Shown: piece by piece, positions 1 to 38,751 of the stretch
Position numbering within the stretch: position 1 is the stretch's first letter
Layout of the letters: the number at the start of each line of letters is the position of its first letter
From: Patescibacteria group bacterium
GTDB lineage: Bacteria; Patescibacteriota; Patescibacteriia; 2-12-FULL-60-25
Reading direction: 5' to 3'
Assembly: GCA_029210915.1 (NCBI GenBank)
Contig: JARGGJ010000013.1
Coordinates: forward strand, 1-38,751
Length of the DNA: 38,751 nucleotides
Program-made: the position numbers and the translations under genes
The notes under the pieces: model-generated
The model's database searches: none
What the model saw: the letters and a program-made list of their open reading frames with translations, nothing else
What the model was told of the DNA's origin: nothing

Positions 1-244
1 TGATTCCGCGAATTCTCTTGGCGCCGAAATAACTTTCATCCACTTCAGCTTCGCCGATTATTTTCTCAAATTCCTTGCGTTGCCAGGCATGAATCGCTTT
101 GCGAAAAATCAAATACCAATGATTAATCGTGTTGCGATTCATGCCCGTCAAACCCGCGGTTTTATCAGCGGTTATGTCGTAGCAGAAGTGCTTAATTATT
201 TTTTTAATTCTGTAGTCTGATATTTTCGCTTTGTTGACGAGCAT
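1..244 (-). mobile_element. IS1595-family (ISXO2-like) transposase, N-terminal part, cut by the window edge
   Basis: Reading the minus strand from the ATG at 244-242 gives an open frame of 81 codons that runs off the window at base 1. It begins MLVNKAKISDYRIK, passes through a helix-turn-helix-like stretch (TGMNRNTINHWY) and reaches GEAEVDESYFGAKR. The E-V-D-E-S-Y-F-G signature is the first catalytic aspartate block of ISXO2-like transposases of the IS1595 family. The N-terminal zinc ribbon that many relatives carry is not present after this ATG. Just upstream is a palindrome, CTCTAT-6 nt-ATAGAG (247-264), which may belong to the element's end. The other end and the remaining catalytic residues lie outside the window, so I cannot say whether the element is intact. 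Confidence 0.8.
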
Positions 245-268
245 ATCTCTATTTTAGCATAGAGTTTG

Positions 269-715
269 CTAGTCTAGAGCCTTGTTATTTATTATTTGTG
301 ATTTAATATCCGTCTTCCCAATCCTCAAAATCAAATCCCACTGCTCCTCGGAAACCGGTATCACAGATAATTTAGGCTGGCTCTTAAGCGGAAGCACGTT
401 CAACATCGGAGTATTTCTAATCTCATCCTGGCTAACGGGGCGCTCGATCTTAACAACCGGCTCCACATCGATAACTGCCCAATTACCCTCGGTTGTCTCG
501 GGGTCATCGTACGGCTCGGACACGATTTTTATAACTCCAACCGCACCTGGTTCGGGTTCCATGTGAAACATAAACGCCAAATCCCCGGGTTTCATTTCCC
601 GGAGATTGTTTCGCGCCTGATAATTTCTAACCCCGTCCCAACGGGTTTTACCATTCTCGACCAACATATCCCAATTAAATACCTCGGGATTGGTCTTCAT
701 TAACCAATATGCCAT
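269..715 (-). CDS. EVE domain-containing protein
   Basis: A 148-residue single-domain protein. The start MAYWLMKTNPEVFNWDML is chosen because EVE proteins typically begin with an A-Y-W-L-x-K-T strand; an in-frame ATG six codons upstream (733) would add MLLCGY, which does not fit the family. Visible family features are the N-terminal YWLMKTNP, a central W-D-G-V-R-N-Y-Q-A-R-N-N-L block, then M-K-P-G-D-L-A-F-M-F-H and a G-V-I-K-I-V strand. EVE domains are PUA/YTH-like folds thought to recognise modified bases in nucleic acids and are often found in defence or modification contexts. No partner nuclease is seen here; the neighbour is a transposase fragment. No clear Shine-Dalgarno is visible. Confidence 0.88.
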   Translation of the reverse strand: MAYWLMKTNPEVFNWDMLVENGKTRWDGVRNYQARNNLREMKPGDLAFMFHMEPEPGAVGVIKIVSEPYDDPETTEGNWAVIDVEPVVKIERPVSQDEIRNTPMLNVLPLKSQPKLSVIPVSEEQWDLILRIGKTDIKSQIINNKALD

Positions 716-809
716 ATATCCACAGAGTAGCATATATGCAGAATTTGGCTAGTTTTTGCATACAGCCCCAAATTTTCGTCAGATTGATCGCATTTTTCTG
801 AGTTTTCTG

Positions 810-815
810 TATAAT
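810..815 (+). promoter_or_regulatory. Probable -10 box of the protease gene
   Basis: A perfect TATAAT preceded directly by TG lies 27 nt before the ATG at 843. No good -35 is present at the standard distance; TTGATC at 784-789 is 20 nt upstream. It would give a short leader for the secreted protease reading frame. Confidence 0.45.
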
Positions 816-842
816 GGAAATTATAAATATTACGCATAACTT

Positions 843-2256
843 ATGAAACTTTTTTTTTAGTATTTTTTTATCGTTAATAACGATATTTTCCTTCTCGGGC
901 ATCAAATCAGCCCATGCCACTGTCAGATACAACGAGTTATATTCCGTAGGCCGCATCATGATATTTACGGATAAATTCGAATACAATGATGTTTCGAGCT
1001 CAGGATCGGGTACAATTATCGATGATGATGGCCATGTGCTTACCAATTACCACGTAATTGAAAGCATTTTAACCAATTAAAACTGGGATGCGATTTTTTG
1101 TTTTACCTATAACGAAACCAAAACTCCTCTATGCAGTTTTGTCTTAGAGCCTATCGCTTATGACGAAGATCTGGATTTAGCGGTAATGAAGATAAAATAT
1201 TTTATTGAAGAAGATAAAAATAAAATCACCTTTGAACAATTTAAAGATGAATACGAAATATTTTTACCTTCGGCTTACGTACCCGAGCTTTTCGAAGGAT
1301 ATGGTTTGTCCATTGGCGAGAGTATAACAATTTTAGGTTACCCGGCCACCGGTGGTAATTCCATAAACTACACCAAAGGAACTGTTAGTGGTTTTGAATC
1401 ATTATATTACGAAGATGAGTATTACGAATGGCGGGTAAAAACCGATGCCGATATAGATCACGGCAGTTCGGGCGGCGCGGCATTTGATGAATTTAATAAC
1501 TTTGTCGGCATCCCCACGGAGATCGCCGTAGATTCAGATAGTGTAGGCTACCTCATCTCACTTCCTATTATCAACTATTTTCTCTTAGCGAACGACATCG
1601 TTTTAGCCGGCGCATCCGGAATGTGCTTTGATTTGGAAAACGGCTATTTCGATCCGGAATCCGACGATTGCTTTTGCCATGATGACTACGATTGGGACGA
1701 CGATACTTTTGGCTGTATGCCCATCTCTGAAGAAGGGGATAGTGTAAATCAAGAACCAATCACTAAAGAAGACATCGACAATCAGACAGCTAAAGTTGTA
1801 ACCGATCAAACTAACGATGCTTACGTACAGTCCGAAATCGATTTACTGCAATCTACGGACGTGCGCCTGGTAGATCGTTTAATTGGCCGTATCTTGCTTC
1901 AAGTCGAGGACCACGGCGAGGCCTGGTATTTGGATCCAACAACAAAAAATCGTTTTTACATGAAAGATGGCCCCACAGCTTACGAAATGCTCCGGGCTTT
2001 TGGTTTGGGTATCACCAACGCCGATTTGGAAAACCTAAAAAACGGCGATACCAACCTAGTTAACAGATTGAAAGGCCGTATTGTCCTACAAGTGGAAGCC
2101 CACGGCGAAGCGTATTACATCAACCCCGCAGACGGCATGGTAATCTACATGAAAGACGGCGCCGAAGCCTACAGGCTAATGCGCTACCATAGTTTAGGTA
2201 TTAAAAATACCGACTTGGCACATATACCCATAAAAAAGTTTACACCTGTCGATTGA
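843..2256 (+). pseudogene. Secreted trypsin-like serine protease, broken by a poly-T frameshift and an in-frame TAA
   Basis: The ATG at 843 reads MKLFF and then hits TAG inside a run of nine T (850-858). With eight T the frame would continue as a clean signal peptide ending S-G-I-K-S-A-H-A. From there the frame is open to TAA at 1078-1080, then open again to TGA at 2256. Across both lesions the chymotrypsin-fold triad is readable: His in LTNYHVIE (about 1045-1068), Asp in EDLDLAV (about 1168-1188) and Ser in DHGSSGGAAF (about 1457-1486). The C-terminal third (about 1860-2240) holds two copies of a module beginning L-x-G-R-I-x-L-Q-V-E and ending near L-G-I-x-N-x-D-L, with an acidic Cys-containing linker before it. 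A start at the internal ATG 1186 would lack His and Asp. Two sequencing errors remain possible. Confidence 0.72.
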
Positions 2257-2257
2257 T

Positions 2258-2284
2258 AAAAAGACAGCCATTTGGCTGTTTTTA
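2258..2284 (+). terminator. Rho-independent terminator after the protease
   Basis: Stem ACAGCCA/TGGCTGT (2264-2270 and 2273-2279) followed by a T run, starting just after the stop codon. Confidence 0.75.
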
Positions 2285-2351
2285 AACTGGCAGCGCCACG
2301 TGAGACGCAAAATAAAAACCACGCTTTTACGCGCGGCTTTTACGTGGCGGG
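2285..2351 (-). repeat. tRNA-flank-type stem-loop repeat, copy 1
   Basis: The outer arms AACTGGCAGCGCCACGT and ACGTGGCGGG pair, and enclose an inner hairpin CCACGC/GCGCGG (2319-2336). On the minus strand the inner hairpin is followed by five T, so it can terminate the kinase-like gene read from 3280. The same outer arms occur at 3380-3447 beside tRNA-Asp with a different inner hairpin. Confidence 0.65.
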
Positions 2352-2428
2352 ACTTAGTGGACGAAGTGGGAACTTGGTTTACCCCTTATAAGGTTATTAA
2401 CATAAATAAATAATATGGTATCACTATG

Positions 2429-3280
2429 CTAATAATCAAATAGCTCAATAAAATCTTTTAAACCATCATCAATCCCAAGATTCTTAGATAATTTCAAGAT
2501 AGCGTGCAGATAATTGTTTGCGTTTATGATAGCAGAACGATCACCTTCTCGTGCGCGTTGAAGTCTGGGGGTGCCTGCAAAAAATACATCAATTAGCTTG
2601 TAGTCCCATCCGTGTACACTTTTTAGAAAGACGATATTTTTTCTTCCAGTAATATCCAGAATATGACCAGTATCAATTGTATATTTAACCGCTCTTTCAA
2701 CAAAATCTTTAAGCATCCGCTGAAATCCAGGCTCAGTTTCATTTATAAAGTCTGCAATATCAGGACCCAGCACAGACCCATTGTCTTCAAATTCACCCTC
2801 AAACACCCTTTCATATTTATCAAAGTTTACCCTCCTCTGGATTCTAGCAATGGTCCAAATATATTCAGAAGGCTCAACGGTTGTTTTGTAATTATTGATT
2901 CCCTCTATTATCCAAGTTTCTAACTTGTGATATGGAATTTTAATAAAATATCTTTTTTGGACCAATGCATGGCTTCCGAAATACTTTTTAAAATCATTAT
3001 ATGCTTTTTCTTCTTCACGTAATTTATTTTTTAACGCTTTAAATCTCTTATCATCCAGCGCATCCATAGGAAGATTCTGCTTTGCATTTTCATTTGCAAT
3101 CTGTAATGTCACACCCCAGTCAAATTTTACTACAATATCAGGTCTACCTATCAACTCATAAACCTCAGATTCTCCACCCGTCGCAATGTGATTTGCCTCA
3201 TGAGTATACTTATTCCAGGTATGATCTAATTCATCACTAAATGGATTTTTAGATGGATTGTATGGTAGTTTTTCAGACAT
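2429..3280 (-). CDS. Hypothetical protein with a kinase-like fold signature
   Basis: A 283-residue soluble protein with no TM segment. I do not recognise a named family, but three stretches fall in protein-kinase order. IATGGESEVYEL (about residues 32-43) resembles a glycine-rich loop and is followed by DIVVKFD with a lysine. GHILDITGRKNIVF (about 207-220) resembles a catalytic loop with D and N spaced D-x5-N. KLIDVFF (about 230-236) resembles the metal-binding D of a DFG-like motif. This points to an atypical kinase or aminoglycoside-phosphotransferase-like fold, and the substrate cannot be told. The gene stands alone, between a terminator-bearing repeat and tRNA-Asp, and is convergent with the broken protease. 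The start is the first ATG, with no strong Shine-Dalgarno. Confidence 0.6.
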   Translation of the reverse strand: MSEKLPYNPSKNPFSDELDHTWNKYTHEANHIATGGESEVYELIGRPDIVVKFDWGVTLQIANENAKQNLPMDALDDKRFKALKNKLREEEKAYNDFKKYFGSHALVQKRYFIKIPYHKLETWIIEGINNYKTTVEPSEYIWTIARIQRRVNFDKYERVFEGEFEDNGSVLGPDIADFINETEPGFQRMLKDFVERAVKYTIDTGHILDITGRKNIVFLKSVHGWDYKLIDVFFAGTPRLQRAREGDRSAIINANNYLHAILKLSKNLGIDDGLKDFIELFDY

Positions 3281-3379
3281 GAGTAAATTGTATCATGAGA
3301 TACACTGTTTTATGTAATTCTCACACCCTCTCTTTCTGTCTTAAACTAAGAGCACAAAAACAACCTCTCAGCTTTTTTG

Positions 3380-3447
3380 AACTGGCAGCGCCACATGAAT
3401 ACAAAAGTAAAAAGCCCAGCTTATTGCTGAGCATTTTACGTGGCGGG
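3380..3447 (-). repeat. tRNA-flank-type stem-loop repeat, copy 2
   Basis: Shares the 15-nt arm AACTGGCAGCGCCAC and the closing arm ACGTGGCGGG with the copy at 2285-2351. The closing arm here overlaps the 3' end and CCA of tRNA-Asp. The inner hairpin differs from copy 1, so the outer arms are the conserved part. Confidence 0.65.
3408..3433 (-). terminator. Terminator of tRNA-Asp
   Basis: On the minus strand, GCTCAGC-5 nt-GCTGGGC followed by TTTTT, starting 8 nt after the encoded CCA. Confidence 0.75.
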
Positions 3448-3518
3448 TCCGACCGGATTCGAACCGGCGATCTTCACAGTGACAGTGTGACGTGTTAACC
3501 AGGCTACACCACGAACCC
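3441..3518 (-). tRNA. tRNA-Asp (GTC)
   Basis: The minus-strand reading gives acceptor GGGTTCG paired with CGGACCC (one T-G wobble), a D-arm containing AGCCTGGTTAA, and an anticodon arm TCACA-CTGTCAC-TGTGA with anticodon GTC. The T-arm is CCGG-TTCGAAT-CCGG, the discriminator is G, and the CCA is genome-encoded at 3443-3441. GUC decodes aspartate. A dedicated hairpin terminator follows. Confidence 0.95.
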
Positions 3519-3579
3519 ATGTATATTTGTGTCGCGTAAATGTATCATAATGCCAAAAAATTGGCAAGATGTGAGCAAA

Positions 3580-3612
3580 GTATAAAAAACCCGCCAACAT
3601 TTGGCGGGTTTC
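3580..3612 (-). terminator. Terminator of the deoxyribosyltransferase-like gene
   Basis: The perfect stem AACCCGCC/GGCGGGTT around CAACATTT-type loop bases is followed on the minus strand by TTTTTT. It begins immediately after the stop codon at 3611. Confidence 0.8.
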
Positions 3613-4189
3613 AACCTGAGGCAGCTTTTCCTTTTATGGAATCAAGCGTTTCACAACGAAGCGGGTGCTTGTTGCATGGATCTTCGGAAGCCATCTCCCA
3701 TCTGTGCATTCTTTCATCCGCTTCAGCTCGCTTTTGTCGCGACTCATTAAAATCCAAAAGCCAAGCCTTGAGCTCAAGCACCGCGTGGTCATAATCACGC
3801 ACACTGATAACCGCGCTCACCATTGGCCCGCCGGTTAGCAAGCGAGAAACCTTTTTGTCCTCGGGGACAAGAACCAAGATTGGTACATGGTGCTCGTTAG
3901 CCCAACCAACTTCGATGCCCGCGCCCCAAGATGGTTCAATGGCATAAACAATCAAGACCGAAGTTTCTTCCGTAACAATCCTCCGCTCGGCGGAGTAGAC
4001 AACGGTATTTTTTGCACTTGCATTCTTGATAGGGTCGTAATGCTCATGAGGCACGAACCCGCGAACACCAATGGCAACCCTACAGGCATCGCCAAGGCGC
4101 ACATAAAATTCTTTAACCTCGTCCCTATGCTTGGGGTCGAGCTCGGTCAATGCTCCGCAAATGTAAGGTGCTTTTTGACTAGTACTCAT
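3611..4189 (-). CDS. Nucleoside 2-deoxyribosyltransferase-like protein
   Basis: A 192-residue protein starting MSTSQKAPYICGALTELD. This start is fixed by a strong GGAGG 7-11 nt upstream; the longer open frame to 4318 only reads the AT-rich inverted repeat. The opening strand-loop YICGALT, the later ETSVLIVYAIEPSWGAGIEVGWAN (E-G-W-A residues) and the strand VPILVLVPE follow the order of the nucleoside 2-deoxyribosyltransferase superfamily. That superfamily moves deoxyribose between bases or hydrolyses nucleotides. The glutamate in G-I-E-V-G-W is the likely nucleophile by analogy. A second, more distant member lies at 36652-37077. The substrate is unknown, and a role in nucleotide salvage or pool cleaning is inference. 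The C-terminus is charged. Confidence 0.72.
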   Translation of the reverse strand: MSTSQKAPYICGALTELDPKHRDEVKEFYVRLGDACRVAIGVRGFVPHEHYDPIKNASAKNTVVYSAERRIVTEETSVLIVYAIEPSWGAGIEVGWANEHHVPILVLVPEDKKVSRLLTGGPMVSAVISVRDYDHAVLELKAWLLDFNESRQKRAEADERMHRWEMASEDPCNKHPLRCETLDSIKGKAASG

Positions 4190-4253
4190 CGGGAACCTCC
4201 ATGTAATCTGCCTAACCTTAACTATAAAGTTGCGATTTCGCAACCCTCTGAGA

Positions 4254-4384
4254 ATAACCAATAACCAAGCTACCAATAACCAATAAATCACCAATAACCA
4301 AATCCACAAAATCACCAACTGGTTATTTGGTTATTGAGACATTGATTATTTATTGGATATTGGAATTTGGTTATTGGTTATTGC
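4254..4384. repeat. AT-rich modular inverted repeat (AATAACCAA family), copy 1
   Basis: The left arm is made of short direct repeats of ACCAATAACCAA. The right arm is their reverse complement (TTGGTTATTGG), and the centre is ATCACCAACTGG. It fills the space between the divergent deoxyribosyltransferase-like gene and lysS. A relative with the same central ATCACCAACTG lies at 13540-13697. Confidence 0.8.
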
Positions 4385-4409
4385 AATATGTTAGCTTTTT
4401 CGCTAACAT
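4381..4409 (+). promoter_or_regulatory. Promoter of lysS with internal palindrome; implies a leaderless mRNA
   Basis: TTGCAA (4381-4386), a 17-nt spacer and TAACAT (4404-4409). The -10 ends 8 nt before the ATG at 4418, so transcription should start at or within a base or two of the start codon. The spacer and -10 contain a perfect palindrome, GTTAGC-6 nt-GCTAAC (4390-4407), which could be an operator. Identical hexamers and spacing occur before pepF. Confidence 0.6.
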
Positions 4410-4417
4410 TTGCGGAT

Positions 4418-5893
4418 ATGGCACAACAAACAGACGAGCGACAAGATCGCCTCAATCGCCGAGAGGCATTAATTACCAAAGGCATAGAACCTCACCCGGC
4501 AAAATTCGACAGAACTCACACACTCGCCGAACTTGTAAATGTCCAAGATGGCGATGAAGCAAGTGTTTGCGGGCGCATCATGCTTCAGCGCGTAATAGGC
4601 AAATTGGCTTTCTATCAACTTCAAGATGAATCCGGCCGTCATCAAATCGGAGTAAAAGTGGATGATGTTGGAGCGGAAAATTACGAGCTCGTAGACCTCC
4701 TCGACCGCGGGGATTTTTTGGGTATAACCGGTAAAAAAGGTGTAACCAAAACAGGGGAGCCAACCATTTGGGCAACTTCCATCAAAATCCTGGGCAAAAG
4801 CCTCATTCCTCTTCCCGAAAAATTCCACGGCGTTACAGACGTAGAGCTTATCTATCGCCATCGCGAGATGGATTTGGCCGCCAACCGCGAATCATTCGAG
4901 CGTTTTAAACTGCGCTCAATCTTTCTTTCCAACTGTCGTCGTTATCTCGAAGATAATAACTTCATCGAAGTCGAAACTCCAATCCTCACTTCGGTTGCAA
5001 CCGGCGCCGCAGCCCGCCCATTCCTTACTCATCACAACGATTACGATATGGACATGGTCCTCCGCATCGCCCCCGAGACATATCTAAAAAGATTAATCGG
5101 CGGGGGATTCGAGCGTGTTTTTGAAACGGCTAAATGTTTCCGCAACGAAGGCTCCGACCCATCGCATCATCAAGAATTTACACAGATAGAATATTACGTT
5201 GCGTATAAAGATTACGAATGGAACATGGATTTCACGGAAAAATTACTTCGTGATGTTTTGCAAAAAACATTCGGCAAACTTCAATTCGAAGTAATAGGTA
5301 AAACCGGATCCGCTCATACCATCGATTTATCCCAGCCAATCCCTCGTTACAAAATAACAGATCTTATCAAGCAAAAAACCGGCATCGATGTTTTAGAGTT
5401 TTCCGAGGCAAAAGATCTCGCTCAAGTAATCAAAGCCAAGGGAATCGATGTTCAAGATATCGATAAAAAAGGCATAGGCACATTAATTGACGAACTCTAC
5501 AAACACTCCGTCAGGCCGGGCCTCGTGGCTCCGTGCTTTATCACGAAACACACAACCGAGATGAAACCTCTTGCCCGCCGAAGTAACGATGACCCGCGCT
5601 TGGCGGATACTTTTCAACTGGTAATTGCCGGTTGGGAAGTCTTAAACGCCTACTCCGAGCTGGTAGACCCAATCGATCAGCTGGAACGCATGCAAAAGCA
5701 AGCCGAATTCCGCGAAGCGGGTGATGAAGAAAGCTTTGAATTGGATGATGATTTTATTCAAGCAATGGAAATGGGTTTCCCTCCTATCACCGGCTGGGGC
5801 ATGGGCATAGATAGAATCTTCGCCCTTCTAACCGGCCAATCCAATCTCCGCGATATTATCTTTTTTCCAATAATGAAACCTGAGCAACAATAA
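4418..5893 (+). CDS. lysS: Lysyl-tRNA synthetase, class II
   Basis: A 491-residue class II lysyl-tRNA synthetase, which charges tRNA-Lys with lysine using ATP in the cytosol. The N-terminal OB-fold anticodon-binding domain spans about residues 50-145 (VCGRIMLQRVIGKLAFYQLQD). The catalytic core follows, with motif 2 FETAKCFRNEGSD near residues 235-247 and motif 3 GWGMGIDRIFALLTG near 458-472. Length matches the bacterial family. The ATG at 4418 is chosen over upstream in-frame ATGs (4367, 4388) because a TTGCAA-17-TAACAT promoter ends 8 nt before it; the longer versions would translate repeat and promoter DNA. No Shine-Dalgarno is seen, consistent with a leaderless message. It is apparently monocistronic. 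Confidence 0.95.
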   Translation: MAQQTDERQDRLNRREALITKGIEPHPAKFDRTHTLAELVNVQDGDEASVCGRIMLQRVIGKLAFYQLQDESGRHQIGVKVDDVGAENYELVDLLDRGDFLGITGKKGVTKTGEPTIWATSIKILGKSLIPLPEKFHGVTDVELIYRHREMDLAANRESFERFKLRSIFLSNCRRYLEDNNFIEVETPILTSVATGAAARPFLTHHNDYDMDMVLRIAPETYLKRLIGGGFERVFETAKCFRNEGSDPSHHQEFTQIEYYVAYKDYEWNMDFTEKLLRDVLQKTFGKLQFEVIGKTGSAHTIDLSQPIPRYKITDLIKQKTGIDVLEFSEAKDLAQVIKAKGIDVQDIDKKGIGTLIDELYKHSVRPGLVAPCFITKHTTEMKPLARRSNDDPRLADTFQLVIAGWEVLNAYSELVDPIDQLERMQKQAEFREAGDEESFELDDDFIQAMEMGFPPITGWGMGIDRIFALLTGQSNLRDIIFFPIMKPEQQ

Positions 5894-6175
5894 TTACCAA
5901 TTAACAATTTTACTAATAATTTCTTCGGTCGTAGGGGCATATCCTTGCGGCGCCCCTCGCAGTCGAATGACGAAGTGGGGTGTTTGCCCGTACTGATGTA
6001 ACTAGGCAGCTCAGTTCCACCTTCGGTGTTAGCACGGATAGACACGAGATCTATCCCTACGAAGAAACCGGATATTTTGAAACATTTCCATAGGGGCGTA
6101 TCCTTGCTGTGCCATTCGGAGTGTATACGGAGTGTGGCGTGGGTCAGCGATTCAATCATCGTTAATTGGTAATTA
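5891..6175. repeat. Intergenic inverted repeat with GTAGGGGCA/G units
   Basis: This 286-nt gap holds no gene. Outer arms TAATTACCAATTAACAA (5891-5907) and GTTAATTGGTAATTA (6161-6175) are inverted copies. Inside are units of the type TAGGGGC(A/G)TATCCTTGC...GCC (5932-5956 and 6091-6113). A further relative, GTAGGGGCGATACCTTG, lies at 6493-6521. Short clusters CGAAGTGGGGTG and CTACGAAGAAACCGG also recur in inverted form. Confidence 0.65.
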
Positions 6176-6179
6176 AATT

Positions 6180-6482
6180 ATGAAACGAACCATAGAAGAT
6201 TTCATCTGTGAAAAATGCGGAACATCAGTTAAAGGCAACGGCTACACCAACCACTGCCCGGTTTGCTTGTGGTCTAAGCACGTGGATGATGTTCCGGGTG
6301 ACAGAGAGTCAACTTGCGGTGGAATGATGAAACCGTTTGGAGTCGTAGTTAAAAAAGGGGAGATAGCGCAAGTTATTCTTAAATGTGAAAAGTGCAATTT
6401 CGAACGCTCGGCCCCCGTCTTACCGGGCGACAATCGCGAACTCCTCATCCAAATCTCAGTCCACGACCCAAGGTTGGATTAA
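6180..6482 (+). CDS. RNHCP domain-containing protein
   Basis: A 100-residue protein that is essentially one RNHCP zinc-ribbon domain. It shows FICEKCGTSVKGNGYTNHCP (the N-H-C-P signature), then VCLWSKHVDDVPGDR, C-G-G-M-M-K-P and a second pair C-E-K-C near residue 70. The Cys pairs C-x2-C, H-C-P-x-C and C-x2-C suggest one or two structural zinc sites. The function of RNHCP proteins is not established as far as I know. The gene stands between two spacer blocks of GTAGGGGC-type repeats, with no Shine-Dalgarno and no visible operon partner. Confidence 0.88.
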   Translation: MKRTIEDFICEKCGTSVKGNGYTNHCPVCLWSKHVDDVPGDRESTCGGMMKPFGVVVKKGEIAQVILKCEKCNFERSAPVLPGDNRELLIQISVHDPRLD

Positions 6483-6535
6483 AACCGGCACCCGTAGGGG
6501 CGATACCTTGTGTTCGCCCTTACGAAGCCGCAATT

Positions 6536-6560
6536 TAAAAAACCTCCCTTGGGAGGTTTT
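6536..6560 (-). terminator. Terminator of the 494-residue membrane protein gene
   Basis: AAAACCTCCC-AA-GGGAGG then TTTTTT on the minus strand, 3 nt beyond the stop codon. The flanking A and T runs could let it act in both directions, also ending the RNHCP transcript. Confidence 0.75.
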
Positions 6561-6563
6561 GTG

Positions 6564-8048
6564 TTATTCCGCGGTGAACTGCGGAACAGTGAAGGTGCAC
6601 TTCGAGAAGTCGAAGCACTTACGCACAGGGTCAAAGCACCAGTCGCAGTTTCCCGCATTGACTCGCAATCCATTACGGATGTCTTCAGGCGAGCTGTAGT
6701 AGGGGAGAACCGCTTCAACAAAGCAAGTCGGATCTTCTTGGTGAAACCATGCCCGTGAATTCTTGGCTGTAAGCTTGTAGACTCCGGGTTTTGCATTTTT
6801 AGGAATCGTTATCTTACAATCACTCACGTCGCTGGTTTTTTTCTTGGCTTCATACTCGGGTTTTGTTTCGCACAAAATCCCGAGTCTATTTGGTTGTGCG
6901 TCTCCAATTACGCTTCCGAGCATCTTGCCTGGATTGCTTTGAAAGTAAAACGCTCGCAAGTTTTTAGGGGTCATGGGAATTGTTTTTGGCTTTGATTCCT
7001 CTGAAATCATCACCAATACTGTGCTGTTGGGATTGTTTTCAATCTCGGTAGAAGATGCGGTGGATGTTGCAATCGCAGAAACTGATCCTGAAGAGGCTAC
7101 TGTAATCAGGGAACCGGTGATTCTATTGGGTACCAAGGCAATCACTATGGCCACCAAAAACAGTAAACCGATTAACAACTGCAACGTTATTTTTGTGCCC
7201 TTACCCAAGGCCGAATGAGATGGTTTTTGAAAAACCTGTTCTTGCTCTGCAGTTTGTGTGGGGGTATCAGATTTTTTCACACCGGGATCGGTTGGACCTT
7301 GTGCCCCGGCTTTGCAGCTCTCTTCATCGAATATCAAATCATCTTCTTGCAAGGATTTTTCGATATCCGGTGGTGTGGTTTCGGGGCTTGGTATATCGTC
7401 GGGAAGATGGTTTGCCGGCTCTTCCTTCTTTTCCTCAGCTTCTTTCGTCACTGCACCATGATCAACGATGGTTTTGCTATCAGGGTCATCTTCCTCAAGG
7501 TCTTCAATCCTCGCCGAAGACAGTACGCATTCCGCCGTATTTGAGTCTTCGCTTAGGTAGCACAACCGAGCTTCATCAATTGTGACATTGTGAACAATAC
7601 CATTTGCAGCAAAAAGATCGGCTGTATAGCCCACAATAACATGGTACATTTTATAAACAACACAAAAGGTTGAGCTGTTCGGATCAGCTCCAATGCATTT
7701 TGAATTGAAGATGGCTTTCTTGCCTTTCGGCATGAGTGAAATATGCATCCCCGCATTAGGTAGTGTGGCAAGGGCGGAATCCGAGCATTTAAGAATGACT
7801 CTGATACTAAGAGGTTCACCTATTTTTTGTTCGGGATCATTCTCCATGCAAACAACTTCAGCTTCGCAGACAGGCGACTCGGTGTAGCTATTCTCGTAAT
7901 TTATCACGTAGCGCATCAGCGCGCCCGAATTCAAATAAGGTAGAAGAATACGTATCTTGGTTTTATCATGATCGGTTGTAATCACGCCCTTTTCTTTTGT
8001 GCCATCTTCAAATCTCAACACAAGCGTTCTTGTTTCACTGTGTCCCAT
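6564..8048 (-). CDS. Single-pass membrane protein with Cys-rich C-terminal module (pair member B)
   Basis: A 494-residue protein of unknown function. The start MGHSETRTLVLRFEDG is set by GGGGG 5 nt upstream; an in-frame ATG 19 codons earlier lacks this. Residues about 1-180 form a mixed, Cys-containing domain, followed by a long acidic Pro/Glu-rich linker (about 185-275). One TM helix follows (ITLQLLIGLLFLVAIVIALV, about 285-304), then a Ser/Thr-rich spacer and a roughly 120-residue C-terminal module. That module contains CETKPEYEAKKKTSDVSDC, K-I-T-I-P, DPTCFVEA and a closing C-x2-C...C...F-S-K-C. The protein ends QFTAE. The C-terminal module matches that of the upstream gene (8372-10114), which ends DPTAE. 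The Cys pattern fits disulfides outside the membrane, with the N-terminal domain inside. Confidence 0.75.
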   Translation of the reverse strand: MGHSETRTLVLRFEDGTKEKGVITTDHDKTKIRILLPYLNSGALMRYVINYENSYTESPVCEAEVVCMENDPEQKIGEPLSIRVILKCSDSALATLPNAGMHISLMPKGKKAIFNSKCIGADPNSSTFCVVYKMYHVIVGYTADLFAANGIVHNVTIDEARLCYLSEDSNTAECVLSSARIEDLEEDDPDSKTIVDHGAVTKEAEEKKEEPANHLPDDIPSPETTPPDIEKSLQEDDLIFDEESCKAGAQGPTDPGVKKSDTPTQTAEQEQVFQKPSHSALGKGTKITLQLLIGLLFLVAIVIALVPNRITGSLITVASSGSVSAIATSTASSTEIENNPNSTVLVMISEESKPKTIPMTPKNLRAFYFQSNPGKMLGSVIGDAQPNRLGILCETKPEYEAKKKTSDVSDCKITIPKNAKPGVYKLTAKNSRAWFHQEDPTCFVEAVLPYYSSPEDIRNGLRVNAGNCDWCFDPVRKCFDFSKCTFTVPQFTAE

Positions 8049-8137
8049 TTTTCCCCCACGGCTTTTTGTCGAAAGAGCTTTATTGTTTGTTTTACAATAA
8101 CCCAATTAACCATATTTTGCTCTATCAGTCAACCATT

Positions 8138-8281
8138 GTCTGAACCTTGATTATCAAACCGATTATCAACTTAATTTACTTGATTACTTTAGAGTATAAT
8201 TATCTCTATATGCAGTAATCAAGTTAATATGAGCGTGAATCGCGTAAAACGCGATGAATCAAGTTTAATCAAGGTTCAGAC
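8138..8281. repeat. TCTGAACCTTGATT inverted-repeat element, copy 1
   Basis: Ends GTCTGAACCTTGATTA and TAATCAAGGTTCAGAC are inverted copies. The interior has repeated CTTGATTA/GATTATCAA words and an internal palindrome ATCGCGT-AAA-ACGCGAT (8239-8255). With the terminator at 8303-8342 it fills the 323-nt gap between the two Cys-module membrane proteins. No gene is visible in this gap. Related elements are at 14330-14405, 29390-29506 and, as one arm only, at 37081. Confidence 0.8.
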
Positions 8282-8302
8282 GAGTGGTAAATCAAGGTAA
8301 TT

Positions 8303-8342
8303 AAAAACCCGTAGAATCGCTTAGTTTAGCAATTCTACGGGG
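8303..8342 (-). terminator. Terminator of the 580-residue membrane protein gene
   Basis: On the minus strand, CCCGTAGAATTGCT-6 nt-AGCGATTCTACGGG with a near-perfect 14-bp stem is followed by TTTTTAATT. It ends the upstream member of the membrane-protein pair, so the downstream member probably has its own promoter or relies on readthrough. Confidence 0.8.
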
Positions 8343-8371
8343 TAAGGGTTAACTACTTGGTCACGGGCTCA

Positions 8372-10114
8372 TCATTCGGCCGTAGGGTCGGGAATGATGA
8401 TACTGCAACCGCTCACATCACGGCAGTTCCGCACCGCATCATACGGTGCGTCCTTGCTGCAATCGAAGCGGATTGATTTTCCGCTTGGCCAGCTGTGGAA
8501 TCTGTAGTTCGTAGGTTCCACGTAACAGGTGGCATCACTTTGCGGGAAGATGCTACCCATCAAGTCACTGGCATTGTAAGTGCCCGGCTCGTAGGGGATA
8601 CAAGCTTTGCACCCCGAAACATCGGTCTGTTTGTTCACATCATCATAGACAGGGTCAGTGTCGCACTTGATGCGCTTCTGCCCCGCCTTGAGTTTGGGAA
8701 CGCGCCCAAAGATTTTGCCATCTATCAGCTGTTGGCCAAAGAACAGCGAAACCGTTTGAGCGTTCACCGGGTAACAGGACTCGGGTACGGTTGCCGGCGC
8801 ACCCACCGTGTTCTGCACTGTGGTTTCAACCGGCGCTAGCGGTACGTCCTCTGCAACTTCCTCGGGTACGGATCCGCTAGCCGAAGCCGCGGCTCCCGGA
8901 CCCATCATCGCCGGCATCGCGCGAGTCACAAACAAGTAACTCGTCAAAGCGCCGGCAATAAGTGCCACGACCAGTGCCAAAAGAACCAAAGGTTCCTTGA
9001 ATGCCCGCCGAGGCGTGACTTTCGTACTGGCAACTGCGGAGTCCACTCTGGCAATGATCCGATCGTTCCGTTTGTCCAACGGACCGCTGGTATCCGGATC
9101 AAGTTTAACCAGCAGTTTTTCCGCTTCATCGAACCAGGCCTTTGCCTTATCGCGCTCTTGCACGGTAGTGCCAAGTTGGCCTTCCAGTGCTTTCGCACGA
9201 GCTTCCTCGCGCTTAGCTCGATCGTAGGCTTCCTGCAGTTTTTGCTGCAGATCCTGCGACGCTTGCTCTGCTGAGCTCTTTTCCGCAAGAGCATGATCCT
9301 TGATGCGCTCGAGTTGGGTGCAACGCTCATTCAGCCGATCGATTTCGGCCTGGAAAGCGCTATGATCTGCTCTTGCACCACCTGCCGCCAAAAGGTCGCG
9401 CTTCTCGATTTCAAGCTGTGCTACGCGAGTCTTGAGCTTGGTGATTACATCGGTAATGCGTTGAATGATTTTCTCATCAACCCCGATTCCTTGTGGGTCG
9501 AGAGCTTTCAACTCATTGAGAATTTGCGCGATGAGTTGGTACTGCGCCGCGTCGATGAGTTTTTTACCACTCATCTCCGCTTGCAGATTGTTCAGTTTCT
9601 CATCGACGCCGTCGAGCTGTTTTTGGAGGTTGGCACTTTTTGCCTTCTCCTCGTTCAGCTCTCGACGCAACGCATCTCGAACATTCGCGATTTCCGTTGC
9701 TTCAGCCCGAGCCTTTACCAACTCGTTTTGCAACCGTTTGCACTCAGCCTCTACCTTCTCACGCTCACCAATGAGATGCTCGTAAGTATCGTCGCCGGTT
9801 TTACCGAGCGCAGACTTGGCCTCGGAGAGCTCTCGTTCGATACGGTCGATTTTTTCTTCGGCCGCTCGAAGAGCTTGCTCTTTCTCTTTCAGAGCTTCCT
9901 CGTGGGCACCTTGTCGGCCCTCGAGTTCCGTGGTCAACCGTCTGCACTCTTTTGTTGTGTTATCGAGCGCATCTTGCAGAATTTTCAACTCTGCAGAACT
10001 CGCATCCGCATCACTCGGGGGCGCCTTGGGAGCGGGTGACGGTGCTTGTCCGGGGGTGGGAATCGGTTGGCCGGCATCGGCCCACTTGCTGATGGGTTTA
10101 CGTGCACGAGACAT
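8372..10114 (-). CDS. Coiled-coil single-pass membrane protein with Cys-rich C-terminal module (pair member A)
   Basis: A 580-residue protein of unknown function. A short Pro-rich start (about residues 14-32) leads into a long heptad-rich coiled coil (about 40-345) of E/K/R/A/L, then one TM helix (LVLLALVVALIAGALTSYLF, about 373-394). An Ala/Pro/Val spacer precedes a roughly 140-residue C-terminal module. The module has two copies of a motif, CDTDPVYDDVNKQTDVSGC with A-C-I-P and CSKDAPYDAVRNCRDVSGC with I-I-I-P, separated by DATCYVEP. It recurs in the downstream gene at 6564-8048. The likely topology is coiled coil inside and Cys module outside. GGAG lies 7-10 nt before the ATG, and a TTGACA promoter lies upstream. 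The gene is visibly richer in G+C than its neighbours. A structural or signalling role is possible but unproven. Confidence 0.78.
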   Translation of the reverse strand: MSRARKPISKWADAGQPIPTPGQAPSPAPKAPPSDADASSAELKILQDALDNTTKECRRLTTELEGRQGAHEEALKEKEQALRAAEEKIDRIERELSEAKSALGKTGDDTYEHLIGEREKVEAECKRLQNELVKARAEATEIANVRDALRRELNEEKAKSANLQKQLDGVDEKLNNLQAEMSGKKLIDAAQYQLIAQILNELKALDPQGIGVDEKIIQRITDVITKLKTRVAQLEIEKRDLLAAGGARADHSAFQAEIDRLNERCTQLERIKDHALAEKSSAEQASQDLQQKLQEAYDRAKREEARAKALEGQLGTTVQERDKAKAWFDEAEKLLVKLDPDTSGPLDKRNDRIIARVDSAVASTKVTPRRAFKEPLVLLALVVALIAGALTSYLFVTRAMPAMMGPGAAASASGSVPEEVAEDVPLAPVETTVQNTVGAPATVPESCYPVNAQTVSLFFGQQLIDGKIFGRVPKLKAGQKRIKCDTDPVYDDVNKQTDVSGCKACIPYEPGTYNASDLMGSIFPQSDATCYVEPTNYRFHSWPSGKSIRFDCSKDAPYDAVRNCRDVSGCSIIIPDPTAE

Positions 10115-10188
10115 GATATTCTCCTTTATCTCTTTTTTGAGTCTATTTTCTTGTTAAAGGGCAATCGCCCAATTTGAGACGATGTGTT

Positions 10189-10217
10189 AACTTAGCATAA
10201 TTTAGCCCTTTTGTCAA
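10189..10217 (-). promoter_or_regulatory. Promoter of the coiled-coil membrane protein gene
   Basis: On the minus strand, TTGACA (10217-10212), a 17-nt spacer and TAAGTT (10194-10189) preceded by TGC (extended -10). The predicted leader is about 65-70 nt and contains a small hairpin GGGC-AATC-GCCC (10159-10170) before the GGAG. Confidence 0.6.
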
Positions 10218-10388
10218 GGGTAAATAACAAAAATCCTGTTAAATGGCAAACAATACAATTTTTCTATATTTAGCCAAAAATCCACTTGTTACATCCATGT
10301 TTTAGCTGTAAAATAATTAATACTTATTGGATGATGATAGTTTTTTATACATGATCCTCGATAAATAACTGCCCGCAAAGTAAAACTT

Positions 10389-11951
10389 ATGCCTAAAAAA
10401 ATCGAAAAACAACTCGAAAATAAACCAATCGTATTGGTAGTCATAGATGGGTTTGGTCTAACCAATAAAAAAATTGGCAATGCGCCCAAAAGTGCCAAGA
10501 TGCCAAACTATCGGCTATATTCTCGTACCTACCCCACAACCAAACTCCGCGCAGATGGCGACGCGGTTGGCCTGCCCGATTACGAAGTTGGTAACAGCGA
10601 GGCCGGGCACCAAACCATCGGCGCCGGTCGCCCTATTATGTCCGATAAATTAATAATCAATAAGGCGATTAATGACGGCTCGTTCTATAAAAACACAGCA
10701 TTAAAACAAGCGGCGGAACACGCAAAGAAAAATAAAAGCACACTTCATTTAATGGGTTTGCTTACTAATTCTCAAAGCGCTCATGCCTCTATCCATCATA
10801 TTTTAAGTCTGGTGGATTTAATGCAAAAACTCAAGGTAAAAGATATCGCTCTGCATATTTTTACGGATGGCCGAGATACAAACCCTTACCATGCTATCAA
10901 GCTATTGAATGAACTGGAATCAAAATTACCAAAATATGTAAAAATCGCTACAGTAATGGGGCGGTTCTATGCCATGGATCGCAACCACAATTGGGATCGC
11001 GCAAAGTTGGCATATGATGCGCTTGTCCATGGCATTGGCACAAAAGCCAACAGCGCTACCGAAGCAATAGAGCATGCATACTCCAGGGGCGAGAGTGATG
11101 AGTTTGTCAAACCCACCGTAATTAAAAACGATCATCATCCACTGCACATCAAAGAACGAGATGCGGTTGTGTTTTGGAATCTTAGATCCGACAGAGCCCG
11201 TCAACTGGCCAAGCCGTTTATTTCCAGGCATTTTAACGGCAAAAACGGTACTGGTTTTACACGAGGTAAAAAAATACCCGATTTATTATTCGTGACTCTT
11301 ACAGAGTTTGGTAAACAGCTCGACCATGCAATTTCCGCATTTACTCATCACGAAATATCCGACACTTTGGTAGAGGCTCTAAGAACCAAAAAACAAATAT
11401 ATATCGCCGAATCGGAAAAATACGCTCATGTAACGTATTTCTTTAATGGCGGTTATGATAGCCCTCGTTTTGGCGAATATAGAAAACGCATTCAATCACA
11501 CCACGTAAAAACTTTCGATCAAGTACCCGGCATGCGAGCTAAAGAAATCGCACTGGCCGTTGCCGCTTCTGTAAACAAAGGCTATGATTTTGTTTGCACG
11601 AATATCGCCAACCCTGATATGGTGGCTCATACGGGTAATTTTTCAGCAACCGTCAAAGCTTGCGAGGCGGTTGATGTGGCGCTTGGAGTTATTGTTGATG
11701 CGGTGCAAAAAGCTGATGGTATTTGTATTATTACCGCAGACCACGGTAATGCCGAGGAGGTAATAGAAAAAAATGGTTCATCGGATACACATCATAATGC
11801 CAACCCCGTGCCATTTATTTTAATCGGCAAATCGGTAAAGAACAAACGCCTCAGTCGCGGTACCCTGGCTGATATCGCGCCAACGATTCTGAATCTCATG
11901 GGTGTGCCGATTCCAAAAAGTATGACCGGTAAGAATCTGGTTCGAAATTAA
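10389..11951 (+). CDS. 2,3-bisphosphoglycerate-independent phosphoglycerate mutase, divergent copy
   Basis: A 520-residue gpmI-family protein, which interconverts 3- and 2-phosphoglycerate in glycolysis. Metal-site residues of the alkaline-phosphatase-type core are present: D20 in V-I-D-G-F-G, S70 in V-G-N-S-E-A-G-H, D and H in NPDMVAHTGN (about 409 and 413), DH in TADHGN (about 451-452) and H in HHNANPVPF. DGRDT, GRFYAMDR and SEKYAHVTYFFNGG also match. Unlike the next gene, several usually fixed spots differ: NSEAGHQ for NSEVGHL, SAHASIHH where GGVHxHxxH is usual, and LRSDRARQ for FRPDRARQ. It lies 13 nt upstream of a canonical gpmI on the same strand. It may be a second active enzyme or one with a shifted substrate. 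Confidence 0.85.
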   Translation: MPKKIEKQLENKPIVLVVIDGFGLTNKKIGNAPKSAKMPNYRLYSRTYPTTKLRADGDAVGLPDYEVGNSEAGHQTIGAGRPIMSDKLIINKAINDGSFYKNTALKQAAEHAKKNKSTLHLMGLLTNSQSAHASIHHILSLVDLMQKLKVKDIALHIFTDGRDTNPYHAIKLLNELESKLPKYVKIATVMGRFYAMDRNHNWDRAKLAYDALVHGIGTKANSATEAIEHAYSRGESDEFVKPTVIKNDHHPLHIKERDAVVFWNLRSDRARQLAKPFISRHFNGKNGTGFTRGKKIPDLLFVTLTEFGKQLDHAISAFTHHEISDTLVEALRTKKQIYIAESEKYAHVTYFFNGGYDSPRFGEYRKRIQSHHVKTFDQVPGMRAKEIALAVAASVNKGYDFVCTNIANPDMVAHTGNFSATVKACEAVDVALGVIVDAVQKADGICIITADHGNAEEVIEKNGSSDTHHNANPVPFILIGKSVKNKRLSRGTLADIAPTILNLMGVPIPKSMTGKNLVRN

Positions 11952-11964
11952 TTTATTAAATATT

Positions 11965-13539
11965 ATGGATCGTCCCAAACCAATTGTACTGCTTATATTA
12001 GACGGCTTTGGCGTTGCGCCGGCTTCGGATGGTAATGCTATCACGCGTGCCAACATGCCAATATTTAAAAATATAATCGAGCATTATCCCGCAATGACAA
12101 TTCGTGCCTCGGGTGAGGCTGTGGGCTTGTCTTGGGGGCAAATGGGAAACTCCGAAGTGGGCCATCTTACTATCGGTGCCGGGCGTATTTTTTTTCAGAG
12201 TTTACCGCGCATAAACATGAGCATCGAAGACGGTAGTTTTTTTGAAAATAAAATTTTAATTGATGCCATAAATCATGCCAAACAAAATAAAGGTACATTA
12301 CATCTTGTGGGGTTATGTTCGCCGGGCGGTGTTCACGCGCATATAGATCATCTCTACGCGCTTTTGGATCTGTGCAACCGTAATAAATTTAAAAACGTTG
12401 CAATCCATGCGTTTCTCGATGGCCGTGATACAATTTATAACAGCGGAGTTACCTTTATTAAAGAACTGGAAAATAAAATCGAAGAGCTGAAAGTTGGTGA
12501 AATAGCTACAATCGGAGGCCGTTTCTATGCTATGGATCGCGATAACCGCTGGGATCGTGTACAAAAGATGCACGATGCCATGGTTAAAGGCGTGGGAGAA
12601 GAGGCTCCATCCGCCGTGGAGGCAATAGAAGCATCTTATGCCAAAGGTGTGTACGATGAAGAATTTATTCCCACTGTAATAAAAAAAGGTAATAAACCAA
12701 AAGCTACAATTAAAAGTGGTGATTCTTGTATCTTTTTCAACTTCCGCCCCGATCGTGCTCGTCAAATAAGCAAGGCATTATCTTTGCCTGATTTTGATAA
12801 ATTTGAACGCGCTCCATTGGAAAATTTTCACATGGTAACCATGATGGAATACGAAAAAGATCTACCGGTCGAGGTCGCTTTTCCACCGCAATCCATAACC
12901 AATTGCCTTGCCAAAACAATATCCGATGCCGGATTAAGGCAGTTGCACGTAGCTGAAACGGAAAAATATGCCCACGTCACATTTTTTCTAAATGGAATGA
13001 TAGAAGATGAATTCTCAGGCGAAGATAGAGTTATCATTCCTTCCCCGCGCGTTTCCAGTTACGACAAAGCCCCGGAAATGGCCAATGTGCAAATCGCAGA
13101 TCGAATAGTCAAAGAGATAGCGGGCAATGGCTACGATTTTATCGTAGCTAATTTTGCCAGCCCCGACATGGTAGCTCACACCGGGAATCTCGAAGCCACA
13201 ATTAAAGCCCACGAATCCATAGATAAACAAGTTGGGCGAATAATCGACGCCGCTTTGGCGGTGGGTGGCATAGTTTTAATAACCGCCGACCACGGCAACT
13301 CCGAAGAGCTGGTTAACCTTACTACGGGCGAAATAGATAAAGAACATTCAACCAACCCTGTGCCATTCTTAATTATCGGTAAACAACTCGAAGGCATGAA
13401 AGCCCCAACCGGCGATGTAATCGGCGGAGATTTAAGCATGACCCCGCCCGCCGGCATGCTCGCCGACGTTGCTCCAACCATCCTTCGCCTCATGGGCTTG
13501 CCCCAACCCGATGAAATGATCGGTAGAACATTAATCTAA
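11965..13539 (+). CDS. gpmI: 2,3-bisphosphoglycerate-independent phosphoglycerate mutase, canonical copy
   Basis: A 524-residue enzyme with the usual gpmI length and order. The phosphatase-domain serine S63 is in QMGNSEVGHLTIGAGR, D13 in ILDGFGVAP, and metal ligands are in SPDMVAHTGN, TADHGNSEE and HSTNPVPF. The transferase-domain residues GGVHAHIDH, DGRDT, GRFYAMDRDNRWDR, FRPDRARQ and ETEKYAHVTFFLNG are all present. It catalyses 3-phosphoglycerate to 2-phosphoglycerate in lower glycolysis. It directly follows the divergent gpmI copy (13-nt gap), so the two are probably co-transcribed and descend from a duplication or paired acquisition. No Shine-Dalgarno is visible. It is followed by an AATAACCAA inverted repeat. 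Confidence 0.95.
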   Translation: MDRPKPIVLLILDGFGVAPASDGNAITRANMPIFKNIIEHYPAMTIRASGEAVGLSWGQMGNSEVGHLTIGAGRIFFQSLPRINMSIEDGSFFENKILIDAINHAKQNKGTLHLVGLCSPGGVHAHIDHLYALLDLCNRNKFKNVAIHAFLDGRDTIYNSGVTFIKELENKIEELKVGEIATIGGRFYAMDRDNRWDRVQKMHDAMVKGVGEEAPSAVEAIEASYAKGVYDEEFIPTVIKKGNKPKATIKSGDSCIFFNFRPDRARQISKALSLPDFDKFERAPLENFHMVTMMEYEKDLPVEVAFPPQSITNCLAKTISDAGLRQLHVAETEKYAHVTFFLNGMIEDEFSGEDRVIIPSPRVSSYDKAPEMANVQIADRIVKEIAGNGYDFIVANFASPDMVAHTGNLEATIKAHESIDKQVGRIIDAALAVGGIVLITADHGNSEELVNLTTGEIDKEHSTNPVPFLIIGKQLEGMKAPTGDVIGGDLSMTPPAGMLADVAPTILRLMGLPQPDEMIGRTLI

Positions 13540-13697
13540 AAATAACCAATCACCAACAAAACAATCATCAATAAAAAACCAATAATCAATAACCAAATCA
13601 CCAACTGTTTTTTTGTCTATTATGGTTATTAATTGGTTATTGATACTTGGATATTGGTGATTTATTGATTATTGGAGCTTGGTTATTGGTTATTAAT
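13540..13697. repeat. AT-rich modular inverted repeat (AATAACCAA family), copy 2
   Basis: Left arm words AATAACCAATCACCAA and right arm words TTGGTTATTGG around a centre ATCACCAACTG shared with the copy at 4254-4384. It separates gpmI from nth. No gene or clear rho-independent terminator is seen in it. Confidence 0.78.
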
Positions 13698-13707
13698 TAC
13701 ATTGGAT

Positions 13708-14340
13708 ATGAAAAAAGACCTGGTAAAAGTCTTAAAAATTTTAAAAAGCAAGTACCCGCAAAAAGCGGATATGGATTTGGGTAATCCGGCCGATAGTTTA
13801 ATTGCTACAATAATGAGCGCCAGAACCACAGATGCTCAGGTCTTAAAAATCTTTCCCGCTTTTCGTAAAAAGTTTCCCACCTGGAAAAAGCTCGCCGACT
13901 CTAATGTTGACGATATCGCCAAAGCAATGAATACAATCGGCTTGTATCGCAATAAAGCCAAATCACTCAAAGCTTTAGCGCAAAAAATTATCGCCTATCA
14001 TGATGGCAAAGTACCTGAATCAATGGAAGAGCTTGTAACGTTACCCGGTGTTGGGCGCAAAACGGCTAGTTGCGTGCTTAGTGTCTGTTTTAACAAGCCT
14101 GCAATCGCAGTCGATACTCATGTTTTCAGAATCAGCCGCCGTTTAGGTTGGGCAAAAGGCAAAGATGCTTTAAAAGTGGAAAAAGAGTTAGCGGATCTGG
14201 TGCCAAAATCATCGTGGTCCGTTATTAATCTAACCTTCGTTCCATTTGGCCGTGATATCTGCAAACCCGGCAAACCCCAGTGTTACCGGTGCCCAATTGC
14301 AAAGTATTGCGATTATCCGAATAAGTACCTTGAACCTTGA
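13708..14340 (+). CDS. nth: Endonuclease III (DNA glycosylase/AP lyase)
   Basis: A 210-residue enzyme, slightly shorter than the upstream-extended frame. The ATG at 13708 (MKKDLVKVLKIL) is used because earlier in-frame codons read repeat DNA. The helix-hairpin-helix LPGVGRKTA (about residues 112-120) contains the catalytic lysine, and VDTHVFRISRRLG provides the conserved aspartate near residue 135. The C-terminal 4Fe-4S loop is complete: C-x6-C-x2-C-x5-C in CKPGKPQCYRCPIAKYC. It removes oxidised pyrimidines in base-excision repair. The last codons L-E-P-stop are encoded by the left arm of the TGAACCTTGA repeat that begins at 14330, so the C-terminus appears to have been set by the repeat. Confidence 0.94.
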   Translation: MKKDLVKVLKILKSKYPQKADMDLGNPADSLIATIMSARTTDAQVLKIFPAFRKKFPTWKKLADSNVDDIAKAMNTIGLYRNKAKSLKALAQKIIAYHDGKVPESMEELVTLPGVGRKTASCVLSVCFNKPAIAVDTHVFRISRRLGWAKGKDALKVEKELADLVPKSSWSVINLTFVPFGRDICKPGKPQCYRCPIAKYCDYPNKYLEP

Positions 14341-14405
14341 TCAATAATAGATAAGTAAACTGATAATCAAGCTAATCATTATAATCGTGTGAATCAAGGT
14401 TCAGA
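14330..14405. repeat. TTGAACCTTGAT inverted-repeat element, copy 2
   Basis: The left arm CTTGAACCTTGATC overlaps the end and stop codon of nth. The right arm is GAATCAAGGTTCAGAC. Inner words GATAATCAAGC and TAATCATTATAATCG belong to the same family as 8138-8281 and 29390-29506. The PAP2 promoter begins 5 nt beyond the right arm. Confidence 0.75.
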
Positions 14406-14410
14406 CAATG

Positions 14411-14419
14411 TGCTATAAT
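14411..14419 (+). promoter_or_regulatory. Extended -10 promoter of the PAP2 gene; leaderless
   Basis: TGCTATAAT is a perfect -10 with extended TGn, ending 6 nt before the ATG at 14426. Transcription should start at about the ATG itself. No good -35 is seen; the position falls in the right arm of the TGAACCTTGA repeat. Confidence 0.65.
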
Positions 14420-14425
14420 ACCCAC

Positions 14426-14950
14426 ATGTTCGATTCGGAAATAGTATTGCTTGTGCAACAAATTTTTATTGCATCGGAAATAGGCGAGTGGATGGCAATT
14501 GCTCTTGCTCGAGTTTGGATATTTTTATTTTTTCCTGTTTTAGCCTGGCTTTGGGCATACGGATCCACAATAGAGCGCCATGGCGTAAAAGAGGCTTTAT
14601 GGTCTTTAGGTTTGGGAATTTTTGGTTCAGAATTTATCTCTATGCTGGTTATGCGTGAACGTCCTTTTTTAGCCATCCAAGAAGTTCTAACCTTGGTTCC
14701 GGTTCCAATTACAACATCGTTTCCCTCTACTCACACAACCTCGGCTATTGCATTAACCGCGGCTCTTTATTTTGTAAACAAAACAGCCGGGCGCATCGGC
14801 TTATTGATCACATTGGGTGTTATTATCGGCCGCATCGCAGTTGGGGTCCATTACCCAACGGATATACTTGGCGGTATTGCCCTTGGTCTGCTATCATTTG
14901 CCTTGGTACGCCTTGGCCACAAAGCCGTAAGGAAACCCATTAAAAACTAA
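14426..14950 (+). CDS. PAP2-family membrane phosphatase (undecaprenyl-diphosphatase-like)
   Basis: A 174-residue polytopic membrane protein with four to five hydrophobic segments. The three PAP2 signature regions are readable: R-E-R-P-F (about residue 76), S-F-P-S-T-H-T-T-S (about 97-105) and G-R-I-A-V-G-V-H-Y-P-T-D (about 133-144). These provide the Arg, Ser-His and Arg-His-Asp residues of the phosphatidic-acid-phosphatase fold. Small bacterial members of this type usually dephosphorylate undecaprenyl diphosphate to recycle the cell-wall lipid carrier, and MltG next door supports a wall role. The lysine often preceding R-P in the first signature is not seen. The start at 14426 follows from the promoter; the frame opens six codons earlier inside the -10 region. 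Confidence 0.82.
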   Translation: MFDSEIVLLVQQIFIASEIGEWMAIALARVWIFLFFPVLAWLWAYGSTIERHGVKEALWSLGLGIFGSEFISMLVMRERPFLAIQEVLTLVPVPITTSFPSTHTTSAIALTAALYFVNKTAGRIGLLITLGVIIGRIAVGVHYPTDILGGIALGLLSFALVRLGHKAVRKPIKN

Positions 14951-15075
14951 ATAACCAATCACAATCAGTATTTTGTAATTTGTATCTGGTATTTGGCAGA
15001 ATAACTTAGGTTAAACTAACGGTTCATTTTATAAATCGCAAAATACTATATACCTTCTACCAAATACTATTTGTT

Positions 15076-16098
15076 ATGCGTAAATTTCTATTTCTTATTG
15101 GAGTTCTTCTTTTAATCGCCGGCATTTTTACTGCTTGGTTTTTTCCATCTGCTTACATCGGGGCACCTGCCGAGTTCACTTTAAAAATCACTATCGAAAA
15201 AGATAATTCAATAAGCGATATAGCTCTTCTGCTTAATCAAAAAGGTATAATTACTTCCGCTTACGGTTATCAACTTTTTGCTTTATTTAATGATACGGCC
15301 AAGCGAGCCATTCCTGGCGAGTACGAGCTTTCCCCGGGTTCATCATACAAGCAAATCGCCAGGCAAATATCACAAGGTCCCAAACGCGACGAAATAACTT
15401 TACGTTTCATCGAAGGTCAAACTTTGGATGATTGGCAATCTAAATTAATTTTAGAAGGTGTTTCGGCAACATCAGTAAGTGATTTGGTGGGGGATACGCG
15501 TATTAAAAAATCTTTCGCCAAAGGTTTGGAGGATCAATTTGAATTTCTAAAAGATTTACCCGAGGGAACTTCGCTCGAAGGTTATCTTTTCCCCAATACT
15601 TATCGTGTCTGGAAAGATCAACTCCCGCTTGGAATCGCGCTTAAGCAATTGAGTGAGTTCGAGAATAAAACCGAAGGTTTTGCTGAAACAGCCGCTGCTC
15701 AGGGCCGAACATTACACGAGGTTATAACCCTGGCATCCATCGTCGAAAAAGAAGGTCGTAATCCCGAAGAGCGTCGTAATATTGCCCGTATCTTTTTAAA
15801 TAGACTTAAAATCGGTATGCGTTTGCAATCAGATGCTACGGTAAACTATGTCACCGGTGCCAACAATCCACGCCCAACGCTTGATGATTTGGAAACGGTT
15901 TCCGCCTATAATACATACAGAAACGAAGGTTTGCCACCTGGCCCAATTTGCAACCCCGGCAAAGAAGCACTCGATGCCGCGCTAAACCCTGCAGATAATA
16001 ATTACTACTTCTATCTCCACGACGAAGAAGGAAATATCTACTACGCTCGTAACGCCGAGGAGCACAAACTAAACCGCTGGAAAGCCTATGGCGAGTAA
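15076..16098 (+). CDS. mltG: Endolytic transglycosylase MltG
   Basis: A 340-residue YceG-like protein with an N-terminal TM anchor (FLFLIGVLLLIAGIFTAWFF, about residues 4-23). A LysM-like stretch follows (about 38-110, ITIEKDNSISDIALLLNQ), then the catalytic domain. The catalytic glutamate lies in ASIVEKEGRNPEER near residue 220. The family motifs ANIFLNRLKIGMRLQSDATV (here starting I-A-R-I) and LPPGPICNPG are both present. It cleaves nascent glycan strands at the outer face of the membrane and is thought to set strand length. It is preceded by a 125-nt spacer with weak inverted repeats (ATACTATATACC, ACCAAATACTATTTG) and followed by an AAATAACAAATAA repeat. No Shine-Dalgarno is seen. Confidence 0.93.
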   Translation: MRKFLFLIGVLLLIAGIFTAWFFPSAYIGAPAEFTLKITIEKDNSISDIALLLNQKGIITSAYGYQLFALFNDTAKRAIPGEYELSPGSSYKQIARQISQGPKRDEITLRFIEGQTLDDWQSKLILEGVSATSVSDLVGDTRIKKSFAKGLEDQFEFLKDLPEGTSLEGYLFPNTYRVWKDQLPLGIALKQLSEFENKTEGFAETAAAQGRTLHEVITLASIVEKEGRNPEERRNIARIFLNRLKIGMRLQSDATVNYVTGANNPRPTLDDLETVSAYNTYRNEGLPPGPICNPGKEALDAALNPADNNYYFYLHDEEGNIYYARNAEEHKLNRWKAYGE

Positions 16099-16103
16099 AC
16101 TCG

Positions 16104-16198
16104 CAAATAACAAATAATAAATTACAAATAAAAAATAATAAAGATAAAAACTCAACTCGCTTTGTTATTTATTATTTATAATTTGTTATTTATTTGTA
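16104..16198. repeat. AAATAACAAATAATAAA inverted repeat, copy 1
   Basis: The left arm CAAATAACAAATAATAAATTAC and right arm TTTGTTATTTATTATTTATAATTTG are inverted copies, with CAACTCGC near the centre. A relative lies at 37507-37584 around the end of the methyltransferase gene. Confidence 0.75.
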
Positions 16199-16199
16199 T

Positions 16200-16979
16200 A
16201 TGCGTCTCCATAAGAAAATCGCCGAATCAGGGTTTTGCTCTCGTCGCGCTGCCGAAAAGTTGATCGGCGAAGGATTGGTAACCGTTAATGGAAAAGTTGC
16301 GGAAATTGGTCAAATAGTATCTGATGATGATGAGATAGTAATAGATGGAAAACCTCTCAATTCAAAAGCTGAAAAAATTTATATAGCACTAAACAAACCG
16401 GCCGGTTACACTTGCACGAATCGACGCTTTAAAGGCGAAAAAAACATCTTTGATCTTGTCGATATCGACGAGCGCCTTTTTGTTGTTGGCCGCTTAGATA
16501 AAGATAGCCGCGGCTTGGTGATTCTCACAAATGATGGCGACTATGCATTAAAAGCCACGCACCCTCGCTATCATCACGAAAAAGTCTACGAAGTTACGGT
16601 AAAACCCAATTCCCCCAATTTTAATCGCAGTCCGAATAAATCCCCTGCGACTAAAATATCCCCGTCAGCTAAGCTGAGCTTTGCCTTTGCTAAAGAGGGT
16701 GCAAAAGACAATGAGAAACTTTGGGCCGACGATATTTTAAGTTGTCTAAAAAAAGGAATCACCAGCGATGGAGAATTTTTAGTTGCAAAGAAAGCCTTAT
16801 ATCTTGGTGAAAATACATTCAAAATAACACTTGCCGAAGGTAAAAAACGCCAACTCCGCCGTATGTTTGGTTACATGGATTTATGGGTTACGGATTTGCT
16901 CCGCACCCAAATCGGCAAAGTGAAGCTCGAAGATCTGGAAGAAGGGGAGTGGCAAGAAATTAAAAACCCTCGAGAGTGA
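16200..16979 (+). CDS. 16S/23S rRNA pseudouridine synthase, RsuA/RluB-type
   Basis: A 259-residue enzyme (ATG at 16194 would add two residues). An N-terminal S4 RNA-binding domain (about residues 1-60, RLHKKIAESGFCSRRAAEKL) precedes the pseudouridine synthase domain. The catalytic aspartate is in VVGRLDKDSRGLVILTNDGD (about residue 99), and the C-terminal KRQLRRMF motif is intact. It isomerises a uridine in rRNA; the exact site cannot be read from sequence. Between VYEVTVK and the next conserved helix (about residues 135-170, DNA 16603-16710) is an extra Ser/Pro/Asn/Lys-rich stretch that family members usually lack. Its DNA holds small palindromes such as CAGCTAAGCTG. The last codons overlap a terminator for the convergent gene. 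Confidence 0.9.
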   Translation: MRLHKKIAESGFCSRRAAEKLIGEGLVTVNGKVAEIGQIVSDDDEIVIDGKPLNSKAEKIYIALNKPAGYTCTNRRFKGEKNIFDLVDIDERLFVVGRLDKDSRGLVILTNDGDYALKATHPRYHHEKVYEVTVKPNSPNFNRSPNKSPATKISPSAKLSFAFAKEGAKDNEKLWADDILSCLKKGITSDGEFLVAKKALYLGENTFKITLAEGKKRQLRRMFGYMDLWVTDLLRTQIGKVKLEDLEEGEWQEIKNPRE

Positions 16980-16982
16980 GGG
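16962..16982 (-). terminator. Terminator of the YqeK-like gene, inside the end of the pseudouridine synthase gene
   Basis: On the minus strand CCCTC-6 nt-GAGGG then TTTTTAATTTC. It overlaps the last five codons of the plus-strand gene, and the two convergent stop codons are only 7 nt apart. Confidence 0.65.
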
Positions 16983-16986
16983 TGAG

Positions 16987-17568
16987 CTAGGAGTTATTTC
17001 CTCTGTGGTCCGGATTGGTTATCCGGGCCAAACGGCGAACATTGGCACCTGTTTTCTCTAAACTCCGCACATCGCGTCCGTTAAGAGTTTTTAGTACCTT
17101 TTCCATCCGTCCGGACAAAAAATCACATACAAGCACAGCAGTTCTTGGATCGTTTTGATCGGCCGCGGCAATTATTCCCGCAATATGCAGGCTTTTTGCT
17201 AAATTCGAAGGATCTCTATAAAGGAATGTGTGGTCACGAATTCCTCTAAACACATCATCACTTCTCTCATCTAATACCTCAAACGCGAACCAAGCACTGG
17301 CAGGCCCCGTAAGATGATATATTCCTAAACACTCTTTGGGGATGCGTTTAAGTAGGTTTCTATCGTGAGCCTCGACATAGCTGACCATCGCCTCATAACT
17401 CATTTGTCTGGAAACCAAGTGAAGTGTTCCGGCTAGTTGGCCAAGTTTTGGATCAAAGTCAAATTTATTTGCTACCGAGAGCATCAACTGGGCAGTATAT
17501 GTGGATCTGTCGTAATTTTTTGGTGACAGCTTTGCTTTAAGGTACGTGTCTAATTGGTGGAGTTCCAT
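16987..17568 (-). CDS. YqeK-like protein lacking the HD-domain metal residues
   Basis: A 193-residue all-helical protein. The start MELHQLDTYL is set by AGGAGG 5-10 nt upstream. The segment order resembles the HD hydrolase YqeK: LSPKNYDRSTYTAQLMLSVA (family S-x-x-R-x-x-H-S-x-x-V), AGTLHLVSR (family A-G-L-L-H-D), LTGPASAWFAFEVL (family H-G-P-V-G-A) and IRDHTF (family I-R-x-H-T). SLHIAGIIAAAD is in place of the usual A-D-x-I-E. At the expected positions H becomes R, the HD aspartate becomes L, and the His of HGP becomes T; only the IRxHT histidine is kept. If the match is right it cannot bind the usual metal centre and would be a regulatory or degenerate homologue. The alignment is from memory. 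Confidence 0.6.
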   Translation of the reverse strand: MELHQLDTYLKAKLSPKNYDRSTYTAQLMLSVANKFDFDPKLGQLAGTLHLVSRQMSYEAMVSYVEAHDRNLLKRIPKECLGIYHLTGPASAWFAFEVLDERSDDVFRGIRDHTFLYRDPSNLAKSLHIAGIIAAADQNDPRTAVLVCDFLSGRMEKVLKTLNGRDVRSLEKTGANVRRLARITNPDHRGNNS

Positions 17569-17586
17569 TCAACCTCCTCGAGCCAG

Positions 17587-17615
17587 AGTATGACACATTC
17601 CTTCGGATTTGTCAT
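17587..17615 (-). promoter_or_regulatory. Promoter of the YqeK-like gene
   Basis: On the minus strand ATGACA (17615-17610), a 17-nt spacer and CATACT (17592-17587) preceded by TGT (extended -10). It gives a leader of about 12 nt that contains the AGGAGG. Confidence 0.55.
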
Positions 17616-17687
17616 TAGCCAAGCTTCACGCCTGTTTATCAACCGTTGTGCCAACCGAGAGGGCTTGATATGCTCTACCAAGCAAGG

Positions 17688-17770
17688 TCGTAACGTCATA
17701 AAGTCCTAACGTCATAACGCAAGAATATTACAGCCCGTTATGACTTTAAGACGTTTACCGTTATGACTTC
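17688..17770. repeat. GTCATAACG inverted repeat upstream of the helicase
   Basis: The left words CGTAACGTCATAAAGTCCTAACGTCATAACG are mirrored by CGTTATGACTTTAAGACGTTTACCGTTATGAC (each is given here as overlapping words of one arm). The repeat ends 6 nt before the helicase ATG. A looser version built from GTTCATAACG/CGTTATAAACG lies at 21075-21200. Confidence 0.7.
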
Positions 17771-17776
17771 TTTTGT

Positions 17777-19951
17777 ATGAAAAATATCGATTTCTCTTCA
17801 GAGTTAAATCAAGAACAGCTTGATGCGGTCCTGCATGGCGACGGCCCTTGTTTGGTTTTGGCCGGTGCTGGCTCGGGTAAAACTCGCACGGTCACGTATC
17901 GTGTAGCTTATCTGCTGGAAAAAGGCGTAGACCCACGCAGCATCCTCCTGCTTACTTTTACCAACAAAGCCGCCCGCGAAATGTTGGATCGCATCAGCAT
18001 GCTCGTTGGCCCCGAGGCCAAAGGAGTTTGGGGTGGAACTTTTCACGCTGTCGCCAATCGCTTGCTTAGGTCTTTTGCCGGAGCGGTTGGTTACACGCCA
18101 AGCTTCTCCATACTCGACGAGTCCGACTCAAAAGCGCTCATGAAGGCAGTGCTGAAAGATGCAAAGATTGATCCCAAAGCCCGCCGTTTTCCGTCGGCCT
18201 CGGTTCTTAAAAACATCTACTCATACTCCCGCAACACCAGCACTCCCATCAAAGAAGCTATAGAGTTAAAGCATCCAAACTTCATGGATTGTACGGGCGA
18301 CATCGATTGGGTTTGCTCCGAGTATCAAAAACGCAAACAACAATCCAATGCAATGGATTTTGATGATCTGCTTTGGAATTGGCTTAAACTCATGGAAACA
18401 CAACCGGCAATCGCCAGCCAAATCAGTACACGTTTTCAATATGTCTTGGTCGACGAGTATCAAGATACAAACGCCCTCCAAGCCCGAATAATCGGCGAGC
18501 TTGGCAAAGCGCACAAGAATGTCTTCGTCGTAGGGGATGACGCGCAATCAATTTACGCTTTTCGCGGGGCTGATGTAAAAAATATTTTATCTTTCCCCGA
18601 TACATGGCCGGATTCCAAAATATTTAAACTGGTCTCCAATTACCGATCCACTCCGCAAATTCTGGATCTTGCGAACGCATCATTAAGTTACAACGAAAAT
18701 CAATTCGAAAAAAACCTAATCGGCCTCAAAGACCCCGGTGTCAAACCTATCGTCACAGCCTGCCCTTCCGCCCGCCAAGAAGCAAAAAATATTGTCGATA
18801 GAATCCTGGCTTTCAAATCTCAGGGTGTTTCACTTTCGGAGATGGCAATTCTTTTTCGTGCTTCATCTCATTCTCAAGCTCTGGAGTTCGAGCTTATGAA
18901 ACACGAACTGCCTTTTGAATATCGCGGAGGCTTAAAATTCTTCGAGCGCGCGCACATCAAAGACGTACTCACTTACATGCGCCTGCAAGTAAACGGCAAA
19001 GATGAACCGGCTTGGCTCCGTGTCTTAAGCATGCAAACCGGCATCGGTGCCGCAACGTGCGCCGTAATCCTCGAACAAGTCCGCGAGTCCGAATCTAAAG
19101 AAGTTGCCATTATCTCAACTCAAGTAAACATCCCGGCGCGCGCGCAAATTGGCTGGGCGGATGTACAAAGTGTATTTGCGGGAATGATAGATGCAACCCC
19201 GGGCGCCATGGTCCGCGCTGTCGCTAATTCCGATAACTATAAAATTCACCTCGAAGCCGAGTACCCCGATTGGCGCGATCGCCTCGAAGATTTGGAACAA
19301 CTCGCCATCTTCGCCGACGCTTACCCTGATACAGCCTCCTTCCTCGCCGACGCAACTTTAGATGATGCCTCCTTCCGCCGCGAAAAGGGTTCTGACGCGG
19401 GACGTTCGGGACGTGGGACGAGCGACGACGAAAGATTGATCCTCTCCACGATCCATCAAGCTAAAGGTCTCGAATGGGACACGGTCTTCATCATTCATCT
19501 CACCAACCAAGGCTTCCCATCACCACGAGCCCTCGAGGAAGAAGGCGCAATCGAAGAAGAGCGTCGTCTATTCTATGTGGCATCCACTCGTGCCAGAAAT
19601 CGCTTATACCTCTCATACCCTCAAGTGGCCGGTTACGACGCAATGAGCATTTGTCGTCCATCAATGTTTCTGGAAGAGCTCCCCGGTAATCTTACCGAAT
19701 CCGAACAGCTTGGTCGTTCCACATCCATCTCATCATCGCAACGATCCTGGGGAGATGAAGATTCAGGCTGGGGAGATGATTACGAAGAACCCACAATAGA
19801 ACTCGACCGCTTTGGCAACCGCCACCGTAAGTCGCGGGACGCGGGACGCAGGACGAGCGACGAGGTCAAGGTCACCTCTGTTTGGAAATCCAATAAACCC
19901 AAAAAGGAACTGCCAAAAATATCTTTTTTAAGAGATGTGGAAGAACTATAG
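17777..19951 (+). CDS. UvrD/PcrA-type superfamily 1A DNA helicase
   Basis: A 724-residue 3'-5' helicase of the UvrD/PcrA/Rep type, which unwinds DNA using ATP in repair and replication restart. Motifs in order are Q-motif LNQEQLDAV (about residues 10-18), Walker A AGAGSGKT (29-36), TFTNKAAREM (motif Ia), VDEYQDTN (motif II, about 226-233) and VGDDAQSIYAFRGAD (motif III). STIHQAKGLEWD (motif V, about 555-566) and VASTRARNRLYLSY (motif VI, about 601) complete the set. The C-terminus K-V-T-S-V-W...ISFLRDVEEL resembles the tail of bacterial PcrA. Two hydrophilic loops (about residues 540-552 and 686-697) are encoded by GGGACG-type DNA repeats (19396-19430 and 19834-19868). The protein is slightly short because domain 2B is compact. 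No Shine-Dalgarno is seen. Confidence 0.93.
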   Translation: MKNIDFSSELNQEQLDAVLHGDGPCLVLAGAGSGKTRTVTYRVAYLLEKGVDPRSILLLTFTNKAAREMLDRISMLVGPEAKGVWGGTFHAVANRLLRSFAGAVGYTPSFSILDESDSKALMKAVLKDAKIDPKARRFPSASVLKNIYSYSRNTSTPIKEAIELKHPNFMDCTGDIDWVCSEYQKRKQQSNAMDFDDLLWNWLKLMETQPAIASQISTRFQYVLVDEYQDTNALQARIIGELGKAHKNVFVVGDDAQSIYAFRGADVKNILSFPDTWPDSKIFKLVSNYRSTPQILDLANASLSYNENQFEKNLIGLKDPGVKPIVTACPSARQEAKNIVDRILAFKSQGVSLSEMAILFRASSHSQALEFELMKHELPFEYRGGLKFFERAHIKDVLTYMRLQVNGKDEPAWLRVLSMQTGIGAATCAVILEQVRESESKEVAIISTQVNIPARAQIGWADVQSVFAGMIDATPGAMVRAVANSDNYKIHLEAEYPDWRDRLEDLEQLAIFADAYPDTASFLADATLDDASFRREKGSDAGRSGRGTSDDERLILSTIHQAKGLEWDTVFIIHLTNQGFPSPRALEEEGAIEEERRLFYVASTRARNRLYLSYPQVAGYDAMSICRPSMFLEELPGNLTESEQLGRSTSISSSQRSWGDEDSGWGDDYEEPTIELDRFGNRHRKSRDAGRRTSDEVKVTSVWKSNKPKKELPKISFLRDVEEL

Positions 19952-19957
19952 CATATC

Positions 19958-20025
19958 GTCCTAAGTCCTACGTACATGGTCCTGGCGTTGATCGAAGCCA
20001 GGACCATGTACCAAGGACCATGTAC
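19958..20025. repeat. GGACCATGTAC inverted repeat, copy 1
   Basis: Arms GTACATGGTCCTGGC and GCCAGGACCATGTAC (19972-19986 and 19997-20011) surround a GATCGA centre, with further half-words GTCCTAAGTCC and AAGGACCATGTAC outside. Sisters lie at 35152-35221 and 38593-38663. Confidence 0.85.
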
Positions 20026-20066
20026 TTTAAGTTGACGCAGTCAATTTGGTTCGCTAATGTTTGGCC

Positions 20067-21065
20067 ATGCAAAGCGGATATTGCCCATTTTTGGCTGAAC
20101 CAAACAAGCTCTGCGACATAATTGCCGCGGGCATTGTTGATGAATATCTAAAACGCGACCCCGATAGCCGTGTGCATATTTCGGTTTCCGGAGGTCACGG
20201 GGCTCTTTTTGTAGCCGGCGAACTCCAATCCACTGCTGATTTTGACGTATCCGCGAGCGTTCGTCGCATCCTTGGAAAATACGGCATACCGGAAGGCCTT
20301 GAGCCTTTCATCGCTTTAGAAAAGATCCCCAGTGAGCGCATCATGCACGCTCGCCAAGCCTGCATCGACCCGGTTACGGCTTTTGGTTACGCAACTAAAG
20401 AAAGCGAGTCGCAAATTCCGTTGGTTCAGCATCTCGCCAACAAAATCGCACAAACATTAGAGGATAAGCGAGCCGAAGATCCGGAATGGTTTTGGATGAG
20501 CCGAGTAGGTGGAGTAACCGTGACACGCGGAGGAAGTAAGGATCTGGAAATAACAATTCGCATCGATCATGGCACTCAAGACTTGGGCAGTGTTCGCCAA
20601 GAAATTACCAAAGTTATCGAATCACAGAATCTTGTCGAATCTTACAAACTCCACATCAATCCACTTGGCGCATCCGACTATCACAACCTAAATACCGCAA
20701 TCGGCCAATCCGGGCTCTGCGCCCAACCTTACGGTTCCGCACTGCCATGTATACCAAATTCGTCAGGCTATGACTGGCACAAGGCCAAAGTAATCGCGCC
20801 AATTATAGCGCGCAATATCGCAAAACGAATTTTAAAATCATCAGACTCTAAAGCTATCATGGTTCGTTTGGTCTACATGCCGGGCGAGGATGAGCCCGCG
20901 CAAATCTGGATCCGCAATGAAGCGGGTCGCGACTTATCATCAAAGACAGAAGGCATGGAGCTCCACCTCCAAAAAGCCATGGACACATGGAAGCAATCCG
21001 ATCTCATGACCCAAATAGCAATCCACGGCATCCCGGGAGATCAAAATTTCCATTGGGAAATTTAG
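20067..21065 (+). CDS. MetK-like protein (divergent S-adenosylmethionine synthetase homologue)
   Basis: A 332-residue protein, somewhat shorter than typical MetK (about 380-400). The MetK order can be followed. CDIIAAGIVDEYLKRDP matches the ICDQISDAxLD helix, FVAGELQSTADFDVSASVR matches the VAGEITT strand, DPVTAFGYATKESE matches GDQGxMFGYAxxET, and later come INPLG and IIARNIAKRIL. Key residues seem lost. The GHPDK loop with the catalytic His reads LAEPNK, and the GLTGRK Arg-Lys pair reads GLCAQP. It is therefore probably not an ordinary SAM synthetase; it could be inactive or act on another nucleotide. ATG 20067 is preferred over TTG 20061. It is the only gene between two spacer repeats, with no Shine-Dalgarno. 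Confidence 0.65.
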   Translation: MQSGYCPFLAEPNKLCDIIAAGIVDEYLKRDPDSRVHISVSGGHGALFVAGELQSTADFDVSASVRRILGKYGIPEGLEPFIALEKIPSERIMHARQACIDPVTAFGYATKESESQIPLVQHLANKIAQTLEDKRAEDPEWFWMSRVGGVTVTRGGSKDLEITIRIDHGTQDLGSVRQEITKVIESQNLVESYKLHINPLGASDYHNLNTAIGQSGLCAQPYGSALPCIPNSSGYDWHKAKVIAPIIARNIAKRILKSSDSKAIMVRLVYMPGEDEPAQIWIRNEAGRDLSSKTEGMELHLQKAMDTWKQSDLMTQIAIHGIPGDQNFHWEI

Positions 21066-21074
21066 AACTACACA

Positions 21075-21200
21075 CAGTCCGTTCATAAGGTTCATAACCC
21101 CGTTATGCAACGGGACAGGCTGTTCATAACGAGTTTACGATGTTTTTTAAGCACTGCTTAACTCGTTATAAACGGATTAACGTTATAAACGGATAAATGT
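21075..21200. repeat. GTTCATAACG/CGTTATAAACG inverted-repeat spacer
   Basis: The words GTTCATAAGG, GTTCATAACGAG and CTCGTTATAAACGG, AACGTTATAAACGG form imperfect inverted arms, with AACGGGACAGG and a central TTTTAAGCACTGCTTAA. It lies between the MetK-like and cyclophilin genes. No gene is seen in this 198-nt gap. Confidence 0.6.
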
Positions 21201-21263
21201 CATTAACGTAAAAATAGTTTTCCACTTTTCATACCCAAGTTCAGAGGATAAGATGCACATACT

Positions 21264-22043
21264 ATGAAATATGGATTACTATTTACAACGCTTTTAATTT
21301 CCGCCGTCCTTATCGGCGCCGGATGCAAGCCATCCGATTCACCGGTATCACTCGATAAATACAAAGTACCGGGCAGTTCAGATCAACAAGCAGCTAACCC
21401 AAGCCCGCCAATGGATGCATTAATCCCCGAAGCCGATGCATCAGCCCCACCGGAGGCAAATATCGAGGAAGCGCCAAGTTCAACTCCTCCCGCAGAGCCC
21501 GCAGAAGCTCTCCCGCCAACCGAAGAATCATCTAAACCTAAACAAGAAACTACTATGCCAGAACCAAAAGCTCCGGAGACTCTTGCTTTCCCGGGCGTCT
21601 TACCCGAGGCGCAACTTGCAAACAAACAAGTTCGCATCAAAACTACAAAGGGAGATATTGTTTTCGAGATCCTTCCCAAAGAAGGCCCCAAGGCCGCATC
21701 TAACTTTGTCTATTTAACCGAACGCAGTTTTTATAATGGTCTCAAATTCCATCGCGTGGAACCGGGCTTTGTTATACAGGGCGGAGATCCAAATGGAAAT
21801 GGAACCGGAGGCCCGGGTTATAAATTCGAAGATGATACTGTTAACCTCCCATACAAAGAGGGTATAGTTGCAATGGCAAACGCCGGCCCCAACACAAACG
21901 GTTCGCAATTTTTCATCATGCTCGGCGATAACCCGCTTCCGCCAAATTACTCTATCTTTGGTCGCGTAACATCCGGCATGGATGTAGTCAAAAAAATTGC
22001 CATCGGCGACGTAATGACATCTGTTACCTTGGAAACTAAATAA
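21264..22043 (+). CDS. Cyclophilin-type peptidyl-prolyl isomerase, lipoprotein
   Basis: A 259-residue exported protein. The N-terminus MKYGLLFTTLLISAVLIGAGC is a lipoprotein signal with lipobox I-G-A-G-C, so the mature protein starts at Cys21 and should be lipid-anchored on the outer face of the membrane. A Pro/Ala/Glu/Ser-rich linker (about residues 30-115) leads to a bacterial cyclophilin domain (about 123-259). That domain has the motifs KGDIVFEILP, FHRVEPGFVIQGGDPNGNGT, MANAGPNTNGSQFFI and YSIFGRV; the R and F residues of the active site (FHRV, SQFF) are present. It catalyses cis-trans isomerisation of proline bonds in exported proteins. It is monocistronic with its own terminator. Confidence 0.93.
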   Translation: MKYGLLFTTLLISAVLIGAGCKPSDSPVSLDKYKVPGSSDQQAANPSPPMDALIPEADASAPPEANIEEAPSSTPPAEPAEALPPTEESSKPKQETTMPEPKAPETLAFPGVLPEAQLANKQVRIKTTKGDIVFEILPKEGPKAASNFVYLTERSFYNGLKFHRVEPGFVIQGGDPNGNGTGGPGYKFEDDTVNLPYKEGIVAMANAGPNTNGSQFFIMLGDNPLPPNYSIFGRVTSGMDVVKKIAIGDVMTSVTLETK

Positions 22044-22056
22044 AAATTCATCTTGT

Positions 22057-22084
22057 AAAAAAGTCGTTTAAAATCGACTTTTTT
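22057..22084 (+). terminator. Terminator of the cyclophilin gene
   Basis: Perfect stem AAAAAAGTCG/CGACTTTTTT with an 8-nt loop, 13 nt after the stop. Confidence 0.85.
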
Positions 22085-22204
22085 ATTTTGCTTATAAATA
22101 GGTGGATAAATTATTTATTTTAATGTAAATTTAGGCTTTTTATCTCCATTGATTGACATATATCAAAATTTATAATAGGCTAAATTAAATGTACTTAAGC
22201 GCCT

Positions 22205-22231
22205 TTGACAACTTACAAAAATGCTTATAAA
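22205..22231 (+). promoter_or_regulatory. Promoter of the histidine-phosphatase-like gene
   Basis: Perfect TTGACA (22205-22210), a 15-nt spacer and TATAAA (22226-22231); a shifted reading gives 17 nt and TAAACA. It lies 32 nt before the ATG. It is the only promoter-like block in the AT-rich 22085-22262 gap. Confidence 0.5.
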
Positions 22232-22250
22232 CAGGTAACCGCAAAATCCC

Positions 22251-22260
22251 TGGGGGGGGA
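22251..22260 (+). promoter_or_regulatory. G8 ribosome-binding site
   Basis: A run of eight G followed by A, 2 nt before the ATG at 22263. The run stands in for a Shine-Dalgarno; its length could alter spacing if it slips. Confidence 0.5.
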
Positions 22261-22262
22261 CC

Positions 22263-23594
22263 ATGGAACACATTCAATTTCCCGATGGAGCAATCTTGAT
22301 CTTTCTTCGCCACGCCAACAGTAGATGGAATAAGTTAAGAAATGAATCCTACGAATCCGATTCATTTCCTCCGGTGCGAAGAGCCGGCAGCAGGGATTCA
22401 AGGCTTTCCGCTCAAGGGCGCGTAGAGGTATATCTTACCGGCGACCTATTAAAAAAGATGGTTGGTGGTCACGTGCTCAAAACGAGTAAAGTCATAGATT
22501 TTCTGGGCTTTTCAATGGCAGAGCGATCAAGGCAAACTGCCCATATCATGTTGGAAAGCTCAGGATTCTGTGTGGGCTGCACCTATGCATCCAATCTGTT
22601 GGACGAGCGCCGTCATTACAGCTTTAAAGAAGCTGCAATGCGAACATGCGACCAATTGGTTCCACACAAACCAAACGCAGAAATGCAATGTCGTCACGAT
22701 ACGCTGTTGCAATATATCTCTCTGAATGTCGCCTGTGAGGATGGTGAGAACATCTCTCCCACAAACAGCATCCGAGATGCGCTGATGATGGATCCCGTGT
22801 CTTGGTTCGACCAGTACATTAAGGAGACCAGCGCCGAGCTGATGTCGAATTTTCTGGAGTGCTTTATTGCAAAGTACAGGCGATTGGAAAAGAGCGAGCC
22901 CTCGCTTCCTCCCGACCAAATCAAGATTAGGTCGTTGGCTTATGCTTTAAGTAGCAATTTGGCGATTTATGCACCAAGCATAGCAAACTGGGCCTGTAAT
23001 GAGATGCACTTACCGGTGCACATGCAACGCAAAACTCCAACCGGCGAAAACATGCCGGAGGTGGTGGAGCGCTCAAAAAAGTATCTGGAATTCATGAGCA
23101 GTCTTGTAAATGATTCCGGTCTTGTTGCACCCTTGTTCGTTTCGGTGACCCACAGTTTGTCGCTACTTGCGATAAGACAAGTTATTGAAGGGTTTGATGA
23201 TGAACATCTGAATTCGATGCTAAAAAGTGATGGCCCGCCGTTCCCGCCAAATGTTGGCATGGTGATTTATCGCTCTCATTTTGGTAAGTTGGTTCGATCT
23301 GATTACATAACGAGCCCTTACCACCTTGCTCCGGAGCTAAAACCTCTAAGGCGCCGTCTTTACGTGACAGCGCAAACCGACGTAAAACGGGTTTATGCAG
23401 TAGCCGATGCTGTAAATGCCAAGTCTTACCTAGAGCCTTTGCGGATAGGGCAAGATACGGTGCAGGTTTACGGGTTCAGCGAAAGACGCGCTGTGCTCGA
23501 AAGACCAAGCGAAAGGCCAAGCGAAAAGCCAAGCGGTGGGCCGGGAATCGCCTCAGCACGTTTCCCAAAACGGCTTATCAAATCCGCCTCCTAG
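22263..23594 (+). CDS. Histidine phosphatase (phosphoglycerate-mutase-like) protein with a large insertion
   Basis: A 443-residue protein, about twice the usual length of this superfamily. The core signature residues are in order: R16-H17 in IFLRHANSR, the second arginine in MAERSRQTA (about residues 85-93), LDERRHYSFKEA (about 117-128, acid candidate) and the second histidine in SVTHSLSLL (about 293-301). Between the second arginine and second histidine lies roughly 170 residues of helical sequence instead of the usual short insert. After the core comes a roughly 110-residue tail ending in a 12-nt DNA repeat that encodes R-P-S-E, R-P-S-E, K-P-S-G. A phosphate-ester substrate is expected but cannot be named. 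It is flanked by its own promoter and terminators. Confidence 0.75.
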   Translation: MEHIQFPDGAILIFLRHANSRWNKLRNESYESDSFPPVRRAGSRDSRLSAQGRVEVYLTGDLLKKMVGGHVLKTSKVIDFLGFSMAERSRQTAHIMLESSGFCVGCTYASNLLDERRHYSFKEAAMRTCDQLVPHKPNAEMQCRHDTLLQYISLNVACEDGENISPTNSIRDALMMDPVSWFDQYIKETSAELMSNFLECFIAKYRRLEKSEPSLPPDQIKIRSLAYALSSNLAIYAPSIANWACNEMHLPVHMQRKTPTGENMPEVVERSKKYLEFMSSLVNDSGLVAPLFVSVTHSLSLLAIRQVIEGFDDEHLNSMLKSDGPPFPPNVGMVIYRSHFGKLVRSDYITSPYHLAPELKPLRRRLYVTAQTDVKRVYAVADAVNAKSYLEPLRIGQDTVQVYGFSERRAVLERPSERPSEKPSGGPGIASARFPKRLIKSAS

Positions 23595-23610
23595 TACTTC
23601 GTTTAAGGAT

Positions 23611-23667
23611 CCCGACCCGCAATCTTGCGGTCGGTAATTTCTCAGTCCTCTTACGAGGGCTTTTTAA
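23611..23667 (+). terminator. Double hairpin terminator after the histidine-phosphatase-like gene
   Basis: The first hairpin CCGACCCGCAA/TTGCGGTCGG (23611-23634) is followed by a second, AGTCCTC-4 nt-GAGGGCT with TTTTT (23644-23665). The second is the rho-independent type. Confidence 0.75.
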
Positions 23668-23678
23668 TTTAGTAAAAA

Positions 23679-23707
23679 TTGCAAAACCAAGCACAAAACT
23701 GTAACAT
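23679..23707 (+). promoter_or_regulatory. Promoter of pepF; implies a leaderless mRNA
   Basis: TTGCAA (23679-23684), 17-nt spacer and TAACAT (23702-23707), identical in both hexamers and spacing to the lysS promoter. The -10 ends 9 nt before the ATG at 23717. Confidence 0.6.
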
Positions 23708-23716
23708 CAACGCATT

Positions 23717-25498
23717 ATGGATTTAGAATCACAAAACCTTCCCAAATGGGATTTAACAGATTTTTTCACAGGTATCGACGACCCAAACATCGCCGCGCAA
23801 ATTCAAGATGTACATCAAAAAGCGGAAGCATTTGCAAATAAATTTCGTGATAAAATCAACAATTCAAATATCTCATTGGCTGTTTTTTTGGAGGCTTTAA
23901 CTAGCTATAACGATATACTGGAACAGATAACAAAAATCGGCGCGTTCGCTCATCTAAACTACTCAGCGGATACATCAGATCCAAAAAACGGCGCCTTCCT
24001 CCAAAAGATTCAATCCGAATACGAAAAATTAATGCAGACTTTGTTATTTTTCGATATCCAAATTCTCGAACTGCCACAAGAAAAACTGGAAGCTCTAATC
24101 AAAAATCCCGAGCTGAAAAAGTTTAGCCATTACTTAAGAATCCTAAAAGATTATAAACCTCATCAATTATCCGAACCCGAAGAAAAAATCATGACCGCAA
24201 AATCTCTTACCGGCGGCCAAGCTTTTTGCAGATTATTTGAACAAGAAATGGCGGCTAAAGTTTTTAAGATAGATGGAGACGATAAAGATTTTTCCGAGGC
24301 CGAGATTTTAAGCATCTTATATGACAGCGATCGAGATAAAAGGAAAAACGCGGCATCCGCCGTTACCACCGGTTTAAAAGAAGAAATCCGTCGCTTGGCT
24401 TTTATTACAAATACTCTGTTACAAGAGAAAAAGATCAACGACAGATTTCGCAATTTTTCCAGCCCCGAAGCCGAGCGTCATCTTGATAACCAAATATCGC
24501 AATCAACTGTCGATCAATTAAGCAACACTGTAAAAAACAACTATTTTATTGTTCAGGATTTTTACCATCACAAGCGCGATCTATTGGGTTATGAAGAACT
24601 TTTTGATTACGATCGCTACGCGCCAATCGAAGACAAAACTCCAAAATATACTTACGAACAAGCACAGGAAATCGTCATTTCATCTTTTAAAAATTTTGAT
24701 CCTAAATTCGCAGAAATCGCTAAAGAGTTTATAGATAAAAACTGGATTGATATCGGCTCTCGCGCCGGTAAACAGGCCGGTGCATTTTGTTCATTCATCA
24801 CACCAAATCACCATCCACTCATTTTACTCAACTATCAAGGCACAGCACGTGATGTGATGACAATGGCTCACGAACTTGGCCACGGCATTCACGCCTATTT
24901 GGCACGCAAGCAAAACTACCTCCAATTCCATGCACCGCTTACCGTTTGCGAAACAGCCAGCATCTTCTGCGAGATGCTCGTCTTTGAATCATTAAAAGAA
25001 AAATTGCAAGATGATCCTAAGGCGTTAAAAACTCTCTACATCAGCAAGATCGAAGAAATCTTCGCCAGTGTTTTTAGGCAGATGGCAATGTATCACTTTG
25101 AGAAAAATCTCCATGCCGCACATGCCAAAAAGGGGGAGATTTTAGTGGAGGAAATTAACGCAATTTGGCGCGAAACTCAAACCGAGATGTTTGGCGATAG
25201 TGTAACCTTAACCAAAGGTTATGATTATTGGTGGAGCTATATCCCGCATTTCATCAACACTCCATTTTACGTTTACGCATATTCCTTTGGCGAATTACTC
25301 AGCTTATCTGTCTATAATCTCTACAAGCAAAAAGGGGATAGCATCAAACAAACTTACTTTGATTTCCTGGAAGCCGGCGGCTCCAAATCTCCAAATGATT
25401 TAGTAAAAGGCTTTGATATGGATTTGGACGATCCCAAGTTTTGGGAGGTGGGAATGGGGCTGATTAGAAACTTAATTAAAGAGATGAAAAAATTGTAA
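23717..25498 (+). CDS. pepF: Oligoendopeptidase F (M3 family metallopeptidase)
   Basis: A 593-residue cytosolic zinc peptidase of the M3/PepF family, with the usual length. The zinc-binding motif H-E-x-x-H is in MTMAHELGHGIHAYLA near residues 384-389, and the third ligand is in CETASIFCEML about 25 residues later. The upstream block GSRAGKQAGAFCS and the C-terminal block YAYSFGELLSLSVYNLY are family hallmarks. It degrades short oligopeptides to smaller pieces, useful for an organism living on imported peptides. The start is the ATG 9 nt after a TTGCAA-17-TAACAT promoter. It ends in a bidirectional terminator shared with the convergent ADP-ribosylglycohydrolase. Confidence 0.95.
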   Translation: MDLESQNLPKWDLTDFFTGIDDPNIAAQIQDVHQKAEAFANKFRDKINNSNISLAVFLEALTSYNDILEQITKIGAFAHLNYSADTSDPKNGAFLQKIQSEYEKLMQTLLFFDIQILELPQEKLEALIKNPELKKFSHYLRILKDYKPHQLSEPEEKIMTAKSLTGGQAFCRLFEQEMAAKVFKIDGDDKDFSEAEILSILYDSDRDKRKNAASAVTTGLKEEIRRLAFITNTLLQEKKINDRFRNFSSPEAERHLDNQISQSTVDQLSNTVKNNYFIVQDFYHHKRDLLGYEELFDYDRYAPIEDKTPKYTYEQAQEIVISSFKNFDPKFAEIAKEFIDKNWIDIGSRAGKQAGAFCSFITPNHHPLILLNYQGTARDVMTMAHELGHGIHAYLARKQNYLQFHAPLTVCETASIFCEMLVFESLKEKLQDDPKALKTLYISKIEEIFASVFRQMAMYHFEKNLHAAHAKKGEILVEEINAIWRETQTEMFGDSVTLTKGYDYWWSYIPHFINTPFYVYAYSFGELLSLSVYNLYKQKGDSIKQTYFDFLEAGGSKSPNDLVKGFDMDLDDPKFWEVGMGLIRNLIKEMKKL

Positions 25499-25500
25499 TT

Positions 25501-25532
25501 AAAAAAAACACCTCTTTAGCACAGGGGTGTTA
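25501..25532. terminator. Bidirectional terminator between pepF and the ADP-ribosylglycohydrolase
   Basis: Stem AACACCTC/GGGGTGTT, with an A run before and T-rich sequence after, serves both convergent genes. Both stop codons lie within 7 nt of it. Confidence 0.75.
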
Positions 25533-25536
25533 TTAT

Positions 25537-26457
25537 TTACTTTGAGTATTTTTTCATCAGAGCGGTGCCTAGACCTTTTAGGTATTTGGTACCTGTTTTT
25601 GTTTTACCACCCTCTAAATCAGCATACAAAAAGAGTGGAATTTTTTCATCTTGATAGCGCGCCGATGCTACGCCCCAAACAATCGCGGCAACCGAATCAG
25701 TATCTCCACCCATGTGAATCAGGGCTTGCATCATTTGCCAGAGGCTCTTTTCTTTTTTAATTAAGGTTACGCATGCATGTGCTGTCGTAATACCAACAGA
25801 GTATTGGCGTGTCTTAGTAACGGGTTTGGTTGACGGCCAATCACTGTTTAACAAATGAGCATAAAGGTCCATATCCTCTTTAGGCAAATGATCTGCACAA
25901 TATGCGGCCACACAACTTAGAGAATTACTATCGTACAAGCTGTAGTGCGACATAAGAGCAACAAGACGAGCAGAGAACAGACCTTCGGGCGTATTGTGCG
26001 TAATCGCAGCTTGAATAGTTGCTGCCTCGAGCACCATATCAACGCTTGGTAAAACGCCAATTGGAACTGCACGCATAGCGGCACCGTTTTTCGCTGAGTC
26101 CGGCTTGATGCGTGCTAGAAAATCTTTCCCATCGCTAACATGTTCCAGAAAATCTTGAAATCTTCGTGCGTAACCGTCGCGTTTTCCTCCACGGTTGAAC
26201 TCGTTAACATATGCATCGGCAAACTGGATTGGTCGAAACGGAAACTCGTAATCAATCAGCACTCTTGCATTAGCAACCGACATTTCCGTATCATCCGTGT
26301 AATTACCGGGCGGATGTTTGTGGCGTGGATGCATTGCATAGCATTCGCCGTTTAGAAGTTTTTGCTTGATGGCCGGGTCATCGGAATATTCACATGCCGC
26401 GGCATAAGCATCGGCTATACCAATATAAACCAGCATATTTGGATTTGGATGGATCAT
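25537..26457 (-). CDS. ADP-ribosylglycohydrolase family protein
   Basis: A 306-residue protein of the ADP-ribosyl-hydrolase (DraG/ARH) family. The two metal-binding motifs are readable: GNYTDDTEMS near residues 51-60 and GGDTDSVAAIVWG near 250-262, the latter just after M-Q-A-L-I-H-M. These acids bind the paired Mg or Mn ions that activate hydrolysis of ADP-ribose bonds on proteins or nucleotides. AAITHNTPEG also matches a family segment. The start MIHPNPNMLVYIGIADAYAAA is supported by AAGGG about 6-10 nt upstream and a TTGACA promoter 60 nt upstream. No ADP-ribosyltransferase is seen in the window, so the substrate is unknown. Confidence 0.92.
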   Translation of the reverse strand: MIHPNPNMLVYIGIADAYAAACEYSDDPAIKQKLLNGECYAMHPRHKHPPGNYTDDTEMSVANARVLIDYEFPFRPIQFADAYVNEFNRGGKRDGYARRFQDFLEHVSDGKDFLARIKPDSAKNGAAMRAVPIGVLPSVDMVLEAATIQAAITHNTPEGLFSARLVALMSHYSLYDSNSLSCVAAYCADHLPKEDMDLYAHLLNSDWPSTKPVTKTRQYSVGITTAHACVTLIKKEKSLWQMMQALIHMGGDTDSVAAIVWGVASARYQDEKIPLFLYADLEGGKTKTGTKYLKGLGTALMKKYSK

Positions 26458-26493
26458 TTTTTACCCTTATTTGTGAAGTTGCGAGAATGCAGA

Positions 26494-26522
26494 AATTTAA
26501 CCTGTAAAAGCAAAAATGTCAA
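26494..26522 (-). promoter_or_regulatory. Promoter of the ADP-ribosylglycohydrolase gene
   Basis: On the minus strand, perfect TTGACA (26522-26517), 17-nt spacer and TAAATT (26499-26494). The leader is about 30 nt with an AAGGG near the ATG. It is divergent from, and only 9 nt away from, the promoter at 26532-26560. Confidence 0.65.
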
Positions 26523-26531
26523 GCATCATAC

Positions 26532-26560
26532 TTGAATAATTAGTAATATATTGCTACTAT
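26532..26560 (+). promoter_or_regulatory. Promoter of the C39 peptidase gene; implies a leaderless mRNA
   Basis: TTGAAT (26532-26537), 17-nt spacer and TACTAT (26555-26560) preceded by TGC. The -10 ends 9 nt before the ATG at 26570. Confidence 0.55.
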
Positions 26561-26569
26561 TCAACCAAT

Positions 26570-27472
26570 ATGAAGCGAAAAATCATCATTATTTTGGGCA
26601 TTTTGCTGCTCATGGCAGTCGGATTATATTTTGGCCGTCATTGGCTCAGAGACCAATGGACATTAATGAACCGTCCAAATCTACCTGCCGCAACCGGTTA
26701 TCAAGATAAAAACACAGAAAATCCTGACGATTCCATCAATGCCGATTTACCCGCCGGCCCTCCATCTCACATCGAGGGTGGTATCGCCAAAAGTGAAAGC
26801 TTCATCTTGGAATCCAGCCCGCAAACAAAAGATCCGGTCAAAGAGCCCGAAGCCCAAGATCCTCTCGCGGGAGATATCGAGATTCCGTCAGAGCTAAACC
26901 TCGATGTCCCTTGGATGAGCCAGGCTCCAAAATCAAATTGGGATTTCCCATATCAAGAGGCCTGCGAAGAAGCATCCATGATCATGGTCGATGCATTCTA
27001 CAGCAAACGCACCGGCAAAATCGCTGTCGCCGAGGCTGATGCGGAGATCCTAAAACTTGTTGATTATCAAAATAAAACACTTGGCGATTACAAAGACACA
27101 ACCGCCGAAGAAACCGCACAAATCATCCGCGATTATTATGGCTATACGGACGTCCGCGTTTTCCCAATATCAGATCCAAAAGATATTCAATCCGTCCTCG
27201 CTCGCGGTTACCCGGTCATCATGCCCTTCTCTGGTAAAGAGCTCGAAAATCCTAACTTCAGAAACGGTGGTCCGCTCTATCACATGCTCGTCGTAAAAGG
27301 TTACACGGACGATGGCCACTTCATAACCGGTGACCCGGGCACACGCCTCGGCCAAGATTTCATCTACACTTTTGAAAATCTTATGGAATCAGCTCACGAT
27401 TGGAACGGTGGAAACGTAACGGAAGGTAAAAAAGTAATGATCGTGATCCTCCCCAACAAATCCACAGATTAA
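26570..27472 (+). CDS. Membrane-anchored C39-like cysteine peptidase
   Basis: A 300-residue protein with an N-terminal TM anchor (IIIILGILLLMAVGLYFG, about residues 4-21). A Pro/Glu/Asp-rich linker runs to about 108, then comes a Peptidase_C39_2-type papain-fold domain. Likely catalytic residues are Cys in YQEACEEAS (about residue 131), His in LYHMLVVKGY (about 238) and Asp/Asn in ITGDPGTR (about 255). The domain opens with LDVPWMSQAP, a typical C39_2 start. It should act outside the membrane, possibly on peptides or wall-linked proteins; no peptide transporter accompanies it. It is the first of five same-strand genes whose products are all N-terminally anchored and outward-facing. Confidence 0.85.
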   Translation: MKRKIIIILGILLLMAVGLYFGRHWLRDQWTLMNRPNLPAATGYQDKNTENPDDSINADLPAGPPSHIEGGIAKSESFILESSPQTKDPVKEPEAQDPLAGDIEIPSELNLDVPWMSQAPKSNWDFPYQEACEEASMIMVDAFYSKRTGKIAVAEADAEILKLVDYQNKTLGDYKDTTAEETAQIIRDYYGYTDVRVFPISDPKDIQSVLARGYPVIMPFSGKELENPNFRNGGPLYHMLVVKGYTDDGHFITGDPGTRLGQDFIYTFENLMESAHDWNGGNVTEGKKVMIVILPNKSTD

Positions 27473-27527
27473 TGTTTGATAAAAATTTGAAAGTATTTGG
27501 TTTATATTTGGTAAATATTTACTCCGT

Positions 27528-28379
27528 ATGAATATCGCGCTAAAACGCACAATCGGATTAACACTGCTGATTCTTTTAGTTACAGCTGCAGTTTGGACGA
27601 TTGTTTACTTTGGCAACAAAACAGTAAAATCACAAAAAGAAATCGTTTCTGCAAATACACAGCAAATCTCGGAAACTCAAGAAGTTGCTCCTACATCCAC
27701 CGAGGTTAATAAACTCCAAATCAGTGTCCATGCCGGTGACTTTTTGCCAAATCCTTTCGCACTTCCGGCCACAACAACGTTCATGGAAGATCGTGATTGG
27801 GTAGTTGTTGATAACGGAGGTGCAACTATCGCATCAGGTACAATACCCGGCCTATTATCGTCATACTCGGCCTTTGGTGATGTTTATTGGTATAGCAAGC
27901 TCCCAACTTCTGAAGATGGTGAATTGCGTATCGCAGCATCAGATAATGGTCCACAGCTTATAGTTCCGGTGAAACTTCAAACAAAAACCCAAACCGTCGA
28001 ACTCTATTTCAGAAATCCAGTGCTAAGTAATTGTGGTACCGTGGAACCGGTTAAACGCACAATAATCTCAACCGGCGAAAATGATCTTTACTTCTACGAA
28101 TCCGCACTCCGCGAGCTTCTGAAAGGTCCAAGTAAAAACGAAGCGGAAAAGGGCTTGGTTACAATGATTCCCGAAGGCGTTAAAATCATCCGCGTAGGCA
28201 AAAACGAAAAGGGGAGATACATCGCGGATTTCACACAAAACCTACAAGACCCAAATCAAATCGATTGTTTCCATAACATCGCCAAAAACCAAATCCAAAA
28301 AACCCTCTCCACAGTCCCGCTCCCCGGCACAACCTTAGATGGAGTGATCTTGATCGAAGGAGAAGTGGTTGAAGACTAA
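27528..28379 (+). CDS. Membrane-anchored Gmad2/GerMN-domain protein, copy 1
   Basis: A 283-residue protein with an N-terminal TM anchor (IGLTLLILLVTAAVWTIVYFG, about residues 9-29). An Ig-like Gmad2-type domain follows (about 62-155), with PNPFALPATTTF, DWVVVDNGG and GELRIAASDN. A GerMN-type domain follows (about 158-280), with LRELLKGPSKNEAEKGLVTM, IPEGVKIIRVG and YIADFTQNLQ. In Bacillus these domains occur in spore-germination and wall-associated proteins. No other sporulation gene is seen here, so a general surface or envelope role is more likely. A paralogue follows directly (28457-29383), so the pair arose by tandem duplication. A spacer of 55 nt separates it from the C39 gene; no Shine-Dalgarno is seen. 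Confidence 0.85.
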   Translation: MNIALKRTIGLTLLILLVTAAVWTIVYFGNKTVKSQKEIVSANTQQISETQEVAPTSTEVNKLQISVHAGDFLPNPFALPATTTFMEDRDWVVVDNGGATIASGTIPGLLSSYSAFGDVYWYSKLPTSEDGELRIAASDNGPQLIVPVKLQTKTQTVELYFRNPVLSNCGTVEPVKRTIISTGENDLYFYESALRELLKGPSKNEAEKGLVTMIPEGVKIIRVGKNEKGRYIADFTQNLQDPNQIDCFHNIAKNQIQKTLSTVPLPGTTLDGVILIEGEVVED

Positions 28380-28456
28380 GTATTTTTAGGTCATTCACTT
28401 ATCCCTGTACACTGTTCACTTTACCATATTAACTAAGTACTAAGTCTGCAAAAGTT

Positions 28457-29383
28457 ATGAATAAATCCCATAAAATCGCCATAGTGGCCGGCTCGGCTTT
28501 AGTGCTTTTTGCCGTAATTGTTGTTGCCCGGTATCTGTATTCCGAGATTAACCGACTCAAAGTTGGGGAGCCTCTTGTTACAATAGAAAAGACAGCTACA
28601 ACTACAGCGACGGAAACAACAACTTCCACAGCTGAAGAGATTCTGATTGAGTCCACATCTACGGGCCCGGTGGAATTCAAGAGCCCCGACGATTGGACGA
28701 CTTTTGTTTTGCCCGAGGGTACACGCCTTTCCAATCCTTTCAATTTCTACGGAACAACAACGGCTTTCGAGAACAGCATCAGTTGGCGCTTGCTCGATGA
28801 AAACGGAGTACAAATCTCATTTGGTTTTACCCAAGTTAACAGCCCTGATATCGGCATACCAGGGCCATTCACGGTTGAAGCTTTTTTCGACACAGTCCCT
28901 GCAACCAAAAAAGGCAAACTGCAAATCTACGAAGCCTCGGCCGAGGACGGCGAACCTATTCATGTTGCCGAGGCGGATGTATCATTTCCAAACGAAACTC
29001 AAATCACAAAAGTCTTTTTTGGCAATACGGATAAAGCCACCGAGGGCGAAGAATGCGAAACAGTTTATCCTGTCGAACGTATGACGGTAAAAGGTGATGC
29101 GCTTCAGATTGCAATTCACGAATTATTAAAAGGCCCAAATCTCCTCGAGGCCAATTCGGGTTACTACACATCAATTCCCGAAAGCGTACCCCATCCCGAA
29201 ATCTTATACAAAGATGAGGGCACGCGCCTGGATTTCACCCAAGCACTCCAGAATCAAGTTGGCGGATCTTGCCGAGTTTTGCACATCAGAAAGCAGATTC
29301 AAGAAACATTTAAAGAAGCCTCTTCCGATGAATCTGTCACAATATCAATCGATGGCAGAACAGATGATATTTTGCAACCGTAG
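28457..29383 (+). CDS. Membrane-anchored Gmad2/GerMN-domain protein, copy 2
   Basis: A 308-residue paralogue of the preceding gene. The TM anchor is AIVAGSALVLFAVIVVARYLY (about residues 8-28), and a Thr/Glu-rich linker follows (about 38-75). The Ig-like Gmad2-type domain (about 76-190) shows LSNPFNFYGTTTAFENSISW and GKLQIYEASAEDGEP. The GerMN-type domain (about 195-305) shows IHELLKGPNLLEANSGYYTS, LDFTQALQ and IRKQIQETF. A Cys pair (EECETVYPVE and GGSCRVLH) matches one in copy 1 (NCGTVEPVK and IDCFHN), so a conserved disulfide is likely. It is outward-facing by topology and its function is unknown in non-sporulating bacteria. Confidence 0.84.
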   Translation: MNKSHKIAIVAGSALVLFAVIVVARYLYSEINRLKVGEPLVTIEKTATTTATETTTSTAEEILIESTSTGPVEFKSPDDWTTFVLPEGTRLSNPFNFYGTTTAFENSISWRLLDENGVQISFGFTQVNSPDIGIPGPFTVEAFFDTVPATKKGKLQIYEASAEDGEPIHVAEADVSFPNETQITKVFFGNTDKATEGEECETVYPVERMTVKGDALQIAIHELLKGPNLLEANSGYYTSIPESVPHPEILYKDEGTRLDFTQALQNQVGGSCRVLHIRKQIQETFKEASSDESVTISIDGRTDDILQP

Positions 29384-29389
29384 AACACT

Positions 29390-29506
29390 GTCTGAACCTT
29401 GATTTACTTGATTAAAGGATTTGCACGATTATTATTTTATTTTCTGTTATTAGTGTACATAAAAAAATCATGTTAATCCCTAAATCCTACGAATCAAGGT
29501 TCAGAC
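29390..29506. repeat. TCTGAACCTTGATT inverted-repeat element, copy 3
   Basis: Ends GTCTGAACCTTGATT and AATCAAGGTTCAGAC are exact inverted arms, with inner words CTTGATTAAAGGATTTG and AATCCCTAAATCCTACG. It begins 6 nt after the second GerMN gene and ends 31 nt before the CapA gene. Confidence 0.85.
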
Positions 29507-29537
29507 AAAAAGGTAAATCCCGGTTCAAACATTAATT

Positions 29538-30713
29538 ATGAAAAAATATTGGATCATCATTTTAACAAGCTTTGTAATGCTTCTGTGTTCAGCGGCTGTT
29601 TTTTCGTTGGTTGTTTTTGGTTCACCTCGCGCTCAGTCTGATATGCAAACGGATCAAGCGATATCCATAACCATTCCCGAAACTATCGTTAAAAGCGAAA
29701 CCATTGCACAATCTCCACAAAAAGAAACGCCGGTAGTAGTGGAAGCGATAGATCCTGTGATGATTGATCCGCCAATAGACGTCATAGAAAATAACCAAGA
29801 AGATGTGAGTTTATTGTTTCTAGGTGATACGATGTTGGGCAGATATGTTGAAACCCGCAGTCAAAGAGCAAGAGACACGGCCTACACTTTCCGAAAGATG
29901 GTTAATGATGAAAATAATTTCTTCGCAAATTATGATGCTGTCATAGCTAACCTCGAAGGTCCAGTAACAGCAAAAATCGCAGCACCCGATAAAGGCGAGG
30001 TTGATTTTGCTTTTGATCCCGCAATCGCGCCCATGCTGAAACAGATCGGCGTAACCGCCGTTTCACAAGCTAATAATCACACGCTCGATCAAGGCCGTGC
30101 CGGCGCCGATGAATCGCGTAAGCTGTTAACCGAAGCCGGTGTTAAAGTCTTCGGCGATCAAGTCCGCGATGACGCCGAGTCATCTCTAACTGTTATCGAA
30201 ACAAATGGCCAAAAAGTCGCCTTACTGGGTTTCAACATCACCGACAACCCTTTAAATTATACAGATGCCGAGGCCTCTCTAAAATCCGCCTACGAGCAAG
30301 CGCGTTACGTGGTTGTCTATATTCATTGGGGAGCCGAGTATCAATCCAAACCCAACATGACGCAAATCGGGCTGGCTCACTGGTTTATCGATAACGGAGT
30401 CGATGCGGTCATTGGCGGGCACCCGCACTGGATGCAATCAGTCGAAGTCTACAATAACCGCCCCATCATCTATTCACTCGGCAACTTCATCTTCGATCAA
30501 GACTGGTCGGTCGAGACAAACTACGGTCTTGTGGCAGGCCTATCTTTAAATCCTGATGGTACAGATGTACACCTTTTTCCAGTTCAAATAATCAAAAGCC
30601 AACCGCAAATCCTCGAAGGCGCAGATCGCCAAACGCGGTTGGATCGCCTGGCAAATATTTCCCACGAAAGCCTAAAGGAGCAAATTAAGTCAGGTACTAT
30701 CAAACTTTATTAA
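29538..30713 (+). CDS. CapA-family (poly-gamma-glutamate synthesis type) protein
   Basis: A 391-residue protein with an N-terminal anchor (IIILTSFVMLLCSAAVFSLVVFG, about residues 6-28), a linker, and a CapA-type metallophosphatase-like domain (about 90-350). Motifs are LFLGDTMLGRYVE (about 90-102), AVIANLEGPVT, SQANNHTLDQGRAG (about 175-188), VYIHWGAEYQ (about 259-268), VIGGHPHWMQ (about 290-299) and YSLGNFIFDQ. In the family, CapA takes part in poly-gamma-glutamate capsule synthesis or export. No capB or capC is visible, so the role here may be a different surface-polymer or phosphatase function. It follows a TGAACCTTGA repeat and shares orientation with the GerMN pair. Confidence 0.9.
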   Translation: MKKYWIIILTSFVMLLCSAAVFSLVVFGSPRAQSDMQTDQAISITIPETIVKSETIAQSPQKETPVVVEAIDPVMIDPPIDVIENNQEDVSLLFLGDTMLGRYVETRSQRARDTAYTFRKMVNDENNFFANYDAVIANLEGPVTAKIAAPDKGEVDFAFDPAIAPMLKQIGVTAVSQANNHTLDQGRAGADESRKLLTEAGVKVFGDQVRDDAESSLTVIETNGQKVALLGFNITDNPLNYTDAEASLKSAYEQARYVVVYIHWGAEYQSKPNMTQIGLAHWFIDNGVDAVIGGHPHWMQSVEVYNNRPIIYSLGNFIFDQDWSVETNYGLVAGLSLNPDGTDVHLFPVQIIKSQPQILEGADRQTRLDRLANISHESLKEQIKSGTIKLY

Positions 30714-30773
30714 CTCTTGCTATTTGCTATTTGTCATTAGTTTCTGTTTCTGGTGTTATACTTGCAAATCCTG

Positions 30774-30779
30774 TAAAAT
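30774..30779 (+). promoter_or_regulatory. -10 box of the 491-residue surface protein gene; leaderless
   Basis: TAAAAT preceded by TG, ending 8 nt before the ATG at 30788. The -35 is weak. Confidence 0.45.
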
Positions 30780-30787
30780 AACACTGT

Positions 30788-32263
30788 ATGAAACGAAAAA
30801 ATCAGCAAAAAGAGCATCAAAGCTCAATTTTCTTTATCTCATTACTCGCCGGAGTAATCTTGGGCGTGTTACTTTTGGGCTTGATAACCGCATTTTTTGT
30901 AACAGATACGCCGGGATCTAAATACTCCTTCACTATCCCAAATATTGAAAAAGCAGTTTCTGAACCCGGTAAAAAATCCACTCCCTTTGTTGATCATTAT
31001 GTAAATTATGGAGGCAATACGGCCCGCATCCCTGTAGTATATTGTGATCCTATCGGTTATGAGTTTAACAGCGTCTGCAGTTTAAGTACTGTCGATCAAC
31101 GCTATATCGAAATTAATCTCGAGGAGCATGAGTTACCTCTGGAAAAAATTGACAGTATAGTAACTAATAAAAGAACAAGAGAAGATAAAAAGAGCAAAGT
31201 CGCCTATACTCTCTGGGATCAAGATCTTTGGTCTGCTCACATATACGATCTTGAGACTAAAGAAACTATAATATTAAATATACCAAAAGACGCCACCATG
31301 TTTGGTGCGGTTGGAACGAAGATTGATAAATTTTCCGAAGGTGGTAGATATATTTACTTCCATACGGTTGGTCCAAGTTCAGCCGGTAAAGATTTTATTT
31401 ACGATACTCAAGTTCAATCAATTGTTACTGAACTGAATAATAATTACCTTTATGAAATTCTGGATTTAGATAATGAGAACGAAAATATTATTATCTATCT
31501 TGGAGGCTGTGAAAATGAAGATATTATAACCGAAGGCACTGATTGTCGTGATGGAATTTATGCCATTAATACTAATAACGGCAAAAAAATGCGCTTAGAT
31601 GTAATAGAAAATCATCCGAATTATGCATCGATGACTTATCCCACACTTGCAAATATGTACTACGACAAAGTTATGGATGTACTGCACGTATCTACCGGTT
31701 CTTTGGCGATGGATTACCAAATTAAAAACTTTAGCAATGAATTAAAGGCTCTGGAAGGCAACAACATAATATATACCAACGGAGATCTTAATTTCTCATT
31801 CGAATACCCAAACACTTTAACCAAACCATCACTTATAAACTTTGAAGATATTGAGATAGAATTACCGCTTCATGTAGGAGCCGTGACATCTTATGATAAA
31901 ATCTCAAAGCAGTGGTGGGATGACTGTGGAGCAGAGTGTTATGAAGGAGGTCCAGATACCATAGATGTTTACATTTACAAAAACCCTAAGCACTTATCGC
32001 CTAAAGATTGGGTTATGGATGACAAGGTTAAAAATCATATCTACACAAATTACGATGATCGTTCACAAGAACTCGAAGAAATCAGTTTGGGTGATATAAA
32101 GGCGGTTAAGTATTCTTGGTACGGTTTGGGTGGTGCGGATGTTGTGGTTTTTTCTGACACACAAAACAATTTAATCTATATGCTCAGCGCTAGCTATATG
32201 AGCGAGGAATCAAAAATTCGCAATGATTTTAAAATAGTAACAGATTCCTTTGAACTGCTATGA
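30788..32263 (+). CDS. Membrane-anchored extracytoplasmic protein of unknown function
   Basis: A 491-residue protein I do not recognise. A short basic, Gln-rich cytoplasmic start is followed by one TM helix (IFFISLLAGVILGVLLLGLI, about residues 14-33). Residues about 120-330 have repeated strand patterns (HIYDLETKETIILNIPKD, RYIYFHTVGPSSAGKDFIYD, GIYAINTNNGKKMRLDVIEN) that look like blades of a WD/TolB-type beta-propeller. Residues about 335-491 begin L-N-F-S-F-E-Y-P and resemble the PsbP-like domains found at the end of other anchored proteins. Cys residues occur in pairs (ECYEG, CDPIG, CSLS, GGCENED, TDCRDG), consistent with disulfides outside the cell. It is the last of five consecutive anchored proteins and has its own terminator. 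Confidence 0.7.
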   Translation: MKRKNQQKEHQSSIFFISLLAGVILGVLLLGLITAFFVTDTPGSKYSFTIPNIEKAVSEPGKKSTPFVDHYVNYGGNTARIPVVYCDPIGYEFNSVCSLSTVDQRYIEINLEEHELPLEKIDSIVTNKRTREDKKSKVAYTLWDQDLWSAHIYDLETKETIILNIPKDATMFGAVGTKIDKFSEGGRYIYFHTVGPSSAGKDFIYDTQVQSIVTELNNNYLYEILDLDNENENIIIYLGGCENEDIITEGTDCRDGIYAINTNNGKKMRLDVIENHPNYASMTYPTLANMYYDKVMDVLHVSTGSLAMDYQIKNFSNELKALEGNNIIYTNGDLNFSFEYPNTLTKPSLINFEDIEIELPLHVGAVTSYDKISKQWWDDCGAECYEGGPDTIDVYIYKNPKHLSPKDWVMDDKVKNHIYTNYDDRSQELEEISLGDIKAVKYSWYGLGGADVVVFSDTQNNLIYMLSASYMSEESKIRNDFKIVTDSFELL

Positions 32264-32307
32264 ACATAGGGCGAATATTGAGATACTTTGACATAATAAT
32301 TAAAACA

Positions 32308-32335
32308 TCCCTCGCATCTGCGAGGGATTTTTAGT
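32308..32335 (+). terminator. Terminator after the 491-residue surface protein gene
   Basis: Perfect stem ATCCCTCGCA/TGCGAGGGAT, then TTTTTAG. It lies between convergent genes. Confidence 0.8.
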
Positions 32336-32339
32336 AAGG

Positions 32340-32672
32340 CTAGAGCTCCCAGCCCAGAGATTCGATCTGATTTTCGTATTCCGAGAGTTCCTCGTTTACG
32401 ATGTCCACCTCATCCATGGAGTCGAACACGGCTCCACCTCCTTCGCTGGGCGCGGCGCCGTACCAAACCGAGGTGTACTGGTCGACAAGATATTGCCGAA
32501 ACTCTTCGAGTGAGTTGAATGTAGGGTAGTGCCCTCCCGCTTCCTCGGACGGGATACAGACTTCTTGTCTATCCGGATCCCACTTGGCATCACTAAGTAA
32601 AAACTGCACCCGTCCCAATGATTCGGTTTCCCAGGGCATGGGCGGATCAGAATGTGCGTCGTCGTTTGGCAT
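32340..32672 (-). CDS. Small acidic protein of unknown function
   Basis: A 110-residue, strongly acidic protein (MPNDDAHSDPPMPWETESLG). The start is set by GGAG 8-11 nt upstream; the longer frame to 32741 has no ribosome-binding site. Aromatic and acidic residues alternate (WDPDRQEV, YPTFNSLEEFRQYL, VDQYTSVWYG, SMDEVDIVNEELSEYENQIE). There is no TM segment and no Cys. It could be a small regulator or adaptor, but no family is recognised. It is transcribed away from the Cys-module operon across a 168-nt divergent spacer, so the two could share regulation. Confidence 0.65.
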   Translation of the reverse strand: MPNDDAHSDPPMPWETESLGRVQFLLSDAKWDPDRQEVCIPSEEAGGHYPTFNSLEEFRQYLVDQYTSVWYGAAPSEGGGAVFDSMDEVDIVNEELSEYENQIESLGWEL

Positions 32673-32840
32673 CCTTATTCTCCTTTTTCGAAAATATAGC
32701 TTAACACACCCACAAAAAGTGTAAAATACCCATCTGGACAATCAGTATATTTTTTGCTAAGGTGTTTTGCGTGACTTAATGCCACGCTCGTTCTTTTTAG
32801 TCTTATATAAGCAAAAACATCACACAAAAATGAGGGGAAC

Positions 32841-33095
32841 ATGCCGTACAAGAGGCTGGTGCGCCAAGATATCGATAGTAGTTTCATCTGTCATCACTGC
32901 GGAAGATCGATCAAACCCGATCAGTTCTGCACCGAGTGTCAGCAATGCGATCCGCATTGCAGCTGTCATATGTCCAAGTTCCACTGTCGTATCTGTGAGC
33001 GGCCGTTTCTTGCAGGTGAACTCTGTGAGTGTTGCGGTGCCTGTAAAGGTTGTCGAACTTGCGATTACGAAATCAAACTCCAAAAGGAGGCATGA
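32841..33095 (+). CDS. Cys-module protein 1 of a four-gene cluster
   Basis: An 84-residue protein with 16 Cys and two copies of the module C-x2-C-x9-C-x2-C-x2-C-x2/3-C-x1/2-C. Copy a runs from CHHCGRSIKPDQF to HCSC (residues about 17-42), and copy b from CRICERPFLAGEL to GCRTC (about 49-74). The two outer C-x2-C pairs separated by nine residues look like a very short zinc ribbon; the extra Cys after them could hold a second metal. The start follows a GAGGGGA Shine-Dalgarno 4-10 nt upstream. The end (AAAAGGAGGCATGA) contains the ribosome-binding site of the next gene. I know no named family with this pattern. Metal binding is inferred. Confidence 0.8.
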   Translation: MPYKRLVRQDIDSSFICHHCGRSIKPDQFCTECQQCDPHCSCHMSKFHCRICERPFLAGELCECCGACKGCRTCDYEIKLQKEA

Positions 33096-33096
33096 T

Positions 33097-33276
33097 ATGT
33101 GCTGTACCAATGCAACAGGCGTAAGTGAGTATCCCAGAGAAATCGAAGATCATAAAAAGACCTCTCCAACCGAATGGTGTAAAGGATGCCACAGTATTGT
33201 TGATAAAGCCCAAGATATCTGCCCAAGCTGTGGGAGATGTTACTATGGTTGCTGCACGTGTAAAAAAAACACTTGA
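33097..33276 (+). CDS. Cys-module protein 2
   Basis: A 59-residue protein with one copy of the cluster module, from CKGCHSIVDKAQDI to GCCTC (residues about 28-55), here with ten instead of nine residues between the first two Cys pairs. It opens M-C-C-T, adding two Cys at the very N-terminus. The ATG at 33097 is 1 nt after the stop of gene 1 and 6 nt after AAGGAGG. Longer frames reading upstream in this phase overlap gene 1 and carry no Cys pattern. Its end overlaps the start of gene 3 by 32 nt, which suggests translational coupling. Confidence 0.75.
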   Translation: MCCTNATGVSEYPREIEDHKKTSPTEWCKGCHSIVDKAQDICPSCGRCYYGCCTCKKNT

Positions 33277-33550
33277 TCGCATCAGAGAGAGAAGCTCGCA
33301 AACTTTTTTGATAACCTACCGCTGTACCATCTGTTCAAGAATCTTCAGCCGCGAGAATATTTGTGATATTTGTGATGCTTGCGTACGTTGTTGTGATTGC
33401 GGTTGGATGAACCTTCGTAGGTTACATAAAGATTACGTAACCGTATTTTGCCCAAACTGCGGCGAGCAATATGTTGAAACTCGTTTTTGTGAAAAATGCG
33501 GTGCTTGCAAAGTTAACTGTTGCAGGTGCCCCACGGGTACAAAGAAATGA
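33245..33550 (+). CDS. Cys-module protein 3
   Basis: A 101-residue protein with two copies of the module, from CTICSRIFSRENI to CCDC (about residues 27-52) and from CPNCGEQYVETRF to CCRC (about 68-94). A basic, helix-prone start (MVAARVKKTLDRIRERSSQT) precedes them. The ATG at 33245 has GGGAG about 9 nt upstream. Starts further upstream (33125) would only re-read gene 2 in another phase. The stop TGA overlaps the ATG of gene 4 as ATGA. Copy b has the clearest consensus: C-x2-C-G-x8-C-E-K-C-G-A-C-K-x2-C-C-R-C. Confidence 0.78.
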   Translation: MVAARVKKTLDRIRERSSQTFLITYRCTICSRIFSRENICDICDACVRCCDCGWMNLRRLHKDYVTVFCPNCGEQYVETRFCEKCGACKVNCCRCPTGTKK

Positions 33551-33798
33551 CTCAACAACGTATCTACCCGTGCAAGCTGTTAAGCTGTAAAAAAAGCGTA
33601 CTCGAAGCGGATTTTTGTGTGATTTGCGAACGATGTCCAACTCATTGTATCTGTGAATGGAAAAAAGTTCCCGAAGAACCTGAAGAGTTTGAGCCACTGG
33701 AGCTCGAAATTGTAATCTGCCCGAGTTGCAGTGAAGGTTTCGAGCCGTTTGTACTTTGTAAACTATGCGGCAAGTGCCCTACTTGTTGCAAGCACTAG
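33547..33798 (+). CDS. Cys-module protein 4
   Basis: An 83-residue protein with two copies of the module. Copy a has its first pair spaced C-x4-C (CKLLSCKKSVLEADF to HCIC, about residues 9-37). Copy b is regular, from CPSCSEGFEPFVL to TCCKH (about 57-82), with His in place of the last Cys. A Pro/Glu-rich acidic linker (about 41-53) joins them. The ATG overlaps the stop of gene 3 (ATGA). The operon ends with a strong terminator 2 nt after the stop. Confidence 0.78.
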   Translation: MTQQRIYPCKLLSCKKSVLEADFCVICERCPTHCICEWKKVPEEPEEFEPLELEIVICPSCSEGFEPFVLCKLCGKCPTCCKH

Positions 33799-33799
33799 A

Positions 33800-33822
33800 T
33801 CCCCGGCCTGGGGGTTTTTTTT
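33800..33822 (+). terminator. Terminator of the Cys-module operon
   Basis: CCCC-GGCCT-GGGG followed by eight T, directly after the fourth gene. Confidence 0.85.
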
Positions 33823-33932
33823 AACTTGATTTTCAGGATTAACAGGATTCTCTTGATTGTTATCTAAGTTTTATTTTGAATTATATTTAGACTTTTGACG
33901 TTAGACGTTCTGCGTTCGACGTAATATACTGA

Positions 33933-35147
33933 ATGAATATGACAGTTTTCACAGTCGCCGATTTTATCGCTCACATAAACGATGTTTTATCCAAATCTTG
34001 GGATGCGACCGAGCTTTGCGTTGAAGGCGAAGTTTCGGACTTTAAAATCAGCCAAGGGCAATGGGTCAATTTTTCTTTAAAAGATGATAAAGGTTTAGTC
34101 TCAATTTTTATGACCGTCTGGAATCTCCGAGTCCCTCTTCAAGATGGTATGAAAGTTCAAGTCTACGGCACGCCCCGCATCTACCCAAAGTTCGGTAAGT
34201 TTTCCATTTCCGCGGAGCGGGTGGAGTTGGTAGGGGAGGGAGCGCTCAAAAAAGCTCTCATCGCTTTGCAGATGAAACTGGAAAAAGAGGGTTTGTTCGA
34301 TGAATCTCGCAAACGCCAGCTTCCCGAGTTCCCCTCACGCATCGCTCTCATAGCCTCGGGCGAAAGCGCGGCCTATGGCGATTTTGTTCGCATTTTGGGC
34401 GAGCGCTGGGGCGGTTTACAGATCGATCTCTACCACGTAAAAGTCCAAGGCGCCGGCTCCGCTGAAGATCTGGTTCGTGCAATCAAACAAGCAAACACCA
34501 ATCACAAAGATTACGACGCGCTTGTGATGACTCGTGGCGGAGGTTCTCTCGAGGATTTGATGTCATTCAATGATGAACAAGTTGTACGCGCAATTTATGC
34601 GTCCAAAATCCCAACTTTAGTTGGCATAGGCCACGAGCGCGACATCTCACTTGCCGAGCTAACAGCCGATATCCGCGGTTCAACTCCAACCGATTGTGCC
34701 CGCCGTTTGGTTCCCGACAAATCAGATGTACTCAGAAATCTCGCTTACCAAACCGACTCCATCGAGCGCTTGCTTAAAGATCGCATCGCAAACTATCAAG
34801 ATGTTTTATCTCGCGCCATGCGCTCACCCGGCAATTGGATATCACGGCAAAAAATAGAAATGGATAGAAAAACTTCACTCATCAGTGCAAATATGAGACA
34901 ATTACACCAGGCGCTCCTAGAGAGATACCGTTCGCAGATCCGTCTCCTTGCGTCGCTTGATCCAAAAGGAGTACTCGCACGCGGGTATACCATGCTTAGC
35001 GACGCAAGGGGGCGCGCAATCACCTCAACATCAGCGCTCAAAGTCGGCACTAAAATAACCGCCATCCTCCGCGACGGCGAGAGCGATCTAACGGTCAACC
35101 AAATCCGAACTAAAAACACAGCGATTAAGCAACAAAAGTTACTTTAA
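33933..35147 (+). CDS. xseA: Exodeoxyribonuclease VII large subunit
   Basis: A 404-residue catalytic subunit of ExoVII, which degrades single-stranded DNA from both ends. It has an N-terminal OB-fold (about residues 4-100, VEGEVSDFKISQGQWVNFSL) and a catalytic domain (about 115-290). That domain carries SRIALIASGESAAYGDF, MTRGGGSLEDLMSFNDE and GIGHERDISLAELTADIRGS. A long coiled coil follows (about 270-345), then the C-terminal GVLARGYTMLSD strand. A start at 33939 (MTVFTV) is equally possible. TAATAT ends 5 nt before the first ATG, so a leaderless message is plausible. The small subunit xseB follows 85 nt later across a GGACCATGTAC inverted repeat, which is unusual for this normally tight pair. 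Confidence 0.93.
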   Translation: MNMTVFTVADFIAHINDVLSKSWDATELCVEGEVSDFKISQGQWVNFSLKDDKGLVSIFMTVWNLRVPLQDGMKVQVYGTPRIYPKFGKFSISAERVELVGEGALKKALIALQMKLEKEGLFDESRKRQLPEFPSRIALIASGESAAYGDFVRILGERWGGLQIDLYHVKVQGAGSAEDLVRAIKQANTNHKDYDALVMTRGGGSLEDLMSFNDEQVVRAIYASKIPTLVGIGHERDISLAELTADIRGSTPTDCARRLVPDKSDVLRNLAYQTDSIERLLKDRIANYQDVLSRAMRSPGNWISRQKIEMDRKTSLISANMRQLHQALLERYRSQIRLLASLDPKGVLARGYTMLSDARGRAITSTSALKVGTKITAILRDGESDLTVNQIRTKNTAIKQQKLL

Positions 35148-35151
35148 ATAC

Positions 35152-35221
35152 AAGTCCATGGTCCTGCGTACATAGTCCTGGCTTCGATCAGCGCCAGGAC
35201 CATGTACCTAGGACCATGTAC
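35152..35221. repeat. GGACCATGTAC inverted repeat, copy 2
   Basis: Words GTCCATGGTCC and GTACATAGTCCTGGC are mirrored by GCCAGGACCATGTAC and AGGACCATGTAC, with centre TTCGATCAGC. It separates xseA from xseB. Confidence 0.85.
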
Positions 35222-35232
35222 GTATAAAGCCT

Positions 35233-35439
35233 ATGCCAAAGTCTACAAAGTTTGATGTCAGTAAAGCGTTCAAAGAGCTCGAGCAAATCACCGAGTGGTT
35301 TGAAGGTGAAAATGCGGACCTGGATGAAGGATTAAAAAAATACGAACGCGCCATGGAACTGGCTGAGAATTTACGTAAACAACTGGAATCCGCCGAAAAT
35401 AAGATTAACGAGATACAACGCAAACACAACCTTGATTAA
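35233..35439 (+). CDS. xseB: Exodeoxyribonuclease VII small subunit
   Basis: A 68-residue helical protein of the XseB family. FDVSKAFKELEQITEWFEGE and LDEGLKKYERAMELAENLRK match the two-helix hairpin with the usual L-E-x-I...L-E-x-G-L...Y-E-x-A spacing. It binds the long helix of XseA in the ExoVII complex and is needed for activity. Length is normal. The start is the first ATG; no Shine-Dalgarno is seen. A separate promoter in or near the repeat at 35152-35221 cannot be excluded. Confidence 0.93.
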   Translation: MPKSTKFDVSKAFKELEQITEWFEGENADLDEGLKKYERAMELAENLRKQLESAENKINEIQRKHNLD

Positions 35440-35502
35440 TGCATAATGCAGAATGCATGATGAATAATCGTTATGCATTATGCATTATTCATTATTAATT
35501 AA
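35437..35502. repeat. TGCATAATGCA inverted repeat
   Basis: The left words TTAATGCATAATGCAGAATGCATGATG are answered by TTATGCATTATGCATTATTC and TTATTAATT (each arm is a string of short repeats). It fills the 71-nt gap between xseB and the four-TM gene. Confidence 0.7.
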
Positions 35503-35510
35503 ATTTTACT

Positions 35511-35855
35511 ATGTTAATATTTAGATGGGTCATCAGTACCCTCGCACTCCTGTTTGTCGCCTACATTGTTCCGGGCGTCGGCGTTGACTCGTTTTGGGTC
35601 GCGCTTTTAACAGCGCTTGTGCTTGGTTTAATCAATGCGATTATTCGCCCGCTTGTTATTCTCCTCACGTTGCCAATCAACATCGTGACGTTGGGATTAT
35701 TTACACTAATCATCAACACCGGGATGTTTTGGCTCGCGGCTTATATTGTCCCCGGGTTCTCGGTAGATGGTTTTTGGCCCGCATTCGCCGGAGCTCTAGT
35801 ATTTTGGGCTGCCGGATGGTTGGGTAATGCATTTGTTCACGAACCAAAGAAATAA
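35511..35855 (+). CDS. Phage-holin-4-type (DUF/PF04020) four-TM membrane protein
   Basis: A 114-residue membrane protein with four hydrophobic segments. It has the internal duplication seen in the Phage_holin_4_2 family, in which a V-P-G-V/F-x-V-D-x-F-W turn occurs twice: YIVPGVGVDSFWVALLTALV and YIVPGFSVDGFWPAFAGALV. LGLINAIIRPLVILLTLP between them is the family's most conserved stretch. Despite the name, these proteins are widespread chromosomal membrane proteins and are not a sign of a prophage; none is seen here. The exact role is unknown. It is followed after 2 nt by the UMP-kinase-like gene, so the two are likely co-transcribed. Confidence 0.9.
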   Translation: MLIFRWVISTLALLFVAYIVPGVGVDSFWVALLTALVLGLINAIIRPLVILLTLPINIVTLGLFTLIINTGMFWLAAYIVPGFSVDGFWPAFAGALVFWAAGWLGNAFVHEPKK

Positions 35856-35857
35856 TC

Positions 35858-36544
35858 ATGAAAAATTCTCCCATCGTCATTTCCTTGGGTGGATCCATAG
35901 TGGTTCCTAAAAGCGGTATTGATGCCGCTTTTTTGAAACGCTTTGCCACCTTAATCCGCTCACATATCAAACTGGGCGAGCGCTTTATCCTCGTCGTCGG
36001 CGGAGGCAACACGGCTCGCGTTTACCAACAAGCAGCGCGCAATGTCACCAAGCTCGCCGACGAAGATGTGGATTGGCTGGGTATCCACTCCACGCGCCTA
36101 AACGCCCACCTCATGCGCACAATCTTTAGGAACGAAGCTCAACATGTGGTGGTAAAAGATCCAACGCGTACTCACGTTTGGACGAGGCCATTACTCATCG
36201 CCGCCGGTTGGAAACCCGGCTGGAGCACAGATTACGTTGCTGTTCGCCTCGCTAAAAAATACAAAGCCAAGTGTGTCATAAACCTCTCCAACATCGCGCA
36301 AGCTTACGATAAAGATCCAAGAAAATTTAAAGATGCTAAACCTCTCGACAAAGTCGATTGGAAGACTTTCCGCAAAATCGTAGGCAACAAATGGATCCCC
36401 GGAATGAACGCACCATTCGACCCAATCGCGTCCCGTTTTGCATCTCAAAATAAACTCCGCGTCATTATTGCCGACGGAAAGAATTTAAACAACCTCAAAA
36501 AGATCCTAAAAGGGGAGAAGTATTTTGGAACAACGATTGTCTGA
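35858..36544 (+). CDS. UMP kinase-like amino-acid-kinase-fold protein
   Basis: A 228-residue protein of the amino-acid-kinase superfamily, closest by eye to archaeal-type UMP kinase (PyrH). The phosphate-binding start IVISLGGSIVVP (about residues 6-17), FILVVGGGNTARVYQ (about 43-57) and GWKPGWSTDYVAVRLAKKYK (about 117-136) fit. INLSNIAQAYDKDPRKFKDA (about 141-160) and the C-terminal IIADGKNLNNLKKILKGEKYFGTTI also fit the fold and the UMP-kinase subgroup. It would phosphorylate UMP to UDP for RNA and sugar-nucleotide synthesis. Two nt separate it from the preceding membrane protein gene. A weak AAAGGGGAG near its end is not followed by a further gene. Confidence 0.83.
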   Translation: MKNSPIVISLGGSIVVPKSGIDAAFLKRFATLIRSHIKLGERFILVVGGGNTARVYQQAARNVTKLADEDVDWLGIHSTRLNAHLMRTIFRNEAQHVVVKDPTRTHVWTRPLLIAAGWKPGWSTDYVAVRLAKKYKAKCVINLSNIAQAYDKDPRKFKDAKPLDKVDWKTFRKIVGNKWIPGMNAPFDPIASRFASQNKLRVIIADGKNLNNLKKILKGEKYFGTTIV

Positions 36545-36550
36545 TATGGC

Positions 36551-36655
36551 TTTTCTTCCGGGGTGAGCACACGGGCATCACCCCTACAGAAATTGGTTTT
36601 CTTCCGGGACGACCACATGGGGTCATCCCTACAGAATTTGGTTTGCCGGGGCTAC
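36551..36655. repeat. Tandem repeat of a roughly 46-nt hairpin unit
   Basis: Unit 1 (36551-36596) and unit 2 (36597-36641) share TTTTCTTCCGGG, then CACA, GGG(C/T)CAT, CCCTACAGAA and TTTGG-type ends. Each contains a GGGTGA/TCACCC or GGGACGACC/GGTCATCCC stem. A third start (TTTGCCGGGGCTACGA) is cut by the end of the convergent gene. Confidence 0.75.
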
Positions 36656-37077
36656 GACACTATTTTGGTCAAATCTCCATCAATGACCATCGGCTGTATT
36701 AAATTTACCTCAACCGCCCAACGTGCATCGTTAAAATGTGGAGGTTCTTGTAAAAGATAAATCTTTTTGCCAAAGTGGAATGCCAAGCCCATTTCCATCA
36801 TAGACGATGTTCCAATATAACCGGGGATATCGTTTTTAGGATAATTTAAAAACAATACAGCGTCGCTATTTTCAACATAACCAAAACAAGTTTTTAAAAC
36901 ATTATTTGCAACAGCATGCTCGATATCAGCCTCAAGGTTATCAATAAAACTCGTATCTTTAAGATGCTCATCAATATCACACGGAACTTTTACTTCATGC
37001 CCCATTTCCTCCAATTTCGCTTTTGCTTCCATCATCTCCTTTGCAAATGTCATGCTCCCGCATATCATTATTTTCAT
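36652..37077 (-). CDS. Nucleoside 2-deoxyribosyltransferase-like protein, second copy
   Basis: A 141-residue protein starting MKIMICGSMTFAKEMMEAKA. The start is placed here because the longer frame reads the TCTGAACCTT repeat as M-K-Q-G-S-D-N. I-C-G-S-M-T-F-A (phosphate/nucleoside loop), VENSDAVLFLNYP (about 75-87), IGTSSMMEMGLAFHFGKKIYLL (the conserved glutamate in M-M-E-M-G-L) and the C-terminal strand match small deoxyribosyltransferase-like proteins. It is more compact than the copy at 3611-4189 and not closely similar to it. It probably acts on a nucleoside or nucleotide glycosidic bond; the substrate is unknown. No terminator is visible, but the tandem hairpin repeat lies right at its 3' end. 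Confidence 0.72.
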   Translation of the reverse strand: MKIMICGSMTFAKEMMEAKAKLEEMGHEVKVPCDIDEHLKDTSFIDNLEADIEHAVANNVLKTCFGYVENSDAVLFLNYPKNDIPGYIGTSSMMEMGLAFHFGKKIYLLQEPPHFNDARWAVEVNLIQPMVIDGDLTKIVS

Positions 37078-37080
37078 ATT

Positions 37081-37125
37081 GTCTGAACCTTGTTTCACTT
37101 GATTTAAGGATTAACTCGATTATTA
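37081..37125. repeat. TCTGAACCTTG element, single arm
   Basis: GTCTGAACCTTGTTTCACTTGATTTAAGGATTAAC-type sequence (given as the family words GTCTGAACCTTG, CTTGATTTAAGG and ATTAACTCGATTATT) without a matching right arm. It is a partial or decayed member of the family at 8138, 14330 and 29390. Confidence 0.65.
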
Positions 37126-37154
37126 CATTATAAACTTAATGCTAAGACTAAGTA

Positions 37155-37502
37155 CTACGACTTCATTTTTTTATAAGACTCAAAATGCACTGCATTGTCG
37201 TTAAAAACATCAAGTACTTTATATTTTCCTTTTGTAAAAACTTTCTCACCATCCAAGAAATGTGTAACTTCCAAAATCTTAATGCTCGCTTTAGGTCGCG
37301 ATAGCACCTCGTTGCCCTTTGTCTCAAGCAACGGCAACTCACCACGCAGCCAATAATTCCTTTGTCCGCTTTTTAAGAAATCGTAAACTTTTCCAGCTTC
37401 CAAAACTTCTGGTATACACTCTTCTATCTTGCGATTACCTTTTTTAAATTCTTCAATATCACGAAGTGCCAAATCAGGATTAAACTCCACTTGAATGCCC
37501 AT
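37155..37502 (-). CDS. Hypothetical protein, possibly PUA/ASCH-like
   Basis: A 115-residue protein without TM or Cys pattern. Residues about 1-35 are helical and charged (NPDLALRDIEEFKKGNRKIE). The rest is strand-rich: GKVYDFLKSGQRNYWLRGEL, then the run around LPLLETKGNEVLSRPKASIK, ILEVTHFLDGEKVFTKGKYK and VLDVFND. The pattern of a short beta-barrel with K-S-G-x-R and later F-T-K-G-K-Y resembles PUA/ASCH-type RNA-binding folds, but this is a guess from strand order only. The start MGIQVEFNPD is the first ATG, next to an AAATAACAAATAA repeat. It is on the same strand as the methyltransferase 63 nt upstream, so they could be co-transcribed. Confidence 0.6.
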   Translation of the reverse strand: MGIQVEFNPDLALRDIEEFKKGNRKIEECIPEVLEAGKVYDFLKSGQRNYWLRGELPLLETKGNEVLSRPKASIKILEVTHFLDGEKVFTKGKYKVLDVFNDNAVHFESYKKMKS

Positions 37503-37506
37503 AAAC

Positions 37507-37584
37507 TATTAATTAACAAATAATAAATAACAAATAACAAAGCGAGCGGAGGGGATTTTTCTTTATTATTTGTTATTTGTGCTT
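37507..37584. repeat. AAATAACAAATAATAAA inverted repeat, copy 2
   Basis: AACAAATAATAAATAACAAA and TTTATTATTTGTTATTTGTG form arms around AGCGAGCGGAGGGGA. The right arm overlaps the last codons of the methyltransferase (S-T-N-N-K-stop). It is related to 16104-16198. Confidence 0.75.
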
Positions 37585-38549
37585 TGTTCTTTTGCGAAGA
37601 CGAGGTCGAGCATAGGCATCCACGCATTAAGCGGTTGCTTTAAAAAAGTTTTTGTTTTCCATTCGCCGACTCGCAAAAACCATCTCATAAAGCGATTGCA
37701 TTTTTTAACGTCGCACTTCCAATCCGCATCACCGCCTTTTAGATTCAAACATTCCGCACCCGGAATTGCTTTTTTGATTTTCCAATAAGACCCACCGACA
37801 ATTCCCTCGGCAACCATTTGTTCTTTTGTGAGTCCGCGTTTTACCTTCCAACTCAAACTCTTCGCAATAGGATAAGCGAGCCAAAGCGGCATCCAAGGAA
37901 TAAAAGGCAAACCTGTCGTGTGGCCATCATATGGAAACGCTCTATTTGGAGTTTCTGTAAAAACAATCAAACCACCCGGCGCGAGGCATCTATACGCCTC
38001 TTTGATGATTTCTTTGCGTTGCGATGGGGGAATGTGCTCCACGACCGCGCTAAAAGTTACAATATCAAATTTCCCATCTTCAAATGGCAGTTTGGTTGTA
38101 TCTTTGAGTTGCAAAAACCCTACATCATTTTGAAACCCTTCATCACGCGCCCGCATCTCGGCAAGCTCTACAAACTGCGCATTCGGCTCCACACCTTGCA
38201 CACTCTTTGCGCCCTTATCCATCATCACAAAAGCCGATGATCCGCTTCCCGACCCCACATCCAAAATTCTTTTGCCTCGCAAAGTGCCAAAGCGATTGAT
38301 AAGCGTTACCAACCTTTTCCCAACATAATCAAAATCTTGCCTACGTTCTTTTTCATCCAGCCACCAATCACCCTTCAGCTCTACCAATTTTTTTATCGTT
38401 GCCACCGAAAGGGGAGTCTCGATAGTATCCAAAAACTTAACAAGCTTACCGTGGTGATAAGCTTTCCCCTTTGTCATTATTTGCCTAGTCTTACCCAAAT
38501 CCACCACCCTAAGCTCCGCAGATGGAGCCTTTATTGTTTGTGTTTCCAT
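37566..38549 (-). CDS. Class I SAM-dependent methyltransferase
   Basis: A 327-residue protein with a Rossmann-fold methyltransferase core. Motif I is RILDVGSGSGSSAF (about residues 94-107), the acidic loop is VQGVEPNAQF, post-motif I is LPFEDGKFDIVTFSAVVEHI (about 150-170), and motif III is CLAPGGLIVFTETPNR (about 188-203). A roughly 90-residue N-terminal helical extension precedes it. After the core, a long segment with WMPLWLAYPIAKSL and Trp/Lys-rich C-terminal sequence may fix the acceptor substrate. UbiG/COQ3-like hits are typical for such cores, but the true acceptor (lipid, sugar or small molecule) cannot be deduced. The last residues S-T-N-N-K come from the overlapping AAATAACAAATAA repeat. 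No Shine-Dalgarno is obvious. Confidence 0.85.
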   Translation of the reverse strand: METQTIKAPSAELRVVDLGKTRQIMTKGKAYHHGKLVKFLDTIETPLSVATIKKLVELKGDWWLDEKERRQDFDYVGKRLVTLINRFGTLRGKRILDVGSGSGSSAFVMMDKGAKSVQGVEPNAQFVELAEMRARDEGFQNDVGFLQLKDTTKLPFEDGKFDIVTFSAVVEHIPPSQRKEIIKEAYRCLAPGGLIVFTETPNRAFPYDGHTTGLPFIPWMPLWLAYPIAKSLSWKVKRGLTKEQMVAEGIVGGSYWKIKKAIPGAECLNLKGGDADWKCDVKKCNRFMRWFLRVGEWKTKTFLKQPLNAWMPMLDLVFAKEQSTNNK

Positions 38550-38592
38550 GGGGTAAGTATGGCATGCAATTCACATTTCTACAATCTGTATT

Positions 38593-38663
38593 TGGTCCTA
38601 GGTACATAGTCCTAGGTCCTGGCTCAGATCGAAGCCAGGACCATGTACTAAGGACCATGTACC
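38593..38663. repeat. GGACCATGTAC inverted repeat, copy 3
   Basis: Words GGTCCTAGGTACATAGTCC and GGTCCTGGC are answered by GCCAGGACCATGTAC and AAGGACCATGTACC, with centre GATCGA. Sisters are at 19958 and 35152. The remaining bases to the window end (38664-38751) hold no recognised gene. Confidence 0.85.
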
Positions 38664-38751
38664 AACGAACAACTCTGTACAGTTAACCTTCAAGGGTGAC
38701 TCTTTTTAACTGGCTATCACGATTTCTAAGGTATTGATTAAATCTTTCATA

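Follow-up and report, generated by a model that had tools for sequence, protein, structure and literature searches.

Proteins of 30 to 100 residues are routinely missed, and for most of those in uncultured bacteria with small genomes no role has been assigned. The window analyzed here, a 38,751-nucleotide stretch of DNA from a Patescibacteria group bacterium, contains four consecutive small genes built from one repeated cysteine module, and it raises the question of what these proteins are and why they are encoded together. ORF calling bore out the lengths, positions and junctions given in an earlier note on this DNA: ORF1 (84 aa, two modules; 32841..33095), ORF2 (59 aa, one module; 33097..33276), ORF3 (101 aa, two modules; 33245..33550) and ORF4 (83 aa, two modules; 33547..33798), all on the plus strand. 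ORF1 and ORF2 are separated by a 1-nt gap, with a Shine-Dalgarno-like AAGGAGG for ORF2 lying within the 3' end of ORF1 (33084..33090, plus strand); ORF2 and ORF3 overlap by 32 nt; and ORF3 and ORF4 are joined by an ATGA overlap. The single terminator that had been claimed for the array end corresponds to an intrinsic-terminator-like hairpin with a T run (33797..33817, plus strand), located between the array and a gene that we name from its sequence as xseA, encoding the exonuclease VII large subunit (33933..35147, plus strand). The xseA gene is the conserved neighbor that marks the site, and we make no claim that it belongs to the module system. Just upstream of the array lies a divergent 133-codon ORF (32340-32741, minus strand).

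Seven module copies, each of roughly 30 residues, are distributed across the four ORFs and follow the pattern C-x2-C-x9/10-C-x2-C-x2-C-x2/3-C-C-x-C. All seven, on the plus strand, are matched by a profile that includes the module being scored: module 1a (32883..32975; E=3.1e-10), module 1b (32979..33071; E=7.3e-9), module 2 (33175..33270; E=2.4e-8), module 3a (33317..33412; E=1.9e-10), module 3b, with CPNCG and CEKCG knuckles (33443..33538; E=2.1e-9), module 4a (33565..33666; E=1.6e-9) and module 4b (33712..33795; E=9.0e-9). The seven copies reported earlier are thus real, but one of them departs from the pattern given for them, as module 4a is the sole copy in the window that opens with C-x4-C instead of C-x2-C. 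The spacing between the first and second Cys pairs, which had been called nearly invariant, is nine residues in six of the seven modules and ten in the ORF2 module.

The module array is not a product of chance. A fixed-spacing five-Cys pattern searched against the whole 1.46 Mb genome, whose size and completeness suggest a small-genome host of the candidate-phyla type, matched at five places in the array and at two places elsewhere, the latter representing an unrelated CDTCG...CLNC motif, and a reversed-sequence control gave one match. In a shuffle test in which the model was made from sister-species modules only, and in which non-Cys residues were shuffled with Cys residues fixed, the window modules scored a mean of 33.6 bits, compared to 22.1 bits (sd 1.5) for shuffled sets; the mean margin was 11 bits, the joint z was ~7, and none of 300 shuffled sets equaled the window-module score. 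Among 25 modules compared, five Cys residues, including the fifth, are invariant, and two more, the sixth and seventh, are nearly so.

Comparison with related genomes shows that the module is conserved within the genus at a fixed site. The module is present in four of nine genus genomes (the window's, G004, G006 and G007), in each case directly upstream of xseA; in G006 the array lies ~1 kb upstream of xseA, with other small ORFs intervening. Terminator-like hairpins are found 3' of the array in all four genomes, which suggests that the array is probably transcribed separately from xseA. G004 and G007 each have one two-module gene. Several module genes are adjacent in one further genome, G006, which has three overlapping genes containing one, three and two modules (six in total), with a 17-nt overlap and the sequence GGAGGAGG preceding the second start, and with an ATGA overlap before the third gene. 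At G001 and G003 the site is empty: xseA is retained behind an unrelated membrane-protein gene, and the module-free gap between the two is 156 nt and 3 nt, respectively. This patchy distribution indicates that the array is dispensable. Neither xseA nor modules were detected in G002, G005 and G008, and a homologue scan found the module to be absent from the remaining genomes of the family. Among the same-site homologues Cys positions are preserved at 25-44% identity, and the proposal that the repeated Cys module is under selection, probably for metal binding, survives this comparison.

The relationships among the same-site genes do not fit the four-gene duplication series that the earlier note had suggested. 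ORF1 finds its best match in modules 1-2 of G006_2 (BLASTP; 41% identity over 68 aa, 60.8 bits), and ORF2 finds its best match further along that gene, in module 3 (residues 68-108), defining lineage I. ORF3 (lineage II) and the single G004 gene are reciprocal best matches (40% identity over 93 aa; E=3.6e-12), and ORF4 (lineage III) is the reciprocal best match of the G007 gene and has a further counterpart in G006_3. In BLASTP comparisons best matches thus occur mainly between species and less within the array, and on this ground we reject a recent local duplication of the array. On the simplest reading of these short sequences, three or more gene lineages are older than the species split, later losses occurred in G004, G007, G001 and G003 (numbers of module genes per congener are 4, 3, 1, 1 and 0), and a split or fusion relates ORF1 plus ORF2 to the three-module G006_2. 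Horizontal transfer may alternatively account for the module distribution. The distinctness of the lineages across species is as expected of parts that are not interchangeable.

To place the module beyond the genus we used wide searches, which covered samples of the class and the phylum. A second family of the same class, f63, contains single-module proteins of ~30-50 aa in 9 of 46 genomes, for example MADCPQCGMPMDEDISCPKCDACDQCCKCFEGEETLEENE in G279 and a 30-residue protein in G745; the weakest of these microproteins match at about E=6e-4 in a profile search. The microprotein genes of G279 and G305 are located after an ATP-synthase epsilon-type gene, and no common neighbor was seen for the other f63 microprotein genes. 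Against a genus-only model, the microproteins scored a mean of 33.8, compared to 26.9 (sd 1.4) in Cys-preserving shuffles (0 of 300), indicating a likeness beyond Cys spacing. Since part of this likeness may be the generic zinc-ribbon pattern, common descent of the genus modules and the f63 microproteins, as judged from sequence, is likely but falls short of proof. Among the genomes sampled in the wider phylum scan the full module was found only in this genus (g1) and in f63, and the other matches spanned only the generic first 20 residues. A contig scan with ORF3 gave only short matches, in Lactobacillales, Clostridia and other Firmicutes, that span at most one module and resemble bL32 or generic zinc ribbons. 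In IMG/VR the eight-Cys pattern occurs at no fewer than 120 loci, nearly all of which are stop-containing or low-complexity Cys runs; among the matches listed, about five appear to be genuine single modules (L131, L145, L171, L190 and L236). These viral-contig modules have the form C-x2-C-x9-C-x2-C-x2-C-x2-C-C-x-C and lie in small ORFs, with the module of the 109-aa L190 protein at the N-terminus; convergence is a possible origin for them. A tblastn search of phage records gave nothing convincing, and no relative appeared when a profile of the f63 microproteins was run against viral contigs.

The absence of a family with the exact pattern, as the earlier note had it, stands, with the qualification that the first half of the module resembles two zinc-ribbon families below their cut-offs. 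Searches of Pfam, NCBIfam and PHROGs with the module proteins gave no match above cut-off, PDB sequence searches turned up nothing more specific than bL32, generic zinc fingers and the like, and literature searches found no description of the module; a match of ORF2 to phrog_16989 (E=0.003) was set aside, as no other window protein matched it. The sub-threshold Pfam matches were to PF13248 (E=6e-4) and PF13240 (E=8e-4), with a range of E 6e-4 to 4e-3 for microproteins; the best PF13248 score, 19.6 bits, did not reach the curated cut-off of 27, and each family was matched by 2 of 25 modules at E<=1. What the module has in common with PF13240/PF13248 (Zn_Ribbon_1, Zn_ribbon_3) is C-x2-C(G)-x3-hydrophobic-x5-C-x2-C(G) in the first 20 residues, and nearly all modules, apart from 4a and a few variants in spacing, have two CxxC knuckles ~9-12 residues apart. 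However, whereas those families are defined by four Cys ligands, the module adds three to four further conserved Cys, and, unlike them, it occurs alone or in tandem with no other domain attached. The module fits no catalogued protein family convincingly and may merit a Pfam-type family of its own.

As regards how the proteins may work, the nearest comparison is with the C(P)XCG zinc-finger micro-proteins of haloarchaea (HVO_2753, HVO_0758 and Brz), which belong to another domain of life and have four Cys per finger, in contrast to seven or eight in the module. We know of no overlapping multi-gene array among them. Several deletion mutants of these micro-proteins show phenotypes, and Brz regulates transcription (PMC11241148, PMC10716476, PMC2253796). 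Some of these micro-proteins bind zinc and others do not: of 14 small proteins that were predicted to be zinc fingers and purified, 5 were zinc-free (PMC11241148), and zinc is therefore not to be assumed for the module. By the definitions of the same study (PMC11241148), ORF2 and the f63 microproteins have micro-protein length, and a strict C(P)XCG-type motif is confined to certain modules, 3b among them. The likeness to the bL32 zinc ribbon is a weak Cys-knuckle likeness (sequence E 0.011, fold Z 2.0), with the sequence match limited to the first part of the module; bL32 lacks the extra Cys, and the module is not in a ribosomal gene context.

AlphaFold2 models point to short paired strands, with confidence for the modules mostly in the 80s. 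A single module predicted alone has pLDDT 85-89 over residues 1-30; within ORF3, pLDDT is mostly 82-86 for the blocks of the modules, one strand being predicted before the first Cys pair and another after it, and the model of the whole chain is weak (pTM 0.35). Foldseek gave no match below E=0.001, and the best VIA-align Z in structure searches was 2.3. We conclude that the module comprises a zinc-ribbon-like core and an extra thiol tail, with a predicted metal site.

We propose that the array encodes small folded zinc-ribbon-type modules that act as a co-translated set of adaptors and are predicted to depend on metal, a reading to which we give about even credence. According to this proposal, the array would yield seven copies of a small metal-binding module in which the first four Cys (C-x2-C-x9-C-x2-C) would make up a minimal site of zinc-ribbon type, carried by a beta hairpin, and in which the following x2-C-x2-C-C-x-C would offer three or four thiols for a second metal or a shared cluster, giving one or two metals per module. 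The proteins would most likely be cytosolic adaptors whose modules differ from one another in the surface they offer to a partner protein or nucleic acid, and translation of the overlapping genes together would keep the proteins at a fixed ratio, perhaps in a hetero-complex. The patchy presence of the array in the genus, the weak whole-chain model of ORF3 and the lack of a significant Foldseek match weigh against this proposal. A more specific version, in which an uncatalogued seven-to-eight-Cys, two-metal micro-domain exists as free ~30-50-residue proteins in one family and as an old, co-translated set forming one defined hetero-complex in the genus, we consider rather unlikely.

The adaptor proposal has to be weighed against a metal buffer or store, that is, a metallothionein-like set whose copy number would set zinc (or copper) capacity. 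Bacterial metallothioneins (SmtA/BmtA, PF02069) are small and very Cys-rich, as is the module, in which Cys accounts for about a quarter of residues and CC and CxC steps occur, and for which metal-thiolate chemistry is plausible; seven to eight Cys per ~28 residues exceed the need of one structural zinc, and module number varies among species (7, 6, 2, 2 and 0) as a dosage would. But the module has regular CxxC spacing, and it has conserved hydrophobic residues at C2+4 (15 of 16 modules from the genus plus 8 of 9 microproteins, 23 of the 25 copies counted; background 29%) and at C3-1 (14 of 16 genus modules), which, together with the non-Cys signal, point to a folded domain and not to a floppy thiolate store. 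Distinct orthologous lineages are maintained, which argues in the same direction, and Pfam gave no metallothionein match, PF02069 being absent at E<=10 as at E<=5. Among the congeners tested, only the window's genome, which has the most modules, gave no sign of ZnuA-type zinc uptake; the five congeners in which ZnuA was found include some that carry modules and some that do not, so this one missing ZnuA counts as a single observation. We regard a buffering role as possible but doubtful.

Two further explanations appear improbable, each to a similar degree. The spacing C-x2-C-x2-C-x2/3-C of the second half resembles ferredoxin C-x2-C-x2-C and could hold an iron-sulfur cluster, with a rubredoxin-like or zinc site in the first half; all seven of the genomes tested have a NifU_N scaffold, and an endonuclease III-like protein encoded in the window has the tail C-x6-C-x2-C-x5-C. 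Against this, SufB/D was undetected in the seven genomes tested, Pfam searches gave no match to a ferredoxin family or to the Fer4 profile, ferredoxin chains appeared in a PDB profile search at E 0.14 or worse, and the module's CxxCxxCxx(x)C is missing the trailing proline of ferredoxin CxxCxxCxxxCP. The position of the arrays, directly upstream of xseA in four of four cases, would suit nucleic-acid-binding regulators linked to the exonuclease VII genes, and zinc ribbons often bind nucleic acid; yet hairpins part array from xseA in every case, two congeners have xseA without an array, and the f63 microproteins lie in other neighborhoods.

One family of the class has the module as a lone free domain, and another has it in sets of two, six and seven; with the fixed site and the empty-site controls, this series provides a compact test case of how a metal domain of minimal size gains copies, fuses and splits. 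Elsewhere in the window there are two adjacent phosphoglycerate-mutase-like (iPGAM-type) genes of ~520 aa (10389-11951 and 11965-13539), apparent tandem paralogs, and two neighboring genes for single-membrane-segment proteins with similar Cys-containing C-terminal parts (6564-8105 and 8372-10114, minus strand), also apparent paralogs. Elsewhere in the window's genome (G000), a CDTCGSMMVRN-ACY-CLNCGATSGCS tail occurs twice, 700 bp apart (L006 and L007; G000:C48:33138-33197 and 33836-33895), and resembles the C-terminus of B12-dependent ribonucleotide reductase.
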